Source: Aliiroseovarius sp. F47248L (GTDB taxonomy: Bacteria > Pseudomonadota > Alphaproteobacteria > Rhodobacterales > Rhodobacteraceae). Taken from it: a stretch of DNA of 64,000 bases. Below the pieces are notes generated by a model. That model was not told the origin of the DNA. It saw nothing but the letters and a program-made list of their open reading frames with translations, and did not search any database. The stretch covers positions 1-64,000 of the forward strand of contig NZ_JALKBF010000001.1 of NCBI RefSeq assembly GCF_023016085.1, written 5' to 3'. This document shows, piece by piece, positions 1-64,000 of this stretch; the first letter of the stretch is position 1, and each line of letters opens with the position of its first letter. The position numbers were made by a program, and so were the translations under genes.

Positions 1-140
1 AGATGGTGATGCCGGGCGACAACCTGAAGTTCAATGTTGAACTGATCGCTCCGATCGCGATGGAAGAGAAGCTGCGCTTCGCCATCCGCGAAGGCGGCCG
101 CACCGTTGGTTCGGGCGTTGTGTCGAAGATCATCGAGTAA
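1..140 (+). CDS. tuf: Elongation factor Tu, C-terminal end (partial)
   Basis: The gene enters from the left edge. The frame starting at base 3 gives the beta-barrel domain III end of EF-Tu, including MPGDNLKF and [13 protein letters not shown] and the final VVSKIIE, with TAA at 138-140. EF-Tu is the cytoplasmic GTPase that delivers aminoacyl-tRNA to the ribosome. Its place just upstream of rpsJ fits the str-S10 junction, so this is the str-operon copy. A perfect terminator follows 24 bases after the stop. The last 21 bases are repeated at 234-254. Confidence 0.97.
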
Positions 141-163
141 TCGAATCTCCGATGCTTGACCGG

Positions 164-191
164 AAAGGGCGTCCAGAGGGACGCCCTTTTT
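164..191 (+). terminator. Intrinsic terminator of tuf
   Basis: An 11-bp perfect stem (AAAGGGCGTCC with GGACGCCCTTT) closes an AGAG loop and runs into a short T tract. It ends the tuf transcript. Confidence 0.93.
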
Positions 192-233
192 GTGTCACGC
201 CGAGAGATGATCCCGAGACGCACAATCAAACAC

Positions 234-254
234 GTGTCGAAGATCATCGAGTAA
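234..254 (+). repeat. Duplicated 3' end of tuf (21-bp perfect repeat)
   Basis: Bases 234-254 are identical to 120-140, the last seven tuf codons including the stop. The surrounding bases (255-335) do not resemble the region after the real tuf stop. This looks like the residue of a recombination or gene-conversion event between tuf copies. It cannot encode a protein by itself. Confidence 0.88.
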
Positions 255-283
255 GAAAGCCCAGCGTTCTGACAGCGACAGGC

Positions 284-305
284 GATTTGGCGGCGACGCC
301 AAATC
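284..305 (+). other. Strong hairpin with GCGA tetraloop
   Basis: GATTTGGCG and CGCCAAATC form a perfect 9-bp stem closed by GCGA, without a T tract. It lies between the duplicated tuf tail and the second terminator. It could be a processing site or 3' stabiliser inherited from another tuf locus; its function is unknown. Confidence 0.55.
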
Positions 306-335
306 TGCCGAGAGCCTGATCGACAGAAGATAACG

Positions 336-361
336 AAAGGGCGCCCAGAGGGCGCCCTTTT
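336..361 (+). terminator. Second tuf-type intrinsic terminator
   Basis: A stem of AAAGGGCGCCC and GGCGCCCTTT closes the same AGAG loop as the first terminator and ends in TTTT. It differs from the terminator at 164-191 by one compensated base pair, so the two share a common origin. Confidence 0.9.
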
Positions 362-399
362 GCGACTGTGTTACGCGGTGTGATTGACGGATCGTGAAG

Positions 400-894
400 T
401 TACCCATCCAGACGTTTGACAACATGATCTGCGAACGCGGCAATTATACCATCATAATATTCCTTGCTGTCCGTGGTCAGGGCCGTCACGTCAAAATCTT
501 CGGGCAGGAACAGGATGGCCTGATCGAACGTCACCGACAGATCATAGGTTTCGAACTTGGAATTATCGTTCGGGCTAAGGATCTTTACGGTGCCCGACAG
601 GGATGAATCGGCAACCCCGGCAGCAGATTGTAGCGTGCTGGCTAGCTCGACCTCATCTATGTCGATGCTGACACGCACGCCTTCATCGTCAGTCCGGCCC
701 ACCAAACGCTCGACAATCGCGTTTTCCAGATCGTCCGAAATCATGTTCCAGTGTTGAGCAGCCTTGGCGTTGGCCAAGTCCTCCAGCTCCACTTCAACCT
801 CGACCTCTTTCACCATGGTCATATCTGCGAACGCGGCGGTGCTCAGCATGGTTGCGGCCATCAGGCCAGCGGTTATGGTCTTGAAATTCATCAT
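400..894 (-). CDS. Secreted hypothetical protein, 164 aa
   Basis: The start was chosen because AAGGAG lies 7 bases before the first of two adjacent ATG codons. The N-terminus (MMNFKTITAGLMAATML followed by STAAFA) is a typical Sec signal peptide with an AxA cleavage site. The mature part is acidic and rich in beta-forming stretches, with no cysteines and no motif I recognise. It is transcribed away from rpsJ, so the space between the two genes carries divergent promoters. The product is probably periplasmic; its function is unknown. Confidence 0.75.
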   Translation of the reverse strand: MMNFKTITAGLMAATMLSTAAFADMTMVKEVEVEVELEDLANAKAAQHWNMISDDLENAIVERLVGRTDDEGVRVSIDIDEVELASTLQSAAGVADSSLSGTVKILSPNDNSKFETYDLSVTFDQAILFLPEDFDVTALTTDSKEYYDGIIAAFADHVVKRLDG

Positions 895-1203
895 CGGATT
901 ACTCCTTTGCTGTGACGAGGCACCATCGGCGCCTTTCACTGTCACAACGTGAACCCGGCACATTGGTTCCATTAAAGAAGAAGTTGAATGGTCGTAGTCT
1001 GATGGATGCAGCGTTGAATGACCGAATATTGGCATTGCCCCTTGCCACACTGATCCAACCCCTGTAAGACGCGCGAGTTCGCTGGGGAAAGCGGCGTTGG
1101 CGGGATTCGGTCCCGCTTTTCGTTTTTCCTCGGGGTTCGACGAGGGCAGGGGGAATGAGCTTCCTGTCGTCCTATCAACTCTCTGCCTGAAAGGGCGAAT
1201 GCT
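895..1203 (+). promoter_or_regulatory. rpsJ leader with terminator-like hairpin
   Basis: This 309-base region holds no gene. At 1100-1127 a stem (GCGGGA, TTCGG loop, TCCCGC) runs into TTTTCGTTTTT, which is a plausible intrinsic terminator on the plus strand. No plus-strand gene ends just before it; tuf already has two terminators. It is therefore likely to sit inside the S10 leader as an attenuator. The divergent promoter of the secreted protein must also lie here. No confident -35/-10 pair was found by eye. Confidence 0.5.
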
Positions 1204-1512
1204 ATGACAAGTCAAAACATTCGTATCCGTCTGAAGGCGTTTGACTATCGCGTGCTGGATGCCTCCACACAAGAGATCGTCAACACTGCCAAACGGACCG
1301 GTGCAAACGTTCGCGGCCCCATCCCGCTGCCGAACAAAATCGAGAAGTTTACTGTTCTTCGTGGCCCCCACGTTGATAAAAAATCCCGCGATCAGTTCGA
1401 GATCCGCACGCACAAGCGTCTGCTCGACATCGTTGACCCGACCCCGCAGACCGTGGACGCGCTGATGAAGCTCGATCTGGCTGCTGGTGTTGACGTCCAG
1501 ATCTCGGTCTAA
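1204..1512 (+). CDS. rpsJ: 30S ribosomal protein S10
   Basis: The 102-aa product is the full usual length and begins with [14 protein letters not shown]. It carries the S10 region [14 protein letters not shown]10 sits in the 30S head and also acts as NusE in transcription antitermination. It is the first gene of the S10 operon, with AAAGGGCGA before the ATG. rplC follows after 14 bases, including an AGGAGGG ribosome-binding site. Confidence 0.98.
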
Positions 1513-1526
1513 GGAGGGTATCACAG

Positions 1527-2261
1527 ATGCGCTCTGGAATTATCGCAAAGAAAGTCGGCATGACCCGGCTTTTCATGGAAGACGGCAAGCAGATCCCTGT
1601 GACCGTTCTTCAACTGGACAACTTGCAAGTTGTGGCCAACCGCACCGCGGAACAGGACGGGTATACCGCTGTTCAACTGGGTGCCGGTGACGCCAAGGCA
1701 AAACGCACCTCGAAGCCGATGCGCGGCTACTTCGCCAAGGCGGGCGTGGCCCCCAAGCGTAAGCTGGTGGAGTTCCGCGTTGACGCTGACAACCTGATCG
1801 CCGTTGGTGAAGAGATTTCGGCCGAGCATTATGTGGAAGGTCAGAAGGTCGACGTTGCGGGTACGTCCATTGGTAAAGGCTTTGCCGGCGCCATGAAGCG
1901 CCACAACTTCGGCGGTCTGCGTGCCACGCACGGTGTGTCGATCAGCCACCGTTCGCACGGTTCGACCGGTCAGTGTCAAGACCCGGGCCGCGTGTTCAAA
2001 GGCAAGAAGATGGCCGGCCACATGGGTTCGGTCCGCGTGACCACACAGAATCTAGAAGTTGTGAAGACCGATGCCGATCGTGGCCTGGTGTTTATCAAGG
2101 GCGCTGTTCCCGGCTCGAAAGGTGGCTGGGTCACCGTGAAGGATGCCGTGAAGAAAAAACTGCCAGAGAACGTTCCGTTCCCGGCGGCGCTGAAATCGGC
2201 TGCAACTGCTGCAACTAAAGCACCTGCGGAAGAAGCACCTGCGGAAGGTGGTGAAGCATGA
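1527..2261 (+). CDS. rplC: 50S ribosomal protein L3
   Basis: The 244-aa product begins [16 protein letters not shown], the canonical L3 start. It contains the central [10 protein letters not shown] and the [17 protein letters not shown] loop that reaches the peptidyl-transferase centre. L3 helps start 50S assembly. The C-terminus has an Ala/Pro/Glu-rich extension encoded partly by a 15-base tandem duplication near 2219-2250. The stop overlaps the rplD start as ATGA. Confidence 0.98.
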
Positions 2262-2875
2262 AACTTGACGTAATCAAACTTGACGGCAAAAAAGCCGGTT
2301 CGGTTGATCTGGACGAGGCCCTGTTCGGTCTTGAGCCGCGCGCAGATATTCTGCACCGTGTGGTCCGTTGGCAGCGCAACAATGCGCAGGCTGGCACCCA
2401 CAAGGTAAAGACGCGTTCGGAAACCAGCTATTCGACCAAGAAGATCTATCGCCAAAAAGGCACCGGTGGCGCACGTCACGGTGACCGTAACGCGCCGATC
2501 TTCCGTAAAGGTGGTATCTACAAAGGTCCGACACCGCGTTCGCACGGCCACGACCTGACCAAGAAATTCCGCAAACTGGGTCTGAAACACGCCCTGTCCG
2601 CCAAAGCGCAAGCTGGCGAACTGGTTGTGATCGACACCGCAGATGCTGACGGCAAAACTGCCGTACTGGCCAAAGCGGTGAAGGATCTGGGCTGGAAACG
2701 CGCTCTGGTTATCGACGGCGCTGAAGTGAACGAAAAGTTCGCTATGGCGGCTCGTAACATCGACGGGCTGGATATCCTGCCGTCGATGGGCGCCAACGTC
2801 TATGACATCCTGAAACGTGACACGCTTGTGCTCACCAAAGCAGGTGTCGAAGCTCTGGAGGCTCGCCTGAAATGA
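2258..2875 (+). CDS. rplD: 50S ribosomal protein L4
   Basis: The 205-aa product matches the L4/L1e family in length. It contains the extended loop [15 protein letters not shown] that lines the exit tunnel near the constriction. In E. coli, L4 also represses its own operon. Both ends overlap neighbours by 4 bases (ATGA), so translation is coupled through rplC-rplD-rplW. Confidence 0.98.
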
Positions 2876-3168
2876 CCGATAAAGCTGCACTCTACGACGT
2901 GATCCGCAAGCCGCTCATCACTGAAAAAGCAACCATGGCATCCGAAAACGGTGCTGTTGTTTTCGAAGTCTCGATGGACGCTAACAAGCCGCAGATCAAA
3001 GAAGCTGTTGAAACCCTGTTCGGTGTGAAGGTGAAAGCCGTCAACACCTCGATCACCAAGGGTAAAGTCAAACGCTTCCGCGGCCAGTTGGGCAAGCGCA
3101 AAGACGTCAAGAAAGCCTATGTGACCTTGGAAGAAGGCAACACGATCGACGTGACCACCGGTCTCTGA
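2872..3168 (+). CDS. rplW: 50S ribosomal protein L23
   Basis: The 98-aa product has the L23 features [15 protein letters not shown] and the basic loop [16 protein letters not shown]23 lies at the tunnel exit and is the docking site for trigger factor and SRP. It is the last gene of the first ribosomal block. A strong terminator follows, so rplB is not simply co-transcribed as it is in E. coli. Confidence 0.98.
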
Positions 3169-3192
3169 TCGCTAAGTTGAATTGAGAAACAG

Positions 3193-3224
3193 AAAAGCCC
3201 CTGCCGAAAGGTGGGGGCTTTTTC
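3193..3224 (+). terminator. Terminator after rplW
   Basis: AAAAGCCCC pairs with GGGGCTTTT, with an inner CC-GAAA-GG cap and a T-rich tail. It separates rpsJ-rplW from the inserted genes. Confidence 0.92.
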
Positions 3225-3339
3225 TTTGTGGGATAAAGTCTGCAGGATCCTATTTCCGAAACCGAGACTTCACTTGGACAAACTCAGGCATCATGTTTAG
3301 CGTGATGCGATCAGATAAACCGAGCAGGAACTAAAGAGA

Positions 3340-4155
3340 ATGCCAGAGTGGGGCTTAACTGAAGAACACTGCACGTCTGCAGGAAGGGTGGCAGCTGGAA
3401 AAGCCGGACAGGGACCGGCATTGGTCTTGGCACATGGGTGGCCATGGTCGTCCTATTCCTGGCATCGGGTAATCCCGCGGCTCTCAGAACGATACACCGT
3501 GCACTGGTATGATATGCCCGGATATGGCCAGTCAGAGAAACGAGGCAGTCAACGTACTTCTTTGGATGTCCAAGGTAAGGTCTTTGCAGAGATGCTTGCT
3601 CATTGGGGCTTGGAAGAGCCAACGGTCATTGCGCACGATTTTGGTGGAGCAACGACCCTACGGGCGCACCTTCTTCATGGATGTGAATTTCATCGCTATG
3701 TCCTTATGAACGTCGTTGCAATGCGACCTTGGGGGTCGGATTTTTTCGACCATGTCGGACGGCATGTTGAAGCATTTGAAGGGCTGCCGCCTCATATCCA
3801 CAAAGCTATTGTCGAAGCATATATATGTGGCGCGCTAATCCGTGAAATATCGAAAAAGGACACTGGTAATCTTGTAGCGCCCTGGCTCACAGAAGAAGGC
3901 GCCAAAAGCTTCTATCGGCAGTTTGCACAGGCAGATGAAAAATATACGGCCGAAGTTGAACCGATGTTTGGCGAAATTCGATGTCCTGTGAAAATCATCT
4001 GGGGTGAAGATGATCCCTGGATTCCCGTAGAACGTGGCATTGAGCTTTACAGTTTGATCGGCCAGGAACGTCTGCAGATCATGAGTGGCATCGGCCATTT
4101 GCCGCAGCTAGAATCGCCTGAGCAGGTTTTGGAAGTACTGTCCGACTTTCTCTGA
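3340..4155 (+). CDS. Alpha/beta hydrolase, haloacetate dehalogenase/epoxide hydrolase-like
   Basis: The 271-aa protein has a full alpha/beta-hydrolase layout. It shows an oxyanion-hole HGWPWSS near residue 32, a nucleophile elbow HDFGG with Asp100 in place of Ser, an acid in WGEDDPW around residue 225, and the catalytic His253 in GIGHLP. An Asp nucleophile is typical of haloalkane/haloacetate dehalogenases and epoxide hydrolases; the substrate cannot be read from sequence. No signal peptide is visible, so it is cytoplasmic. It sits alone inside the split S10 cluster and its base usage is slightly more AT-rich than its neighbours, which hints at later insertion. Confidence 0.82.
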   Translation: MPEWGLTEEHCTSAGRVAAGKAGQGPALVLAHGWPWSSYSWHRVIPRLSERYTVHWYDMPGYGQSEKRGSQRTSLDVQGKVFAEMLAHWGLEEPTVIAHDFGGATTLRAHLLHGCEFHRYVLMNVVAMRPWGSDFFDHVGRHVEAFEGLPPHIHKAIVEAYICGALIREISKKDTGNLVAPWLTEEGAKSFYRQFAQADEKYTAEVEPMFGEIRCPVKIIWGEDDPWIPVERGIELYSLIGQERLQIMSGIGHLPQLESPEQVLEVLSDFL

Positions 4156-4330
4156 GTGGCACAAAAAACCATCAGGCTTTTCGTTGTCCGCTACCCTTCC
4201 ATTGGGGACATCAGGTCACGCATAGCTTTCCCTTTGCACCCCACACAGTATTTTGACTCGCGATTTGCGCCGATTTGAATAAGTTAGAGCGGTTCGATGA
4301 TCTGCTCATCTGGAAATGAGGTTTGTACTA

Positions 4331-5047
4331 ATGTTGACCCGACGCCATTTTGTTATCACGTCTGCCGCGATGTTCTCGGCGCCGATTGCTACGCCTGTCT
4401 GGGCACAGGACGCGACGCCTACGCCGACTGCCGCGCCTGCACCGACGAAAACCAAACGACGTCCGGTGTCAGATAGTTCAAGATGGGCGGCGTATGACGC
4501 GCAAGTGACGCCGGCAAACTACGATCCGGCAACGTCAAATCCGTGGGGGTTGCACCCGCGTTTCCTGCCGAAACTGGTGCAAGCGAATTCTGGGCTGAAG
4601 CCGGGTGACATTCACGTCGATGCAGTTGCGCGCTATCTTTATCACATCCGGGATAACGGCACCGCGATGCGTTACGGTGTGGCGATTGCACGCGGTAATT
4701 TGTACGAGCCGGGCACTTACACGATCCGTCGCAAAGCCAAATGGCCAACCTGGATTCCGACCAAAGAAATGGTGAAACGCGATCCGAAGGTCTATGGCCC
4801 ACTTGAAGATGGTATGGATGGTGGCCCACGCAATCCGTTGGGGTCGCGGGCATTCTATCTTTATAAAGGCAATCGCGACACCTATCTACGCATCCACGGT
4901 TCACCTGCTCCACGATCCATCGGTGGTCGCGCAAGTTCGGGCTGTGTGCGTATGGTGATGGCGCATATCATCGGGCTGTATGATCAGGTTGAGACCGGTG
5001 TGACCGCGCATCTTTACCCCGCCGAAAGCATCACGGCGCGCAGCTAA
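4331..5047 (+). CDS. L,D-transpeptidase (YkuD family)
   Basis: The 238-aa protein starts MLTRRHFVITSAAMFSAP, with twin arginines before a hydrophobic core and a WAQ cleavage region, so it is exported. The start at 4331 is preferred over the ATG at 4316 because a GAGG site precedes it. The catalytic YkuD motif is present: His189 in RIHGS and Cys205 in SSGCVRM, with the expected spacing. These enzymes form 3-3 crosslinks in peptidoglycan or attach proteins to it. An Ala/Pro/Thr-rich linker follows the signal. Confidence 0.9.
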   Translation: MLTRRHFVITSAAMFSAPIATPVWAQDATPTPTAAPAPTKTKRRPVSDSSRWAAYDAQVTPANYDPATSNPWGLHPRFLPKLVQANSGLKPGDIHVDAVARYLYHIRDNGTAMRYGVAIARGNLYEPGTYTIRRKAKWPTWIPTKEMVKRDPKVYGPLEDGMDGGPRNPLGSRAFYLYKGNRDTYLRIHGSPAPRSIGGRASSGCVRMVMAHIIGLYDQVETGVTAHLYPAESITARS

Positions 5048-5064
5048 GGCACGCCGTCTGGACG

Positions 5065-5352
5065 TTAGGCAGCGGGTGTCTCTTCACGCTTGGCGCAGAT
5101 TGGCTGACCCTTGCGGTTTCTGAGCGGCAGATAGGTTGTCTCGACCGGGCCTTGATAGCGATAGACAAAACATCCGTCCGCGTTGTTGAGCCGCACATCG
5201 CTAAGGTCTTGCCCCGGCGCCGCAATCGCGCGCACGTTTTCTGGCACTGATCCAAACGACCGTGTGTCCGCCCCACCGCTGGCACCTTCTGGACTGACGC
5301 AGGCCGACAGTGAAATCACAACCGCGCCTGTTAGAATACCCAACTTCTTCAT
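5065..5352 (-). CDS. Small lipoprotein, 95 aa
   Basis: The start at MKKLGILTGAVV is chosen from a GGGGA site 8 bases upstream and the signal peptide that follows. The lipobox LSAC puts the lipidated Cys at residue 18. The mature protein is about 78 residues and contains a DGCFVYRYQGPVETTYLPL stretch with Cys pairs. It is a conserved-looking Rhodobacteraceae lipoprotein of unknown function. It is convergent with the L,D-transpeptidase, 17 bases away. Confidence 0.75.
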   Translation of the reverse strand: MKKLGILTGAVVISLSACVSPEGASGGADTRSFGSVPENVRAIAAPGQDLSDVRLNNADGCFVYRYQGPVETTYLPLRNRKGQPICAKREETPAA

Positions 5353-5523
5353 CACAAATGTCCCCATAGACTGCTTTTGGGGAGGATGGGGGATTTTGCG
5401 GCAGAGGGGAAGGGGGTTGTTGTGCCACACTTGATGCATGATCAACGTATATTGTACGAGGCACTGAAACCTCAACAAAGAAACATTCACACATCATCTC
5501 TGCCTGAACGAGGGAACTAGACA

Positions 5524-6084
5524 ATGGCCAAGCTAGCAAAACCGGTGCTTTCGATCATTGTCAGGCGGTTTCAGTTCGAACAAAAAGAAGAGATTATGCT
5601 TTCACTAGGTCAATTGCAGAAGGCTGCCGGTGAATACCCCGGATATCTGGGAGACCAAAACAGCCTTGTCGAAGATGATGACAACTACGAACTTGTTAAT
5701 GTATTCGCCTTCAATTCTCGAGAGAACCTTAAAAAATGGGAGGAATCTGAACAGCGACGCTCGCTTCTGGCTGATCTCGATCGACATCCCCAGAGTTTCA
5801 CAAGACACGAGAATTTGGATGAAATCACCCAGCTTTTGCACCCCACTTCTTCGGTGAGTAAGTTTGAAATCGTCCTCATCCTGATATTCTGGATTCTTGT
5901 GGCTGGCGCTGCTCTAGGCATGATTGCAGACCTAATACTGCCGACAACATTCCCACCGATGTGGCGATCCGTATTTTTAGTGTCGGTGAATGTTATATTG
6001 ATAAGCTACTTTCTGCTTCCGTGGTCAAGCAGTCTGCTTGGCAAAATGAAAGCAAAAGTGTTTGGGCCAAAATCGAGCTACTGA
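5524..6084 (+). CDS. ABM-like membrane protein, 186 aa
   Basis: The N-terminal ~95 residues, including VFAFNSRENLKKWEESEQR and LLADLDRHPQS, resemble the antibiotic-biosynthesis-monooxygenase fold joined to membrane segments (COG3224-type). Two membrane segments lie at about residues 117-140 and 150-170. The real start could be the ATG at 5596; the upstream codons also fit the fold (VLSIIVRRF). It is an unrelated insertion before rplB and more AT-rich than the ribosomal genes. Function unknown. Confidence 0.65.
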   Translation: MAKLAKPVLSIIVRRFQFEQKEEIMLSLGQLQKAAGEYPGYLGDQNSLVEDDDNYELVNVFAFNSRENLKKWEESEQRRSLLADLDRHPQSFTRHENLDEITQLLHPTSSVSKFEIVLILIFWILVAGAALGMIADLILPTTFPPMWRSVFLVSVNVILISYFLLPWSSSLLGKMKAKVFGPKSSY

Positions 6085-6383
6085 GAAGCAGACTTTGCGG
6101 AACATCTAACAGGTGAGGCTGGATATATGTCGTGTGTCAGGGCGTGCTTTGTAACGAACGGCCAATATTTTCGGAATCTGTTGAAGTACTATGGTGAGGT
6201 GAGGCGGTAATGCACCCGAAAACCCAACCGATCCCCTAGACACCCCCCACCAACCCTGATACATCGCGCAGGTCGCGTGGCCTCGGATTCGTTCCGGGGC
6301 CTTGTGACATTTGGAATTTGGGGACCTTCGGGGCCCTGTAACTCAGGCAGGTGACTGCCTCAAAGCAACGGAAGACAGAAAGC
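6085..6383 (+). promoter_or_regulatory. Structured leader of rplB block
   Basis: No gene is visible in these 299 bases. At 6279-6301 GGCCTCGGA pairs with TTCCGGGGCC around a TTCG-type loop. A second GC-rich hairpin lies near 6320-6342 (GGGGACC, TTCGGGGCCC). There is no T tract. A promoter for the rplB-rplP block must lie here because rplW is followed by a terminator. Confidence 0.45.
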
Positions 6384-7226
6384 ATGGCACTCAAGTCGTA
6401 CAAACCGACGACGCCAGGCCAGCGTGGGCTGGTTCTGATCGACCGTTCGGAGCTTTGGAAAGGTCGCCCGGTTAAGTCCCTGACAGAGGGTCTTACGAAA
6501 TCGGGTGGTCGGAACAATACCGGACGGATCACGTCGCGCCGCCGTGGTGGTGGTGCAAAGCGTCTCTATCGTATCGTGGACTTCAAACGGAACAAGTTCG
6601 ACGTTACCGCAACGATCGAGCGTATCGAATACGACCCCAACCGCACCGCGTTCATCGCGCTCGTGAAATACGAAGACGGCGAACAGGCTTACATCCTGGC
6701 CCCGCAGCGCTTGGCTGTTGGCGACCAGATCATTGCATCGGCCAAGGCCGACGTGAAACCCGGTAACGCGATGCCCTTCTCGGGCATGCCCATCGGAACC
6801 ATTGTGCACAACATCGAGATGAAACCAGGCAAAGGCGGCCAGATCGCCCGTGCAGCCGGCACATATGCTCAGTTTGTTGGTCGTGACGGCGGTTACGCTC
6901 AGATCCGTCTGAGCTCGGGTGAACTTCGCCTCGTACGTCAGGAATGCATGGCCACCGTAGGTGCCGTTTCGAACCCCGATAATTCGAACCAGAACTACGG
7001 TAAAGCCGGTCGTATGCGCCACAAAGGCATCCGCCCAAGCGTCCGTGGTGTTGTCATGAACCCGATCGACCACCCCCATGGTGGTGGTGAAGGCCGGACT
7101 TCGGGTGGTCGTCACCCGGTGACCCCGTGGGGCAAGCCGACCAAGGGTGCGCGCACTCGCAACAAGAACAAGGCGTCGTCGAAGCTGATCATCCGCTCGC
7201 GTCACGCCAAGAAGAAGGGGCGTTAA
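6384..7226 (+). CDS. rplB: 50S ribosomal protein L2
   Basis: The 280-aa product starts [16 protein letters not shown] and contains the invariant [14 protein letters not shown] loop that contacts the peptidyl-transferase centre. The start at 6384 matches the family; an upstream in-frame start would add an atypical extension. It is the first gene of the second ribosomal block (rplB-rpsS-rplV-rpsC-rplP). Confidence 0.98.
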
Positions 7227-7229
7227 GAT

Positions 7230-7508
7230 ATGGCACGTTCTGTCTGGAAAGGCCCTTTTGTTGACGCTTACGTCCTCAAAAAAGCCGAAAAAACCCGCGA
7301 GTCGGGTAAAAACGAGGTCATCAAGATCTGGTCGCGTCGTTCGACCATTCTGCCCCAGTTCGTGGGTCTGACCTTTGGCGTTTACAATGGTCAGAAGCAC
7401 ATTCCGGTGAGTGTGACGGAAGACATGATCGGCCAGAAGTTCGGTGAGTATTCGCCGACCCGTACCTATTACGGTCACGCGGCTGATAAAAAAGCGAAGA
7501 GGAAGTAA
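7230..7508 (+). CDS. rpsS: 30S ribosomal protein S19
   Basis: The 92-aa product begins [12 protein letters not shown] and contains [15 protein letters not shown] and [10 protein letters not shown], all S19 hallmarks. It lies in the 30S head beside S13. It follows rplB after 3 bases, with AAGGGGCG in the end of rplB as the ribosome-binding site. Confidence 0.98.
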
Positions 7509-7511
7509 GCC

Positions 7512-7892
7512 ATGGGTAAGGATAAAAATCCCCGCCGCGTGGCCGATAACGAAGCAATGGCGAAAACTCGCATGCTTCGCACGTCCCCGCAAAAGCTGAA
7601 CTTGGTTGCTGGCATGATCCGCGGCAAGAAGGTCGACAAGGCTCTGAATGACCTGACCTTCTCGAACAAGCGCATCGCGCAGGACGTGAAGAAATGCCTT
7701 CAGTCCGCTATCGCCAACGCCGAGAACAACCATAACCTGGACGTTGATGAACTGATCGTGGCGGAAGCCTATGTCGGTAAGAACCTGACCATGAAACGCG
7801 GTCGCCCGCGTGCCCGTGGTCGTTTCGGCAAAATCATCAAACCGTTCTCGGAACTCACCATCAAGGTGCGTCAAGTTGAGGAGCAAGCCTAA
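7512..7892 (+). CDS. rplV: 50S ribosomal protein L22
   Basis: The 126-aa product contains [17 protein letters not shown] and the tunnel-lining hairpin end [14 protein letters not shown]. The stop overlaps rpsC by one base (TAATG), so the two are translationally coupled. Confidence 0.98.
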
Positions 7893-8599
7893 TGGGTCAG
7901 AAGGTAAATCCGATTGGCATGCGTCTTCAGGTCAACCGCACCTGGGACAGCCGCTGGTACGCAGACACGAAAGATTACGGCGATCTTCTTATGGAAGACC
8001 TGAAAATTCGTGACTTCATCAAGACCGAATGCAAGCAAGCCGGCATCAGCCGTGTGATCATCGAACGTCCGCACAAAAAGTGCCGCGTTACGATCCACAC
8101 TGCCCGCCCCGGTGTGATCATTGGTAAGAAAGGCGCAGACATCGAAACCCTGCGCAAGAAAATCGCCAAGATCACCGACTCGGAACTGCACCTCAACATC
8201 GTTGAAGTTCGTAAGCCCGAGCTGGATGCCGCATTGGTCGCAGAATCGATCGCTCAGCAACTTGAGCGCCGTGTGTCCTTCCGTCGTGCCATGAAGCGCG
8301 CCGTGCAGAACGCAATGCGTATGGGTGCTCTTGGCATTCGTGTGAATGTTGCTGGCCGTCTTGGTGGTGCTGAAATCGCCCGTACCGAATGGTATCGCGA
8401 AGGCCGCGTGCCGCTGCACACCCTGCGCGCTGACATCGACTACGCCCACGCCGAAGCAATGACGCCTTACGGCATCATCGGCATCAAAACCTGGATCTTC
8501 AAAGGCGAAATCATGGAGCACGACCCTGCTGCTCGTGATCGTCGTCAAGCGGAACTCCAGGAAGGTCCCGCGCCCCGTGGCGCCGGCGGCCGTCGTTAA
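7892..8599 (+). CDS. rpsC: 30S ribosomal protein S3
   Basis: The 235-aa product starts [16 protein letters not shown]. It has a KH RNA-binding domain with the GxxG loop in [12 protein letters not shown] (residues ~70-80) and the C-terminal S3 domain with [21 protein letters not shown]3 is at the mRNA entry site and contributes to helicase activity. The C-terminal tail is Gly/Arg rich. Confidence 0.98.
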
Positions 8600-8612
8600 G
8601 GAGGGCTGAGAT

Positions 8613-9026
8613 ATGCTGCAACCAAAGCGTACAAAATTCCGCAAGATGCACAAAGGCCGGATCAAAGGTGAGGCCAAAGGCGGCTCTGACTTGAACTTCG
8701 GTTCTTACGGTCTGAAAGCGACTGAGCCTGAGCGTGTGACTGCACGCCAGATCGAAGCTGCCCGTCGTGCCATGACGCGTCACATGAAGCGTCAGGGTCG
8801 TGTATGGATCCGCATCTTCCCGGACACCCCGGTCACCGCCAAGCCCATCGAAGTTCGTATGGGTAAAGGTAAAGGTTCCGTGGACCGTTGGACCTGCAAA
8901 GTGAAGCCGGGCCGCGTGATGTTCGAAATCGACGGCGTCAATGACGAAGTGGCACGCGAGGCCCTGCGCCTTGCTGCGATGAAGCTGCCGATCAAATCAC
9001 GCGTCGTGGTTCGCGAGGACTGGTAA
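8613..9026 (+). CDS. rplP: 50S ribosomal protein L16
   Basis: The 137-aa product begins [16 protein letters not shown] and carries [16 protein letters not shown] and the [18 protein letters not shown] segment at the A-site side of 50S. It is preceded by AAGGAGGGC. It closes the second block, ahead of a strong terminator. Confidence 0.98.
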
Positions 9027-9067
9027 GGTCGAAAGCGCTCAGCATTTTGACCTAGGTTAAGAAAAGA

Positions 9068-9097
9068 AACCCCCGCCGAGAAATCGGCGGGGGTTTT
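9068..9097 (+). terminator. Terminator after rplP
   Basis: AACCCCCGCCGA and TCGGCGGGGGTT form a perfect 12-bp stem around GAAA, followed by TT. It separates rplP from rpmC. Confidence 0.94.
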
Positions 9098-9159
9098 GGT
9101 TTGTGCGCTGACAAAATCGCAAAGCCAGATTGGTCAGTCGCAGCTCGGCCTACAGTTGC

Positions 9160-9528
9160 TTATCGCAACAACTCATCCATCAACCCAATCACCTCGAGCA
9201 CTTTGAACGTGGTTGGATCGGCGCGATAAATCATCTCGCCTACGCGGTAATAGCGATAGTTGGGGTCGAGTCGATAGCGGTCATAATCGGTAAAGCGACG
9301 ATACGTGTAATCGTCGATGTAATCGCCAACCCTCGGTTTCACGTGTCCGGGCGGGATGCAGGGCGGGTTCTTCTTGGCAAGGCCAGGAGGGCAACCTTTG
9401 GCAAAGGCACCCATGTTCTTTGCATGACCCTTCCCTTGACCTTGCCCCTTGCCGTTACCGGCAAAGCTGGCCGTTGCCATCAGCGGGACCAAGACGAGAG
9501 CCAAGGCAGTTTTTGTTGCGGTTTTCAT
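9160..9528 (-). CDS. RcnB-like periplasmic protein, 122 aa
   Basis: A signal peptide (MKTATKTALALVLVPLM, cleavage near ATASFA) precedes a Gly/Lys/Gln-rich low-complexity stretch and then CPPGLAKKNPPCIPPGHVK. The C-terminal half has YRRFTDYDRYRLDPNYRYYR, the Tyr/Arg pattern of the RcnB family (nickel/cobalt homeostasis in E. coli). Of two adjacent ATG codons the second is better placed after GGAG. The metal role is by family analogy only. Confidence 0.75.
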   Translation of the reverse strand: MKTATKTALALVLVPLMATASFAGNGKGQGQGKGHAKNMGAFAKGCPPGLAKKNPPCIPPGHVKPRVGDYIDDYTYRRFTDYDRYRLDPNYRYYRVGEMIYRADPTTFKVLEVIGLMDELLR

Positions 9529-9717
9529 CATTCACTCCGTCCATTGTTTGCGCGACCTTGGGTTAAACAACGGCCAGCCAACCTGCGGGTTCCAATCGTG
9601 ATGAAATTGGGCGAGACCGGATTGATATACAATATCACCCGCTGATTTGCCTGCGCGGATTGCGGCTTTCCGCCCGTGTCGGGGTCTGGTTACGCAGAAT
9701 GGCTCCGACAAACGTGC

Positions 9718-10341
9718 TTACTCACCCCACTTATAGTTAAAGCTGACCGACAACCGCTCCTCATCCCCGGTGTTCTGCATCACCTCGTGACGCAGCCAGC
9801 TTTCCCACAGCAGCACGTCGCCCTCGGCGGGGCGTTTGGTGATGAAGCTCTGCAGTTCTTCACGCGCGTTTTTGCGGCGAGGTGGGGCGGCCATCATCAT
9901 GGCGTGGCGGGGGTCTTCATAGCGCAGTGCGCCCGCGCCTTCGGGCAGGGCCAGATAGGTGGTGCCAGAGATCACGGAATGCGGGTGGATATGGGCTGAG
10001 TGATAGCCGCCGGGCGGCAGGATGTTGATCCAGATGTCCTCCAGCACCAATTCGCGTCCATCAAGGTTGAATTCTAGATCCTCAGCAAAGGCCGCAACGT
10101 GCTTGTCCAGGCTTTCGACCAGATCCTTGAAGATCGGGAACCGCCACGGCAGGTCAGTCAGGGATGCGTAGGAGGTATAACCAGGATACCCCTCGGCCTC
10201 GCACCATTCCTGCCCCGCCTCGTCATCCTCGGCGATCGAGTAGCAGCTGTCATAAAGCTCGCCCTGGTCGACCTTCGGGTCAAACTCGGACAGTTGAGCA
10301 TGGTAAAGGCGGGTCACGAAGAGGGAGGATATATTGGGCAT
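9718..10341 (-). CDS. 2OG-Fe(II) oxygenase family protein, 207 aa
   Basis: The start at MPNISSLFVTRLYHAQL is preferred; an upstream in-frame start has an atypical leader. The jelly-roll oxygenase signature is visible: SAHIHPHSVISGTTYLAL holds the proximal His, GALRYEDPRH follows, and DVLLWESWLRHEV supplies the distal His, with an Arg in ERLSVSFNY. This matches the TIGR02466-type putative 2OG-Fe(II) oxygenases common in marine alphaproteobacteria. The substrate is unknown. It lies between the rplB and rpmC blocks. Confidence 0.85.
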   Translation of the reverse strand: MPNISSLFVTRLYHAQLSEFDPKVDQGELYDSCYSIAEDDEAGQEWCEAEGYPGYTSYASLTDLPWRFPIFKDLVESLDKHVAAFAEDLEFNLDGRELVLEDIWINILPPGGYHSAHIHPHSVISGTTYLALPEGAGALRYEDPRHAMMMAAPPRRKNAREELQSFITKRPAEGDVLLWESWLRHEVMQNTGDEERLSVSFNYKWGE

Positions 10342-10402
10342 GGGGCAGGGGTACCGGATTTGTTTGGAAAAGGCGAGCAGTGCTAAGCGCCCATCATCCA
10401 CA

Positions 10403-10534
10403 CTATGTGGAAAAGTAGGTGACTATTCCGATTGCACCTATAACTGCGATGGTGGCAGAAACTGCTTGCAATATACAAAGCGTCTTATCCACCTTGGCTT
10501 CTATTCGTTCCTGACGTTCTAGGACGATTGCCAA
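10403..10534 (-). pseudogene. Possible remnant: membrane-anchored small ORF
   Basis: A TTG-initiated frame gives 43 residues with ERQERIEAKVDKTLCILQ then a hydrophobic segment (SATIAVIGAIGIVTYF). It lacks a ribosome-binding site. It continues in the same frame as the 53-aa gene upstream (10580-10741), separated only by in-frame TAG and TGA codons. The pair may be a decayed single coiled-coil/TM protein, or two tiny genes. Confidence 0.3.
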
Positions 10535-10579
10535 TCAGCGCGATGATGTTCTTGCCTCAATAGCACTGGTCAAAATCGT

Positions 10580-10741
10580 CTAGGGATTTCCTTCATGGTA
10601 AACGGCATCTGTCATGACGCTTTCGTAGGCGCGGATTCCTTGGAATTCGTAAAGATAGTTGGGATCATTTTTATCTAATTCGCGAAAACGTTGCTCCACG
10701 GCTTTTTCGACCTTTTTCATCTCGCTCACTATCTCGGACAT
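10580..10741 (-). CDS. Small hypothetical protein, 53 aa
   Basis: The start MSEIVSEMKKVEKAVEQRF is chosen because AGAAGG lies about 6 bases upstream. The protein is charged and helical (coiled-coil-like first 25 residues) with no membrane segment or Cys. It is not recognised. It is AT-richer than the ribosomal genes around it. Confidence 0.45.
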   Translation of the reverse strand: MSEIVSEMKKVEKAVEQRFRELDKNDPNYLYEFQGIRAYESVMTDAVYHEGNP

Positions 10742-10942
10742 TGTTAGCCTTCTAAGTTGATCATCCTTGCTGACGAACCTTAGGCGCGACAATCATGCTT
10801 CTGCAATACAGTCCAGTCCCGTCGCCGAGATCTATCCGGGTTAGCCAATTTCACTGGCCAATCGAAACTTTCCCTTGCCCCCACCCCCTAACACTCCTAT
10901 AGAGCCACATCTCATGGATTCCGGCGACGGGATTCGTGTGTT

Positions 10943-10948
10943 TTGACA
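10943..10948 (+). promoter_or_regulatory. Candidate -35 element before rpmC
   Basis: A perfect TTGACA lies 74 bases upstream of the rpmC start, in the gap after the minus-strand genes. No good -10 is seen at 16-18 bases, so the promoter call is tentative. A promoter is required because rplP is followed by a terminator and about 1.9 kb of foreign genes. Confidence 0.3.
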
Positions 10949-11021
10949 TTCACCCACCAGACATAGGGTGACCTGCTACAAACTGGGCAGAGCTCTCTGG
11001 TGCAAGGAAAGGAATAGGCGA

Positions 11022-11222
11022 ATGAACGCCAAGGAACTGCGTGATCAGTCTCCTGACCAGCTTCGTGAAAAGCTGGCAGAGCTGAAAAAAGAGGCCTTCA
11101 ACCTGCGTTTCCAGCAGGCAACTGGTGCAATCGAAAACACTGCCCGTATGCGTACAGTACGTCGCGACGCCGCGCGCGTTAAAACCGTATTGAACGAACA
11201 AGCCCGCGCTGCGGCTGAGTAA
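11022..11222 (+). CDS. rpmC: 50S ribosomal protein L29
   Basis: The 66-aa product begins [18 protein letters not shown] and contains [14 protein letters not shown], typical of L29. The start at 11022 is set by AAGGAAAGGAATAGGCGA upstream and by family length. It is the first gene of the third ribosomal block. Confidence 0.97.
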
Positions 11223-11236
11223 GAGGAGCCTGAAGA

Positions 11237-11467
11237 ATGCCCAAACGTATCCTGCAAGGTGTTGTCACCTCGGCCGCCAACGAACAAACCGTCACTGTTT
11301 CAGTTGAACGCCGTTTCAAGCACCCGCTGCTTCAGAAAACCGTTCGTAAGTCGAAGAAATATCGCGCTCACGACGAAAAGAATGCCTTTAAGGCAGGCGA
11401 CACCGTCCGCATCATCGAATGCGCGCCGAAGTCGAAAACCAAACGTTGGGAAGTTTTGGAAGGCTAA
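11237..11467 (+). CDS. rpsQ: 30S ribosomal protein S17
   Basis: The 76-aa product starts [19 protein letters not shown] and has the OB-fold segment [14 protein letters not shown]. It is a primary 16S-binding protein. AAGAGGAG precedes the start. Confidence 0.97.
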
Positions 11468-11551
11468 GTTCTGCCTTCCCGGACGACTTAACAAGTCGAA
11501 ACCCTGGGGGTTACGCCACGCATCGGCGCCCCAAAGGTCGGGAGAAACCAC

Positions 11552-11920
11552 ATGATCCAGATGCAAACAAATCTGGATGTAGCTGACAACAGCGGCGCTC
11601 GCCGAGTTCAGTGCATCAAGGTTCTGGGTGGTTCCAAGCGTAAGTACGCATCCGTTGGCGACATTATTGTCGTCTCGGTTAAGGAAGCCATCCCGCGCGG
11701 TCGCGTAAAGAAAGGTGACGTCCGTAAGGCCGTCGTCGTGCGCACCGCCAAGGAAGTCCGTCGTGAAGACGGCACCGCCATCCGCTTCGACCGCAACGCG
11801 GCCGTTATTCTGAACAACAACAACGAGCCTATCGGCACCCGGATCTTCGGCCCGGTTGTTCGCGAACTTCGCGCGAAGAACTTCATGAAGATCATCTCGC
11901 TGGCTCCGGAGGTGCTGTAA
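11552..11920 (+). CDS. rplN: 50S ribosomal protein L14
   Basis: The 122-aa product is the exact usual length. It starts [19 protein letters not shown] and contains [20 protein letters not shown]. An 84-base gap with GC-rich dyads precedes it, unlike the tight spacing elsewhere; in E. coli the spc operon and its S8-controlled leader begin here. Confidence 0.98.
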
Positions 11921-11921
11921 G

Positions 11922-12227
11922 ATGGCTGCTAAGTTGAGAAAAGGCGACAAGGTTGTCGTTCTGGCCGGTAAAGACAAAGGCAAAGAAGGCGAGATCACTT
12001 CGGTTGATCCCAAAGCCGGAAAAGCTGTTGTTGACGGTGTGAACGTTTCCATCCGCCACACCCGTCAGAGTCAGAACAGCCAAGGTGGCCGTATCCCGAA
12101 AGCGATGCCGATCCAACTGTCGAACCTGGCCCTGCTGGACAAGAACGGCAAAGCAACGCGCGTCGGCTTCCGCGAGGAAGACGGCAAGAAAGTGCGTTTT
12201 GCCAAAACCACAGGGGAGACTGTCTGA
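11922..12227 (+). CDS. rplX: 50S ribosomal protein L24
   Basis: The 101-aa product has the KOW motif [17 protein letters not shown] at residues ~7-23. It is an assembly initiator of the 50S subunit. It starts one base after the rplN stop and overlaps rplE by one base. Confidence 0.98.
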
Positions 12228-12790
12228 TGCTTGATACTGCAAACTACACCCCCCGTCTGAAAGCCGCTTACAAGGACAGCATCCGTGCCGCCCTGAAAGA
12301 GGAGTTCGGTTACAAGAACGACATGCAGATCCCGCGTCTGGAAAAGATCGTTCTGAACATAGGTTGTGGCGCTGAGGCCGTTAAGGATTCGAAGAAAGCC
12401 AAGTCGGCGGTTGCTGACCTGTCGATCATCGCAGGTCAACAGGCATTGACGACGAAAGCCAAGAAATCCATCGCTGGTTTCCGTGTCCGCGAGGACATGC
12501 CGCTGGGTGCGAAAGTAACCCTGCGCGGCGACCGGATGTATGAATTCCTGGACCGTCTGATCACTATTGCGATGCCCCGTATCCGCGACTTCCGTGGCGT
12601 TTCGGGTAACTCGTTCGACGGCCGTGGCAACTATGCCATGGGCCTGAAAGAGCACATCGTGTTCCCGGAAATCGACTTTGATAAGGTTGATGAGAACTGG
12701 GGCATGGACATCGTGATTGCCACCACCGCGAAAACCGACGCGGAAGCAAAGAGCATGTTGAAGCACTTCAATATGCCCTTCAACAGCTGA
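12227..12790 (+). CDS. rplE: 50S ribosomal protein L5
   Basis: The 187-aa product includes [30 protein letters not shown] and the [16 protein letters not shown] segment. It binds 5S rRNA and contacts P-site tRNA. Confidence 0.98.
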
Positions 12791-12809
12791 TCCGCGGGAA
12801 GGAATAGAC

Positions 12810-13115
12810 ATGGCTAAAAAAGCAATGATCGAACGCGAGAAGAAGCGTCAGAAGCTGGTGGAAAAATATGCCGCCAAGCGTGCTGCGCTGAAAGAGATCG
12901 CAAACGACGAAAGCAAGACGATGGAAGAGCGTTTCACCGCCCGCCTGAAGCTTGCACAACTGCCGCGCAACAGCTCGGCGACCCGGCTGCACAACCGTTG
13001 CCAGCTGACCGGTCGTCCGCACGCTTACTATCGTAAGCTGAAAGTGTCGCGGATCGCGCTGCGGGATCTTGGGTCGAATGGCCAGATCCCCGGCCTGGTG
13101 AAATCTAGCTGGTAA
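12810..13115 (+). CDS. rpsN: 30S ribosomal protein S14
   Basis: The 101-aa product is the long, zinc-free S14 type: no CxxC motif is present. It contains [36 protein letters not shown] precedes the start. Confidence 0.98.
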
Positions 13116-13128
13116 GGGAGAGACAGAT

Positions 13129-13521
13129 ATGAACGATCCTATCGGCGATATGCTCACCCGTATCCGCAACTCGCAAATGCGCGGCAAATCGGTTGTTTCG
13201 ACACCGGCTTCCAAGCTGCGTGCTTGGGTTCTGGATGTTTTGGCTGACGAAGGCTACATCCGCGGTTACGAAACTGGCACTGACGAGCGTGGGCACCCCA
13301 CCCTCGAAATCAGCCTCAAATACTTCGACGGTGTTCCGGTGATCCGCGAACTCCAGCGGGTTTCGACCCCTGGCCGTCGCGTCTATATGGGCGTGAAAGA
13401 CATCCCGCAGGTCCGTCAGGGCCTTGGCGTTTCGATTGTCTCGACCCCCAAAGGCGTCATGTCCGATGCAAACGCTCGCAGCCAGAATGTTGGTGGCGAA
13501 GTGCTTTGCACCGTATTCTAA
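13129..13521 (+). CDS. rpsH: 30S ribosomal protein S8
   Basis: The 130-aa product starts [17 protein letters not shown] and ends with [11 protein letters not shown], the conserved S8 tail. It binds 16S helix 21. In E. coli it represses the spc operon. Confidence 0.98.
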
Positions 13522-13533
13522 GGAGGCCTTCGA

Positions 13534-14067
13534 ATGTCTCGTATTGGTAAAAAACCGGTCGAGCTGCCCGCTGGCGTAACAGTTACGCAGTCGGGTCAGA
13601 CCGTAGAAGTAAAGGGCCCGAAAGGCGTCCTTAGCTTCACCGCAACCGATGATGTCACCATCACCGTTGAAGACAACCAACTTAACGTCGAGCCGCGTGG
13701 CAAGTCCAAGCGCGCCCGTCAACAGTGGGGCATGAGCCGCACAGTGGTTGCCAACATGGTCACCGGTGTCACCGACGGTTTCAAGAAAGAGCTGGAAATC
13801 AACGGTGTTGGTTATCGTGCTCAGATGCAGGGCAACGTCCTGAAACTGAACCTCGGCCTGTCGCATGACGTTGATTTCGTTGCACCGGAGGGCGTCACCG
13901 TGACCGCTCCGAAGCAAACCGAAATCGTCGTTGAAGGCATCGATCCACAACTCGTCGGACAAGTCGCGGCCAATATCCGCGCATGGCGCAAGCCCGAGCC
14001 TTATAAAGGCAAGGGTATCAAATACAAAGACGAGTATATCTTCCGCAAGGAAGGTAAGAAGAAGTAA
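13534..14067 (+). CDS. rplF: 50S ribosomal protein L6
   Basis: The 177-aa product starts [15 protein letters not shown] and ends with [19 protein letters not shown], the family's 23S-binding tail. AAGGAGG precedes the start. Confidence 0.98.
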
Positions 14068-14078
14068 GGACCAGACAG

Positions 14079-14438
14079 ATGGCAAACAGCAAACGGACCC
14101 TGTTCCTCAAGCGCCGCCTGCGCGTCCGGAACAGCCTGCGCAAGCACAATGTAGGCAAGATGCGCCTGTCGGTGCACCGCTCGAACAAGAACATCAGCGC
14201 ACAGCTGATCGACGATGTGAATGGCGTCACCCTGGCTTCGGCTTCTTCGTTGGAGAAGGATTTGGGCGTGGTTGGCAAAAACAACATCGATGCAGCCAGC
14301 AAAGTGGGTGCAGCGATCGCAGAACGTGCCAAGAAAGCTGGCGTCGAAGAATGCTATTTCGACCGCGGCGGCTTCCTGTACCACGGCAAAGTGAAGGCTC
14401 TGGCCGACGCTGCGCGCGAAGGTGGCCTGAAGTTCTAA
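14079..14438 (+). CDS. rplR: 50S ribosomal protein L18
   Basis: The 119-aa product has [18 protein letters not shown] and a C-terminal [20 protein letters not shown], both typical of L18. It binds 5S rRNA with L5. Confidence 0.98.
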
Positions 14439-14558
14439 GTGAACTGAGAGGGGCGTCGGACCTGATCCGCTGCCCCTCCGATGATCCGGGGGTACATTTC
14501 GTGCCCACCAGGATTGAGACTAACGGCGCACAGCGCGCCACCATGAAAGGAATGCCTG

Positions 14559-15128
14559 ATGGCAGAACGTGAGAACCGCCGGAACCGTCGCGACCGCGAC
14601 GAAACTCCGGAATTTGCTGATCGTCTGGTCGCGATCAACCGTGTGTCGAAAACCGTGAAGGGTGGTAAGCGCTTTGGTTTCGCCGCTCTTGTCGTAGTTG
14701 GCGACCAAAAAGGCCGTGTTGGCTTTGGCAAAGGTAAAGCGAAAGAGGTCCCCGAGGCCATTCGCAAAGCCACCGAGCAAGCCAAGCGTCAAATGATCCG
14801 CGTGCCGCTGCGCGAAGGCCGCACCCTGCACCACGACATCGAAGGTCGTCATGGCGCTGGTAAAGTGGTGATGCGGACCGCTCCGGAAGGTACTGGTATT
14901 ATTGCTGGTGGTCCGATGCGTGCCGTGTTCGAAATGCTGGGCATCAAAGACGTCGTGTCGAAGTCGATCGGTTCGCAGAACCCATACAACATGATCCGCG
15001 CCACCATCGACGGCCTGAACAAAGAGGCCAGCCCCCGCATGATCGCCCAACGTCGCGGCAAGAAAGTCGCCGACATTCTGGGCGCTAAATCTGAAGCTCC
15101 GGCAGACGCCGAAGCTGCAGACGCGTAA
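14559..15128 (+). CDS. rpsE: 30S ribosomal protein S5
   Basis: The 189-aa product contains [20 protein letters not shown] and [18 protein letters not shown]. It is somewhat longer than the E. coli protein because of an acidic, Ala-rich tail. A 120-base gap with a GAGGGGC...GCCCCTC hairpin (about 14448-14477) precedes it. Confidence 0.98.
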
Positions 15129-15140
15129 GGAGACTGATCC

Positions 15141-15329
15141 ATGGCTAAAACCATCGTCGTCAAGCAGATCGGTTCCCCGATCCGCCGCCCCGCCAAACAG
15201 CGCCAAACGTTGATCGGCTTGGGTCTGAACAAGATGCACAAAACTCGCGAACTCGAAGACACCCCTGCCGTGCGCGGCATGGTCTCGTCGATCTCGCACA
15301 TGGTTGAGATCATCGAAGAGAAGGGCTGA
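15141..15329 (+). CDS. rpmD: 50S ribosomal protein L30
   Basis: The 62-aa product contains [18 protein letters not shown] and [15 protein letters not shown], characteristic of bacterial L30. It ends the third block just before a terminator. Confidence 0.97.
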
Positions 15330-15357
15330 GTTCAGCCGCTTTCTTGAAGATTTGAAG

Positions 15358-15388
15358 CACCCCGGTCAGAAATGGCTGGGGTGTTTTC
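15358..15388 (+). terminator. Terminator after rpmD
   Basis: CACCCC pairs with GGGGTG, with weaker inner pairing (GGTC..GGCT), followed by TTTT. It may also serve the converging minus-strand gene. Confidence 0.8.
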
Positions 15389-15888
15389 TATTCAGCACCT
15401 ATCAACTCTGTCTCTAGAGTTCTAAGTTGATGTCGCCACCAGTAAACGGCTTCTCTGAATTTATGTAGTTTTTGATAGACAATGGGTTCCACCACATATT
15501 CTTCGGGCTCGAGGTACGGGCCGAGAATAAATCCCAGTTCAAATTCTTTGAGAATGTTGTTTCGTTCTTTTTCGATGAACTCAAAAAACACCCAATTCCG
15601 GTCCTTATCAGCTTTCCATGATTTCCACCGGCGATCTATTGTTGCCGCCCGATCATCAGAGCTTTCACAATCAATTTTTGCAAGCACATGCCCGGTCGCG
15701 CGCAGGAGGCTCAATCCAGCCACCCATTTGATTTTCCAGTGGCCCCAGCGAGGTTCTACTTCGGAGTGCTGAAAATCGAACAAAAGGTCAACACAGAGGT
15801 CGTAGGGGCGCCATGCCTTCAGCGTTCTTGCGCTTTCGGATGACGTGAATATGTCTCCAGTTATGTGGGAATGGTTGTAGTTGGCCAT
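15388..15888 (-). CDS. Hypothetical protein, 166 aa
   Basis: The start at MANYNHSHITGDIF is chosen as the first plausible ATG; the ribosome-binding site is weak (GGGA). The protein is rich in Trp and charged residues (RWGHWKIKW, RRWKSWKADKDRNW, YWWRHQLRTLE). It has no signal peptide or clear membrane segment. The gene is AT-rich relative to the ribosomal genes, lies between rpmD and rplO, and probably arrived by transfer. Not recognised. Confidence 0.6.
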   Translation of the reverse strand: MANYNHSHITGDIFTSSESARTLKAWRPYDLCVDLLFDFQHSEVEPRWGHWKIKWVAGLSLLRATGHVLAKIDCESSDDRAATIDRRWKSWKADKDRNWVFFEFIEKERNNILKEFELGFILGPYLEPEEYVVEPIVYQKLHKFREAVYWWRHQLRTLETELIGAE

Positions 15889-16190
15889 ATTAATTTCCCG
15901 TAGTAGTGGGCAGTTACATGCAAATCTTTCACTGGCATCCACGCGGGTACGGACATTAGCTTAAGATCATGGGCAATGTATCCGACGCTCTCCGCCGCGA
16001 AAATGGTGGACTTCAGACTTAATTGAGCGCTTTACGTCCATCCAGGGTCAGGCACTGCCCTCTGTTGCGTACTCTTTCACATCAACCCATGCATTCCCCG
16101 CAACGCGGGGTTTCGGATTCAACTGTGGTCCCCTCCGCGCACACCTCCTATCAGGGCGCGAACACATCACCCCCGTTTAGGACCACAGAC
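15889..16190 (+). other. Gene-free region upstream of small protein
   Basis: No gene is supported in these 302 bases. A short CCCCGC-AA-GCGGGG hairpin followed by TTT lies at about 16097-16113 and could be a weak terminator. CTGTGGTCC at 16123-16131 pairs with GGACCACAG at 16180-16188, over the ribosome-binding site of the next small gene. Confidence 0.4.
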
Positions 16191-16334
16191 ATGAACGCCC
16201 TCGTTACCCCCGTCGCCCCGCTGGCCAATGCCATCGCCGAGGTGATTACCGCCGTCCAATCGGCCACGCATCGTTTCCTGACCTCGGACTGCGTTCCGAC
16301 CTGGACCGAGTATCTGCGCGGCTGCAACAAGTAA
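16191..16334 (+). CDS. Small protein, 47 aa, unknown
   Basis: The frame MNALVTPVAPLANAIAEVI to the end (WTEYLRGCNK) uses almost only G/C third positions and favoured codons of this genome (GCC, ATC, CTG, ACC), which supports real coding. AGGA lies 8 bases before the ATG, inside an arm of an inverted repeat. The product is helical with two Cys near the C-terminus. It lies between rpmD and rplO. Not recognised. Confidence 0.55.
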   Translation: MNALVTPVAPLANAIAEVITAVQSATHRFLTSDCVPTWTEYLRGCNK

Positions 16335-16493
16335 CGTCCGCCAACAGCGCATCGCGATGGACGCCAGACTTGCGCGGAGCGCGACGAGGGTCTATACGCC
16401 CCCGGTGGCGTGTTGCGCCACAGAATCAAAATCAAGAAAAGCCGTGTTTGGCCCCTTCCGCTTCGTGGGTCAGTTCCGGCAAGGAGAAGCGAA

Positions 16494-16964
16494 ATGAAAT
16501 TGAATGAACTGCGCGACAATCCTGGCGCAACCAAACCCCGTAAACGCGTTGGTCGTGGTCCCGGCTCGGGCATGGGTAAGACCGGTGGTCGCGGTATCAA
16601 GGGTCAGAAATCGCGTTCGGGCGTTGCCATCAAGGGTTTTGAAGGCGGGCAAATGCCCATCTATCAACGTCTGCCCAAGCGTGGATTCAACAAGCCGAAC
16701 CGCAAAAAGTTCGCTGTTATCAACCTGGGCCTGATCCAGAAATTCATCGACGAGAAGAAGCTGGACGCCAAAGACATAACCGAAGACACGTTGGTTGCTT
16801 CGGGTCTGGTGCGTCGCAAGCTGGACGGTGTGCGCGTTCTGGCCAAAGGCGAGATTACCGCCAAAGCCGCAATCACTGTTACCGGTGCGTCGAAGTCGGC
16901 TGTTGAAGCTGTTGAAAAAGCTGGCGGTAAATTGACCGTCGCTGCTCCGGCTGCAGCTGAATAA
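16494..16964 (+). CDS. rplO: 50S ribosomal protein L15
   Basis: The 156-aa product starts [18 protein letters not shown] and has [20 protein letters not shown], diagnostic of L15. The start follows AAGGAGAAGCGAA. It begins a block with secY and adk, separated from rpmD by about 1.1 kb of other genes. Confidence 0.98.
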
Positions 16965-17017
16965 GACCTTGTGAGGGGCGACGCTGCCCCTTACATATCT
17001 TGCTATGTTTTCAAGCG

Positions 17018-17050
17018 CCGCCGGAGCCGGGAACGGTCCGGCGGTGTTTT
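17018..17050 (+). terminator. Terminator-like hairpin before secY
   Basis: CCGCCGGA and TCCGGCGG form a perfect 8-bp stem around 11 bases, followed by TGTTTT. It lies between rplO and secY, 18 bases before the secY start, so it may attenuate secY relative to rplO. Confidence 0.55.
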
Positions 17051-17068
17051 ACTTGACGAGGGGGCCTT

Positions 17069-18424
17069 ATGGCATCTGCAGCAGAACAAATGGCCGCAAA
17101 CATGAGCTGGGGCGCCTTTGGTAAGGCGACCGAGCTGCGTCAGCGGATTTTCTTCACGATCGGGCTTCTGATCATTTACCGCCTTGGCACCTATATTCCC
17201 ATTCCGGGAATCGACGGCACGGCCCTGCGCGAGTTTATGGATCAGGCACAATCCGGCATCGCGGGCGTGCTTGGCATGTTCACCGGTGGCGCGCTGAGCC
17301 GCATGGGTGTGTTCGCCCTTGGTATCATGCCCTATATCTCGGCTTCGATCATCGTGCAGCTTCTGTCTTCTATGTGGGAGCCGTTGAAGCAACTGAAGAA
17401 AGAAGGCGAGCAAGGCCGCAAGAAGATCAACCAATACACGCGCTATGGCACTGTTCTGCTGGCTACGGGACAGGCGTTTGCACTGTCAAACAGCTTGCAG
17501 GCTGGCGACCTTGTTACCAACCCCGGTGGGTTCTTCATTGCTGCCTGCGTGATCACCCTTGTCGGTGGCACCATGTTCCTGATGTGGCTGGGCGAGCAGA
17601 TCACTGCACGCGGGATCGGAAACGGAATCTCGCTGATCATCTTCGTCGGCATCGTGGCCGAGATCCCGGCGGCTTTGGCACAGTTCCTGGCTTCAGGCCG
17701 GTCTGGCGCAATCAGCCCGGCCGTGATCATTGGTGTACTGGTGATGATTGTCGCCGTAATTGCCTTCGTTGTATTCATGGAACGCGCGCTGCGCAAAATC
17801 CACATTCAATATCCCCGCCGTCAGGTGGGCATGAAAGTCTATGACGGTGGTTCGTCGCACCTGCCGATCAAGGTGAACCCCGCCGGCGTTATCCCGGCTA
17901 TTTTTGCTTCGGCACTTCTGCTGCTCCCGACGACGATCTCGACCTTCTCTTCGGGGCAGGCGGGTCCGGTCATGTCGGTCATTCTGGCTTATTTCGGGCC
18001 AGGTCAACCGCTGTATCTGCTGTTCTTTACGGCCATGATCGTGTTCTTCACCTTCTTCTACACCCGCGAAGTGGCGTTCAAGACGGATGAGGTCGCCGAC
18101 AACCTGAAAAACCAGAACGGTTTTGTACCTGGCATCCGCCCTGGCAAGAAAACGGCCGAGTACCTTGATTACGTCGTCGTGCGTTTGTTGGTACTTGGGT
18201 CGGGCTATCTGGCCGCCGTCTGTCTGCTGCCCGAGATTCTGCGCAGCCAATTGGCCATTCCGTTTTACTTTGGCGGAACGTCGGTTCTGATCGTTGTGTC
18301 GGTGACGATGGACACGATCCAACAGGTTCAGTCGCATCTGCTGGCGCACCAGTATGAGGGTTTGATCGAGAAGTCGCAGCTGCGCGGTAAAAAACGCTCG
18401 AAGAAGGCTCCGTCGCGTCGATGA
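17069..18424 (+). CDS. secY: Preprotein translocase subunit SecY
   Basis: The 451-aa protein has ten membrane segments. It shows the SecY features [31 protein letters not shown] and the cytoplasmic loop [19 protein letters not shown]. It forms the Sec channel with SecE and SecG. The C-terminal end is highly basic. Its stop overlaps the adk start as ATGA. Confidence 0.98.
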
Positions 18425-19062
18425 ACATCATTCTGCTTGGACCGCCCGGTGCCGGCAAAGGCACGCAAGCCCGCCTGCTTGTTGAGGAGCGTGGCATGAT
18501 CCAGCTCTCAACGGGTGACATGCTGCGCGAGGCGAAAGCCTCTGGCACCGAGATGGGCAAGAAGGTCGCCGCGATCATGGATGCGGGCGAGCTTGTCACA
18601 GACGAGATCGTCATCGGCCTGATCGAGGAGAAGCTGGAAGGCGACAACGGAGGAGGCTTCATCTTTGACGGCTTCCCCCGGACGCTGGCGTAAGCGGACG
18701 CTCTGGGCGAGCTGTTAGCCCGGCACGATACAAAGTTGGATGCCGTGATCGAAATGCGCGTGGATGATGAAGCGCTGGTTGCGCGCATCACCGCCCGGTC
18801 GACCTGCGGCAATTGCGGCGAAGGCTACAACGACGTTTCGAAGCCGATCCCCGCGGATGGCAAATGTACGAATTGCGGCGGGACCGACTTCAAGCGCCGC
18901 GCAGACGACAACGAAGAAAGTCTGCGCACTCGGTTGATGGAATATTACAAGAAGACGTCGCCTCTGATCGGATACTACCATGCCAAGGGCGATCTGCGGT
19001 CGGTGAACGGGCTGGGCGAAATTGACGAAGTGAAGGCTTCGATCGCGGGTGTCCTCGGTTGA
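18421..19062 (+). pseudogene. adk: Adenylate kinase with in-frame TAA
   Basis: The reading frame would give a 213-residue Adk: P-loop GPPGAGKGT (7-15), [15 protein letters not shown], and a zinc-type LID with CGNCG and CTNCGG. Codon 91 is TAA (18691-18693) where the FPRTxxQAD motif has an invariant Gln, so one C-to-T change of CAA explains it. No frameshift is present and the rest reads cleanly to TGA at 19062. No internal restart with a good ribosome-binding site is seen. Adk is normally essential. Sequencing error, a second adk elsewhere, or stop readthrough are the options. Confidence 0.9.
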
Positions 19063-19140
19063 TTTGACCCAAAGCGAGCTTCTGATACTGGTTTTCTTTC
19101 GGCTCCCGTGATCTGTTTGTCAAAATCACTGGAGCCGTTG

Positions 19141-19524
19141 ATGTTTTCAAAACCCCTTGTTGCGGGCATTATCCTTGGCCTTTTGCCTTCCATCGCAACC
19201 GCGGACGGCATGATCGTCACCTTGCCTGAGTATTGTGATTTGGATGAAAGCGCCGTCTTGGATAATGGTGGATATGTCCTGCATTCGAATGACATTGAGG
19301 GGATAGAATACATCTGCGAGTTTGACCCACTTCCGGCGCGATTTTGGGAAGATAACAATGTTGACATACGCACTGGCTATTGTGCGTCTGGAATTGAGTT
19401 TACGCCTCAGGTGTTTGCATTCACCGAAGGACACCAAATGCCTGGCGAAATTCGGGTGATTGGGGCCGGAGGGCTAAGGGAAATGAAGATCTTTTACGTT
19501 TGCGATCTTCAACCTTCGAGGTGA
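19141..19524 (+). CDS. Secreted hypothetical protein, 127 aa
   Basis: The start has GGAG 6 bases upstream. The signal peptide (MFSKPLVAGIILGLLPS, cleavage after ATA) leads to a mature domain of about 106 residues with four Cys (PEYCDL, EYICEF, TGYCAS, YVCDL), which could form two disulfides in the periplasm. Family not recognised. It separates adk from rpsM. Confidence 0.7.
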   Translation: MFSKPLVAGIILGLLPSIATADGMIVTLPEYCDLDESAVLDNGGYVLHSNDIEGIEYICEFDPLPARFWEDNNVDIRTGYCASGIEFTPQVFAFTEGHQMPGEIRVIGAGGLREMKIFYVCDLQPSR

Positions 19525-19641
19525 CCCGAACACAGGCCCTTGACCGCCGGTCCAAAACGCATTAGTTCACGCCATCCCTAACGGGAATCGGTGTGTATTC
19601 GGGGTCGCTCCCCTATCCCACCAGACCAGAAATTCAGCGCG

Positions 19642-19701
19642 GCCCGCAGGAATAATCCGGCGGGCTTCCGTTGTGAAAAAAGGTTCCGGCATTACGGAAC
19701 C
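19642..19701 (+). promoter_or_regulatory. Two hairpins in the rpsM leader
   Basis: GCCCGC (19642-19647) pairs with GCGGGC (19660-19665). GGTTCCG (19682-19688) pairs with CGGAACC (19695-19701). The second ends 9 bases before the AAAGGAAAG ribosome-binding site of rpsM. In E. coli the alpha-operon leader is an S4 target; here only the structure is seen, not the regulator. Confidence 0.45.
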
Positions 19702-19723
19702 GCAACGAAAAGGAAAGTGACAC

Positions 19724-20092
19724 GTGGCACGTATCGCCGGCGTAAACATCCCGACCCATAAGCGGGTCCCGATCGCCCTGACATATATTACCGGAATTGG
19801 TCATACTTCGGCCAAAGCTATCTGCGAAGCCGTTAAAATCGACGAAACCCGTCGTGTTAACGAACTGTCGGATGCTGAAGTTCTTGCCATCCGCGAGCAC
19901 ATCGACGCGACCTACACCGTTGAAGGTGACCTGCGTCGTGAAGTGCAAATGAACATCAAGCGTCTGATGGATCTGGGGGCCTATCGTGGCCTGCGCCATC
20001 GCCGCAACCTTCCCGTGCGCGGTCAGCGTACCCACACCAACGCTCGTACACGCAAAGGCCCCGCAAAGGCCATTGCCGGTAAGAAGAAATAA
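19724..20092 (+). CDS. rpsM: 30S ribosomal protein S13
   Basis: The 122-aa product starts at GTG ([15 protein letters not shown]) after AAAGGAAAG. It has the S13 tail [17 protein letters not shown] that reaches the P site. It is the first gene of the alpha operon here (rpsM-rpsK-rpoA-rplQ); rpsD is not adjacent. Confidence 0.98.
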
Positions 20093-20107
20093 GGGAGGGT
20101 TTGACCA

Positions 20108-20497
20108 ATGGCTCGCGAAAAGACTCGTGCAAAGAAGAAAGAGCGTAAGAACATCGCCTCTGGCGTTGCTCACGTAAACTCTTCGTTCAACAACACCAAG
20201 ATCCTGATTTCGGACGTTCAAGGCAACGCTATTTCGTGGTCGTCGGCTGGAACCATGGGTTTCAAAGGGTCGCGTAAATCGACGCCTTATGCAGCTCAGA
20301 TGGCGGCTGAAGATGCTGGTAAAAAAGCACAAGAGCACGGCGTCAAGACGCTGGAAGTCGAAGTGCAAGGCCCCGGTTCGGGTCGTGAATCGGCTCTGCG
20401 TGCTTTGGCTGCTGTCGGTTTCAATATCACGTCGATCCGTGACGTGACGCCGATTGCCCACAATGGTTGCCGCCCGCCGAAGCGCCGCCGCGTGTAA
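20108..20497 (+). CDS. rpsK: 30S ribosomal protein S11
   Basis: The 129-aa product contains [17 protein letters not shown] and ends [18 protein letters not shown], the invariant S11 tail at the mRNA exit side. Confidence 0.98.
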
Positions 20498-20511
20498 TCA
20501 GATTTTTCGCC

Positions 20512-20538
20512 GGGCTGCGGTTGTCGCGGCCCGGTTTC
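20512..20538 (+). terminator. GC-rich hairpin between rpsK and rpoA
   Basis: CCGGGC pairs with GCCCGG, with an inner GCG..CGC, followed by TTTCC. The T tract is weak, so it is at most a partial terminator that could lower rpoA relative to rpsK. Confidence 0.4.
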
Positions 20539-20602
20539 CGTCATTTTAACCTCGGGCGTCCTGCCCTTTGGACATGGGGACAGGACTGGTATGGAGGGAC
20601 GC

Positions 20603-21619
20603 ATGATCCATAAAAATTGGGCTGAACTGATCAAGCCGACACAGCTGGAAGTTAAACCCGGCAACGACCCTGCGCGTCAGGCAACCGTGGTCGCAGAACC
20701 GCTGGAGCGTGGCTTTGGTCTGACTCTGGGCAACGCCCTGCGCCGTGTTCTGATGAGCAGCTTGCAAGGTGCGGCTATTACATCAGTTCAGATTGACAAT
20801 GTGCTGCACGAATTCAGCTCGGTCGCAGGTGTGCGTGAAGACGTGACCGACATCGTTCTGAACCTCAAAGGTGTTGCGATCAACATGGAAGTCGAAGGCC
20901 CCAAGCGTCTGTCGATTTCGGCCAAAGGGCCCATGGTTGTCACTGCTGGAGACATCTCGGAAACCGCTGGCATTGAGATTCTAAATAAAGATCACGTGAT
21001 CTGTCACCTCGACGATGGCGCCGACCTGTTCATGGAACTGACCGTTAACACCGGTAAAGGCTATGTCGCGTCGGACAAGAACAAGCCGGAAGATGCGCCG
21101 ATCGGCCTGATCCCGGTCGATGCGATCTATTCGCCGGTCAAGAAAGTCAGCTATGACGTTCAGCCGACCCGTGAAGGTCAGGTTCTGGACTATGACAAGC
21201 TGACGTTGAAGCTGGAGACCGATGGGTCGGTCACGCCGGAAGATGCCGTCGCATTCGCTGCGCGTATCGTTCAGGATCAGTTGTCGATCTTCGTGAACTT
21301 CGACGAGCCGGAAGCAGCTGGTCGCCAAGACGAAGATGACGGACTTGAGTTCAACCCGCTTCTGCTGAAGAAAGTGGACGAGCTGGAACTGTCTGTCCGT
21401 TCGGCAAACTGCCTGAAGAACGACAACATCGTGTATATCGGTGATCTGATCCAGAAGACCGAAGCAGAGATGCTGCGCACACCGAACTTCGGCCGCAAGT
21501 CGCTGAACGAGATCAAAGAAGTGCTTTCGGGCATGGGTCTGCACCTCGGTATGGATGTCGAAGAATGGCCGCCTGAGAACATCGAAGAGCTGGCCAAGAA
21601 ATTCGAAGACCAGTTCTAA
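20603..21619 (+). CDS. rpoA: RNA polymerase alpha subunit
   Basis: The 338-aa product begins [17 protein letters not shown], preceded by GGAGGGACGC; an ATG four codons upstream is less likely. It has the N-terminal dimerisation domain ([19 protein letters not shown]) and a C-terminal domain ([19 protein letters not shown]) that binds UP elements and activators. Confidence 0.98.
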
Positions 21620-21767
21620 AGTATTCAGGGGCTGCTTCGGTGGCCCCTTAATGCCCGCCTGATGCGGGGAACATCTGGGCAATCCTGCCCCAAGGAGAGG
21701 GACCGACACGCATCGGTTCTCGGACAAAGCACCGCTCGTTCAAGAGCACCAAAGAAGGATTAAGAAA

Positions 21768-22196
21768 ATGCGTCACGCTCGTGGTTACCGCCGCCTGAAT
21801 CGCACACATGAACACCGCAAAGCGATGTTTGCAAACATGGCTGGTTCGCTGATCGAACACGAACAGATCAAAACGACCCTGCCGAAAGCGAAAGAACTGC
21901 GCCCGATCATCGAGAAGATGATCACGCTGGCCAAGCGCGGCGACATTCATGCCCGTCGTCAGGCCGCGTCGCGCCTGAAGCAAGACCAGCACGTCGCCAA
22001 ATTGTTCGACGTCCTTGGCCCACGTTTTGCTGAACGCCAAGGCGGCTACGTTCGCGTTTTGAAAGCTGGCTTCCGCTATGGCGATATGGCGCCGATGGCG
22101 ATCATCGAGTTTGTTGACCGCGACGCAGACGCCAAAGGCGCTGCTGATCGTGCACGTCTGGAAGCAGAAGAAGCTGCTGACGCGGCAGGCGAATAA
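21768..22196 (+). CDS. rplQ: 50S ribosomal protein L17
   Basis: The 142-aa product starts [19 protein letters not shown] and carries the L17 core. An acidic, Ala-rich tail lengthens it relative to E. coli (127 aa). A 148-base gap containing a GGGGCTGC-TTCG-GTGGCCCC hairpin (about 21629-21648) separates it from rpoA. Confidence 0.98.
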
Positions 22197-22220
22197 AGAT
22201 TATCCCCAACGGGATTTAGG

Positions 22221-22251
22221 AAGCCCCGCGCTGTCTGCGCGGGGTTTTTTT
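22221..22251 (+). terminator. Terminator after rplQ
   Basis: CCCCGCGC and GCGCGGGG form a perfect stem around TGTCT, followed by seven Ts. It ends the alpha operon. Confidence 0.96.
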
Positions 22252-22309
22252 ATTTGTTGATCGCGTAAGATCTGCAGAAAAAGTCATTGCGCGCTCAGAA
22301 AAACTGAAT

Positions 22310-22328
22310 AAACAATTTAGGGTTGTTT
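22310..22328 (+). promoter_or_regulatory. Inverted repeat upstream of luxR
   Basis: AAACAA, seven bases, TTGTTT: a 19-base dyad 53 bases before the preferred luxR start. It could be an operator for the LuxR protein or another dimeric regulator. No lux-box consensus is claimed. Confidence 0.35.
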
Positions 22329-22381
22329 GACTCCAGCGCGACTGTCTAAAAGGATAGGTGTGGGGATTGGGGATACGAACG

Positions 22382-22993
22382 ATGGTCGAAGAATTTGGCC
22401 TTGATCAAGGTTTGGCCAAGCTGTCTGACTTGGCGCCAAAAGGCTATGCGTTGGGGCTGCATATTCGGTATGCCTCGGCGCATATCATGATTCAGACCTA
22501 TGACCCACGTTGGAGCCAGCTTTACACCGAAAAAGGGTATATGTTGGCGGACCCTATGGTGTTTTGGGGCTTCGGCAACGAAGGTTCCATCCGGTGGAGC
22601 GAATTGAACTTGCCTGACCCGCATGGGATCCTGTCGCAAGCAGGGGGCTTTGGTCTGAAATTCGGGGTGGCGGTTTCGCACGGGTCCACTGCATCGCGCA
22701 CCATCGGCGGCTTCGCACGGGACGATCGGGAATTCACAGATGACGAAATCAAGAAAATCCACGATCTGGTAGTGGAGTTGCACGAGAAGTCGACGCCGCC
22801 CGAACACCTGACCTCCGCGCAACGAATGGCATTGCGCCTGATTGCCAAAGGCAGCAGACATGCTGAGGCTGCCGCCCTTCTGGGCATATCGGAAAGTGCG
22901 TTGAAGGCACGGTTGCGCAGCGCGCGAGAACGCTTGTTTGTGCGAACAACCGCCGAAGCAATTCAACGCGCGCAAGAATATAACCTTCTGTAA
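22382..22993 (+). CDS. LuxR-family regulator with autoinducer domain
   Basis: The 203-aa product (from ATG; a GTG at 22358 is possible) has an N-terminal autoinducer-binding domain. Its RWSQLYTEKGYMLADPMVF and following RW segment match the W-x3-Y/D-P/W pattern of AHL pockets. A C-terminal LuxR helix-turn-helix follows (LTSAQRMALRLIAKG, AAALLGISESALKARL). No luxI-type synthase lies in the window, so it may be a LuxR solo. It lies between rplQ and rarA. Confidence 0.88.
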   Translation: MVEEFGLDQGLAKLSDLAPKGYALGLHIRYASAHIMIQTYDPRWSQLYTEKGYMLADPMVFWGFGNEGSIRWSELNLPDPHGILSQAGGFGLKFGVAVSHGSTASRTIGGFARDDREFTDDEIKKIHDLVVELHEKSTPPEHLTSAQRMALRLIAKGSRHAEAAALLGISESALKARLRSARERLFVRTTAEAIQRAQEYNLL

Positions 22994-23053
22994 CCCACGC
23001 AAAGCGGCGGTTTTCGCCTTTCAACTGGCGGGCGGCATCCTTAGATTTGGATC

Positions 23054-24376
23054 ATGGCTGACCTGTTTGATAATGATCCTGCGTCCAAGACGTCCGAAGG
23101 TGGAAAAGACGCGCCGCGCCCTTTGGCCGATCGGCTTAGGCCGAAATCCCTGTCCGAGGTCATCGGACAAGAGCAGGTTCTGGGGCCGGAGGCGCCGCTT
23201 GGCACAATGCTTACAGCGGGCAGCCTTGGGTCGTTGATCTTCTGGGGGCCGCCCGGTGTTGGCAAGACCACAATCGCGCGCCTGCTGGCACAGGAAACCG
23301 ACCTGCATTTTATCCAGATCAGCGCGATCTTCACCGGCGTGCCCGAGTTGCGCAAGGTGTTCGAGGCTGCACGGCATCGGAGATCTAACGGACAAGGCAC
23401 GTTGCTGTTCGTGGATGAAATCCATCGCTTCAACAAAGCACAGCAGGATGGGTTCCTGCCGCATATGGAAGACGGCACGATATTATTGGTCGGCGCGACC
23501 ACGGAAAATCCGTCATTCGAGCTGAACGCTGCTGTGTTGTCACGCTCGCAGGTCTTGGTGCTGACTCGTCTGACGCTTGCTGATCTGGAACGGCTTGCCC
23601 AGCGGGCCGAAAAAGAACTCGACCGCCCCTTACCGCTGACTGGTGAAGCCCGTGAGGCACTGTTGGAAATGGCTGATGGAGATGGCCGCGCCGTTTTGAA
23701 CCTTATCGAGCAGGTCTTTGCGTGGAAGGTTGAAGGTAAGCTGGATGTCGAAAGCCTGTCCAAGCGTTTGATGAAACGCGCGACGATCTATGACAAATCA
23801 GGGGATGAACACTACAACCTGATTTCGGCGCTGCATAAATCGGTGCGAGGGTCTGACCCGGACGCCGCGCTTTACTGGTTTGCCCGGATGCTTACAGGTG
23901 GCGAAGACCCCCGTTTCCTTGCCAGACGCATCACGCGAATGGCGGTCGAGGATATCGGTCTGGCTGATCCGCAGGCCCATCGGGTCTGTCTGGACGCGTG
24001 GGAGACTTATGAGCGTTTAGGTAGCCCCGAAGGTGAATTAGCGCTGGCGCAGGCGGTCACCTATTTGTCGCTGGCGCCGAAATCCAATGCGACTTATGTC
24101 GCGTACAAAGCGGCAATGGCAGCAGCAAAGAAAACAGGGTCGGAACCTCCACCCAAACACATCCTGAACGCACCGACGTCCTTGATGAAGGATCAGGGCT
24201 ACGGGGATGGATATGCCTATGACCACGACGCGCCTGATGGCTTTTCCGGGCAGAACTACTTCCCCGACGGGATCAAGCGTGGTGTGTATTACGTGCCGGT
24301 TGAGCGAGGGTTTGAACGTGAGTTGAAGAAGCGTGTCGACTATTTCGCGCGGCTTCGATCCAAGCGGATAGATTAA
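23054..24376 (+). CDS. rarA: Replication-associated recombination protein A (RarA/MgsA)
   Basis: The 440-aa AAA+ ATPase has a Walker A GPPGVGKT (65-72), Walker B LLFVDEIHRFNK (118-129), sensor GATTENPSFELN and the RarA C-terminal domain with YDKSGDEHYNLISALHKS. Its clamp-loader-like fold acts at stalled replication forks. It leads a run with crcB, rluC, a HAD phosphatase and atp12. Confidence 0.95.
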   Translation: MADLFDNDPASKTSEGGKDAPRPLADRLRPKSLSEVIGQEQVLGPEAPLGTMLTAGSLGSLIFWGPPGVGKTTIARLLAQETDLHFIQISAIFTGVPELRKVFEAARHRRSNGQGTLLFVDEIHRFNKAQQDGFLPHMEDGTILLVGATTENPSFELNAAVLSRSQVLVLTRLTLADLERLAQRAEKELDRPLPLTGEAREALLEMADGDGRAVLNLIEQVFAWKVEGKLDVESLSKRLMKRATIYDKSGDEHYNLISALHKSVRGSDPDAALYWFARMLTGGEDPRFLARRITRMAVEDIGLADPQAHRVCLDAWETYERLGSPEGELALAQAVTYLSLAPKSNATYVAYKAAMAAAKKTGSEPPPKHILNAPTSLMKDQGYGDGYAYDHDAPDGFSGQNYFPDGIKRGVYYVPVERGFERELKKRVDYFARLRSKRID

Positions 24377-24454
24377 GTCAGCCTGCGCGGTCAGTGGGGC
24401 GCAACGACCACCCTAGCGCTTGACAAGAGCGGCTTGTGGCCTCAGTCAGACCGC

Positions 24455-24832
24455 ATGATGACACCCCTTCTTCAAGTTGCCCTTGGTGGCGCAATCGGCG
24501 CGTCGGCCCGGTATCTGACGGGCAACGCCGTCACGCGATGGCTGGGCCATGGTTTCCCTGCGGGTACGATGGTCGTTAATATACTTGGTTCGTTCCTGAT
24601 GGGCCTTTTGGTGGTCACGCTGACCCGCAAAGGCGGTCAAGCGGTAGCGCCATTTTTGATGACCGGCCTACTGGGCGGGTTTACTACTTTCTCTGCGTTT
24701 TCGTTGGATGTGATCACGCTATATGAGCGGGGACAGATCGCCGCCGCCAGTGGTTACGTGTTCGGGTCTGTGATTCTGTCGCTGGCCGGCCTTGTCGCAG
24801 GTCTACAGGTCGCGCGTATGGTGCTGGCATGA
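24455..24832 (+). CDS. crcB: Fluoride channel CrcB/Fluc
   Basis: The 125-aa membrane protein has four hydrophobic segments. It carries GGAIGASARYL, GTMVVNILGSFLMG (with the conserved pore Asn) and GLLGGFTTFSAFS (Phe-box). It works as a dimer that exports fluoride. Start MMTPLLQVALGG; a TTG upstream is less likely. No fluoride riboswitch is evident upstream. The stop overlaps rluC (ATGA). Confidence 0.93.
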   Translation: MMTPLLQVALGGAIGASARYLTGNAVTRWLGHGFPAGTMVVNILGSFLMGLLVVTLTRKGGQAVAPFLMTGLLGGFTTFSAFSLDVITLYERGQIAAASGYVFGSVILSLAGLVAGLQVARMVLA

Positions 24833-25878
24833 GCGGTGTTCAGGTAATCACAATCGGCCCAGACGAAGCCGAGCAACGGTTGGACCGCTGGGTCAAGCGG
24901 GTGTTCCCGCATGTGGGACAGGGTCGGATCGAAAAGGGATGTCGCAAAGGCGAATTTCGCGTCAATGGCGCGAAGGTTAAAACCTCGACCCGGATTGCGC
25001 CGGGGGACGAAGTGCGCGTGCCCCCATTGCCGGTGCCGGAAGCTGGGCAAGAGCGTCCGAAAGCTCAGCCGAGCGTGTCCGATGCTGATGCCAAACTGAT
25101 CCAATCCTGCGTGTTGTATCGAGATGATCATATTATTGCATTGAACAAACCGCCGGGACTGCCCAGCCAAGGCGGCAGCAAACAGACACGTCATGTGGAT
25201 GGGTTGGCCGAAGCACTGAAGTTCGGTCGCGATGACAAACCTCGCCTTGTGCATCGGCTGGACAAGGACACATCCGGCGTTCTGCTTCTGGCGCGCAGCC
25301 AGAAAATGGCGTCAGAGCTGACGCAGGCGTTCCGATCCCGCGACACTCGCAAGATCTATTGGGCCTTGGTGGCAGGTGTGCCGCAGCCACGTTGGGGCAC
25401 GTTGCGCTGGGGGCTTGTTAAAGCGCCCGGCCATGGCGGCAAAGGCGAGGCGGAAAAGATGATTTGCGTGCATCCGCGACATGTCGATGAAACACCGGGT
25501 GCCAAGCGTGCGACCACCGATTATGCAGTGTTGACGACACTTGCCAGCCGTGCGGCATGGGTCGCGTTGGTGCCGGTGACAGGCCGAACTCATCAGCTTC
25601 GCGCCCATATGGCCGAGCTTGGTCATCCGATTGCCGGGGATGGGAAATACGGTGGGTCGAGCCAAGAAAACCTTGGTGACGGTTGGGGTGCGCAATTGGG
25701 GGGTGAGCTGTCGAAAAAGCTTCATCTTCATGCCCGCTCGATCGAATTTACGCACCCTGTCACGAAAAAGCAGGTGACGATTGTCGCACCTCTGCCCGAC
25801 CATATGCAGCGCACGTGGGACTATATGGGGTGGCAGGATGGTGACGTGCCCGCCGACCCGTTCGAGGATCTGGAATGA
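24829..25878 (+). CDS. rluC: 23S rRNA pseudouridine synthase, RluC/RluD family
   Basis: The 349-aa protein has an S4 RNA-binding domain at residues ~17-60 (QRLDRWVKRVFPHV) and the RluA-type catalytic motif HRLDKDTSG with Asp145. It also has GRTHQLRAHM. RluC modifies helix residues near 955, 2504 and 2580 in E. coli 23S rRNA; site assignment here is by similarity only. ATGA overlaps at both ends show coupled translation. Confidence 0.9.
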   Translation: MSGVQVITIGPDEAEQRLDRWVKRVFPHVGQGRIEKGCRKGEFRVNGAKVKTSTRIAPGDEVRVPPLPVPEAGQERPKAQPSVSDADAKLIQSCVLYRDDHIIALNKPPGLPSQGGSKQTRHVDGLAEALKFGRDDKPRLVHRLDKDTSGVLLLARSQKMASELTQAFRSRDTRKIYWALVAGVPQPRWGTLRWGLVKAPGHGGKGEAEKMICVHPRHVDETPGAKRATTDYAVLTTLASRAAWVALVPVTGRTHQLRAHMAELGHPIAGDGKYGGSSQENLGDGWGAQLGGELSKKLHLHARSIEFTHPVTKKQVTIVAPLPDHMQRTWDYMGWQDGDVPADPFEDLE

Positions 25879-26564
25879 GCGATACGCCGTTGCGGTTGGC
25901 AGTCTTCGATGTCGATGGCACGCTGATCGACAGTCAGGATTTCATCGTCGAAGCAATGAATAGGGCGTTTGGTGCGATGGGCGTTGCGTTGCCCACACGG
26001 GCCGAGGTTCTGTCGATCGTGGGCCTGTCGCTGCATGACGCGATCCAACGACTTGTGCCCAGACTGTCAGAAGCCGAGGTTGCCGAAGCCGCACATCAAT
26101 ACAAAGACATGTTTATCCAGTTGCGCGCCGAAATGGGTGGCGAGGCGTCTGCGCCGATTTATCCCGGCGCGCGCGCTGCCTTGGAGCATCTGCATGGACG
26201 GGATGAGGTGCTGTTGGGTGTGGCCACTGGTAAAGCGCGCCGCGGGTTGGATCATGCCTATGACGCTCACAATCTTCGCCACTTTTTTGTCACCAGCCAA
26301 ACGGCAGACAACCACCCGTCGAAACCGCACCCGTCGATGTTGCGTGCCGCGCTGTCGGAAACCGGAGCCGATGCTGCGCATGCCGTGATGATTGGCGACA
26401 CCAGTTTCGATATGGAAATGGGCCGCGCTGCGGGCTATCGCACAATCGGTGTCACCTGGGGGTATCACCCGCGGGAAGGGTTGATTGCAGCCGGGGCCGA
26501 TCTGTTGATTGATACTTATGCAGATCTCGCAGCGGCCTTGGACGAACTTTGGGGGACAGTATGA
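25875..26564 (+). CDS. HAD hydrolase, phosphoglycolate phosphatase-like
   Basis: The 229-aa product has HAD motif I FDVDGTLIDS (nucleophile Asp12, Asp14), motif II GVATGKARR and motif III/IV GDTSFDMEMGRAAG. The cap lies between motifs I and II. It resembles Gph/PpaX-type phosphatases that remove phosphate from phosphoglycolate or pyrophosphate; the substrate is not certain. Confidence 0.88.
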   Translation: MSDTPLRLAVFDVDGTLIDSQDFIVEAMNRAFGAMGVALPTRAEVLSIVGLSLHDAIQRLVPRLSEAEVAEAAHQYKDMFIQLRAEMGGEASAPIYPGARAALEHLHGRDEVLLGVATGKARRGLDHAYDAHNLRHFFVTSQTADNHPSKPHPSMLRAALSETGADAAHAVMIGDTSFDMEMGRAAGYRTIGVTWGYHPREGLIAAGADLLIDTYADLAAALDELWGTV

Positions 26565-27277
26565 GCGACTGGGCAGCAAAACGGTTCTGGAAGCAGGCAC
26601 AGGTCGTAGAAACCGAAGGTGGATACTCGGTCGAATTGGATGGTCGCTCTATCAAGACGCCCGCTAAAAAACTTCTGCGCGTGCCGACTTTGACGTTGGC
26701 TAAGGCAATCGCCGAGGAATGGGATGCTCAGGTCGACAAGGTTGATCCCGGCACCATGCCAGTCACCCGCACGGCAAATTCGGCGTTGGACAAAGTGGCA
26801 CATCAATTTGACGATGTGGCTGACATGTTGGCCGCCTATGGTGATAGCGATCTGCTGTGCTACCGCGCGACACATCCGGAAGAGTTGGTGGCCCGACAGT
26901 CTGATCTCTGGGATCCGATGTTGGAATGGGCGGCAAAAGATTTGGGTGCACGGTTGCAGCCTGTGGCGGGAATCGTGCATCAACCGCAGGATGGCGTTGC
27001 GCTCTCTCGGCTCTCGGTACAGGTGCATGCGCTATCGGAATTCGAGCTGGCAGGCTTCCACGATCTGGTAGCAATCAGCGGATCGCTTGTGCTGGCGCTG
27101 GCGGTTACCTCCGAAAGGATATCTGTTGAGCAGGCATGGGAATTGTCCCGGCTGGACGAAACCTGGCAAGAGGAACAGTGGGGCGTGGACGAAGAAGCCT
27201 CGGAACTTGCAGAGAAAAAACGTATCGACATTGTGAACGCGGCATGGTTCTTCCACGCATGTCGCCGCGAAACATAA
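26561..27277 (+). CDS. ATP12 family F1-ATPase assembly chaperone
   Basis: The 238-aa product contains KRFWKQAQVVETEGGYSVEL, LDGRSIKTPAK and the SDLLCYRATHPEELVARQ segment typical of ATP12. In mitochondria ATP12 binds the F1 alpha subunit; alphaproteobacteria carry homologues. The start overlaps the HAD gene by 4 bases. It ends the rarA-to-atp12 run. Confidence 0.9.
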   Translation: MSDWAAKRFWKQAQVVETEGGYSVELDGRSIKTPAKKLLRVPTLTLAKAIAEEWDAQVDKVDPGTMPVTRTANSALDKVAHQFDDVADMLAAYGDSDLLCYRATHPEELVARQSDLWDPMLEWAAKDLGARLQPVAGIVHQPQDGVALSRLSVQVHALSEFELAGFHDLVAISGSLVLALAVTSERISVEQAWELSRLDETWQEEQWGVDEEASELAEKKRIDIVNAAWFFHACRRET

Positions 27278-27484
27278 CGCAACCAATGCGTTAGCTTCGA
27301 TAATATTCTTGCTTTCCCCTAGGTTAGGCATCGCATTTCGCGATGTTGCCCTTGACGATAACTGATCAATTCTTTCAAACTCCACCCCATGCCGAAAGGG
27401 CTCAATCCTTTCGCTAACATCTTGCGGCCACAATGGTTGCGAATTCAGCCCGAAACTACGGGTAACTATCAGGAAGAGGTAAAC

Positions 27485-28504
27485 ATGAAAAAATCCGTTT
27501 TTCTTGGCGCACTGACTGTCGCCAGCATCGCTGCTGGCGCTTCGGCAGCTGCGACCCTTGATGACGTCAAGGCGCGTGGCAAGCTGAACTGTGGTGTGAC
27601 CACCGGTCTTGTCGGCTTCGCCGCACCGGATGCAAACGGCAAGTGGGAAGGTTTCGACGTCGGCATCTGCCGCGCTGTGGCTGCTGCCGTTCTTGGCGAC
27701 GCTAACGCGGTCGAATTTGTTCCGACCACCGGCAAAACACGCTTTACAGCTCTGGCTTCTGGCGAAGTCGATATGCTGGCACGTAACACCACCTGGACGC
27801 TGTCGCGCGATGTCGACCTGAAGTTCGACTTCGTCGGCGTGAACTATTATGACGGCCAAGGTTTCCTTGTCTCGAAAGAGATGGGTGTAAGCTCGGCCAA
27901 GGATCTGGACGGTGCAACCGTTTGTATCCAGACCGGCACCACCACCGAGCTGAACCTGGCGGACTTCTTCCGCGCAAACAATATCAGCTACGAGCCCGTG
28001 CCGATCGAAACCAACGCTGAAGGTCAGCAACAGTACCTTGCCGGTGCTTGCGACACCTACACCACCGACGCTTCGGGTCTGGCTGCAACGCGTGCAACCT
28101 TCGAAGACCCTTCGGCACACGTCGTTCTGCCTGAAATCATCTCGAAAGAGCCGCTGGGCCCGCTGGTCCGTCACGGTGATAACGAGTGGGGCGACATCGT
28201 TCGCTGGACACTGAATGCGCTGATCTCGGCAGAAGAGCTGGGCATCACGTCGACTAATATCGGCGAGCTGTCGGCTGCACCCGGCGACAACCCGGAAATC
28301 AACCGCATGTTGGGCACCGAGGGCAACTTGGGTGAAATGCTCGGCCTCGACGCTGACTGGGCCAAGCGCGCCATCATGGCGGGCGGCAACTACGGCGAGC
28401 TGTTTGCCAAGAACATTGGCGAAAGCACTCCGATCGCTCTGGCCCGCGGCCTGAACGCTCAGTGGAAAGATGGCGGTCTGATCTATTCGCCGCCGTTCCG
28501 GTAA
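27485..28504 (+). CDS. aapJ: General L-amino acid ABC transporter, binding protein
   Basis: The 339-aa periplasmic protein has a signal peptide (MKKSVFLGALTVASIAA, then GASAA). It has the type-II binding fold of the AapJ/BztA family: GKLNCGVTTGLVGFAAPD, WEGFDVGICRAVAAA, LARNTTWTLSRD. It delivers polar and acidic amino acids (in Rhodobacter the Bzt system takes Glu, Gln, Asp, Asn). AGGAAGAGG precedes the start at 27485. A terminator separates it from aapQ, so it can be made in excess. Confidence 0.95.
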   Translation: MKKSVFLGALTVASIAAGASAAATLDDVKARGKLNCGVTTGLVGFAAPDANGKWEGFDVGICRAVAAAVLGDANAVEFVPTTGKTRFTALASGEVDMLARNTTWTLSRDVDLKFDFVGVNYYDGQGFLVSKEMGVSSAKDLDGATVCIQTGTTTELNLADFFRANNISYEPVPIETNAEGQQQYLAGACDTYTTDASGLAATRATFEDPSAHVVLPEIISKEPLGPLVRHGDNEWGDIVRWTLNALISAEELGITSTNIGELSAAPGDNPEINRMLGTEGNLGEMLGLDADWAKRAIMAGGNYGELFAKNIGESTPIALARGLNAQWKDGGLIYSPPFR

Positions 28505-28516
28505 TAACATTCTTGG

Positions 28517-28544
28517 AAAGGGCGTGGTTTACCCACGCCCTTTT
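28517..28544 (+). terminator. Terminator between aapJ and aapQ
   Basis: AAAGGGCGTGG and CCACGCCCTTT pair around five bases and end in TTTT. It lies inside the transporter operon. Partial termination would keep the binding protein more abundant than the permease. Confidence 0.88.
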
Positions 28545-28627
28545 CGTATCTATCTGAACGCACCTTGGCACAGCGGTAAAATCCGCATCTTAAAGAAACA
28601 AAGCCAAGGGCAACGGGGACGTCATCT

Positions 28628-29890
28628 ATGACAACTATAACCGACCCTCATCAGGGCAAGTTTCGGCTATCCATGCTGTTGTATGACAGCCGGTATCGCT
28701 CGATGACCATCCAGATTGTCGCCTTGATCGGCTTTCTGATGCTTATTGGCTGGCTGCTGTCAAACACCGCTCAAAACCTGGCCGATCTTGGGAAAGAGCC
28801 CAGTTTCAGCTTTATGATGGAACCTGCCGGCTACGACATCAACCAGCGTCTTCTGGATTACAACTCTCAAGACAGCCACTTGCGTGCATCGCTTATGGGG
28901 CTTCTGAACACACTTCTTGTCGCCGTGATGGGCTGTGTTGCCGCAACGGTGATTGGGGTGGTTATCGGCGTGCTGCGCCTGTCGCCAAACTGGATGATTT
29001 CGCGCCTATCTGCCGTCTATGTGGAAGGTTTCCGAAACGTCCCTGTCCTGCTTTGGATCGTTTTCATAATGGCGGTGCTAATTGAAACGCTGCCGCAACC
29101 CAGCGCGTTCCGTAAGGGTGAAGCCACCATGTCAATGTGGGACAGCGTGGCCATTACCAACCGCGGGGTATACATTCCCGAGCCACTGTTTTCGCGCAGC
29201 CTTGGCGACATCCATCTGCTTGGCAACTCCAGTCTTCGTTTTGATGTCAGTCTTGATCTGCTGACCCTATTGGCTGTGTTGATAGCGGGCATTCTAACTT
29301 CGGTTCTGATCAAACGCCGCGCAGATATCATTCAGGAGGCCACTGGCGTGCGCCCCCGCACATGGCATTGGCGTTTGGTCGCGATTGCTGTGCCGTTTCT
29401 GCTGGTGCTGGGGGTTTTGGGGTTCTATCTGGGATATCCCGCACTGAAGGGCTTTAACTTTCAGGGCGGTACACATCTGAGAAACTCTTTGATCGCCTTG
29501 TGGCTTGCCTTGTCGCTTTACACAGGCGCCTTCATCGCCGAGATCGTCCGGGCTGGCATTCTGGCTGTCTCGAAAGGACAAACCGAAGCCGCTGGCGCGC
29601 TGGGCCTTCGTCCCAATCGCACGATGAGCCTTGTGGTCCTACCGCAGGCTTTGCGGGTCATCATTCCGCCGCTGATCTCGAACTACCTGAACCTAACAAA
29701 GAACAGTTCGCTGGCGATTGCCGTGGGCTACATGGACATCACGGGCACCTTGGGTGGCATCACAATGAACCAGACGGGCCGCGAGCTTGAGACGGTTCTG
29801 TTGCTCATGCTGGTGTATTTGGCCATCTCGCTGACCATCTCAGCGGTGATGAACTGGTACAACGAATCCGTGAAGCTGAAGGAGCGCTGA
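28628..29890 (+). CDS. aapQ: General L-amino acid ABC transporter, permease AapQ
   Basis: The 420-aa inner-membrane protein has about eight hydrophobic segments. Its permease domain is split by a large insertion, as in AapQ/BztB. The EAA loop reads TEAAGALGLRPNRTMSLVVLP. It pairs with AapM to form the channel. aapM starts one base after its stop. Confidence 0.94.
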   Translation: MTTITDPHQGKFRLSMLLYDSRYRSMTIQIVALIGFLMLIGWLLSNTAQNLADLGKEPSFSFMMEPAGYDINQRLLDYNSQDSHLRASLMGLLNTLLVAVMGCVAATVIGVVIGVLRLSPNWMISRLSAVYVEGFRNVPVLLWIVFIMAVLIETLPQPSAFRKGEATMSMWDSVAITNRGVYIPEPLFSRSLGDIHLLGNSSLRFDVSLDLLTLLAVLIAGILTSVLIKRRADIIQEATGVRPRTWHWRLVAIAVPFLLVLGVLGFYLGYPALKGFNFQGGTHLRNSLIALWLALSLYTGAFIAEIVRAGILAVSKGQTEAAGALGLRPNRTMSLVVLPQALRVIIPPLISNYLNLTKNSSLAIAVGYMDITGTLGGITMNQTGRELETVLLLMLVYLAISLTISAVMNWYNESVKLKER

Positions 29891-29891
29891 T

Positions 29892-31370
29892 ATGTCTGAT
29901 CTATCTTACGTCCGCTCTGAAATGTTGCCCGAACGCGCTCCGCCTGCATCGCAGATCGGCATCGTGGGCTGGGCACGCGTCAATTTGTTCAACGGGATCG
30001 GCAACTCGATCCTGACCATACTGTCGCTCATCTTTCTTTGGTCGGTACTATCATTTCTGATCCCGTGGGTGTTTTCACCAACGTGGAACAGCACGTCCCT
30101 GAACGAATGTCGCGAGATTTTCGGTGCCGACGGTGGCCACAGTTCCGCCTGCTGGGGGGTGATCCGGGAGCGCTGGGTACAGTTGCTATTCGGTTTTTAT
30201 CCTGAAGCAGAACGCTGGCGGCCAATCGTAGCCTTCGCACTGCTGTTCGTGGCGCTGATCCCGGTGCTGTTTAACATGATCTCGCGTCGGATGAACTGGG
30301 TGCTGCTGTCGGCAGTGCTTGGACTGGCCGCTCTCTATCTTGGAGGCGTGCTGGGGATCATCGTTGGTTTGGCATTGCTGGGTACTGCAGGTTTTATCGG
30401 CTTCAAAGCGTTTTCGACCACGAAAGAGGATCGTGCCGCCCAAATTGCGTCCGGTGCCAAGCGATTGCCCAATCCGCTTGTTTTCTCGGCGATCTTTCCC
30501 TTCATCGCACCTTGGTTGCTTTGGGGCGGGTCGGTCTGGATGCCAATCGGTGCCGCTCTGGGCTTTGTAGTCGGCTATTTTGCGTTTCGCTTTCTCGCGC
30601 CCATCACAGGCACTTTGGCTGGGTTGATCATCGCTGTCTTGGCCGCATTGGCCTGGTGGCTGGTCTTCACAGTTGGGTTCGCAGAACTCATGCATAGCAT
30701 CATTCCCATCGGGCTTGAGACTGTTGAAAGCCGAAATTTCGGTGGCTTCATGCTGTCGATCACCATCGGGGTCGTGGCCATTGCTTGCTCGCTGCCCATT
30801 GGCATCGTTCTGGCTTTGGGGCGTCAATCGGACCTGTTGATCGTCAAAGCGCTGTGTGTCGGCTTTATCGAGTTCATTCGCGGTGTGCCGTTGATCACGC
30901 TTTTGTTCGTCGCCTCAACGCTTTTGAACATCTTCATGCCACCCGGTACCAATTTTGACATCATCTTGCGTGTTCTGATCATGGTGACGCTCTTCGCTGC
31001 GGCTTATATGGCCGAAGTGGTTCGGGGTGGGCTTGCAGCACTTCCGAAAGGCCAATACGAGGCTGCGGATGCGCTGGGGCTTGATTACTGGAAGGCGCAG
31101 CGCCTTATCATCATGCCGCAAGCCTTGAAGATATCGATCCCCGGGATCGTGTCGACCTTCATTGGCGTGTTCAAAGACACTGTGCTGGTGTCGATCATCG
31201 GCCTTCTTGACCCGCTGGGTTTGTCAAATGCCATCCGTGCAGATCAGGCTTGGAACGGAGTTGTGTGGGAGCTTTACGGCTTCATCGCATTCATGTTCTT
31301 CATCTTCTGTTTCTCGATGTCGCGTTATTCGATGTATCTCGAACGCCGGCTTCGCACGGACCACCGTTAA
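29892..31370 (+). CDS. aapM: General L-amino acid ABC transporter, permease AapM
   Basis: The 492-aa protein has about ten membrane segments and the EAA loop [20 protein letters not shown]. It is longer than the Rhizobium AapM (about 380 residues): two or three extra hydrophobic segments lie at residues ~115-260 before the conserved permease core. AapM/BztC forms the transport channel with AapQ. Confidence 0.93.
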
Positions 31371-31381
31371 AGGAGAGACTT

Positions 31382-32167
31382 ATGTCTTCTATTACACTCG
31401 AAACCCAAGCCGATCGTTCAAAAATGGAAGTGTCGGACGAGGTCGCAATTGAAATCAGCGGCATGAACAAGTGGTATGGTGCTTTCCACGTGCTGCGTGA
31501 CATCGATCTAACCGTATATCAGGGCGAACGGATTGTTATCGCCGGGCCGTCTGGATCGGGTAAATCGACTCTGATCCGCTGCATCAACCGACTCGAGGAG
31601 CATCAGGAAGGAAAAATCATCGTCGATGGGACCGAACTGACGTCGGACCTGAAAAACGTCGATAAGGTGCGCTCGGAAGTGGGGATGGTGTTTCAACACT
31701 TCAACCTCTTCCCGCACTTGACCATACTGGAAAACTGCACGCTCGCGCCGATCTGGGTGCGCAAGACGCCCCGCAAAGAGGCCGAAGAGGTGGCGATGCA
31801 TTTCCTCGAGAAGGTAAAGATCCCCGAGCAAGCCCATAAATACCCGGGCATGTTGTCGGGTGGTCAGCAGCAGCGTGTGGCAATTGCGCGTTCGCTGTGC
31901 ATGATGCCGCGGATTATGCTTTTCGACGAACCAACTTCGGCGCTTGATCCCGAGATGATCAAGGAAGTGCTGGAAACCATGGTGGAGCTTGCCGAAGAAG
32001 GCATGACCATGCTTTGCGTGACCCACGAAATGGGCTTTGCAAAAGAGGTCGCCAACCGTGTGATCTTCATGGATGCCGGTCAGATTGTGGAACAGAACGA
32101 ACCCAACGAGTTCTTCAACAACCCGCAAAACGAACGCACCAAACTGTTCCTCAGCCAGATCCTCTGA
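31382..32167 (+). CDS. aapP: General L-amino acid ABC transporter, ATPase AapP
   Basis: The 261-aa protein has Walker [11 protein letters not shown]-loop [10 protein letters not shown], signature [15 protein letters not shown] and Walker [15 protein letters not shown], with the switch His in VTHEMGF. It energises the AapQM channel. The start at 31382 follows AAAGGAGAGACTT. A terminator follows the gene. Confidence 0.97.
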
Positions 32168-32188
32168 TCCGCGCTGAGACCAAACACG

Positions 32189-32221
32189 AAACCCCGCATG
32201 TGTTCCTGTGCGGGGTTTTTT
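32189..32221 (+). terminator. Terminator after aapP
   Basis: AACCCCGCA and TGCGGGGTT form a perfect 9-bp stem around ten bases, followed by TTTT. Confidence 0.94.
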
Positions 32222-32230
32222 GTTACCAAG

Positions 32231-32290
32231 GCTTCTTCTGGCGAAAAATATCCCGGGGTGAGCAGTTCCGCAGCGAAGGGCAGCGCCCCT
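32231..32290 (-). repeat. Dispersed intergenic repeat, copy B
   Basis: Read on the minus strand this stretch has AGGGGCGCTGCCC, then TCACCCCGGGATATTT and a CAGAAGAAG end. It matches the element at 59789-59860 in order and spacing. Such GGGCTCTGCCC...CCCGGGATATTT elements are common between genes in Rhodobacteraceae, as far as I recall. Confidence 0.6.
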
Positions 32291-32292
32291 AT

Positions 32293-32691
32293 TCAGTAGT
32301 CTGTTTCCTGATCGTTTGGATTGGGATTTTGGCGATATCTGCGGGTACCGTGAAATCTCGGCAACCAATCTTCTCTTCGTTCGGTCCATAATTCATAGCC
32401 GGGTTTGAATTGGCTTTGGTGGTCGAGCGCGCCAAGGTGAATTTCAATCTCGTTCCAACTTCGGGCAAATACGGAAGAACCACATATGGGGCAGAAATGA
32501 CGCCCTTCGTAACTGCTTGTTTCGCCCATGATACTCACAGCATCCTGCAAGAAGATCGCTGCTGCGAAGAACAGTGCTCCGTGGTGTTTGCGGCAGTTGA
32601 GGCAGTGACAGATTCCGACGCGAAGAGGCACGCCAACAGCAGTGATCCGTACTGCGCCACACAGGCAACCGGCTGAACAACTATCCATCAT
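32293..32691 (-). CDS. GFA family protein (glutathione-dependent formaldehyde-activating enzyme-like)
   Basis: The 132-aa protein has the GFA zinc ligands: CLCGAV, CHCLNCRKHHGA and FCPICGSSVF. The family includes Gfa, which speeds S-hydroxymethylglutathione formation, and CENP-V-like proteins; most members have no proven role. It is small, cytoplasmic and monocistronic. The dispersed repeat lies just after its stop. Confidence 0.85.
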   Translation of the reverse strand: MMDSCSAGCLCGAVRITAVGVPLRVGICHCLNCRKHHGALFFAAAIFLQDAVSIMGETSSYEGRHFCPICGSSVFARSWNEIEIHLGALDHQSQFKPGYELWTERREDWLPRFHGTRRYRQNPNPNDQETDY

Positions 32692-32718
32692 CTACCCTTT
32701 CTTTACAGGGCGTTCGCC

Positions 32719-33222
32719 TCAGATCAATTCGCGCGGCACGATGAAATCGACCACGCGACCGGTACCCCATTCCACATCGCTCCACTTATCCGCGTCAAAC
32801 TCGATCACTGCCGTTGCGGCGGTCGGATAGTGATTGAACTTCGGGTGTGGGTGGGGTTTAGCGGCTAGACGCCGAGCCATGAAGGCCGAACCGGGGTTGT
32901 GGGCAACGATCATCACAGTGTCCGTCTGCGCGGTCTTAAGGGCCGCCAGCATGACCTCGGGGTTCGCCAGATAAAGCGCGGGCAGATATTGTGCTTTAGG
33001 TGTCTTGATGAACTTATCTGCAATCAGCGCCCAGGTTTCGCGCGTGCGCTCGGCATCCGAACACAGGACGGTTTCCGGCACACGTCCTTGCGTGGCAAGC
33101 CAACGTCCAATTGCTTTGGCCGAAGCGCGGCCACGCTTGTTCAACGGCCGGGCATGATCGTCCAGATCAGCGTCACCCCAGCTGGATTTTGCATGCCGGG
33201 TCAGAATCAAAGTCAGTGTCAT
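32719..33222 (-). CDS. SixA-like histidine phosphatase
   Basis: The 167-aa protein starts MTLTLILTRHAKSSWGD. Its RHG-type motif RHAKSSW holds the catalytic His, and HNPGS the second His. Its length matches SixA, which dephosphorylates phosphohistidine on ArcB or Npr in E. coli. The start overlaps the upstream ferredoxin-like gene by ATGA, so they are coupled. Confidence 0.88.
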   Translation of the reverse strand: MTLTLILTRHAKSSWGDADLDDHARPLNKRGRASAKAIGRWLATQGRVPETVLCSDAERTRETWALIADKFIKTPKAQYLPALYLANPEVMLAALKTAQTDTVMIVAHNPGSAFMARRLAAKPHPHPKFNHYPTAATAVIEFDADKWSDVEWGTGRVVDFIVPRELI

Positions 33223-33845
33223 GTTGGGTTAAACGCTTTCATGTGAAATGCAGACTGAGCAGCCAACCTGCCATAGTTTAGACTGATGGGGCAAGCACGG
33301 CGCGCGGCGCAGCCAGTTTCCATGCAATCGGCGCTGTCCGCCCCGTTGAGGTGTGAAAGACATGTGTCGACATCGTACCGCTCAGGTTCCAAGGCGCTTA
33401 CGGGACAGGCCGTTCGGCACGGAGCAGAGCAGCCGTCGCAGGGACATATTTCAGTGGGCGGCAAGTCCAGGTGACCGGACAGCCGCACTGCACCGCGATA
33501 GCTGACCCATAAGCCCGCCGTGTCATGAACCAACAGCGTCACTGGTGATTTCCACGCCCGCTCTGATTGCAGTGCCCAGTCGAAAAACGGTGGATAGGGT
33601 GGCCCGTCCGAGGGAAAGATGGCCTGACCCGCCCAGCGGTCTGCCAAGTCAGAGATCACGGATTTTGACCAGCGGTCCATCGGGTCTGGCAAGCCATCCG
33701 CGTACTCGAGGCAATCGATGAAACAGGCCCAGAATCCCGGCTCATACGGACCCAAAAGGATCACCGTATCCGGTCCATCATGCAAAGCTCCAAAAACATC
33801 CATCTGTCGGGCGCGTACATCGCGCGTCAGGGTGTCAATGGTCAC
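33219..33845 (-). CDS. Ferredoxin-like iron-sulfur protein, 208 aa
   Basis: The GTG start at 33845 makes a 4-base GTGA overlap with the fatty-acid hydroxylase stop; the ATG at 33905 would need a 64-base overlap. Two cysteine groups lie in the C-terminal third: CPCDGCSAPCRTACP (residues 134-148) and CLSHL...CMETGCAARRACP (162-186). These suggest two [4Fe-4S] clusters as in QueG-type and related corrinoid reductases, but no B12 domain is present. The partner redox enzyme is unknown. Confidence 0.8.
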   Translation of the reverse strand: MTIDTLTRDVRARQMDVFGALHDGPDTVILLGPYEPGFWACFIDCLEYADGLPDPMDRWSKSVISDLADRWAGQAIFPSDGPPYPPFFDWALQSERAWKSPVTLLVHDTAGLWVSYRGAVRLSGHLDLPPTEICPCDGCSAPCRTACPVSALEPERYDVDTCLSHLNGADSADCMETGCAARRACPISLNYGRLAAQSAFHMKAFNPT

Positions 33846-34636
33846 TTCCGTCGAAACGGCAGCATCAGGCTCCAGCCCAGCTTTGATGGATTGTCGTCTT
33901 GCCATTGCAGCCCAATCACCATGTCATCATGCCCATCACGGGGCTGATCTGTGTATGTCTTGAACATACGGTCCCAGATCGACAAGCAGAAGCCATAGTT
34001 GCTGTCTGTTTCATCTCTATGAATGGAGTGATGGACGCGGTGCATATCTGGCGTGACCAAAATCAACCGAAGCCATCTGTCCATTCCAAGCGGCAATCGC
34101 ATATTCGCGTGGTTGAACATGGCTGATCCGTTCAGAACGACCTCGAACAAGATCACGCCAAGGGCGGGGGCACCCAGCAGGTACACCATGCCGATTTTAA
34201 TGATCATGGAGGCCGCAATTTCGACCGGATGAAACCGAAGTGCGGTGGTGACGTCAAAGTCGCGGTCGGCATGGTGCACCCGGTGCAGCCGCCACAGAAC
34301 GGGCACCTTGTGAAATGCAACGTGTTGCGCCCAGATTGCCAGATCGAGGAGGAGCATGGAGGCGACAATCTTGACCCACATCGGAAGACTAAGCGCGTTG
34401 AATGCGCCCCACCCCTGTGCTTCCGCGTCCAGTGCTGCGCCCACTGCCAATAGCGGCATCAACAGCGCCATCAGGCGTAGGGTCAGGCTGTCGATCACGA
34501 TGATGGACAGATTGGTAAACCAGCGTGTTTGCCGCGGCTGGGTGCGTGGGCGACGCGGCACCTTGGCCTCGATGATTGCAAACAGCGCAAAAAGGCCAAG
34601 AAAGGTGCCCAACCGAAGAAAAAGCTCGTATTCCAT
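33842..34636 (-). CDS. Sterol desaturase/fatty acid hydroxylase family protein
   Basis: The 264-aa membrane protein has four to five hydrophobic segments. The His-box set of the di-iron family is visible: HVAFH, HRVHH, a FNHAN segment and HRVHHSIH. Members hydroxylate or desaturate lipids, such as ornithine lipids or carotenoids. It heads a three-gene coupled set with the ferredoxin-like protein and the SixA-like phosphatase; the ferredoxin-like protein may supply electrons, which is inference. Confidence 0.88.
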   Translation of the reverse strand: MEYELFLRLGTFLGLFALFAIIEAKVPRRPRTQPRQTRWFTNLSIIVIDSLTLRLMALLMPLLAVGAALDAEAQGWGAFNALSLPMWVKIVASMLLLDLAIWAQHVAFHKVPVLWRLHRVHHADRDFDVTTALRFHPVEIAASMIIKIGMVYLLGAPALGVILFEVVLNGSAMFNHANMRLPLGMDRWLRLILVTPDMHRVHHSIHRDETDSNYGFCLSIWDRMFKTYTDQPRDGHDDMVIGLQWQDDNPSKLGWSLMLPFRRK

Positions 34637-34703
34637 GGGATGAAGTTATGGTCTGGCACCCTGAGCGCAAGACACATTCGCGCGAAAAGCGGTGCCAAGT
34701 CGA

Positions 34704-35564
34704 TCAGGCGCGGATCAACGACCCGGCACCGTGATCTGTGTAAAGCTCCAACAAGCAGGCATTGGGTGCGCGACCATCAAGGATAACGACCGCCCGAACA
34801 CCACCTTCGATTGCTGCCAGTGCGGTCTCGGTCTTGGGAATCATCCCGCCCGCAATCACGCCAGATGCCGTCATATCGCGAATCTGCGTGGGCGTCAGCT
34901 GGGTCAGGACAGCGCCATCGGCGTTCTTCACACCTTCAACATCGGTCAAAAGAAGCAAGCGATCTGCCTTCAAACCAGCAGCAATAGCACCCGCCATCGT
35001 GTCGCCGTTAATGTTATAGGTCTCGCCATTTCGGCCAGCGCCCAAGGGTGCGATCACGGGAATAGCCTCGGCGGCAGCCAGATCGCGCAGGATCGAGACA
35101 TTCACATCCACGGGCGTGCCAACGAAGCCCAGATCCGGGTTGGCTTGATCGCATGTGACCAGCCCAGCGTCCTTACCCGACAGACCAACTGCCTTGCCGC
35201 CCTCGGCGTTAATGGCCTGCACAATCCGCTTGTTGACAGCGCCGGACAGAACCATCTCTACCACTTCAACGGTGGCCGCATCGGTCACTCGCTTGCCGTT
35301 TACAAACTCGCTTTTGATCTGCAACCGGTCCAGCATCGCGTTGATCATTGGGCCGCCGCCATGCACGACCACAGGTTTCACGCCGACCTGCCGCATCAGA
35401 ACAATATCGCGCGCAAAACTGGCCATTTCTTCGTCATCACCCATGGCATTGCCGCCAAACTTGATGACAACGGTCGCGCCGGTATAGCGCTGCAGATACG
35501 GCAGGGCTTGGGACAGTGTGCGGGCGGTGGCGATCCAATCGCGGTTCATATCTTGGGTCTTCAT
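34704..35564 (-). CDS. argB: Acetylglutamate kinase
   Basis: The 286-aa protein has the amino-acid kinase fold: [37 protein letters not shown] and the [16 protein letters not shown] segments. It phosphorylates N-acetylglutamate in arginine synthesis. The start at 35564 follows AAGGA by 7 bases. It is divergent from the SDR gene, with 117 bases between. Confidence 0.97.
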
Positions 35565-35681
35565 TCCGTTATCCTTGTGCCTCACCGTGTTAGAGCGTTG
35601 GTTCCTCCATGCCAAGGCCCATTGCACGTTGTCCGTGTGCTGATAGGGTTGCGCCGAAACCAAGCGATGGGAACCCGGATC

Positions 35682-36416
35682 ATGGCCGAACGACAAAAGA
35701 CACTTCTTCTGACCGGAGCCAGCCGTGGGATTGGTCACGCAACCGTGCGCCGGTTCAATCTTGAAGGTTGGCGGGTCATTACCTGTTCGCGTCATCCCAT
35801 ACCCGAAGAATGCCCATGGGGCGGTGCTGGCGAAGATCACGTGCAGCTGGATCTGTCCGACCCCACCGATACGATAAATGCCGTTGGGGTCATCCAAGAA
35901 AAGCTGGATGGTCGCCTTGACGCATTGGTCAACAACGCCGGTATCTCTCCGAAGAGGCCGAATGGAGAGCGGCTGAGCACGCTGAACACCGACCTGATGG
36001 ATTGGGGCAAGGTGTTCCATGTGAACTTCTTTGCATCTGTGGTTCTGGCGCGGGGGTTGAAAGACGAACTAGCGGCGGCCAAAGGGGCTGTGGTGAATGT
36101 GACGTCGATCGCGGGTGTGCGCGTGCACCCATTTGCTGGCGCGGCCTATGCGACCTCGAAAGCGGCTCTTGCCGCGCTGACCCGAGAAATGGCGCATGAT
36201 TTCGGGCCACTCGGCGTCCGGGTCAATGCGATCGCGCCCGGAGAGGTTGAAACCTCGATCTTGTCGCCTGGAACTGAAAAAATTGTCGAGAAACTTCCCA
36301 TGCGCCGCCTCGGCCAACCCGAGGAGGTCGCCGCCGCGATCTACTTCTTGTGTTCGGATGACAGCTCTTACATCTCGGGAACCGAGATCGAGGTAAATGG
36401 TGCCCAGCACGTGTAG
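35682..36416 (+). CDS. Short-chain dehydrogenase/reductase
   Basis: The 244-aa protein has the Rossmann motif TGASRGIG (residues ~10-17), NNAG, the catalytic Ser in VNVTSIAG, Y-x3-K in AAYATSKAA, and the ending [14 protein letters not shown]. It resembles 3-oxoacyl-ACP reductase/glucose dehydrogenase-type SDRs; the substrate is unknown. An ATG at 35667 is an alternative start. It ends 12 bases before the convergent engB stop. Confidence 0.9.
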
Positions 36417-36428
36417 GCAGTTGCTTGG

Positions 36429-37082
36429 TCAGTCCAGCGACGCGATGATGGCGCGCAAAGTCTCGATGCCCAGGCCTTTTTCCGAGGATGTGAGCACCAT
36501 TTCCGGAAAGGCCGCCGGGTGTTTGGACAGTGCGCTTCGCACTTGAGCCAGCATCTTCTCGCGGTCTTTTTCTTTCACCTTGTCCGCTTTGGTCAGCACC
36601 GCTTGGAATGTGACGGCGGATTTGTCCAAAAGCGACATGATCTCGTCATCCACGGGTTTCACGCCGTGGCGGGCGTCGATCAAAACGAAGGCACGGCGCA
36701 GGTTTTGACGCCCCGATAGGTAAGATTTCAGCAGCCGCTGCCATTTCTCGACCACCTTTACCGGTGCGTTTGCATAACCATAGCCGGGAAGGTCCACCAG
36801 ATAGGGGCCATTCGTCGTCGTGAAGAAGTTTATCTCTTGCGTCCGGCCTGGCGTGTTTGACGCGCGTGCGAGTCCCTTGCGACCCGTCAAGGCGTTGATC
36901 AGGCTTGATTTCCCTACGTTAGATCGTCCTGCAAAACAGACTTCAATCCGGTCCGGGGCGGGCAGCCCGTCCATTGCGACAACACCTTTAACAAAATCGG
37001 TCTCGGCAGCAAACAAAAGCCGACCGGCCTCTTGCTCTTGCTGATCGGGTTCTTCGGCTAAGGGGAATGGAAGTTGGGTCAT
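36429..37082 (-). CDS. engB: Ribosome biogenesis GTPase EngB/YsxC
   Basis: The 217-aa protein has G1 GRSNVGKSS (52-60), G3 DLPGYG and G4 TKAD, typical of YihA/YsxC GTPases needed for 50S assembly. Its start overlaps the MOSC gene stop (ATGA). It lies downstream of yidC-MOSC, a layout I know from other Rhodobacteraceae. Confidence 0.96.
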   Translation of the reverse strand: MTQLPFPLAEEPDQQEQEAGRLLFAAETDFVKGVVAMDGLPAPDRIEVCFAGRSNVGKSSLINALTGRKGLARASNTPGRTQEINFFTTTNGPYLVDLPGYGYANAPVKVVEKWQRLLKSYLSGRQNLRRAFVLIDARHGVKPVDDEIMSLLDKSAVTFQAVLTKADKVKEKDREKMLAQVRSALSKHPAAFPEMVLTSSEKGLGIETLRAIIASLD

Positions 37083-37831
37083 GAAATCACCTTAACCGGG
37101 CTATCGACATGCACAATGCCGGGTTTGGTGACGTAGCCGTAAACGCCAAATTCCTGATGTCCCCAGCCCTGCTTCAAAGCCCCCAAAGTATCTGCGTCAC
37201 GTTCACCTGTGCGGGTGTTCGCGGTGGTCGCAAGACAACGTGTGATCTCTTCGCGTATCTCCATCTCGGCCTCGCCGACCCGAATGTGTTTGCCAACCCA
37301 GCTTTTTTCGTCCCACGCATCAAGCCCTGCAAGTTGCAGGTTTCCGCGCCAGCGCAGCGGCGAAAGTTCTTGGCTCAGATGCTCCTCCACTGCTTTGTGT
37401 GACGCCAGATTGATCAGCGAGATCGAGGGGAAATCCGTATCCGTCATGCCCCGATCCGCCTTAATGATGCGCGCAGGTGCTGCCCGGTCGGGCGGGCAAA
37501 GGGGCGTGATCCACTTAAGAAACCGCGCGTTGACATCAGGTAGGTCCGGGTTGATCGTGATGCCGGGTTGGTGTGGATGGGTCAGTGTGACCGTGTTGCT
37601 GACGGGATCAAAGCTGGCATTCAGTGCCATCAGCAAAGGACCCTTAGACCCACGCGAAAAATTCACGCAAGGAGCCCATTGGCCAGAATCGCCCAGCTTT
37701 GCGGCTTCGAGCGCCACGGCCCAATGACGGTCGTAGGGCAGGCATTCGCCCGCCCTCAACATTACGTTCAACAGCGCTTCTCGCCCGTGCGACTTGATGG
37801 GATGTCGCCAGATTTCGGCGACATGCGCCAT
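37079..37831 (-). CDS. MOSC domain protein
   Basis: The 250-aa protein begins with a MOSC N-terminal beta barrel (EIWRHPIKSHGREAL, YDRHWAV). The MOSC core follows, with RWRGNLQLAGLDAWDEKSWVGK and RCLATTANTRTGERD, where the conserved Cys sits. MOSC proteins handle sulfur carried to molybdenum cofactor or reduce N-hydroxylated compounds (YiiM/mARC). It is coupled to yidC by a TAATG overlap. Confidence 0.9.
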   Translation of the reverse strand: MAHVAEIWRHPIKSHGREALLNVMLRAGECLPYDRHWAVALEAAKLGDSGQWAPCVNFSRGSKGPLLMALNASFDPVSNTVTLTHPHQPGITINPDLPDVNARFLKWITPLCPPDRAAPARIIKADRGMTDTDFPSISLINLASHKAVEEHLSQELSPLRWRGNLQLAGLDAWDEKSWVGKHIRVGEAEMEIREEITRCLATTANTRTGERDADTLGALKQGWGHQEFGVYGYVTKPGIVHVDSPVKVIS

Positions 37832-39642
37832 TAACTCGCATCCTTCGACTTGCGCTTGAAGGTCTTCAACACATTGCCCAACACGTCAGGTTTGTGCCCA
37901 TGGCTGCGCATGATTGTGTATTGCTGAATGAACGTGATCGTGTTGTTCGCAATCCAGTAAACCACCAGACCAGAGGCAAACTGACCCAGCATGAACATGA
38001 AGACCCAGGGCATCCACGCAAAGATCATCGCCTGCGTAGCATCGGTGGGGGCTGGGTTCAGCTTCTGTTGCAGCCACATCGAGATACCAAGAATAATCGG
38101 TAAGACGCCGAGCGACAGGATCGCCAGAAGGCTTTCTGGGCCCGGAGGTGCATAGGGCAGCAAGCCAAACAGGTTAAGGATTGAGCTGGGGTCGGGCGCC
38201 GAAAGGTCCTTGATCCAACCGATCCACGGGGCGTGGCGCAGTTCCAGCGTCACAAAGATAACTTTGTAAAGCGAGAAGAAGATTGGGATCTGAAGCAGGA
38301 TCGGCAGACAGCCCGACGCAGGGTTAACCTTTTCCTTCTTATAGAGCTCCATCATTTCCTGCTGCAGCTTTGCCCGATCATCGCCTGCGCGTTCTTTTAA
38401 CTTCTCCATCTCGGGCTGAAGCTCTTTCATCTTCGCCATGGAGACATAGGATTTATAGGCCAGCGGGAACAGGATCGCTTTGATGACCAAGGTGAGGCCG
38501 ATGATGGCCCAGCCCATGTTACCGATAACGGCATTCAGCCAGTGCAGAACGGCAAAAATCGGCTTGGTCAGGAAAAAGAACCAGCCCCAATCGATGGAGT
38601 CGATGAAGCGATAGATACCGTCTTCGTTCTGATAGTTGCGGATGGTTTCCCATTCCTTAGCGCCGGCAAACAAACGGGTCTCGACGCTAGCAGAGGCACC
38701 GGGCGCGACATCTTGGGTCTGCAATCGAATTTGGGTCTGATAGATATCCGATTTTTCGGCATAGCGCACGACCGAGGTAAAGCCCTGACCCGGTTCCGGG
38801 ATCAGAGTGGTCATCCAGTAGTGATCTGTAAAGCCGACCCAACCGTTTTCTTCCACCTGAACCACATCAGCCTTCGCACCTTCGCGGTCATCAAAGGAAA
38901 GATCAGCCACATCAGAGTAGTCCGTTTCCTCTAACTCTTTATCGACCTGACGGATGACGCCTTCATGCAAGATGAAGAACCCTTTAAGGTTTGACGGTTC
39001 GCCATGACGCGCCAAAACGCCATAGGGTGCCATGCGGTGGGCGGTTGTGCCGGTGTTTTCGACCGATTGATTGATCGTGAACATGAAATTTTCATCGATT
39101 GACACAGTGCGGCGAAAAATCAGGCCACTGCCATTCTCCCAACGCAGTGTAACTGGTGTTTGCGGTGTCAACTTGGTGCCAGCTTCTACCGACCAGATGG
39201 TTGTTGGTCCGGGGACGTCTTCAAGTGTCGTCTGTCCGCCGGGTGTCCAGCCATAGAGCGCGTAGTAAGCCTCGGCCTCGCCGGTGGGGCGCAACAGTTT
39301 GACGATGTCGCTCTCTTTCGAAAGTTCGACGTGATAGTCCTTAAGCTTTAGGTCATCCAGCCGCCCGCCCAGAAGCGAGATCGAACCGGCGAGCGCGGGT
39401 GTGTCGATTTCTACGCGGCCAACATTTGCCTGTTCGGCTGACACATCGGCTGTCGTAGCCGCAGGGGCGGTCGCGCTGTTGGCGTCAGGAAGGGCCGGGA
39501 CAACTTGACCTTCGGCAGTCACTTGTTCAGTCGGCGTGGTGCCTTCGACGGGATCTGCCGGTGGAAACATGATCATCCATCCAGTGATGACGAGAAAACT
39601 CAGCACTGTTGCGAGGATCAGGTTCTTATTTTGGTCGTCCAT
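37831..39642 (-). CDS. yidC: Membrane protein insertase YidC
   Basis: The 603-aa protein has an N-terminal anchor (LILATVLSFLVITGWMIMF), a large periplasmic P1 domain (~60-350) and the five-segment YidC/Oxa1 core with KPIFAVLHWLN, NPASGCLPILLQIPIFFSLY and a Lys-rich tail. It inserts and folds inner-membrane proteins alone or with Sec. The length is normal for Gram-negative YidC. Confidence 0.97.
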   Translation of the reverse strand: MDDQNKNLILATVLSFLVITGWMIMFPPADPVEGTTPTEQVTAEGQVVPALPDANSATAPAATTADVSAEQANVGRVEIDTPALAGSISLLGGRLDDLKLKDYHVELSKESDIVKLLRPTGEAEAYYALYGWTPGGQTTLEDVPGPTTIWSVEAGTKLTPQTPVTLRWENGSGLIFRRTVSIDENFMFTINQSVENTGTTAHRMAPYGVLARHGEPSNLKGFFILHEGVIRQVDKELEETDYSDVADLSFDDREGAKADVVQVEENGWVGFTDHYWMTTLIPEPGQGFTSVVRYAEKSDIYQTQIRLQTQDVAPGASASVETRLFAGAKEWETIRNYQNEDGIYRFIDSIDWGWFFFLTKPIFAVLHWLNAVIGNMGWAIIGLTLVIKAILFPLAYKSYVSMAKMKELQPEMEKLKERAGDDRAKLQQEMMELYKKEKVNPASGCLPILLQIPIFFSLYKVIFVTLELRHAPWIGWIKDLSAPDPSSILNLFGLLPYAPPGPESLLAILSLGVLPIILGISMWLQQKLNPAPTDATQAMIFAWMPWVFMFMLGQFASGLVVYWIANNTITFIQQYTIMRSHGHKPDVLGNVLKTFKRKSKDAS

Positions 39643-39750
39643 CGGGGCCTACCACTCATCAATTTCGGTCAGAGTGGTTCAACAGGGCAGGGCGCAAAAG
39701 GTCAAGCAGTTTTAGGGCGCACCCCGTGTGGATTCTCGGGGTTTCGTGTC

Positions 39751-41283
39751 TTATGCGAGCTTGGGAACAACCACATCCGCTGTCCTTTTTTGCTCATGCG
39801 TCAAAGCCCATTGCAGGAACGTTTCGGCTGGCATTGGTTTTGCGATTGAATAGCCCTGTGCATGGTCGCAACCCAACGTTGCCAGCATCGCATGTTCCGC
39901 ATGCGTTTCGACTCCCTCTGCCACGGTTCCAATGTCCAATTGCTTCGCAATGGTCAGGATGGCCGATATCATGTTTTGTTGGTCGATATCGGTGTCGATA
40001 TGGGTGACATAAGAACGGTCGATCTTGATCCGATGGACGTTGAAGCGTGCAATGCTGGCGATTGCGGCGTTTCCAGTGCCAAAATCATCAAGATCAATCT
40101 TGCATCCCAATAGCGCCAGCGCCTTAACGTTGTGGATCGCAACGTCATCTTCCGTTTGAGTAATCACATTTTCAAGAATTTCAACAACCAGACGCTCTGG
40201 CGAGGTATCGAACCGGTCCAGTTCCCACTTGATCTTGTCGCTCAGCGTGGGGTTGTTTAACTCATCAGCTGAGACATTGACCGCCACAGTGGAAACGTTG
40301 ATCCCTTCATTGTCCCAGTCGCGTACGGCCGATAGCGCCCCATAAAGCACAACTTCACCCAACCGTTCCAGTAGTCCTGCCTTGGCGATGGCTGGTAAAA
40401 AAGCTCCGGGTGCGATCAGCCCCATAGTTGGATGTTGCCAGCGGGCTAACGCCTCGCACCCAGTGATGCGCCCCGTCTTTACGCAGACCTGAGGCTGAAA
40501 CCATGGTTTGATCTGGCCTTCATCCAGCGCACGAAGCAACGTTTCGCGGTTGTGCTCAATGCGTCCGACGCGGGGTGCCATTCCGTTTGAGAAGGCGCGA
40601 ATCGATCCCGGGCCGGACTGAATCGCAAATGAAAGCGCACTTTCAGCTGCCGAAAGTAGCGCTTCGCCATTGGCTTCGGGGGAGCGGCCGGGCATAGCGA
40701 AGCCCAGACAGGACGACAGCAATACCCGTGTTTGATCAAGCGAGATCGGGTCGCTGACCGCGGCCTGTAGACGGGCTGCCAGTTGAAGTGTGGCTTCCAG
40801 GTCGACGCGCTGACGTTTGTCGATTGAAAACCCGAACCGGCCCACGTCAAGCACACAGACCAGATCTGTTTCACGCAAAGCTGTCCGCAGACGACCAGAC
40901 ACGATACGCAACACGTGCTCAATACCAACAGGTCCAAGCTGATCGGCCAATTTGGTAATCTCGTCGATTTCAAGGACAAGGCAGGATTTTTCATATTCCG
41001 CGTCTGGCATGAACCCGAAGTCCAGATGTTCAATGAGTTTGGTGCGTTTCGGCAGCCCAGTGGTCGCATCAATCTTTTGAGGCGACGCCGGTGACGGGCG
41101 GGTTAAAGTGCCGCCAATGGCCAGCAGACCTGGAAACAGAATGGCGACCAAAACCATCAGATGCTCGCCACCATACCAATAAGCGAAGATCATGGTCGCG
41201 GGCAGAAAGGCTGCCAAATGAGGCGCTGTCAATATCGCGCGAATACGTTTTTTTACTTGCTCAGCACCCTGAACTACCGCCAT
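39751..41283 (-). CDS. EAL-domain c-di-GMP phosphodiesterase with degenerate GGDEF
   Basis: The 510-aa protein has two N-terminal membrane segments (~20-60) and then a GGDEF-like domain (~75-235). The GGDEF signature is degenerate (DVGRFGF near residue 146), so no cyclase activity is expected. The EAL domain (~245-495) keeps the key residues: EAL at 277-279, NVSADE, E369 in VEILEN, LDDFGTG (398-404), KIDRSYV and AEGVETHAEH. It should hydrolyse c-di-GMP. It lies between ttcA and yidC. Confidence 0.9.
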   Translation of the reverse strand: MAVVQGAEQVKKRIRAILTAPHLAAFLPATMIFAYWYGGEHLMVLVAILFPGLLAIGGTLTRPSPASPQKIDATTGLPKRTKLIEHLDFGFMPDAEYEKSCLVLEIDEITKLADQLGPVGIEHVLRIVSGRLRTALRETDLVCVLDVGRFGFSIDKRQRVDLEATLQLAARLQAAVSDPISLDQTRVLLSSCLGFAMPGRSPEANGEALLSAAESALSFAIQSGPGSIRAFSNGMAPRVGRIEHNRETLLRALDEGQIKPWFQPQVCVKTGRITGCEALARWQHPTMGLIAPGAFLPAIAKAGLLERLGEVVLYGALSAVRDWDNEGINVSTVAVNVSADELNNPTLSDKIKWELDRFDTSPERLVVEILENVITQTEDDVAIHNVKALALLGCKIDLDDFGTGNAAIASIARFNVHRIKIDRSYVTHIDTDIDQQNMISAILTIAKQLDIGTVAEGVETHAEHAMLATLGCDHAQGYSIAKPMPAETFLQWALTHEQKRTADVVVPKLA

Positions 41284-41403
41284 GACAGGTTCCTTTTGTC
41301 GTGCGTCTTGCAGTCGAGGCGGCGATACAGATGCGCCTCTTGCTAACGGACAAAGTAGGAACGTGTGGTCAATCAGAAGTTAATGCGTCGAGGAAAACTA
41401 GAG

Positions 41404-42261
41404 CTAATTGTCATGATCTTCTGCAAGGCTTCGCATCAGACCTTTGAAGTCAAACAGTTGCGGGTCCAGAAGATGGCTGGGGCGCGAGTTCATCAGAGCC
41501 TTGAACATGATCTGGCGACGGCCGGGGAAATTTGCCTCCCACCCATCGAGGATTTTCTTAACCTGCTGACGCTGCAATCCGTCTTGAGATCCGCACAAGT
41601 CACAAGGGATGATCGGATAGTTCATCTGGCTGGCGAACTTTTCGCAATCTGCCTCTGCGACGTGGGCGAGCGGGCGATACACGAACAGGTCGCCTTCTTC
41701 GTTCACCAGTTTTGGCGGCATCGTCGCCAATCGTCCACCGTGAAACAGATTCATAAAGAAGGTTTCCAGTATATCATCGCGGTGATGGCCCAGAACCACG
41801 GCTGAACAACCTTCCTCGCGTGCGATGCGATACAGGTTTCCCCGGCGCAGGCGAGAGCATAGCGAACAGAAGGTGCGCCCGTGCGGGATCTTGTCCATCA
41901 CGATTGAATAGGTGTCTTCGTATTCGATCCGATGCGGCACCTGCATCTTTTCAAGGAATTCGGGCAGAACCGTTGCCGGAAAACCCGGCTGCCCCTGGTC
42001 AAGGTTGCAGGCGAGCAGGTCGACCGGAAGGACACCCCGCCATTTCAACTCGTACAAGGCAGCGAGCATCGTGTAGCTGTCTTTGCCGCCAGACAGACAA
42101 ACCAGCCATTTCGCGCCGCGTTCAATCATACCGTACTGGTCTACAGCCTCGCGCACATTGCGCATGATGCGCTTGCGCAGCTTCTTGAACTCGGTGGTCG
42201 AGGGCGCGCCGTGAAACAGCGAGTGAATGTCGTCCAGTTGGTTGCTGATAAGATCGGTCAT
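41404..42261 (-). CDS. ttcA: tRNA 2-thiocytidine biosynthesis protein TtcA
   Basis: The 285-aa protein has the PP-loop SGGKDS (57-62) and two Cys pairs, CSLC (132-135) and CDLC (220-223). These mark TtcA, the [4Fe-4S] enzyme that thiolates C32 of some tRNAs. The start is uncertain: ATG at 42261 or 42279, both without a strong ribosome-binding site. It lies between the small paralogous genes and the EAL gene. Confidence 0.92.
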
Positions 42262-42334
42262 GGGCGCGCGTCTAAGCATTTTGTAGGCATCTGGCAAGCG
42301 TTCCCGGTATAAACGGCGCGCTGTTGCGCGCCAC

Positions 42335-42568
42335 TTAAAGCAGGTTTTGCCAAGGGTGTGCTTTGACCGCACAGTCCGTTGGTAAGCCCATGTCGCGTTT
42401 CAGCGCGGGGTGCATACCGTACAGATCAAACTGCCGGCGAGGCCGCGCAAAGAATGCGGCCCGGATGACGCGCCAACGACCATGCCGCCTGATCAGCCCG
42501 ATCAGCGTGGCCTCAAGCCGAAACGGTATTTTGTGAGCACGAGGTGGTAGGGTCAGTGTTTTAGCCAT
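42335..42568 (-). CDS. DUF1127-like small protein A (SoxR-box gene)
   Basis: The 77-aa basic protein has [21 protein letters not shown] and ends its core with LKRDMGLP. It resembles the DUF1127 family of small Arg-rich alphaproteobacterial proteins and is a paralogue of the gene at 42671-42895. AGGAG lies 7 bases before the ATG. A near-perfect SoxR operator sits in its promoter, so it is expected to respond to redox-cycling compounds. Its 3' end overlaps the possible 5' end of ttcA. DUF1127 proteins in Rhodobacter have been tied to RNA turnover; that role here is inference. Confidence 0.75.
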
Positions 42569-42596
42569 TATCCGTCTCCTGTCGCGATGTCAGTGC

Positions 42597-42627
42597 TTTG
42601 TCAGACCTCAAGTAGACTTGAGGTCAA
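42597..42627 (-). promoter_or_regulatory. SoxR-type operator and promoter
   Basis: Bases 42604-42625 form a perfect palindrome: GACCTCAAGT, AG, ACTTGAGGTC. This is the SoxR box (E. coli soxS has CCTCAAGT..ACTTGAGG). Read on the minus strand, TTGACC (42627-42622) is the -35 and a 19-base spacer leads to GACAAA (42602-42597) as -10. The 19-base spacing is the MerR/SoxR hallmark. The ATG of small protein A lies about 28 bases downstream. Confidence 0.85.
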
Positions 42628-42670
42628 GAAATTTTCGCTGCCCCGCGATCAAAACCACGGGGCAGGAAAA

Positions 42671-42895
42671 TTAAAACCTTGGACCTTGAAGCCGAGGCGG
42701 AGGATGCCCGGGTGGAAGCCCCACGTCACGGCGCAGGTGATCGGACAGGTGATCTGTCTGCGGTCGCCGGTGGCGCCGGGTTACCATGTTCGCGATCAAG
42801 ACGCGGACGACGCGCCATGCGCCGTGACGGGTGACAAGATCGTCAACAAGATCGTTGAGCCGCAGGGGCTCGGAATGAAAATTAGAGTCCATCAT
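42671..42895 (-). CDS. DUF1127-like small protein B
   Basis: The 74-aa protein shares VTRHGAWRVVRVLIANM and LRRDVGLP with small protein A, so the two are tandem paralogues. A Pro-rich tail follows. Two adjacent ATG codons are possible starts; the ribosome-binding site is weak. No SoxR box precedes this copy, which suggests separate regulation. Function unknown. Confidence 0.65.
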   Translation of the reverse strand: MMDSNFHSEPLRLNDLVDDLVTRHGAWRVVRVLIANMVTRRHRRPQTDHLSDHLRRDVGLPPGHPPPRLQGPRF

Positions 42896-43257
42896 GGGTT
42901 GGTTGCCGGCAAAGATACCGGCCCTCTTGGGTTGGATTGTGGTTAGTGGGACTCTCTGATGCGAATGCGAGCCTTGAACACAGATATGGTGTCAGGACGC
43001 ACTTGTTTCAGAGATGTCAGAAATGCCCGTCACGGGCTGCTTAGCGGGGCCGTCATGCGCGCGATGCGAAGATCACGAGGTGAAAATGCCCCACAAACCC
43101 GAAACGCGACAGGCGAGTTGGAGAACGCTGGTATTGATCATGTAACGCCTCCTTCTGATTTGTGCGTTGCGAGTGGGGATGTTCTAGCGTGACAGCCTGA
43201 GATTTCAAGAACTGTGTTCAAGAAGCCTCAGGTTGTGACCGTCAGGGCACGATCAGG
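42896..43257 (-). other. Gene-free region between yidD and small protein B
   Basis: No gene is supported in these 362 bases; a plus-strand frame at 42959-43192 has atypical composition. Hairpins seen are GCCGG..CCGGC (42907-42924) and GCCCGT-CA-CGGGC (about 43024-43036). CCTGAG..CTCAGG (about 43197-43232) encloses a direct repeat TTCAAGAA; this last may end the rpmH-rnpA-yidD transcript but lacks a T tract. Confidence 0.35.
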
Positions 43258-43506
43258 TCAATCCGAGTGATTGCAGTCTTGATCCGAGCCGGGCACCGGG
43301 TCGTATCCGCACGATCCCCATGGGTTGCAGCGCGCGATCCGCTTAGTCGCCAACCAGCCGCCCTTGATCGCGCCGTGCTTTTGCAACGCCTCAAGTGCAT
43401 AAGCGCTGCAGGTCGGTTGATAACGGCAACTCCAACCGACCCACGGGCTGAGGACCATCCGATAGGCCCGGATCGGCAACGATAATAGATAGGCAGCGGG
43501 GGTCAT
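43258..43506 (-). CDS. yidD: Membrane protein insertion efficiency factor YidD
   Basis: The 82-aa protein has the YidD signature: [34 protein letters not shown] and [17 protein letters not shown]. It helps YidC-dependent insertion at the membrane. It overlaps rnpA by 4 bases. In many bacteria it is followed directly by yidC; here about 3.6 kb of other genes intervene. Confidence 0.96.
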
Positions 43507-43943
43507 GGTTTCTGGCGCGATGCGTGGATCTGTTTGATGACGCGGAGTAGATCCGCTTGCAGATCAGAGTAAACACGACTGGCCGTCTTTTCAGCGCGAC
43601 CAATCAGCACGTAATCCCATCCGGGCTGACCATGTGTCGGGAGAATATCGCGGGCAATGGCGCGTAGTCGGCGCTTGGCGCGGTTCCTTGCGACGGCGTT
43701 ACCGACTTTCTTTGAGCAGGTGAAGCCGACACGAATCTGGGAAGGCGGGGCCGTTTCCGTGTCGCGTCGCTTGCGCGCTTGCAGCAGAAATGCGGGCGCG
43801 GATGCACGCCTCGCGCGCGCAGCTGCCAAGAAGTCCCGACGTTCAGTCAGAGTTGCGATGATAGGATCATCCGCACAAACGGAAACCGCCGCAGACCCTT
43901 CGGTCTCGGCGGTCTTCGTTGTGTCAGCTTTGGGCGCAGACAT
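43503..43943 (-). CDS. rnpA: Ribonuclease P protein component
   Basis: The 146-aa protein has the RnpA core: [37 protein letters not shown] (the RNR box) and [11 protein letters not shown]. The N-terminal ~30 residues are a variable extension, so the true start could be further in. It binds M1 RNA to mature tRNA 5' ends. Confidence 0.95.
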
Positions 43944-43960
43944 GACTGCGGCCCGAGCGC

Positions 43961-44095
43961 TTATGCGCTCAGCGACTTCCGGCCACGCGCACGGCGCGCG
44001 TTCAGGATCTTACGACCGGCTTTCGTTGCCATACGCGCACGGAAGCCGTGGCGGCGTTTGCGAACCAGGTTCGAAGGTTGGTAGGTGCGTTTCAT
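43961..44095 (-). CDS. rpmH: 50S ribosomal protein L34
   Basis: The 44-aa product begins [18 protein letters not shown] and ends GRKSLSA, which is diagnostic of L34. The stop TAA is at 43961-43963. It heads the rpmH-rnpA-yidD operon, 17 bases before rnpA. Confidence 0.98.
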
Positions 44096-44346
44096 CGCCC
44101 GTCTCCGTCAATTGCTTCCCAATCCCGGTGGATTCGGAGCGTGTGTCATTCGAAGTCCGGTCTATAGGGGGCATTGACGGGCAAGTCAAATGCCTGATGA
44201 AGAATTTTCCGCCCTTTGTTACAGGCGGGAACGTTTTGGTCATCACAGTTCAACCACGCGTGATGTGGGTGGGCAAGGGGACTGTTTCGCCCCATCCTGT
44301 GGTCAAGCAAATGCAGACTGTCGCCGCACTGGCACCGGAGCCGCAT

Positions 44347-45090
44347 ATGATGATGACCGAACCAAAAGCACAGACCCCCAAAGAGGCCCAGCATACGATT
44401 CTGCGCCGCCTTCCGATCATTGCGATACTGGTCGTGGCTGTTGTTGGGGCGTTCACCCTGCGCGACTACCTTAGCTTCGAGACTTTGGCGCAAAACCGCG
44501 AGGCGCTGTTGGCGTTTCGAGACGCAAATTATCTGATGACTGTGCTGGTGTTCATTGCGGCCTATGTGGTGATCGTCAGCTTTTCTCTACCCGGTGCGAC
44601 GATTGCGACACTGACCGGTGGTTTCCTGTTCGCTACCTTTCCGGGAGTCGTTTTCAACGTTGCAGGTGCGACGATCGGGGCCACAATCATCTTTTTTGCG
44701 GCACGTTGGGGATTGGGCGAAAAACTTGCCGCCCGGATGGAAGCCAGTGAGGGTAAGGTGAAGGTAATCAAAGATGGGATTGACGAAAATCAATGGTCGG
44801 TCCTGTTCCTGATCCGGCTTGTACCCGCCGTGCCGTTCTTCGTGGCCAACCTGATCCCCGCGTTGGTCGGCGTTCCGCTTTATCGTTTTGTGATCTCAAC
44901 CTTCCTCGGGATCATGCCCGGTGCGCTGGTCTATACATCTGTCGGCGCTGGGCTGGGCGAGGTTTTTGCGCGCGGCGAAACTCCGGACCTTGGCATCATC
45001 TTTGAACCCCACATCCTTCTGCCGATCTTGGGACTGGCCGCGCTTGCTGCCCTTCCCATGGTGCTGAAGCGTTTTAAAAAAGGAGCCTGA
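44347..45090 (+). CDS. TVP38/TMEM64 family membrane protein
   Basis: The 247-aa protein has about six membrane segments and the SNARE-associated/DedA-like core: SFSLPGATIATLTGGFLF, IRLVPAVPFFVANLIPALVG and GIMPGALVYTSVGAGLG. The start is set by CGGAG 6 bases upstream of ATG 44347. DedA/TVP38 proteins are lipid scramblase- or transporter-like. It ends one base before the flavoprotein gene. Confidence 0.88.
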   Translation: MMMTEPKAQTPKEAQHTILRRLPIIAILVVAVVGAFTLRDYLSFETLAQNREALLAFRDANYLMTVLVFIAAYVVIVSFSLPGATIATLTGGFLFATFPGVVFNVAGATIGATIIFFAARWGLGEKLAARMEASEGKVKVIKDGIDENQWSVLFLIRLVPAVPFFVANLIPALVGVPLYRFVISTFLGIMPGALVYTSVGAGLGEVFARGETPDLGIIFEPHILLPILGLAALAALPMVLKRFKKGA

Positions 45091-45091
45091 A

Positions 45092-46462
45092 ATGGCCGAA
45101 CGTATCAAGGTCGATGTCTGCGTAATCGGGGGTGGATCGGGTGGTTTGTCCGTGGCGTCAGGCGCGGTTCAGATGGGGGCGTCAGTGGTGCTACTGGAGG
45201 GTCACAAGATGGGCGGGGATTGCCTGAACTATGGCTGTGTGCCCTCAAAGGCATTGCTTCATGCAGCCAAGGTCGGGATGGGGTGGGATGATGCCCATGG
45301 GCATGTAAAGCAGACTATTGCGACTATTGAGCCGCACGACTCGGTTGAGCGGTTCGAACGGTTGGGCGTGCGTGTCATACAGGAGTATGGCCGGTTTACG
45401 TCGCCAACCGAAGTTGAGGTCGGTAATCGTATCATCGAGGCACGGCGCTTCGTGATTGCCACTGGATCGTCGCCCTTGGTGCCGCCCATTCCCGGGTTGG
45501 ACAAGGTGCCGTATCTGACGAACGAAACGCTTTTTGACCTGAAGGAACAGCCCAAGCACCTGCTGATCATCGGCGGGGGGCCCATCGGGTTGGAGATGGC
45601 GCAGGCGCATCGTAGTTTCGGTTGTGATGTGACCGTCATAGAAGGGGCGAAAGCGCTGAGCAAAGATGACCCGGAACTGGCAGCACAGGTGTTGGACACA
45701 TTGCGCAACGATGGCATCGCTATCGAAGAAGAGGCGCTGGCCGCCGAGGTGCGCGGCAAATCTGGTGCTATTGAAGTCGAGGTCAAAGACGGCCGCGTGT
45801 ACAAAGGCACCCATCTGTTGGTCGCCGTGGGACGCAAAGCCAATACCGACAAGCTAAACCTGAAGGCCGCAGGGGTAGAGCCGACGCATGCTGGCATCAA
45901 AGTGGACGCGGGATTGCGCACCACCAACCGCAAGATCTATGCCATTGGTGATGTTGCAGGCGGGCTTCAGTTTACCCATGTGGCGGGATACCACGCAGGG
46001 GTTATCATCCGTTCAATGTTGTTTGGGCTGCCATCTTCGGAACGCACCGATCATATCCCTTGGGCAACTTATACGTCACCAGAATTGGCGCAAATCGGGC
46101 TGACCGAGGCCGAAGCACACGAAAAACATGGTGACAAGCTTGAACTCACCCGGTTCGACTTTTCCGGCAATGACCGCGCCATTGCCACGCAGCAAACCAA
46201 CGGTCTGATTAAGGTGATGATCGTGAAAGGTCGTCCTGTGGGCGCATCCATTGTTGGACCCGGGGCGGGAGAAATGATCAACCTGTGGGCACTTGCACTG
46301 GCCAATAATCTGAAGATGAGCCAGATCGCAGCAATGGTTGCGCCCTATCCTACGATAGCGGAAGTTAGCAAACGTGCAGCAGGGGCCTATTTCTCGCCGC
46401 GACTGTTTGATAACCCTTGGGTCAAGCGGATTGTTGGACTGGTACAACGGGTCCTGCCATGA
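45092..46462 (+). CDS. Mercuric reductase-like pyridine nucleotide-disulfide oxidoreductase
   Basis: The 456-aa flavoprotein has the FAD motif GGGSGGLSVASGA, the redox-active disulfide GGDCLNYGCVPSKA (Cys44, Cys49), the NAD(P) motif IGGGPIGLEMAQ and the C-terminal dimer domain. It lacks the C-terminal Cys pair and N-terminal HMA domain of true MerA, so it is not a proven mercury reductase. The tight link to a TVP38 gene is a recurring pair and suggests a shared membrane redox role. Confidence 0.88.
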   Translation: MAERIKVDVCVIGGGSGGLSVASGAVQMGASVVLLEGHKMGGDCLNYGCVPSKALLHAAKVGMGWDDAHGHVKQTIATIEPHDSVERFERLGVRVIQEYGRFTSPTEVEVGNRIIEARRFVIATGSSPLVPPIPGLDKVPYLTNETLFDLKEQPKHLLIIGGGPIGLEMAQAHRSFGCDVTVIEGAKALSKDDPELAAQVLDTLRNDGIAIEEEALAAEVRGKSGAIEVEVKDGRVYKGTHLLVAVGRKANTDKLNLKAAGVEPTHAGIKVDAGLRTTNRKIYAIGDVAGGLQFTHVAGYHAGVIIRSMLFGLPSSERTDHIPWATYTSPELAQIGLTEAEAHEKHGDKLELTRFDFSGNDRAIATQQTNGLIKVMIVKGRPVGASIVGPGAGEMINLWALALANNLKMSQIAAMVAPYPTIAEVSKRAAGAYFSPRLFDNPWVKRIVGLVQRVLP

Positions 46463-46486
46463 TGACATAACAGCGGAGCGCGCGCC

Positions 46487-47875
46487 GTGTTTAACACCCT
46501 TTCAGGCCGTTTCCTGATCCTGACGACCCTGTTCGTCATGCTGGCAGAAGTGCTGATATTTGTGCCGTCCGTGGCGCGCTTTCGCGAAGATTACCTTCGC
46601 ACCCGTCTGGAACGCGCGCAGATTGCGTCCCTTGTGCTGTTGGCCGACGACATGATCGCACCAGAGCTTGAGGCCGAGCTTCTGGAAAACGCCGAAGTCT
46701 ACAACGTCGTCCTGCGCCGCGATGAGGTGCGGGAGTTGATGTTGTCCTCGCCCATGCCCGCAGCGGTCGACAAAAGCTTCGATTTGCGGCATTCGACACC
46801 CTTTATCCTTATCCGCGACGCGATGGGCCGGTTGTTCACCCCAGAACCCGAGGTGATCCGCGTGATTGGCGACCCGGTGCGCGAAGGCGGATTGGTGATT
46901 GAAATCACCATGATGACGGTTAAATTGCGCAGCGCGATGTTGGAATATGGCCTGAACATTCTTTATCTGTCGGCAGTCATTTCGGTGATCACAGCTGGTC
47001 TTTTGTTTGTTGCAGTGCGCTTTCTGATGGTGCGACCGATCAAGCGGGTGGTGGGCAATATGAAAGATTATGCCATCGACCCTGAGGATGCGCGCAGGAT
47101 CATCCAGCCCAGCACCAATGTCACCGAGCTGCGCGAGGCTGAGCTTGCCCTTAAAGGCTTACAGACTGACCTGACGGGCGCTCTGAAACAGAAAGAACGG
47201 TTGGCGCAACTGGGGGGGGCAGTGGCCCGGATCAGCCACGATCTGCGAAATATCCTGACGACCGCGCAACTATTTGCCGACCGTATGGAAAGCAGCAAGG
47301 ATCCGATGGTCAAACGTGTCGGACCAAAGCTGGTGAATTCGATCCACCGTGCCGTCAGTCTGTGTGAAAACACACTAACCTTCGGGAAGGCAGAGGAACC
47401 TGCACCGTCGCTGGGTTGGGTGGTGCTGTCCGATCTGGCGGGTGATATTTTCGACAGCGAACGACTGGCTGCTGGCGATCATGACCTATCCTTTGCCGAA
47501 GACATCCCGGCTGGCATGACACTGCGCGCCGATTCCGAGCAACTCTATCGTATCTTGTCCAATCTTGTGCGTAATGCCCGTCAGGCGATAGTCGCGACAG
47601 GCAAAGCGGGTGAGATTGCCGTTCAGGCCATAGAGACTGACACGGATTGGCAGATCCGGGTGGCCGATACCGGACCGGGTCTGCCGAAACCGACACAGGA
47701 CCATCTGTTTCAGCCTTTTGCCGGAACGAACCGCAGGGGCGGGTCTGGCCTTGGCCTTGCGATCGCTGCCGAACTGGCGCGCGGACATGGCGGCACACTG
47801 GCACTGGAACAGACAGGTATTAAAGGCACCACCTTCCTGCTGACCTTGCCGAAAGAGGTTGCACACGCCGAATAG
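46487..47875 (+). CDS. Sensor histidine kinase
   Basis: The 462-aa protein starts at GTG. It has a membrane segment at ~8-28, a periplasmic loop of ~120 residues and a second segment at ~158-182. HAMP-like residues, the H-box with His251 (ISHDLRNIL), the N box LVRNARQAI, DTGPGLPK and GGSGLGLAIA follow. No response regulator lies in the window, so it is an orphan kinase. Confidence 0.92.
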   Translation: MFNTLSGRFLILTTLFVMLAEVLIFVPSVARFREDYLRTRLERAQIASLVLLADDMIAPELEAELLENAEVYNVVLRRDEVRELMLSSPMPAAVDKSFDLRHSTPFILIRDAMGRLFTPEPEVIRVIGDPVREGGLVIEITMMTVKLRSAMLEYGLNILYLSAVISVITAGLLFVAVRFLMVRPIKRVVGNMKDYAIDPEDARRIIQPSTNVTELREAELALKGLQTDLTGALKQKERLAQLGGAVARISHDLRNILTTAQLFADRMESSKDPMVKRVGPKLVNSIHRAVSLCENTLTFGKAEEPAPSLGWVVLSDLAGDIFDSERLAAGDHDLSFAEDIPAGMTLRADSEQLYRILSNLVRNARQAIVATGKAGEIAVQAIETDTDWQIRVADTGPGLPKPTQDHLFQPFAGTNRRGGSGLGLAIAAELARGHGGTLALEQTGIKGTTFLLTLPKEVAHAE

Positions 47876-47896
47876 TGTGATCAAGGCGATAAAACG

Positions 47897-48370
47897 TCAG
47901 GCAGACGGAAAGGGGACATCCAGCATCTTGCAGATCGCCCCGTTCATTGACCTGTAGGTGCGAAATCCCATTGCTTCGTAATAGGCTAGGCCTTCGCCGT
48001 TTGTAGCGCCGATGGTTGCATCAATGTTTCCGATGCCCGCATTCTGGGCTGCTTTGATCGTTGCGGCGAACAGGGCTCTCCCAACGCCCCGACGGGCGGC
48101 GCTGGGTTTGACATGCGTGCCGATAATACCCCAGCCGGGTGTGACGTCGTAAACGTTGCCTTCGGCCGCGCGGGTGAGGGACTGCAGCCCAAGGATTGCA
48201 CCGTCGTCACCCACGGCAACGCTGCATTGGATGCTATCGGGATTACCAATATAATACTCGCGTACGTAGGCTTCATCCCATGGTCTTTGTCGTTTTCCAA
48301 GGTCCGCCAACTCCTTCAGAAACGCGCTAATCTCTGCCGCGTCTTCTAGCGTCGCATGTATTGTTTCCAT
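47897..48370 (-). CDS. GNAT family N-acetyltransferase
   Basis: The 157-aa protein has the GNAT acetyl-CoA site (VKPSAARRGVGRALFAATIKAA) and LAYYEAMGFRTYRSM. The substrate is unknown. It lies 25 bases downstream of the dehalogenase gene on the same strand, so it is probably in the same transcript. Confidence 0.85.
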   Translation of the reverse strand: METIHATLEDAAEISAFLKELADLGKRQRPWDEAYVREYYIGNPDSIQCSVAVGDDGAILGLQSLTRAAEGNVYDVTPGWGIIGTHVKPSAARRGVGRALFAATIKAAQNAGIGNIDATIGATNGEGLAYYEAMGFRTYRSMNGAICKMLDVPFPSA

Positions 48371-48395
48371 TCACGGCTTTCCGTTTTTCGATTGG

Positions 48396-51300
48396 CTAAA
48401 GGTCAATTTCGATCTCGCCATTCGGGTCAGCAGCCCTGCTTTGGCACAAGATCATGTTTTCTGCACGCTGTGCGTTGGACAGTACGAAGTCGCGATGTTC
48501 AATACCACCAGAGATTACACCGCATTTACAGACGCCACAGATGCCGTCCGAACATTTCACATCAACATGGATGCCCGCCGCGTTCAGGGCATCTGCTGCT
48601 GTTTCGTCACTTGCCACTTCTATCCGTCGCCCATCTTTGAGTTTGAGCGTAAACGGGTGGTTTTCGTGTTCGCGTTGGTCAGGTGGATTGAAATACTCCA
48701 AATGGCGCGCTGCTTCCGGGATTCCCTGCCGTTCCGCGGCCTCCATCACTGCCGACATGTAGCGGTCCGCCCCACAGCAATAGACTTGGGTGTTTGTTGG
48801 AGCACCTGACAGGATAGCATCGAACTCCGCCCGCGAGCCTTCATCCGAGAAATGCAAATGGACACGGTGCGCCCATGGCATCGCCGCAAGATCGTTCAGA
48901 AATCCGGCATCCACCCGGCGACTGACCGAGTAATGCAGCGCGAAATCGGCCTCAATGGCGTGCAGGCGGTGAGCAAATGCGATCATCGGCGTGATGCCGA
49001 TCCCACCGCCCATCAGGAAGGTTTTGGTCGCGTTTTCGTCCAACTCAAAATGGTTGATCGGCTTGGCGACGAACACCTTCCGTCCTTCAGTGAAAATCCG
49101 ATGAAGCAATGCTGACCCACCGCGTCCATCAGGTTCGCGCAATACTCCGATCTGATAGGACATCCGGTCCGCCGGGTCGCCAGAAAGAGAATACTGGCGC
49201 AGAAAATCGGGCGAGACCAACACATCCAGATGCGCCCCGGCTGTCCATGCAGGAAGTGGCGCACCATCAACGGATGAGAACTCGTATTTGGTGACACCTT
49301 CGGCCATGGGTTCAACCCGGTTCACAACCAACTGCACCACGGGGGCTTCGTTGGGCATTGTGTAACGGTGGATCATGGAGCTTTCGCCAGCCGCCAGCCG
49401 CGCGCGATACTCTTTGGCCGAGATCATCGCCTGATAGGCTGCGATTCCGGCCTCACGATCCATCGGGAAGGGATAGGGATAAGGCGGAGGGGCGAGAGGG
49501 GCGGGGTACACCGCCAGCGTTTGATCTTCGTATTTCAGATCCAGATTACGGTTCAGACCGCGCCGGTTCACGGGTTCGTCAGACGGATGATAGCCGCCAT
49601 CTGGTCCGAGTTTCAGATCCCACCACCATTTCTTCGTGTCGTTCAGCTCTCCGTTGCCGATGGCATCATCCAGCTTGGCCAGCACCGGGGCAGCCCCGGG
49701 AAGGTTCGAAGCCGCCCACCTGAATGGGGCTTGGGCAAATAGGCCTTCAAGGTTCCACGGGCAGGTTTTCATACAGCGCCCACACATTGCCCCACCGGGT
49801 TGGGTCACGCGATAGGTCGTGCATTTCTGGCTGTCTGACTTCCAGATCTCATAACCGTTGAACATCAGCTTCGGCCCGGCGGTGATCGCGCCTGACGGAC
49901 ATTCTCGCGCACATTTGTTGCAGGCTTCGCAGAACCGTTGCAGGCCGAAGTCGATCGGCTTGTCATGCGCCATCGGCATGTCCGTCGTCACAACCCCCGA
50001 TTTTAGCCTCGGGCCGAGATAGGGGTTCAGGATGACTTCGCCGATCCGGCTGACCTCGCCCAACCCTGCAAGTAACAAAAGGGGTGGTTGCAGAACGGTC
50101 CCGTCCATCACTGTATGCGCCTTGGCAGAATAGCCAAGGTTGCGGATTTGCTGTGCGATCACGCCACCGATCAGCGAGAACCGCAGATAGGCGCGCATGG
50201 ATTGACTGACGGCGATCCAGTCATCGCCCGACGCGCCCTCCATCGTCTCAAATCCCTGATCGACGATCATTGATACCGCCTGATCATGCGTGGGTTCAAT
50301 CTCGGCTCCCGTGGTGTCGTGGCTGTACCACGTCCAGTCCGGGCACTGGCTGGTACCTACCGCGTCGATGCCAAGGAAATAGCTGGCGGCCTTCAGAGCA
50401 TTGGCGTTTCCGACCGGATCATTGGGTCGCCTGTCCTGATCCGCTATCGGTCCATCTTGCAATGGCGTTAGCAACCCTAGCGCGCGGCGCTGGGCATAGC
50501 TGGGGGCTGCCTTGCGAACATACATACCGCCGGATGAATGCTCTTGCAGCTGTTTTCCCATATCCCCGAACTGGGCGCGGGCGAACATGTCGGCACGTTT
50601 CGGAACGCGGGCCACATTGGGTTCATCAATGTATGTGGTCGGCGTGTCGACCCGCTTCAATCGCTCGAACGGGTGGGCACCCATCGCATAGTCACGTTTC
50701 GCATAAGGATCGCGGTTCAGTGCCGATTTCGTTGTCTTTGTTCCCAACCACCACGCCGGGCCGTTGATCTGGTGCCAAGGCTGTTTCGACAAAGGCGCAA
50801 GAGGTTTATCGGCCAACAGCGCCATATCCGTCGTTACTGCCGCCAACCCAAACCGCGGACCGATCCAAGGTGCAACGATCTGTCCGTTTTCCTCAGTTGC
50901 CAACCCGCCTGCCACTGCCAACCGGTTTAAATCCACATCCGTCGCAGCTCCGGTATGGGCTTTGGCATCAAAGCCCAAAAGGCGGATGTAGTTTGCGATG
51001 ACAATCGCGGTCTCTGCCCCCAACAGACAGGCGCGTTGGTTCTGTGCATCCATGATCCAGGCAGCGCCCGGTTCATCCGGCTTGGGATCGCGGTGGTGCT
51101 CATACAGAAACACGATGGCATGCCGGTGGTTGCTTCCCGGACGGGGTGTGGCCTTGAGGCTTGCACGCAGCTCGGCCATCAATGTGTCGATCCCGGCGGC
51201 CAACGTGCGGACTTCGCGATGTTCCAGCGAGGTTACGAGCGCTTCGATGTTCGTGTTGATGATTGGCTGGTCAAGAAAATCATCTGATTCCAAATCCGCG

Positions 51301-51602
51301 ATGCCCACCATGGACGCATCCGAGAAGTATCCAAAGGCTTTAAGATGTTCACTTCGCTCAGCAAGATCATCAGGGATGGTTGCCCGTGCCGGGTTCACAT
51401 CGCCGTCACGAATTGCGTCCAGCGCGGCTTGATAAGGGGCCATGGCGTTGACGATGCTGTCGGGCTTGTCCGGGCGATCAAACCGGACGGGCAACACAGG
51501 GGGGATGCCGGACAAATCGGGGGAAGCCTGCGTGCGGATCAGCCCTTCAAGCGGATAAGGCCCCATATGCACCGGGCGGGTCTTAGTCGAAAACAGCCGC
51601 AT
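48396..51602 (-). CDS. Fused reductive dehalogenase-oxidoreductase (BhbA/NpRdhA-like)
   Basis: The 1068-aa protein starts at ATG 51602; a TTG five codons upstream is possible. Residues ~1-330 and ~400-555 are two related corrinoid-type (RdhA/QueG-like) halves, each with a KAHT and a VTTDM segment. Two [4Fe-4S] motifs follow: Cys558/561/564/568 and Cys594/607/610/614. The C-terminal third is a phthalate-dioxygenase-reductase module: RQYSLSG for FMN, MGGGIGITPMI for NAD, and plant-type [2Fe-2S] Cys1017/1022/1025/1053. Tyr426 (DWTWYSHD) and Lys494 are candidate catalytic residues. No Tat signal is present, so it is cytoplasmic. It would need cobalamin. Confidence 0.92.
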   Translation of the reverse strand: MRLFSTKTRPVHMGPYPLEGLIRTQASPDLSGIPPVLPVRFDRPDKPDSIVNAMAPYQAALDAIRDGDVNPARATIPDDLAERSEHLKAFGYFSDASMVGIADLESDDFLDQPIINTNIEALVTSLEHREVRTLAAGIDTLMAELRASLKATPRPGSNHRHAIVFLYEHHRDPKPDEPGAAWIMDAQNQRACLLGAETAIVIANYIRLLGFDAKAHTGAATDVDLNRLAVAGGLATEENGQIVAPWIGPRFGLAAVTTDMALLADKPLAPLSKQPWHQINGPAWWLGTKTTKSALNRDPYAKRDYAMGAHPFERLKRVDTPTTYIDEPNVARVPKRADMFARAQFGDMGKQLQEHSSGGMYVRKAAPSYAQRRALGLLTPLQDGPIADQDRRPNDPVGNANALKAASYFLGIDAVGTSQCPDWTWYSHDTTGAEIEPTHDQAVSMIVDQGFETMEGASGDDWIAVSQSMRAYLRFSLIGGVIAQQIRNLGYSAKAHTVMDGTVLQPPLLLLAGLGEVSRIGEVILNPYLGPRLKSGVVTTDMPMAHDKPIDFGLQRFCEACNKCARECPSGAITAGPKLMFNGYEIWKSDSQKCTTYRVTQPGGAMCGRCMKTCPWNLEGLFAQAPFRWAASNLPGAAPVLAKLDDAIGNGELNDTKKWWWDLKLGPDGGYHPSDEPVNRRGLNRNLDLKYEDQTLAVYPAPLAPPPYPYPFPMDREAGIAAYQAMISAKEYRARLAAGESSMIHRYTMPNEAPVVQLVVNRVEPMAEGVTKYEFSSVDGAPLPAWTAGAHLDVLVSPDFLRQYSLSGDPADRMSYQIGVLREPDGRGGSALLHRIFTEGRKVFVAKPINHFELDENATKTFLMGGGIGITPMIAFAHRLHAIEADFALHYSVSRRVDAGFLNDLAAMPWAHRVHLHFSDEGSRAEFDAILSGAPTNTQVYCCGADRYMSAVMEAAERQGIPEAARHLEYFNPPDQREHENHPFTLKLKDGRRIEVASDETAADALNAAGIHVDVKCSDGICGVCKCGVISGGIEHRDFVLSNAQRAENMILCQSRAADPNGEIEIDL

Positions 51603-51603
51603 A

Positions 51604-52644
51604 TCAGGACGGGTCAACAGGCGTAGCTTTGCCGGAATAAGCGGTTAGATGGTCTGGTGGTATCTCCTCATCCCCATAAAGGCCCAGAAGAATGCCAACT
51701 TGTCCCGAACCGCCCTTGCGACGCTCTGCGATCTGCGCGTCAGAGATTGTGGTGCACTGAGATTGCCGCCGCACCCAGCAAAACAGCTTATCATACATCG
51801 CGGCAATAAGGTCGGCGTGGTCATCGGATGCGCCGAAAACCGGGTGTGGATCGCGGCGTTCGTCTTCGGACCGGACCACCGGCTTGATGTGGTTGTGGCC
51901 ATACATGTCATGATAGGGCGCAGGCACGATATAGGGCCAGTTGGGCTTGATGAAGCTGACATGGGCGCACCACGGAGCTTTGCCTTTCTGCGTCTCGATG
52001 AAATCTATGGTGCGGCTGGTCAACCAAGGGGTTTCGCGGTCTTCTTCACGAATATTGGCGGGTTTGTCGGCATGCATCACCAGAAACCCTGAGGCGATGT
52101 CGCCTTCGTCGGTCACGCCCGCGTTTGCATTATCATGCCACGGGTTTGCAGATGGGTAACCTTTGGCCTTAAGGTATTCGTTATAAGGTGATCGTTTCTG
52201 ATCATAGAAGCCCGCCGGCCCCTCGGCCCAAAGACCTTCATCACGGATCCAGACATCAAAGCCGCATTCCTCGACCCGCGCACCGATCACGCTGTCGTGC
52301 GACAAGCCCAGCCAGGCCATGCCTTCGACATCGGCTTTCATATGGGTCTTACTGATCAACCAACAGCCCATGCCAGCTTTGCGCAGATGATCGCCTATTG
52401 TCATTTCTCCGACCTTCAGCGGGAAGTTGTTGAACGACGCGCCGTGAGACGAGACATAGCGCCCTGTATACGTGCTCATCCGACTGGCACCACAAACAGG
52501 AGACTGGCAGTAAGCACGATTAAACCGCACGCCCCGTGCGGCCACACGATCAAAATTTGGCGTCCTTAACGTTGGGTGCCCCGCGCAGCTGAGGTAATCG
52601 AACCGCAGCTGATCATACATGATGAAAAGGATGTTTAGAGCCAT
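51604..52644 (-). pseudogene. Sulfatase/phosphonate monoester hydrolase-like, internally deleted
   Basis: The 346-aa frame has the sulfatase N-terminus (MYDQLRFDYL), the formylglycine motif CGASR in SPVCGASRMSTYTGRY and SKTHMKAD. Full enzymes are about 500 residues and have a second metal site (DHGD) that is missing here. The last ~60 residues (FCWVRRQ, TTISDAQIAERR, VGILLGLY) look like the family's C-terminal tail. An in-frame deletion of about 150-200 residues therefore seems more likely than simple truncation. It ends one base before the dehalogenase ATG. Confidence 0.75.
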
Positions 52645-52771
52645 GCCCGCGCCTCCTCCGGCATATCATTCTGTTCGCAATGGAATCAGTTGAGCATGGA
52701 CGGAAAGGGGGCGCTACCCCATATTGGATTCAATATCCAAATCTGGGGACGGTTGTTAAACCTGATATCGA

Positions 52772-53101
52772 TCAGGTCGCTTGTTGGACCCGTTCGATAT
52801 AGGCACGAAGCTCGCCCGCTTCTTGCCGGGCATCGCGTAGACCATCCATGGCGGCGCTCAGTTCTGCTTCGGTCTGTTGCAACTGGTTGGACATCTCCGC
52901 TTCACGTTGCTGCAGATATGTCATGGCCTGATCGCGGGTTTCTTCGGCTTCATGAAGGGCTTGTGCCATTTTGTCCAATTCGTCCATTTCGGTTCCAGCG
53001 ACCTGAACGAACCGATGGATCAGCCAATGGGCGAACCATCCAAGCGCAAAGGCCACGAACAAGATGATGGCGGTGACGATGATAAACTCGGTTCTGTTCA
53101 T
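52772..53101 (-). CDS. Membrane-anchored coiled-coil protein, 109 aa
   Basis: One N-terminal membrane segment (FIIVTAIILFVAFALGWFAH) is followed by a long charged coiled coil (MDELDKMAQALHEAEE onward to the end). It lies 24 bases downstream of the OmpA-family gene and is probably co-transcribed. It could be a cell-envelope spacer; function unknown. Confidence 0.75.
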   Translation of the reverse strand: MNRTEFIIVTAIILFVAFALGWFAHWLIHRFVQVAGTEMDELDKMAQALHEAEETRDQAMTYLQQREAEMSNQLQQTEAELSAAMDGLRDARQEAGELRAYIERVQQAT

Positions 53102-53125
53102 CGTAGAAAGTCCTTGCTTGGAGGC

Positions 53126-55159
53126 CTAGCGCTCGGGGCGCGGTTTTGGGCGGGTGTCATCGGTTTTGGGCGTGAACACGTCCACGCCACTGTAAGGTGG
53201 AGCGTCGGCGTCTTGGGTCGCATCTGCGTCCTCGTCGGACGTACTGGCCTCTCCTTCGCGTGCGTCAGTATCCGAGGCCGCGGCATCCGCGTCATTGGGC
53301 CCTTCCGGATCAGTGCCGGTATCGCTGTCTTCTGCATCAGAAGTGTCCAGCAAGCGGAACTCGATCCGGCGGTTGGCTTCGCGGCCGTCTTCGGTGCCAT
53401 TATCGGCGATTGGATCTGCTTCGCCATAGCCTTGTGCTGTCAGGTTTGTCGTCAGGATGCGGCGCGTTAGAAGCGCGTTCAAAACCGCCTGCGCCCGGCT
53501 TTGCGACAGGGCCAGGTTCATTTCCTCACGTCCCTGACTGTCGGTGTAGCCTTGGATTTCCATTCGCACATCCGCGCAATCTTTCATGATCTCGGCGATC
53601 TCGTCGATGGTTCCGGCGGCCGAGGCTTCGATATTCGCTGAACCGGGGGCAAATGTGATCTTTTCTTTGGCCATGATCGCGTTGATGTTGGCCGCACATT
53701 GTTCTGGGCTGGGCAACGACAGGCGCGGATCAAGTTCTTCCTGATAGTCTACATCGACCTGAAAGTTCTCAGATGCACCCAGTTTTTCGCTCAGTATGCG
53801 CGAAACTGAATCGCTTGCATCCGGGTCGCCGGTCACGCCGCGAATATCAACGACCTCGGGCTGAACCACGACCGACCCGCTCGACAGAAAGGACAGGGCT
53901 TCCAGCCCGGCCAGAACGCGGGTCGGCCAATCATTTGGCAATTCACCATCCAGCCGCGTAGCAGGGTACACGTTGCCCGATCCGAACTTTGCCCGGGCAA
54001 AGCTCTCAGTGGCGCTGCGCAGGGTTTCGTCTGTCAGACGACCCCGCATCTGGACCAGCCCTTCCGGGCTGCGGGTGGCGACAAATTCGGGTGGCCCGCT
54101 GCCTTCACCGCTGCCGTCGATCTTGACCGGGGCAGGCAAAACGGAGTGCAGGGAGTAAAGGTCGGGCAGATCGTTCTCCAACTCGCCGACAATGCGGTCA
54201 AATGTGGCTTGCGGGGTGGTGTCGGGGGCGACAAGGGTCACATCTGCATCCGAGAAGGTGATCGAGCCTCCACCCAGCTCACTGACTGCACGAATACCGG
54301 TTTCGACGGCATCCGGCCAATCGGGCGACGGAACACCAAGACCGATGGTGCAATTGGCGGCCTTGGTCAGGCCTGCTTCGGTCGCAGCAGATACAATGCG
54401 CGCGCGTCCGACGGTTGTGTGGGCTGAACACGCGTCGAAACGTGGGCCATCTTCGTCAATCAGGAACCGCAGGGTGAAAGGGGTGATAACTGGCCGTGGT
54501 GCCGAGATATCAATCGACAAAAGGGCGGTACGAGGGGCTGCGCGTTTCAGGTCACGCGCCCATTTGGCTTTCTGATCCACACTGTCGGCCAATGCAGTGA
54601 TCGCCACCTTGTCCGCATCCATCGAGATTTTCGAGCGCGGCAACGTCTCAAGTGCATAGACCGCAAAGGCCAGCACCTCGTCCCAATTGGCAGGCACCGG
54701 ATAGTCAGCGGTTTCAAGCAGGTCGGTGACATGAGAATCGCGTGCTATCGCGTTGACGTCTTTGTTCAAGCCTTCGCGGTCAGAAGCTGCCGGGATCAGT
54801 CCGATCATCGAAATACCCGCATCATTGCGCAGAATCTCGATCGAAAAGCGTGGTGGTTTGATGGCTTCGGCGGCCGGGATGGTCACGTTGTCGATGACGC
54901 GTGTCGAATCGACGACCTTGCCGGCGGCAGCAAGTGCGCGAAACCGTGCGGCCTCATTCGGGGCCACACCTGACAGGATCACCTGAAGCCCATCGGCTTC
55001 GGCGCTGGCCCATTCGTGACCTTGCAGAAACAGTTCGTCCATGACGCCGTCCTGCGACGTTGCCTCGATTGCGGACACGGCAAGGTTTGCTGCGAGAAGT
55101 GACACCAATGCAGCGATAAAGAACGAGGCAGGAACCAGAAAAACTTGCGAAAGGCGCAT
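53126..55159 (-). CDS. OmpA-family peptidoglycan-associated protein, 677 aa
   Basis: An N-terminal hydrophobic anchor (VFLVPASFFIAALVSLLAA) leads to repeated BON-like domains over ~40-440. The C-terminal OmpA-like domain (~500-620) has ITFAPGSANIEASAAGTIDE, IQGYTDSQGREEMNLALSQSRA and NRRIEFRL, which bind peptidoglycan. The tail is Asp/Glu/Ala rich. It likely bridges inner membrane and wall. It heads a two-gene unit with the coiled-coil protein. Confidence 0.87.
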   Translation of the reverse strand: MRLSQVFLVPASFFIAALVSLLAANLAVSAIEATSQDGVMDELFLQGHEWASAEADGLQVILSGVAPNEAARFRALAAAGKVVDSTRVIDNVTIPAAEAIKPPRFSIEILRNDAGISMIGLIPAASDREGLNKDVNAIARDSHVTDLLETADYPVPANWDEVLAFAVYALETLPRSKISMDADKVAITALADSVDQKAKWARDLKRAAPRTALLSIDISAPRPVITPFTLRFLIDEDGPRFDACSAHTTVGRARIVSAATEAGLTKAANCTIGLGVPSPDWPDAVETGIRAVSELGGGSITFSDADVTLVAPDTTPQATFDRIVGELENDLPDLYSLHSVLPAPVKIDGSGEGSGPPEFVATRSPEGLVQMRGRLTDETLRSATESFARAKFGSGNVYPATRLDGELPNDWPTRVLAGLEALSFLSSGSVVVQPEVVDIRGVTGDPDASDSVSRILSEKLGASENFQVDVDYQEELDPRLSLPSPEQCAANINAIMAKEKITFAPGSANIEASAAGTIDEIAEIMKDCADVRMEIQGYTDSQGREEMNLALSQSRAQAVLNALLTRRILTTNLTAQGYGEADPIADNGTEDGREANRRIEFRLLDTSDAEDSDTGTDPEGPNDADAAASDTDAREGEASTSDEDADATQDADAPPYSGVDVFTPKTDDTRPKPRPER

Positions 55160-55223
55160 ACTGAATGGCGTCCGTTATCTTGTGAATCCTATGCTTCTTA
55201 AGGCCTGTCGCAGTCCGGCGCAA

Positions 55224-56192
55224 TCAAAGCAATATTGCGATGGCGAGAAACAGCACAGGGATCAGCCCGGTGTTTCGGTTGGAACGGAACAGTCGCAAAC
55301 AAGTCTTGGGATCGTCTGTTTTCAATTGCCTGAGTTGCCACATCATATGCCAACCCATGAACCAAACACCACCAAGGGCAATGACCAATGACAGGATGTT
55401 TTCACCCGGAACCATGGCTAAAATCACTGCAAATGCCATCAAAACGATGGTCAGGACCTGAAACAACAGCAACCATTTTTGGCTGTTTTCACCGAACAAT
55501 CGGGCAGTGGATTTGACCCCGATCAGAGCGTCATCTTCGGTGTCCTGATGGGCATAGATTGTGTCGTAGAACAGCGTCCAGGTAATGCCTGCGACATAAA
55601 GCACCACCGCAGGCAATCCAAGGCTTCCGGTGTGCGCTGTCCATGCCAGAAGCGCGCCCCAGTTGAAGGCGATGCCCAGAAAAACTTGCGGCCACCATGT
55701 GAATCGCTTGGCAAAGGGATAAATGGCAACCGGCACAAGCGAGACGATGCCCAATAAAATCGCGGCAGCGTTGAAGGTCAGCAGAATCCCGAACGCGATC
55801 AGGGCTTGCAGCGCCATCCAGATTGCCGCCTGTCGCGCTGTGACTTGCCCTGACGGAATAGGGCGGCTGCGCGTCCGTTCAACCCGCTCATCAATATCGC
55901 GGTCGGTGATGTCGTTCCACGTGCACCCCGCGCCGCGCATCAACCAAGCACCAATGGCACACCCCACCATGATCCACACATCCGACCAGCCGAAACGTCC
56001 GCTGACATTGGCCGCCAGCAATACCCCCCACCAACAAGGCAACAGTAATAGCCATGTGCCGATGGGCCTGTCCGCGCGGCTCAGGCGCAGATAGGGGCGG
56101 CTCCAGGCCGGGGCGCGATGGTCGACCCAGTTGTCGGTATAGGCGTCGGACACGCGTCCTTTTGGCTCTGGCATATCGGCGTTTTGGGTCAT
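55224..56192 (-). CDS. ubiA: 4-hydroxybenzoate polyprenyltransferase
   Basis: The 322-aa membrane protein has nine hydrophobic segments and the two Asp-rich motifs NDITDRDID and DTIYAHQDTEDD, with RSRPIPSG after the first. It prenylates 4-hydroxybenzoate in ubiquinone synthesis. Its ATG lies 11 bases from the divergent rsmE ATG, so both promoters must sit inside the neighbouring coding sequence. Confidence 0.95.
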   Translation of the reverse strand: MTQNADMPEPKGRVSDAYTDNWVDHRAPAWSRPYLRLSRADRPIGTWLLLLPCWWGVLLAANVSGRFGWSDVWIMVGCAIGAWLMRGAGCTWNDITDRDIDERVERTRSRPIPSGQVTARQAAIWMALQALIAFGILLTFNAAAILLGIVSLVPVAIYPFAKRFTWWPQVFLGIAFNWGALLAWTAHTGSLGLPAVVLYVAGITWTLFYDTIYAHQDTEDDALIGVKSTARLFGENSQKWLLLFQVLTIVLMAFAVILAMVPGENILSLVIALGGVWFMGWHMMWQLRQLKTDDPKTCLRLFRSNRNTGLIPVLFLAIAILL

Positions 56193-56203
56193 AGGTTTCC
56201 CTC

Positions 56204-56929
56204 ATGAAACAGGCGAAAGTCAGGCTCTATGTAGATCACCCCTTGGCTGAGGGGCAAACCGTTTCGCTGGAGCGGGATCAGGCGCATTACCTTTTTGGGG
56301 TGATGCGGCTGGGCGAAGGCGATCTGGTGGCGCTGTTCAATGGTCGGGACGGAGAGTTTCCGGCAGAGATCATCGAGGCAGGTAAACGCAAGGGTGTTCT
56401 GGAATGTCAGACCCAGTCTCGACCTTTGCACATGCCGCCCGATCTGTGGCTGTGCTTTGCGCCGATCAAGAAAGCGCGCACTGATTTCATCGTGGAAAAG
56501 GCCGCCGAAATGGGCGCGGCCCTGATACAGCCCATGCAGACCGACTTTACCAATTCCGAACGTATCCGCCGTGACCGCCTGCAGGCTCATGCCATCGAAG
56601 CCGCCGAGCAATGCGGTGGCACCTATGTGCCCGAAGTGGTCGATCTGATGCGCATGGACAGGCTGTTGGACGCATGGCCAGATGATCGCCAGATCATGTT
56701 TTGTGACGAAGCGCTTGTGGGTGCGGCCGAGACACTCTCTGCCGCCAGTGGGCACCGCTGGGCCATCTTCATCGGCCCCGAAGGCGGGTTCTCTGACCGG
56801 GAACGGGCGCGCCTGCATGCGATGGAAAACGCCCACCCCGTCAGCCTTGGCCCGCGCATCCTGCGCGCCGATACTGCCGCCGTGGCGGCCATGACCATGT
56901 GGCAGCAGGTGTTGGGAGATTGGTCTTGA
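56204..56929 (+). CDS. rsmE: 16S rRNA (uracil1498-N3)-methyltransferase
   Basis: The 241-aa protein has an N-terminal PUA-like part (QAHYLFGVMRLGEGD) and a SPOUT domain with the knot region IGPEGGFSDRERA and LGPRILRADTAAVAA. It methylates U1498 of 16S rRNA. It starts a run rsmE-GNAT-membrane protein-gshA. Confidence 0.95.
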   Translation: MKQAKVRLYVDHPLAEGQTVSLERDQAHYLFGVMRLGEGDLVALFNGRDGEFPAEIIEAGKRKGVLECQTQSRPLHMPPDLWLCFAPIKKARTDFIVEKAAEMGAALIQPMQTDFTNSERIRRDRLQAHAIEAAEQCGGTYVPEVVDLMRMDRLLDAWPDDRQIMFCDEALVGAAETLSAASGHRWAIFIGPEGGFSDRERARLHAMENAHPVSLGPRILRADTAAVAAMTMWQQVLGDWS

Positions 56930-57798
56930 TCCGCATGGCGAGGCCTGGTGATGAGGGCGCGATAGATGCGTTCCTGAAGCCCCATTCGGCAAGCTCCATG
57001 TTCTTGCGATCCAACCTTGCGCAATTCGGGCTGGGACTTGGCCCGGATCGGTCCGACGACCCGCGCGCGACAACGTTTTGGCTGGCCAAGAATGGTGCCA
57101 TGCGCGCGGTCTTTGGGCTGAGCAACGCCGGGTTTGTTATGGGTCAAGCACTAGACAACGACCCCGATGACTGGATCGCTTTTCGCGACGCGCTGAAAGG
57201 CGCAACGGTGGCAGGCATCACGGGGGCCACGCCTCAGATCAAGACTGCAATGGAGGTTCTGGGGCTACAGAATGCGCCATATTCGGTGATGCGCGATGAG
57301 CCGCATTACAGGCTGGACCTTTACGATCTTGAAGACCCCGCCAGCAACGCGCGGTTGCGTCCCGCCAAACCTGACGATCTTGACCTGCTGTTCGACTGGA
57401 TCATTGACTATGACACCAGTGTTTTGGGGTCCCCTTTGAACGACGTGACTCGTGCGCGCACCAGTGCAAATGCGCAGGCGCACATGAATTCAGACAGCCA
57501 TCGCATTCTGGAGGTCGACGGCATGCCCGTCGCGAAGACCGCGTTCAACGCGTCCTTGCCCGACATGGTGCAGATCGGCGGCGTCTATACGCCCCCGGAA
57601 CACCGGTCGAAAGGCTATGCCCGAACCGCTGTCGCGCTTCACCTATTGGAAGCGCGCGAACGCGGTGTGAAAACCGCGATCCTGTTTGCCAGCGGTGAAC
57701 CAGCCTGCCGCGCTTACGAAGCTATCGGTTTTCAAAGGATTGGCACCTATACATTGGCCATTCTTGCCAAACCGCGCGTGATCGGAGCCAACGGATGA
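56926..57798 (+). CDS. GNAT family acetyltransferase, 290 aa
   Basis: The TTG at 56926 is chosen because GGAG lies 7 bases upstream and TTGA overlaps the rsmE stop; the ATG at 56935 is an alternative. The C-terminal GNAT domain has QIGGVYTPPEHRSKGYARTA and EPACRAYEAIGFQRIG. The N-terminal half is a second, weaker GNAT-like part. Substrate unknown. It overlaps the next gene by ATGA. Confidence 0.82.
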   Translation: MIRMARPGDEGAIDAFLKPHSASSMFLRSNLAQFGLGLGPDRSDDPRATTFWLAKNGAMRAVFGLSNAGFVMGQALDNDPDDWIAFRDALKGATVAGITGATPQIKTAMEVLGLQNAPYSVMRDEPHYRLDLYDLEDPASNARLRPAKPDDLDLLFDWIIDYDTSVLGSPLNDVTRARTSANAQAHMNSDSHRILEVDGMPVAKTAFNASLPDMVQIGGVYTPPEHRSKGYARTAVALHLLEARERGVKTAILFASGEPACRAYEAIGFQRIGTYTLAILAKPRVIGANG

Positions 57799-58307
57799 GT
57801 TTCATGCGACCAGAAGCCCGGGAAACACTGGCCAGATATCGCGAATCCTTGGTTGGCGGTGCGGTGATCGTAATGGGGCTTTGGTGGGCAATCGGATCGC
57901 TGGGGCTGATCAAGTGGATCGGCCTGACCGTCGCGGCGTTCGGCGCAGCGATCCTGTGGTTAGGCCTGCGTCACGCGCGCATTCGGGCGGGGCATGGTGG
58001 CGTTGGTGTGGTGCAGGTAGATGAACGGCAAATCACCTATCTGGCGCCCGTCGGGGGCGGGTTCGCTTCGCTCGACGATGTGGGCCGGATCGAGATCGCA
58101 AAAGACCGCGCGGGCATGGCGGTTTGGCGCTTTCGCACAGGCAACGAGATTTTGTTCATCCCGGTGCGCGCAGAAGGGGCCGAGGCGCTGTTTGACGCGC
58201 TCACCGCTCTGTCTGGCGCAGACATTGATGTGGCCATCCGTGCCGCCAACACTCCGCCCAATGAAACTGTCGTGATCTGGCAACGCGCGGTCGTAAAGCT
58301 GCATTGA
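57795..58307 (+). CDS. Two-segment membrane protein, 170 aa
   Basis: Two membrane segments (~22-38 and ~40-58) are followed by a soluble domain with VVQVDERQITYLAPVGGG and WRFRTGNEILFIPV. It looks like a conserved Rhodobacteraceae protein beside gshA; function unknown. Coupled to the upstream GNAT gene by a 4-base overlap. Confidence 0.75.
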   Translation: MSFMRPEARETLARYRESLVGGAVIVMGLWWAIGSLGLIKWIGLTVAAFGAAILWLGLRHARIRAGHGGVGVVQVDERQITYLAPVGGGFASLDDVGRIEIAKDRAGMAVWRFRTGNEILFIPVRAEGAEALFDALTALSGADIDVAIRAANTPPNETVVIWQRAVVKLH

Positions 58308-58370
58308 CAGTCTCGACCCATTGCCCCACGACTTGAAGACCCTGCAAGGCGCGAACAGTAGGAGACGCCC

Positions 58371-59741
58371 ATGTCCATCCCTCAGTCCGGCGGCGGACCG
58401 ATCACCCACCAAGACCAGTTGGCCCAGTATTTGTCAGACGGCTGCAAGCCGCGTAATGCGTGGAAGATAGGGACCGAGCATGAGAAGTTCGGCTATTGCA
58501 AGGACACGCTAAAGCCGCTGTCTTATGATGGGCCGCGGTCGATCTTGGCGATGCTGGAAGGTTTGCGCGACCGCTTCAACTGGACTGAGGTGCGCGAGGC
58601 GGGCAACCTGATCGGGCTAGAGCGTGACGGCGCGAATATCAGCCTTGAACCGGGCGGACAGTTCGAGCTGTCCGGGGCACCACTGGAAACCATCCACCAA
58701 ACCTGTGACGAGGTGAACGAACATCTACGCGAAGTGCAGGAAGTCGCGGATGGGATCGGTGCGCGCTTCATCGGCCTTGGCGCAGCGCCCGATTGGACGC
58801 ATGAGCAGATGCCGGTGATGCCCAAGGGGCGTTACAAGCTGATGACCGACTACATGGACAAGGTCGGCACCCACGGCAAACAGATGATGTATAGAACCTG
58901 CACCGTACAAGTGAACCTCGACTTCGCAAGCGAAGCCGACATGGTGAAAAAGTACCGTGTGGCACTGGCATTGCAGCCCGTGGCCACCGCGCTTTTCGCC
59001 AATTCGCCGTTTTTTGAAGGCAAACCCAACGGTCACAAGTCGTGGCGCTCGCGCATCTGGCGCGATCTGGATCCGGCCCGCACCGGAATGCTGCCCTTCG
59101 TGTTCGAAGACGGGATGGGGTTCGAGCGCTACGTGCAATACGTGCTCGATGTGCCGATGTATTTCGTCTATCGCGACGGGGAATATATCGACGCGCTGGG
59201 CCAATCGTTCCGCGACTTCATGCAGGGCAAACTTCCGGCACTGCCGGGTGAAACACCGACCCTATCCGATTGGGCCGATCACCTGACAACGATCTTCCCC
59301 GAAGCTCGTATCAAGCAATACATGGAGATGCGCGGTGCTGATGGTGGCCCGTGGCGCCGCCTTTGTGCGCTGCCTGCGTTCTGGGTGGGCCTGATGTATG
59401 ATCAAAACAGTCTGAACGCGGCTTGGGATTTGGTTAAGAGCTTGGACGCCGAGACCCGAGAAGGATTGCGGGTGGCTGCGTCGGTCAAGGGCTTGCAGGG
59501 CGAAGCGGGCGGCATTAAGCTGCACGACCTTGCCCGCGAGGCGGTTAAGATCGCCGAAGCCGGGCTAAAAGCCCGCGCCCGAGCCGGCAACGCCGGACTG
59601 GTGCCAGACGAAACCCATTTCCTGAATGCCCTTCAGGAAAGCGTCGAGGAAGGGCGCTCGCCTGCCTGTGAATTGCTTACCAAGTATAATGGCGAATGGG
59701 GCGGCGATCTGACTCACCTTTATGAAGAATACAGTTACTGA
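58371..59741 (+). CDS. gshA: Glutamate-cysteine ligase (plant/alphaproteobacterial type)
   Basis: The 456-aa protein has the GCS2 features KIGTEHEKFGYC, ISLEPGGQFELSGAPLETIH, RTCTVQVNLDF and SRIWRDLDPARTG. It makes gamma-glutamylcysteine, the first step of glutathione synthesis. This class is typical of alphaproteobacteria and plants. It is followed by a clear terminator. Confidence 0.96.
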   Translation: MSIPQSGGGPITHQDQLAQYLSDGCKPRNAWKIGTEHEKFGYCKDTLKPLSYDGPRSILAMLEGLRDRFNWTEVREAGNLIGLERDGANISLEPGGQFELSGAPLETIHQTCDEVNEHLREVQEVADGIGARFIGLGAAPDWTHEQMPVMPKGRYKLMTDYMDKVGTHGKQMMYRTCTVQVNLDFASEADMVKKYRVALALQPVATALFANSPFFEGKPNGHKSWRSRIWRDLDPARTGMLPFVFEDGMGFERYVQYVLDVPMYFVYRDGEYIDALGQSFRDFMQGKLPALPGETPTLSDWADHLTTIFPEARIKQYMEMRGADGGPWRRLCALPAFWVGLMYDQNSLNAAWDLVKSLDAETREGLRVAASVKGLQGEAGGIKLHDLAREAVKIAEAGLKARARAGNAGLVPDETHFLNALQESVEEGRSPACELLTKYNGEWGGDLTHLYEEYSY

Positions 59742-59788
59742 GTGGGATTGCGCGCTAAGCCCGATATCCAAGTAATACGCCGCAAGCT

Positions 59789-59860
59789 AGGGGCGCTGCC
59801 CCTCGGCCCCCCGCGGCGCGGGTGGCCTCACCCCGAGATATTTGGAACAAGAAAAAAGAG
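59789..59860 (+). repeat. Dispersed intergenic repeat, copy A
   Basis: AGGGGCGCTGCCCC, a GC-rich middle, TCACCCCGAGATATTT and a CAAGAAAAAAG end. It matches copy B at 32231-32290 on the other strand. Confidence 0.65.
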
Positions 59861-59879
59861 AGGGGGATGCCCTCTCTTT
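59855..59879 (+). terminator. Terminator after gshA
   Basis: AAAGAGAGGG and CCCTCTCTTT form a perfect 10-bp stem around GGATG. It overlaps the end of repeat copy A. Confidence 0.85.
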
Positions 59880-59968
59880 CAAGCTCTCGCTTTTCCTTGT
59901 GCGGTCATCGGCGTCCCCGCCTGTACCGCAAAACCAGACTAGCCCGCATTGGTTAACAAAAGCTTACG

Positions 59969-60003
59969 CTTTTTCTTGTTACAAATATCCCCGCCGGAGG
60001 CAT
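59969..60003 (-). repeat. Dispersed intergenic repeat, partial copy C
   Basis: On the minus strand GCCTCCGGCGGGGATATTTG is followed by TAACAAGAAAAAGCG. It matches the 3' half of copy A (GAGATATTTGGAACAAGAAAAAAG) in inverted orientation. Confidence 0.55.
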
Positions 60004-60056
60004 CGGCAGTTCAATTTTGCAAAGGGGAAGTTCATCTCCGTCATGTAGACGAAGGC

Positions 60057-60299
60057 CTACTCGTCCTTAACTTGCGTCGAGCGATAGATCCCTTCAGGCA
60101 GGTTCAGGGCTGCGGTCAGATCCCTGAGCTGCGCAAGTGACAGTGTTATTCTATGCACCAGATCCGTGCGTGGATCCCATTGCTCTAATGTGACGCAATC
60201 GTCGAAAGCATTGATGATGACATCTTCGTTCAGATGCTCTCTACCCTCGTCCACAAGGGTAACGACAGTGGCATCAAATTCGTGCTCAATGGTAAACAT
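60057..60299 (-). CDS. Conserved hypothetical protein, 80 aa
   Basis: An acidic soluble protein starting MFTIEHEFDATVVTLVDEG with VTLEQWDPRTDLVHRITLS in the middle. It has no Cys, signal or membrane segment. It looks like a small beta-rich protein found in related genomes; function not recognised. Divergent from the UPF0029 gene. Confidence 0.65.
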   Translation of the reverse strand: MFTIEHEFDATVVTLVDEGREHLNEDVIINAFDDCVTLEQWDPRTDLVHRITLSLAQLRDLTAALNLPEGIYRSTQVKDE

Positions 60300-60382
60300 A
60301 GGTCGAGTTTAAGCGTTCACACGGTAAACGCCATAGCCTTGGTTAGACGCGGTCGTTGTAAACTAGGAGACAGCTGGGACAT

Positions 60383-60748
60383 ATGCAGCAATTCAGTGGG
60401 TTTCTAACGGATCGAGGGTCCAAATACGCAGTATCGGGTGGCCCGGTTACGTCGCGCGCCGATGTAAAGGCGTTTCTGAAAAAGCTTGCTCGCGACAAGC
60501 GGTTTGCCAAGGCCACCCACAACACCTGGGCTGCGATCTTGCCTGATGGCGGCCCCATCAAGGGGGATGACGGCGAGGCCGGCGCGGGACTGGTCATTCT
60601 TAGGATGCTGGAGCGGGAAGGTTTGCATGGACATATTATAGTGGTCACACGTTGGTTTGGTGGCATCAAGCTGGGCGGCGACCGGTTTCGCCGCGTGCAG
60701 GATTGTGTGGATCACTATGTTACCCATGCAAAACCGGAGGCGCGGTGA
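60383..60748 (+). CDS. UPF0029/IMPACT-N (YigZ-like) short protein
   Basis: The 121-aa product has the UPF0029 core: DRGSKYAVSGGPV, FAKATHNTWAAIL, DDGEAGAGLVILRMLE and VVTRWFGGIKLGGDR. YigZ proteins are about 200 residues; this one has only the N-terminal domain. Its stop overlaps the dgkA pseudogene start (TGATG). Confidence 0.85.
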   Translation: MQQFSGFLTDRGSKYAVSGGPVTSRADVKAFLKKLARDKRFAKATHNTWAAILPDGGPIKGDDGEAGAGLVILRMLEREGLHGHIIVVTRWFGGIKLGGDRFRRVQDCVDHYVTHAKPEAR

Positions 60749-61101
60749 TGAACCGGACGGAACTGAAACGTTTCTGGAACACCTGCCTCTGGTCTTGGGT
60801 AGGATGGCGTGCTGCATGGAAAACATAAAAATCGCTGCACCAGTGGACGATTGTATGCCTTTTATCCTGCGGTCTTGCGCTTTGGCTTGATCTTAGCCGT
60901 GGAGAGTGCGCTTTGACGCTTGCCCTGTCCATTTTGGTCGTGGCGTCCGAGCTTATCAATACGGCGATCTAGCAAGTTGTGGATCTTGTGACAAAAGACC
61001 GTCATCCGCTTGCAGAGCAGGCGAGGGATGCAGGCAGTGCCTTTGTTGCGCTGACGGCCTTGGCCGGTGGCGTCACATGGCTGGCGATCTTGATGGGTTG
61101 C
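60748..61101 (+). pseudogene. dgkA: Diacylglycerol kinase dgkA, two in-frame stops
   Basis: One continuous frame reads as DgkA: WSWVGWRAAWKT, a TM region, ALSILVVASELINTAI, then VVDLVTKDRHPLAEQARDAG and VTWLAILMG. Codon 27 is TAA (60826-60828) and codon 75 is TAG (60970-60972). Aligned to E. coli DgkA these are Glu28 and Glu76, the metal/active-site acids. No frameshift is present. The normal C-terminal end is missing and the frame runs into the convergent gene until 61200. It would phosphorylate diacylglycerol if intact. Confidence 0.85.
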
Positions 61102-61105
61102 ACCC

Positions 61106-61564
61106 TCAGCTGCCGCTTTCTTCTTCCAAATGCAGCTTCATGTCGATCAGCACGTGCTGCAGCGCCAAGGTTTCGCGCAGCAGCCGTTTGGCTTCATTGA
61201 TTGTGATGATGCCGTCTTCGATAGATTGCTGATACTCGCCCATCAACATGGCAAACCGTTGTGAAAGAGCGATCACGTCGGAATTGACACCGCCGCCCTG
61301 GGTGTTCTTGCGCTCTGCATCATAGGACATGGTAATGCCACGTAGCTCCGCCAGTGCGCCTGTCACATGGGGGTAACGCGCGGCCTTTTCTAAGGCGGCA
61401 ACGGCGTCGACGGGCATAAACCGATCCGAGTGTTCGTCACTGTCAGAATAATACCGGCCCAGCGTTGCCTTGGATTTGCCTGTAAGCTCACAGGCGGCTT
61501 CAAGCCCCACATCCTTGACCAAAGCCTCGGTGTGTTTTTTCAGATAGCTGCCAATACTGTCCAT
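61106..61564 (-). CDS. Phage CII-like regulator, 152 aa
   Basis: The N-terminal half has a helix-turn-helix-like segment (LEAACELTGKSKATLGRYY) and the C-terminal half is helical (SQRFAMLMGEYQQSIEDGI, EAKRLLRETLALQHVL). It resembles the phage regulatory CII family (Phage_CP76). No other phage gene is near, so it is probably a domesticated or chromosomal regulator. Convergent with the dgkA remnant. Confidence 0.65.
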   Translation of the reverse strand: MDSIGSYLKKHTEALVKDVGLEAACELTGKSKATLGRYYSDSDEHSDRFMPVDAVAALEKAARYPHVTGALAELRGITMSYDAERKNTQGGGVNSDVIALSQRFAMLMGEYQQSIEDGIITINEAKRLLRETLALQHVLIDMKLHLEEESGS

Positions 61565-61924
61565 CTTCGTAACCTCATCGCGTCCGCACTGCTTTGCGGG
61601 GAAAACCGGTTTTCTTTTCCCATTATTCTAAGCGCAATGGAATGGCTTATTTAATCCGTGGCAAGTTGGTGAGTTTATCGAGTGCTTGGTGCAGGTTGTG
61701 CCAGCGCACGGAAAGGGCCCGTCATGTGTATTATGGCGGGGATTTGGTCAGGTGATCAGGTCAGTGTCAGCAGGACACGCGTAGTGAGTTTGAGGTCCGT
61801 TCCATCCCCAGGGTTTCGACCCGCAGACCTCGGTATTGATTTCGTCTCTGCTACCCCCTTTTCGTCTGCGCTCATGTTGTCAGATGGCCTTGATCACGAG
61901 GCCTGTGCGGCGTAATCCCTGTGC
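61565..61924 (+). other. Gene-free region upstream of tdk
   Basis: No gene is supported in these 360 bases. It must hold divergent promoters for the CII-like gene and tdk. GAAAACCGGTTTTC (about 61601-61614) is a perfect 14-base palindrome 37 bases upstream of the CII-like start and could be its operator. Confidence 0.4.
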
Positions 61925-62518
61925 ATGGCAAAACTATACTTTCAGTATTCGACGATGAATGCAGGAAAATCGACCCTGCTCTTGCAAGCCAGCCATAACT
62001 ATGGCGAACGTGGGATGCAGACTTTTCTGATCACTGCGCAGTTGGACAAGCGCGTTGGCGCTGCACGGATTGGTAGTCGAATCGGGATCGGGTCTGATGC
62101 TGATACATTTGCTGCCGGTGAAGACCTGTTTCAAAAAATAAAAGCGCGGTTGGATGCTGGTCCCTGCGCCTGTGTGTTTATTGACGAAGCGCAGTTCCTT
62201 GAACCTGATCAGGTGTGGCAACTGGCGCGTGCGGTGGACGACCTTGGTGTGCCGGTCATGTGTTATGGATTGCGCGTGGATTTTCAGGGCAAGCTTTTTC
62301 CCGGTTCCGCCGCCCTTTTGGCGCTGGCTGACGAAATGCGCGAGGTGCGCACAATCTGCCATTGTGGCAAGAAGGCCACGATGGTTGTGCGCCAAGACGG
62401 GGAAGGTAACGTGATGACCGCAGGTGATCAGGTGCAGATCGGCGGGAACGAAAGCTATGTTTCGCTGTGTCGGCGACACTGGCGCGAGGCGGTGGGTGAT
62501 ATTGCCACCGGGGCTTAG
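61925..62518 (+). CDS. tdk: Thymidine kinase (type II)
   Basis: The 197-aa protein has the P-loop STMNAGKST, FIDEAQFL with the catalytic Glu, the lid/zinc ligands CHCGKKATM and CRRHW, and the NESYVSLC nucleoside loop. It phosphorylates thymidine for salvage. It ends one base before the convergent dehydrogenase stop. Confidence 0.96.
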   Translation: MAKLYFQYSTMNAGKSTLLLQASHNYGERGMQTFLITAQLDKRVGAARIGSRIGIGSDADTFAAGEDLFQKIKARLDAGPCACVFIDEAQFLEPDQVWQLARAVDDLGVPVMCYGLRVDFQGKLFPGSAALLALADEMREVRTICHCGKKATMVVRQDGEGNVMTAGDQVQIGGNESYVSLCRRHWREAVGDIATGA

Positions 62519-62519
62519 C

Positions 62520-63470
62520 CTAGACGGGACTGACCAGCGGCTTGCCTGCCGCGAACGCCTCCAGATTGTCCATCGCCAGCATTCCCATTGCGGTCCGGAC
62601 CTCCAGCGTCGCCGTGCCCAGATGGGGCAGCAACGTCACGTTTTCGCGGGCGATCAGAGCGTCCGGAACTTTGGGTTCGAACTCGTAAACGTCCAGCCCG
62701 GCACCGGCAATTTGTACAGAGTCAAGCGCCGCGATCAGGGCGGTTTCGTCGACGATCTCGCCGCGGGCAATGTTGATCAGGATGGCGTGGGGTTGCATGG
62801 CAACGAAGGTGTCAGGGCCGATCAAGTGCCGTGTATCCGCGCCGCCGGGGACCGCGATCACCAGAATATCGCAGGTGCGCGCCACTTCCCGAATGCTGTC
62901 CATCTGTAGCGCCGGGAAGGGCAGGGATTTGGGCGAGCGGTTGAAAAACACCACATTCATCCCGAAACCATGGTGGCAACGGGCGGCGATGGCTTCGCCG
63001 ATCCGGCCCATGCCGATGATGCCCACAGTCTTGCCGGTAATGTGCAAGCCTAGCATCTGCGTCGGGTGCCAACCTTCCCATCGGCCCGCACGCACCATCC
63101 GTTCACCTTCACCCGCGCGACGTGCTGTCATCAGGATTAGCGTCATCGCTGTATCGGCGGTGGCATCTGTGACGGCGCCGGGCGTGTTGGACACGGCTAC
63201 GCCATGGGCGCGGGCGGCGTCCACGTCGATATGATTGTAGCCGACGCCGAAATTGGCCAACAGTTTGGCGCGAATGTTGTTAGCCGCCTTGAACACCTCG
63301 GCGGTATAGCAATCACCCAAAGTTGGCAGCACCAGATCGAAGCCGCGCAGGCTGGCGATCATTTCGTCTTGCGACAACGAGGTCGTTTCTGTGCGAAGAG
63401 TCACATCGAATGTTGCCCGAGCGCGATCAATCACGTTGTCGGGTAGGGCGCGCGAGATGAACAGCCGCAT
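62520..63470 (-). CDS. D-2-hydroxyacid dehydrogenase (glyoxylate/hydroxypyruvate reductase-like)
   Basis: The 316-aa protein has the Rossmann motif GIIGMGRIGEAIA, the substrate Arg in INIARGEIVDE, the Glu in DVYEFEP and the catalytic His in LLPHLGTAT. It also shows NFGVGYNHIDVDAARA. It fits the GyaR/GhrB group that reduces glyoxylate or hydroxypyruvate with NAD(P)H. Its ATG overlaps the csaA stop by one base. Confidence 0.92.
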   Translation of the reverse strand: MRLFISRALPDNVIDRARATFDVTLRTETTSLSQDEMIASLRGFDLVLPTLGDCYTAEVFKAANNIRAKLLANFGVGYNHIDVDAARAHGVAVSNTPGAVTDATADTAMTLILMTARRAGEGERMVRAGRWEGWHPTQMLGLHITGKTVGIIGMGRIGEAIAARCHHGFGMNVVFFNRSPKSLPFPALQMDSIREVARTCDILVIAVPGGADTRHLIGPDTFVAMQPHAILINIARGEIVDETALIAALDSVQIAGAGLDVYEFEPKVPDALIARENVTLLPHLGTATLEVRTAMGMLAMDNLEAFAAGKPLVSPV

Positions 63471-63808
63471 CAGTACATCCGCGCGCCGTTTGGCACGGTC
63501 TTGTCCGGCGTCAACAGCACGATATCTTCGTTGTCATCGGGCAGCCCTAGCACCAGAACCTCGCTCATCACCGGGCCGATCTGGCGCGGGGGGAAGTTGA
63601 CAACGGCCAACACCTCTTTCCCCACCAGAGTGTCCGGCTCGTAATGCACGGTGATCTGGGCCGAGCTTTTCTTCTCGCCCAACTCCGGTCCAAAATCGAC
63701 CCATAGCTTGATAGCGGGCTTGCGGGCCTCGGGGAAGGGTTCGGCGCGCGTAATGGTGCCTTTGCGAATGTCGACCTTCAAGAAATCGTCAAAACTCAGA
63801 TCACCCAT
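63470..63808 (-). CDS. csaA: tRNA-binding domain protein CsaA
   Basis: The 112-aa protein starts MGDLSFDDFLKVDIRKGT, set by AAGGAG 7 bases upstream. It is a single EMAP/Arc1p-like OB fold with FPEARKPAIKLWVDFG, SSAQITVHY and VNFPPRQIGPVMSEVLVLG. CsaA acts as a dimer with chaperone-like and tRNA-binding properties. Its start lies within the end of proC. Confidence 0.93.
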   Translation of the reverse strand: MGDLSFDDFLKVDIRKGTITRAEPFPEARKPAIKLWVDFGPELGEKKSSAQITVHYEPDTLVGKEVLAVVNFPPRQIGPVMSEVLVLGLPDDNEDIVLLTPDKTVPNGARMY

Positions 63809-64000
63809 TGGCAAGCTCCTTGGATCGGTTGGCAGCGGCGGCAACAGCACGAGATAGAAGGGCGGGGAAGCCGCTTTTTTCGTTCATCAAGACCTCAAGC
63901 GCAGCGGCAGTGGTTCCGCCTGGGCTTGTCACGTTCACCCGCAATTGGGTCGGATCGTCATCGGACTGCATCGCTAGGGCGCCCGCCCCGGCGACGGTCG
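63801..64000 (-). CDS. proC: Pyrroline-5-carboxylate reductase, C-terminal part (partial)
   Basis: The frame ends TGA at 63803-63801 and reads back as the ProC C-terminal domain: TVAGAGALAMQS, LRVNVTSPGGTTAAALEVL and GFPALLSRAVAAAANRS. ProC makes proline from pyrroline-5-carboxylate. It overlaps csaA by 8 bases and runs off the right edge. Confidence 0.93.
   Translation of the reverse strand, partial: TVAGAGALAMQSDDDPTQLRVNVTSPGGTTAAALEVLMNEKSGFPALLSRAVAAAANRSKELANG

Follow-up and report, generated by a model that had tools for sequence, protein, structure and literature searches.

The window, a stretch of 64,000 nt (positions 1 to 64,000 of contig NZ_JALKBF010000001.1), came from Aliiroseovarius sp. 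F47248L, a genus that agrees with the alphaproteobacterial host expected in the original prediction. Its minus strand carried an arylsulfatase-like gene, a gene for a fused reductive dehalogenase (rdhA), and a gene for a GNAT acetyltransferase, in the order of transcription (Table 1). The rdhA ORF was uninterrupted from the ATG at 51602 to the stop at 48396 and encoded 1068 aa; an alternative in-frame start, TTG at 51617, would extend the product (RdhA) to 1073 aa, and residue numbers given here are counted from this TTG (minus 5 for numbering from the ATG).

Table 1. Features at the rdhA locus, with positions in the 64,000-nt window
Feature	Position	Strand	Evidence or remark
GNAT acetyltransferase	47897..48370	-	Pfam; 25 nt downstream of rdhA
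rdhA, fused corrinoid reductive dehalogenase/phthalate dioxygenase reductase (PDOR)-type reductase	48396..51602	-	ORF, Pfam, NCBIfam, phmmer against PDB, comparison with J. thermophila
PDOR-like FMN/NAD/[2Fe-2S] module, residues 753-1068	48414..49361	-	2pia match, Fer2
Catalytic RdhA core, residues 435-654	49656..50315	-	NCBIfam (TIGR02486 match)
Two [4Fe-4S] motifs, CEACNKCAREC and CGRCMKTC, residues 563-622	49752..49931	-	Pfam, motif positions
Sulfatase stop TGA (51606-51604) and rdhA ATG (51602-51600), 1 nt apart	51600..51606	-	Sequence
Arylsulfatase-like gene, upstream of rdhA	51604..52644	-	Comparison with L002 and 38 homologues
Sulfatase deletion junction	51828..51829	-	Placement uncertain by a few bases, GGCGCT being present at both edges in the intact L002 gene

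RdhA matched the NCBIfam reductive dehalogenase model TIGR02486 with 201 bits (cut-off 160) and the Pfam models Fer4_7, Fer4_16, and Fer2 above their own cut-offs, whereas the Pfam models RdhA, FAD_binding_6, and NAD_binding_1 gave no match to the protein at E ≤ 1e-3; the HMMER check proposed earlier thus held for the dehalogenase, via TIGR02486, and for Fer2, and failed for the other models. In phmmer searches against PDB, NpRdhA of Nitratireductor pacificus (6zxu) covered residues 163-743 plus 5-114 with an E value of 1.5e-159, 4ras behaving alike, and phthalate dioxygenase reductase 2pia matched residues 753-1068 (E = 2.4e-48). The N-terminal part, as anticipated, lies inside the RdhA superfamily and includes, by homology, an extra vestigial corrinoid-like domain aligned from NpRdhA residue 1. 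Cysteines for the two [4Fe-4S] clusters were C563, C566, C569, and C573, and C612, C615, and C619 with C599; those for the [2Fe-2S] cluster were C1022, C1027, C1030, and C1058. In the core, S473, M474, Y477, K539, and R603 corresponded to S422, M423, Y426, K488, and R552 of NpRdhA; all six active-site residues named for the latter (PMC10463259), which include F291, were kept in an alignment counted by eye, and the equivalents of S422, M423, and Y426 were also confirmed by script. These matches, cysteines, and cofactor motifs support the layout read earlier from the ORF, a self-sufficient corrinoid enzyme in which a dehalogenase domain, two [4Fe-4S] motifs, and an FMN/NAD/[2Fe-2S] reductase are joined. 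The dN/dS values of RdhA against four congeners (0.063 to 0.082) indicate that the gene is maintained under purifying selection, and the presence of CobN in the genome, above cut-off, indicates that a corrinoid route exists.

No twin-arginine signal was visible by eye in the N-terminus of RdhA. In agreement with the original prediction, no rdhB-type anchor gene lay beside rdhA when the flanking gaps and neighbors were judged by eye. The gaps to the same-strand neighbors, 25 nt (48371-48395) on one side and 1 nt on the other, leave no room for such a gene; a further gap of 127 nt (52645-52771) precedes the sulfatase gene. The nearest small membrane-type ORF (52772-53101, minus strand) encoded 109 aa with one hydrophobic stretch by eye; in L111 and L112 some 6 kb separated it from rdhA. 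A respiratory RdhA was rejected, as there is no adjoining anchor gene, and so was an NpRdhA-type split system, as the reductase is fused in this protein. The GNAT gene, also found downstream of rdhA in L002, L004, and L005, was considered as a pathway member and dropped, no support having been found.

RdhA was 70% identical to a homologue from Jhaorihella thermophila (P0100) over 1069 columns with 3 gaps; P0100 agrees with the characterized JtRdhA (PMC10463259) by species and domain order rather than by accession. JtRdhA is described as an NADPH-dependent enzyme, active in air with 1:1 NADPH coupling, that contains FMN, [2Fe-2S], two [4Fe-4S], and cobalamin and takes bromine or iodine off ortho-halogenated phenols, the best substrates being 3,5-dibromo-4-hydroxybenzoate and 3-bromo-4-hydroxyphenylacetate; the chloro analogues tested were not turned over and were inhibitory instead (PMC10463259). 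By analogy, RdhA is probably (probability about 0.8) a self-sufficient enzyme of the cytoplasm that draws on NADPH to remove bromine, and iodine, reductively from ortho-halogenated phenols, so that the substrate class guessed at first, brominated phenols, gains backing from a characterized enzyme. Electrons would pass from NADPH through FMN, [2Fe-2S], and the two [4Fe-4S] clusters to the corrinoid, where reduced cobalt would take the halogen and Tyr477, with Lys539/Arg603, would give a proton, yielding the phenol and bromide. It is highly improbable that RdhA is another class III corrinoid enzyme with a QueG-like reduction, since the epoxyqueuosine reductase (QueG) model TIGR00276 matched it only weakly (23 bits, cut-off 200), whereas the reductive dehalogenase model scored above its own cut-off and the full set of NpRdhA active-site residues was present.

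RdhA is another member of a widespread, already characterized type. A protein search with it returned at least 4501 matches at E ≤ 0.001 (7997 candidates scored), with lengths of 1056 to 1086 aa among the 120 matches listed. At E ≤ 1e-200, rdhA occurred in 149 of 394 genomes of the family, sampled at nearly one per genus, and is therefore not rare; within the genus, 19 of the 21 genomes carried it, and of the other two, one was only 56% complete. The rdhA of one genome (G408) had an internal TGA.

The sulfatase gene 1 nt upstream, and its deletion, were absent from the earlier reading of the locus. As judged from the sequence at the junction of the two genes, sulfatase and rdhA are likely translationally coupled. 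The encoded protein had 346 aa versus 551 aa in L002, owing to an in-frame deletion of 205 codons equivalent to residues 273-477 of the relative; setting the two translations side by side gave the 272/478 join, in accord with the homologue comparisons, whereas the pairwise alignment scattered the gap. A genuinely short enzyme was rejected, the relative having 551 aa and the loss being internal. The retained part kept a CxxSR motif (C51-G-A-S-R; C, G, S, and R invariant in 38/38 homologues), which we take to be the formylglycine-type motif of class I sulfatases, and had Asn in place of His235, a residue invariant in all 38 homologues. As a result of the deletion, a predicted metal-ligand pair, DH (D329/H330 of the relative), conserved in every one of the 38, was lost, the Asp-His role being taken from the pair named for a related sulfatase (PMC5870055). 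A second, full-length sulfatase, 57% identical, was encoded elsewhere in the genome. The intact L002 sulfatase scored 285 bits against the PehA model NF045661, below its equivalog cut-off of 900.

The dN/dS of the truncated sulfatase (0.069) was like that of an intact pair (0.068), indicating that the break either happened very recently or stems from faulty assembly. That the deletion, known from one assembly, is an artefact and the genome has a normal sulfatase-rdhA pair would explain why the remaining codons are as constrained as in intact copies; this is nevertheless unlikely, given that the loss is in-frame and lies between GGCGC repeats, that the invariant histidine has changed separately in the retained part, and that the genome was assembled in 7 contigs with 99.99% completeness.

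Within the genus, 10 of the 19 rdhA-bearing genomes had a sulfatase gene directly upstream of rdhA in the same orientation, eight of these sulfatases being intact, one deleted (this genome), and one in two pieces (G401). In G401, rdhA was likewise in two pieces, possibly an assembly error. Eight of the nine unpaired genomes had a sulfatase homologue of 66-69% identity elsewhere, and the ninth (G395) had none. At E ≤ 1e-80, a second sulfatase copy was found in none of the eight intact-pair genomes, and an unpaired copy in 9 of the 11 others (Fisher p = 0.0007, kinship ignored). The eight intact paired sulfatases formed one clade (support 100/99). In the RdhA tree, paired genomes were found in the genus's basal clade as well as in the clade of this genome, with an unpaired clade of seven in between, as would be expected if an original pair had disappeared on several occasions, with gains also conceivable. 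The pair is probably ancestral in the genus.

Across the family, sulfatase genes within 10 kb of rdhA were counted by eye in at least 8 of the 149 rdhA-bearing genomes (G000, G373, G064, G379, G176, G251, G057, and G137 among the matches listed), against a rough chance expectation of about 0.6 genomes that assumes 1.15 copies and genomes of 4 Mb. The sulfatase was directly upstream of rdhA in L037/L101 and in L044, where a gene for an oligopeptide-type ABC transporter preceded it; L102 and L103 showed further same-strand linkages, and L104, L105, and L106 had the gene within 10 kb in no obvious operon. In the sulfatase tree, linked copies stood among unlinked ones in at least three separate places (the genus; L044; L037 with L102/L103), indicating that the linkage arose more than once. 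The sulfatase was carried by 111 of 149 genomes with rdhA versus 71 of 245 without it (OR 7.2, p = 1e-18), compared with 126 of 149 versus 171 of 245 for a choline-sulfatase control (OR 2.4, p = 0.001); stratified by this control, the association had an OR of 6.7. In these statistics, phylogeny was handled only by sampling nearly one genome per genus. The pairing is not essential, since it was absent in 9 of 19 genus genomes and was not found at 66 of 71 rdhA loci by BLASTP with the truncated sulfatase or tblastn with that of L102 at 50% coverage, at least 3 of the 66 covering less than 1.1 kb upstream; both searches found it at the other five (L002, L003, L004, L037, and L044). No report of a sulfatase-reductive dehalogenase pairing was found in the open-licence literature, which does not show its absence from print, and for Desulfatiglans single cells both gene types are described in one group, with no linkage stated in the portion of text consulted (PMC6129605).

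The neighborhood of the two genes could be coincidental, if both merely mark roseobacters that live with algae and the sulfatase scavenges sulfur from unrelated aryl sulfates. This is a tenable explanation, if one with somewhat less than an even chance: sulfatase was common without rdhA (the 71 of 245 genomes above), was itself associated with the control (OR 3.0), which points to a common niche, was missing by the searches used from most of the 71 loci, and in the genus was lost or broken while rdhA was kept. It accounts less readily for the excess of close linkage over the roughly estimated expectation, for linkage in more than one sulfatase branch, and for the choline sulfatase, none of which was seen by eye within 10 kb of rdhA among the matches listed. 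The distribution of second copies in the genus, with kinship ignored, likewise speaks against coincidence.

The gene content of related loci gives the pairing a possible meaning. The order on the strand in L102 (G379) was LigA, LigB, a Gfo/Idh-type oxidoreductase, sulfatase, a metallo-beta-lactamase alkyl-sulfatase, SDR, rdhA, PIG-L protein (presumably GalB-like), LigK aldolase, 4-oxalomesaconate tautomerase, and a lactone-hydrolase-like protein, so that protocatechuate 4,5-cleavage genes stood on both sides within the operon. LigA, LigB, LigK, and the tautomerase scored above curated cut-offs and the lactone-hydrolase-like protein below; the SDR was nearest to coniferyl-alcohol dehydrogenase with 228 bits, just below the cut-off of 242. 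L103 had sulfatase, alkyl-sulfatase, a DctM transporter with NMT1-like binding protein, SDR, and rdhA, in that order, and in L029 rdhA was about 2 kb upstream of PIG-L, LigK, and tautomerase homologues, which shared 72, 68, and 59% identity, respectively, with their L102 counterparts. Among the rdhA loci searched, LigA and LigB were found only in L102. Lanosol-4,7-disulfate carries, as its name and structure tell, one aryl and one benzylic sulfate. It is a red-algal metabolite with two bromines (PMC9322897), and its breakdown would need just the steps predicted for L102. As the catabolic RdhAs characterized so far are described as acting on ortho-halogenated phenols (PMC10463259), the sulfate would presumably need to be removed first.

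These observations suggest that sulfatase and rdhA may constitute a module that desulfates and then debrominates sulfated bromophenols of the kind made by red algae, the sulfate step being put at a little under even odds. In the presumed ancestral pair of the genus, the phenol hydroxyl would be exposed by the sulfatase before RdhA took off the bromine in the ortho position; here, with the paired sulfatase apparently recently inactivated by the in-frame deletion, only the debrominase half would work from the locus. With somewhat less than an even chance, the RdhA-PDOR debrominases of roseobacters could be part of a modular pathway for sulfated bromophenols of the lanosol-4,7-disulfate type, of which lineages keep different subsets. 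Sulfate would be taken off by an arylsulfatase, assisted in some cases by an alkyl-sulfatase that acts on the benzylic group, an SDR dehydrogenase of the aryl-alcohol type would begin side-chain oxidation, RdhA would strip bromine after the phenol is freed, and protocatechuate 4,5-cleavage would mineralize the ring, as in the L102 operon; this strain would have kept the debrominase and broken the paired sulfatase. If true, such a pathway would tie bromine cycling to sulfur cycling at the surface of algae.

Whether the end is growth is a separate matter. The word catabolic, used in the original prediction, was not borne out for this genome in the sense of growth: a search for PobA, PcaH, LigA, and HmgA found no protocatechuate 3,4-dioxygenase beta subunit (PcaH), no LigA, and no PobA above cut-off, while HmgA (homogentisate dioxygenase) was present above cut-off. 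RdhA may instead detoxify bromophenols of algae or sponges, or bromotyrosines, with the product excreted or drained via homogentisate and no growth through protocatechuate, an explanation with close to an even chance, and 3,5-dibromotyrosine is reported from a red alga (PMC9322897). Against it stand the narrowness of the search, which covered those four proteins, and the position of rdhA beside protocatechuate 4,5-cleavage genes in L102 and L029. Detoxification, or drainage via homogentisate, for example from bromotyrosine, is considered as likely as catabolism in this genome.

What is new relative to known systems, as far as the open-licence literature shows, is that the gene is paired with a sulfatase, that this partner is broken in the present strain, and that the two genes are associated across the family; the enzyme type itself is known. 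Among solved structures, those nearest to the intact paired sulfatase were the Silicibacter pomeroyi arylsulfatases 4upl, presumably SpAS2, and 4upi, for which no link to dehalogenation was seen; unlike them, the copy here lacks 205 codons. The structure 4upi is that of SpAS1 (PMC5870055). JtRdhA and RdhA are of similar length, have their domains in the same order, and share the residues of the active site; the JtRdhA paper does not contain the word sulfatase, whereas rdhA here follows a broken sulfatase gene, and the J. thermophila study used commercially available compounds, none of those in its substrate table being sulfated (PMC10463259). Of the two parallels named originally, BhbA of the bromoxynil pathway of Comamonas sp. 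7D-2 holds, in that it has, as here, a C-terminal PDOR-type reductase; compared by its description, it is plasmid-borne within a full catabolic cluster, whereas no ring-cleavage genes adjoin rdhA here (PMC10463259). The other, NpRdhA, is homologous over the RdhA part including the N-terminal segment and shares the six active-site residues, but its chains in PDB have 704-725 residues, and it belongs to the clade that lacks a fused reductase (PMC10463259). Ros_A3X954 of Roseobacter sp. MED193 is likewise an RdhA of the roseobacter group; it has no Tat signal and debrominates 2,6-dibromophenol (PMC13101508); compared by motif positions, its [4Fe-4S] motifs are at 283-345 versus 563-622 here, indicating that its N-terminal part is much shorter than that of RdhA.

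The gene following rdhA in the window encodes a GNAT acetyltransferase, homologues of which were detected by BLASTP in three of the 71 genome loci carrying rdhA (L002, L004, and L005). A second sulfatase homologue, 57% identical and without internal stops, is located elsewhere in the window's genome and could substitute for the broken paired copy. In two other genomes of the genus, rdhA is interrupted in the assembly: in G401, a split sulfatase adjoins an rdhA broken into two frames, and in G408, a TGA lies inside rdhA. These interruptions reflect either decay or assembly error.

Coordinates of features discussed in the text
Feature	Location	Strand	Remark
GNAT acetyltransferase	window 47897-48370	-	25 nt after rdhA
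Second sulfatase homologue	L076 (G000:C1:2503198-2504796)		
Protocatechuate 4,5-cleavage operon	L102:2161-14736		encloses sulfatase, alkyl-sulfatase, aryl-alcohol-type SDR, and rdhA
XdhB/XdhA-like hydroxylase, Ruegeria (example)	L059:13304-14203		near rdhA
XdhB/XdhA-like hydroxylase, Ruegeria (example)	L026:14676-16931		near rdhA

The metallo-beta-lactamase alkyl-sulfatase of the L102 operon has a 52% homologue in the Amylibacter cionae locus (L045), about 7 kb upstream of rdhA on the same strand; a cluster that by eye resembles a tripartite tricarboxylate-type transporter also lies near rdhA there.

Close homologues of an XdhB/XdhA-like molybdenum hydroxylase pair were present in 28 of the 71 loci, including most of those from Ruegeria, being situated directly downstream of rdhA in the majority of the 28 and often accompanied by an upstream divergent LysR gene. 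Compared with NCBIfam, the nearest models (XdhB and 4-hydroxybenzoyl-CoA reductase alpha) all scored below cut-off; the hydroxylase possibly catalyzes the next pathway step.
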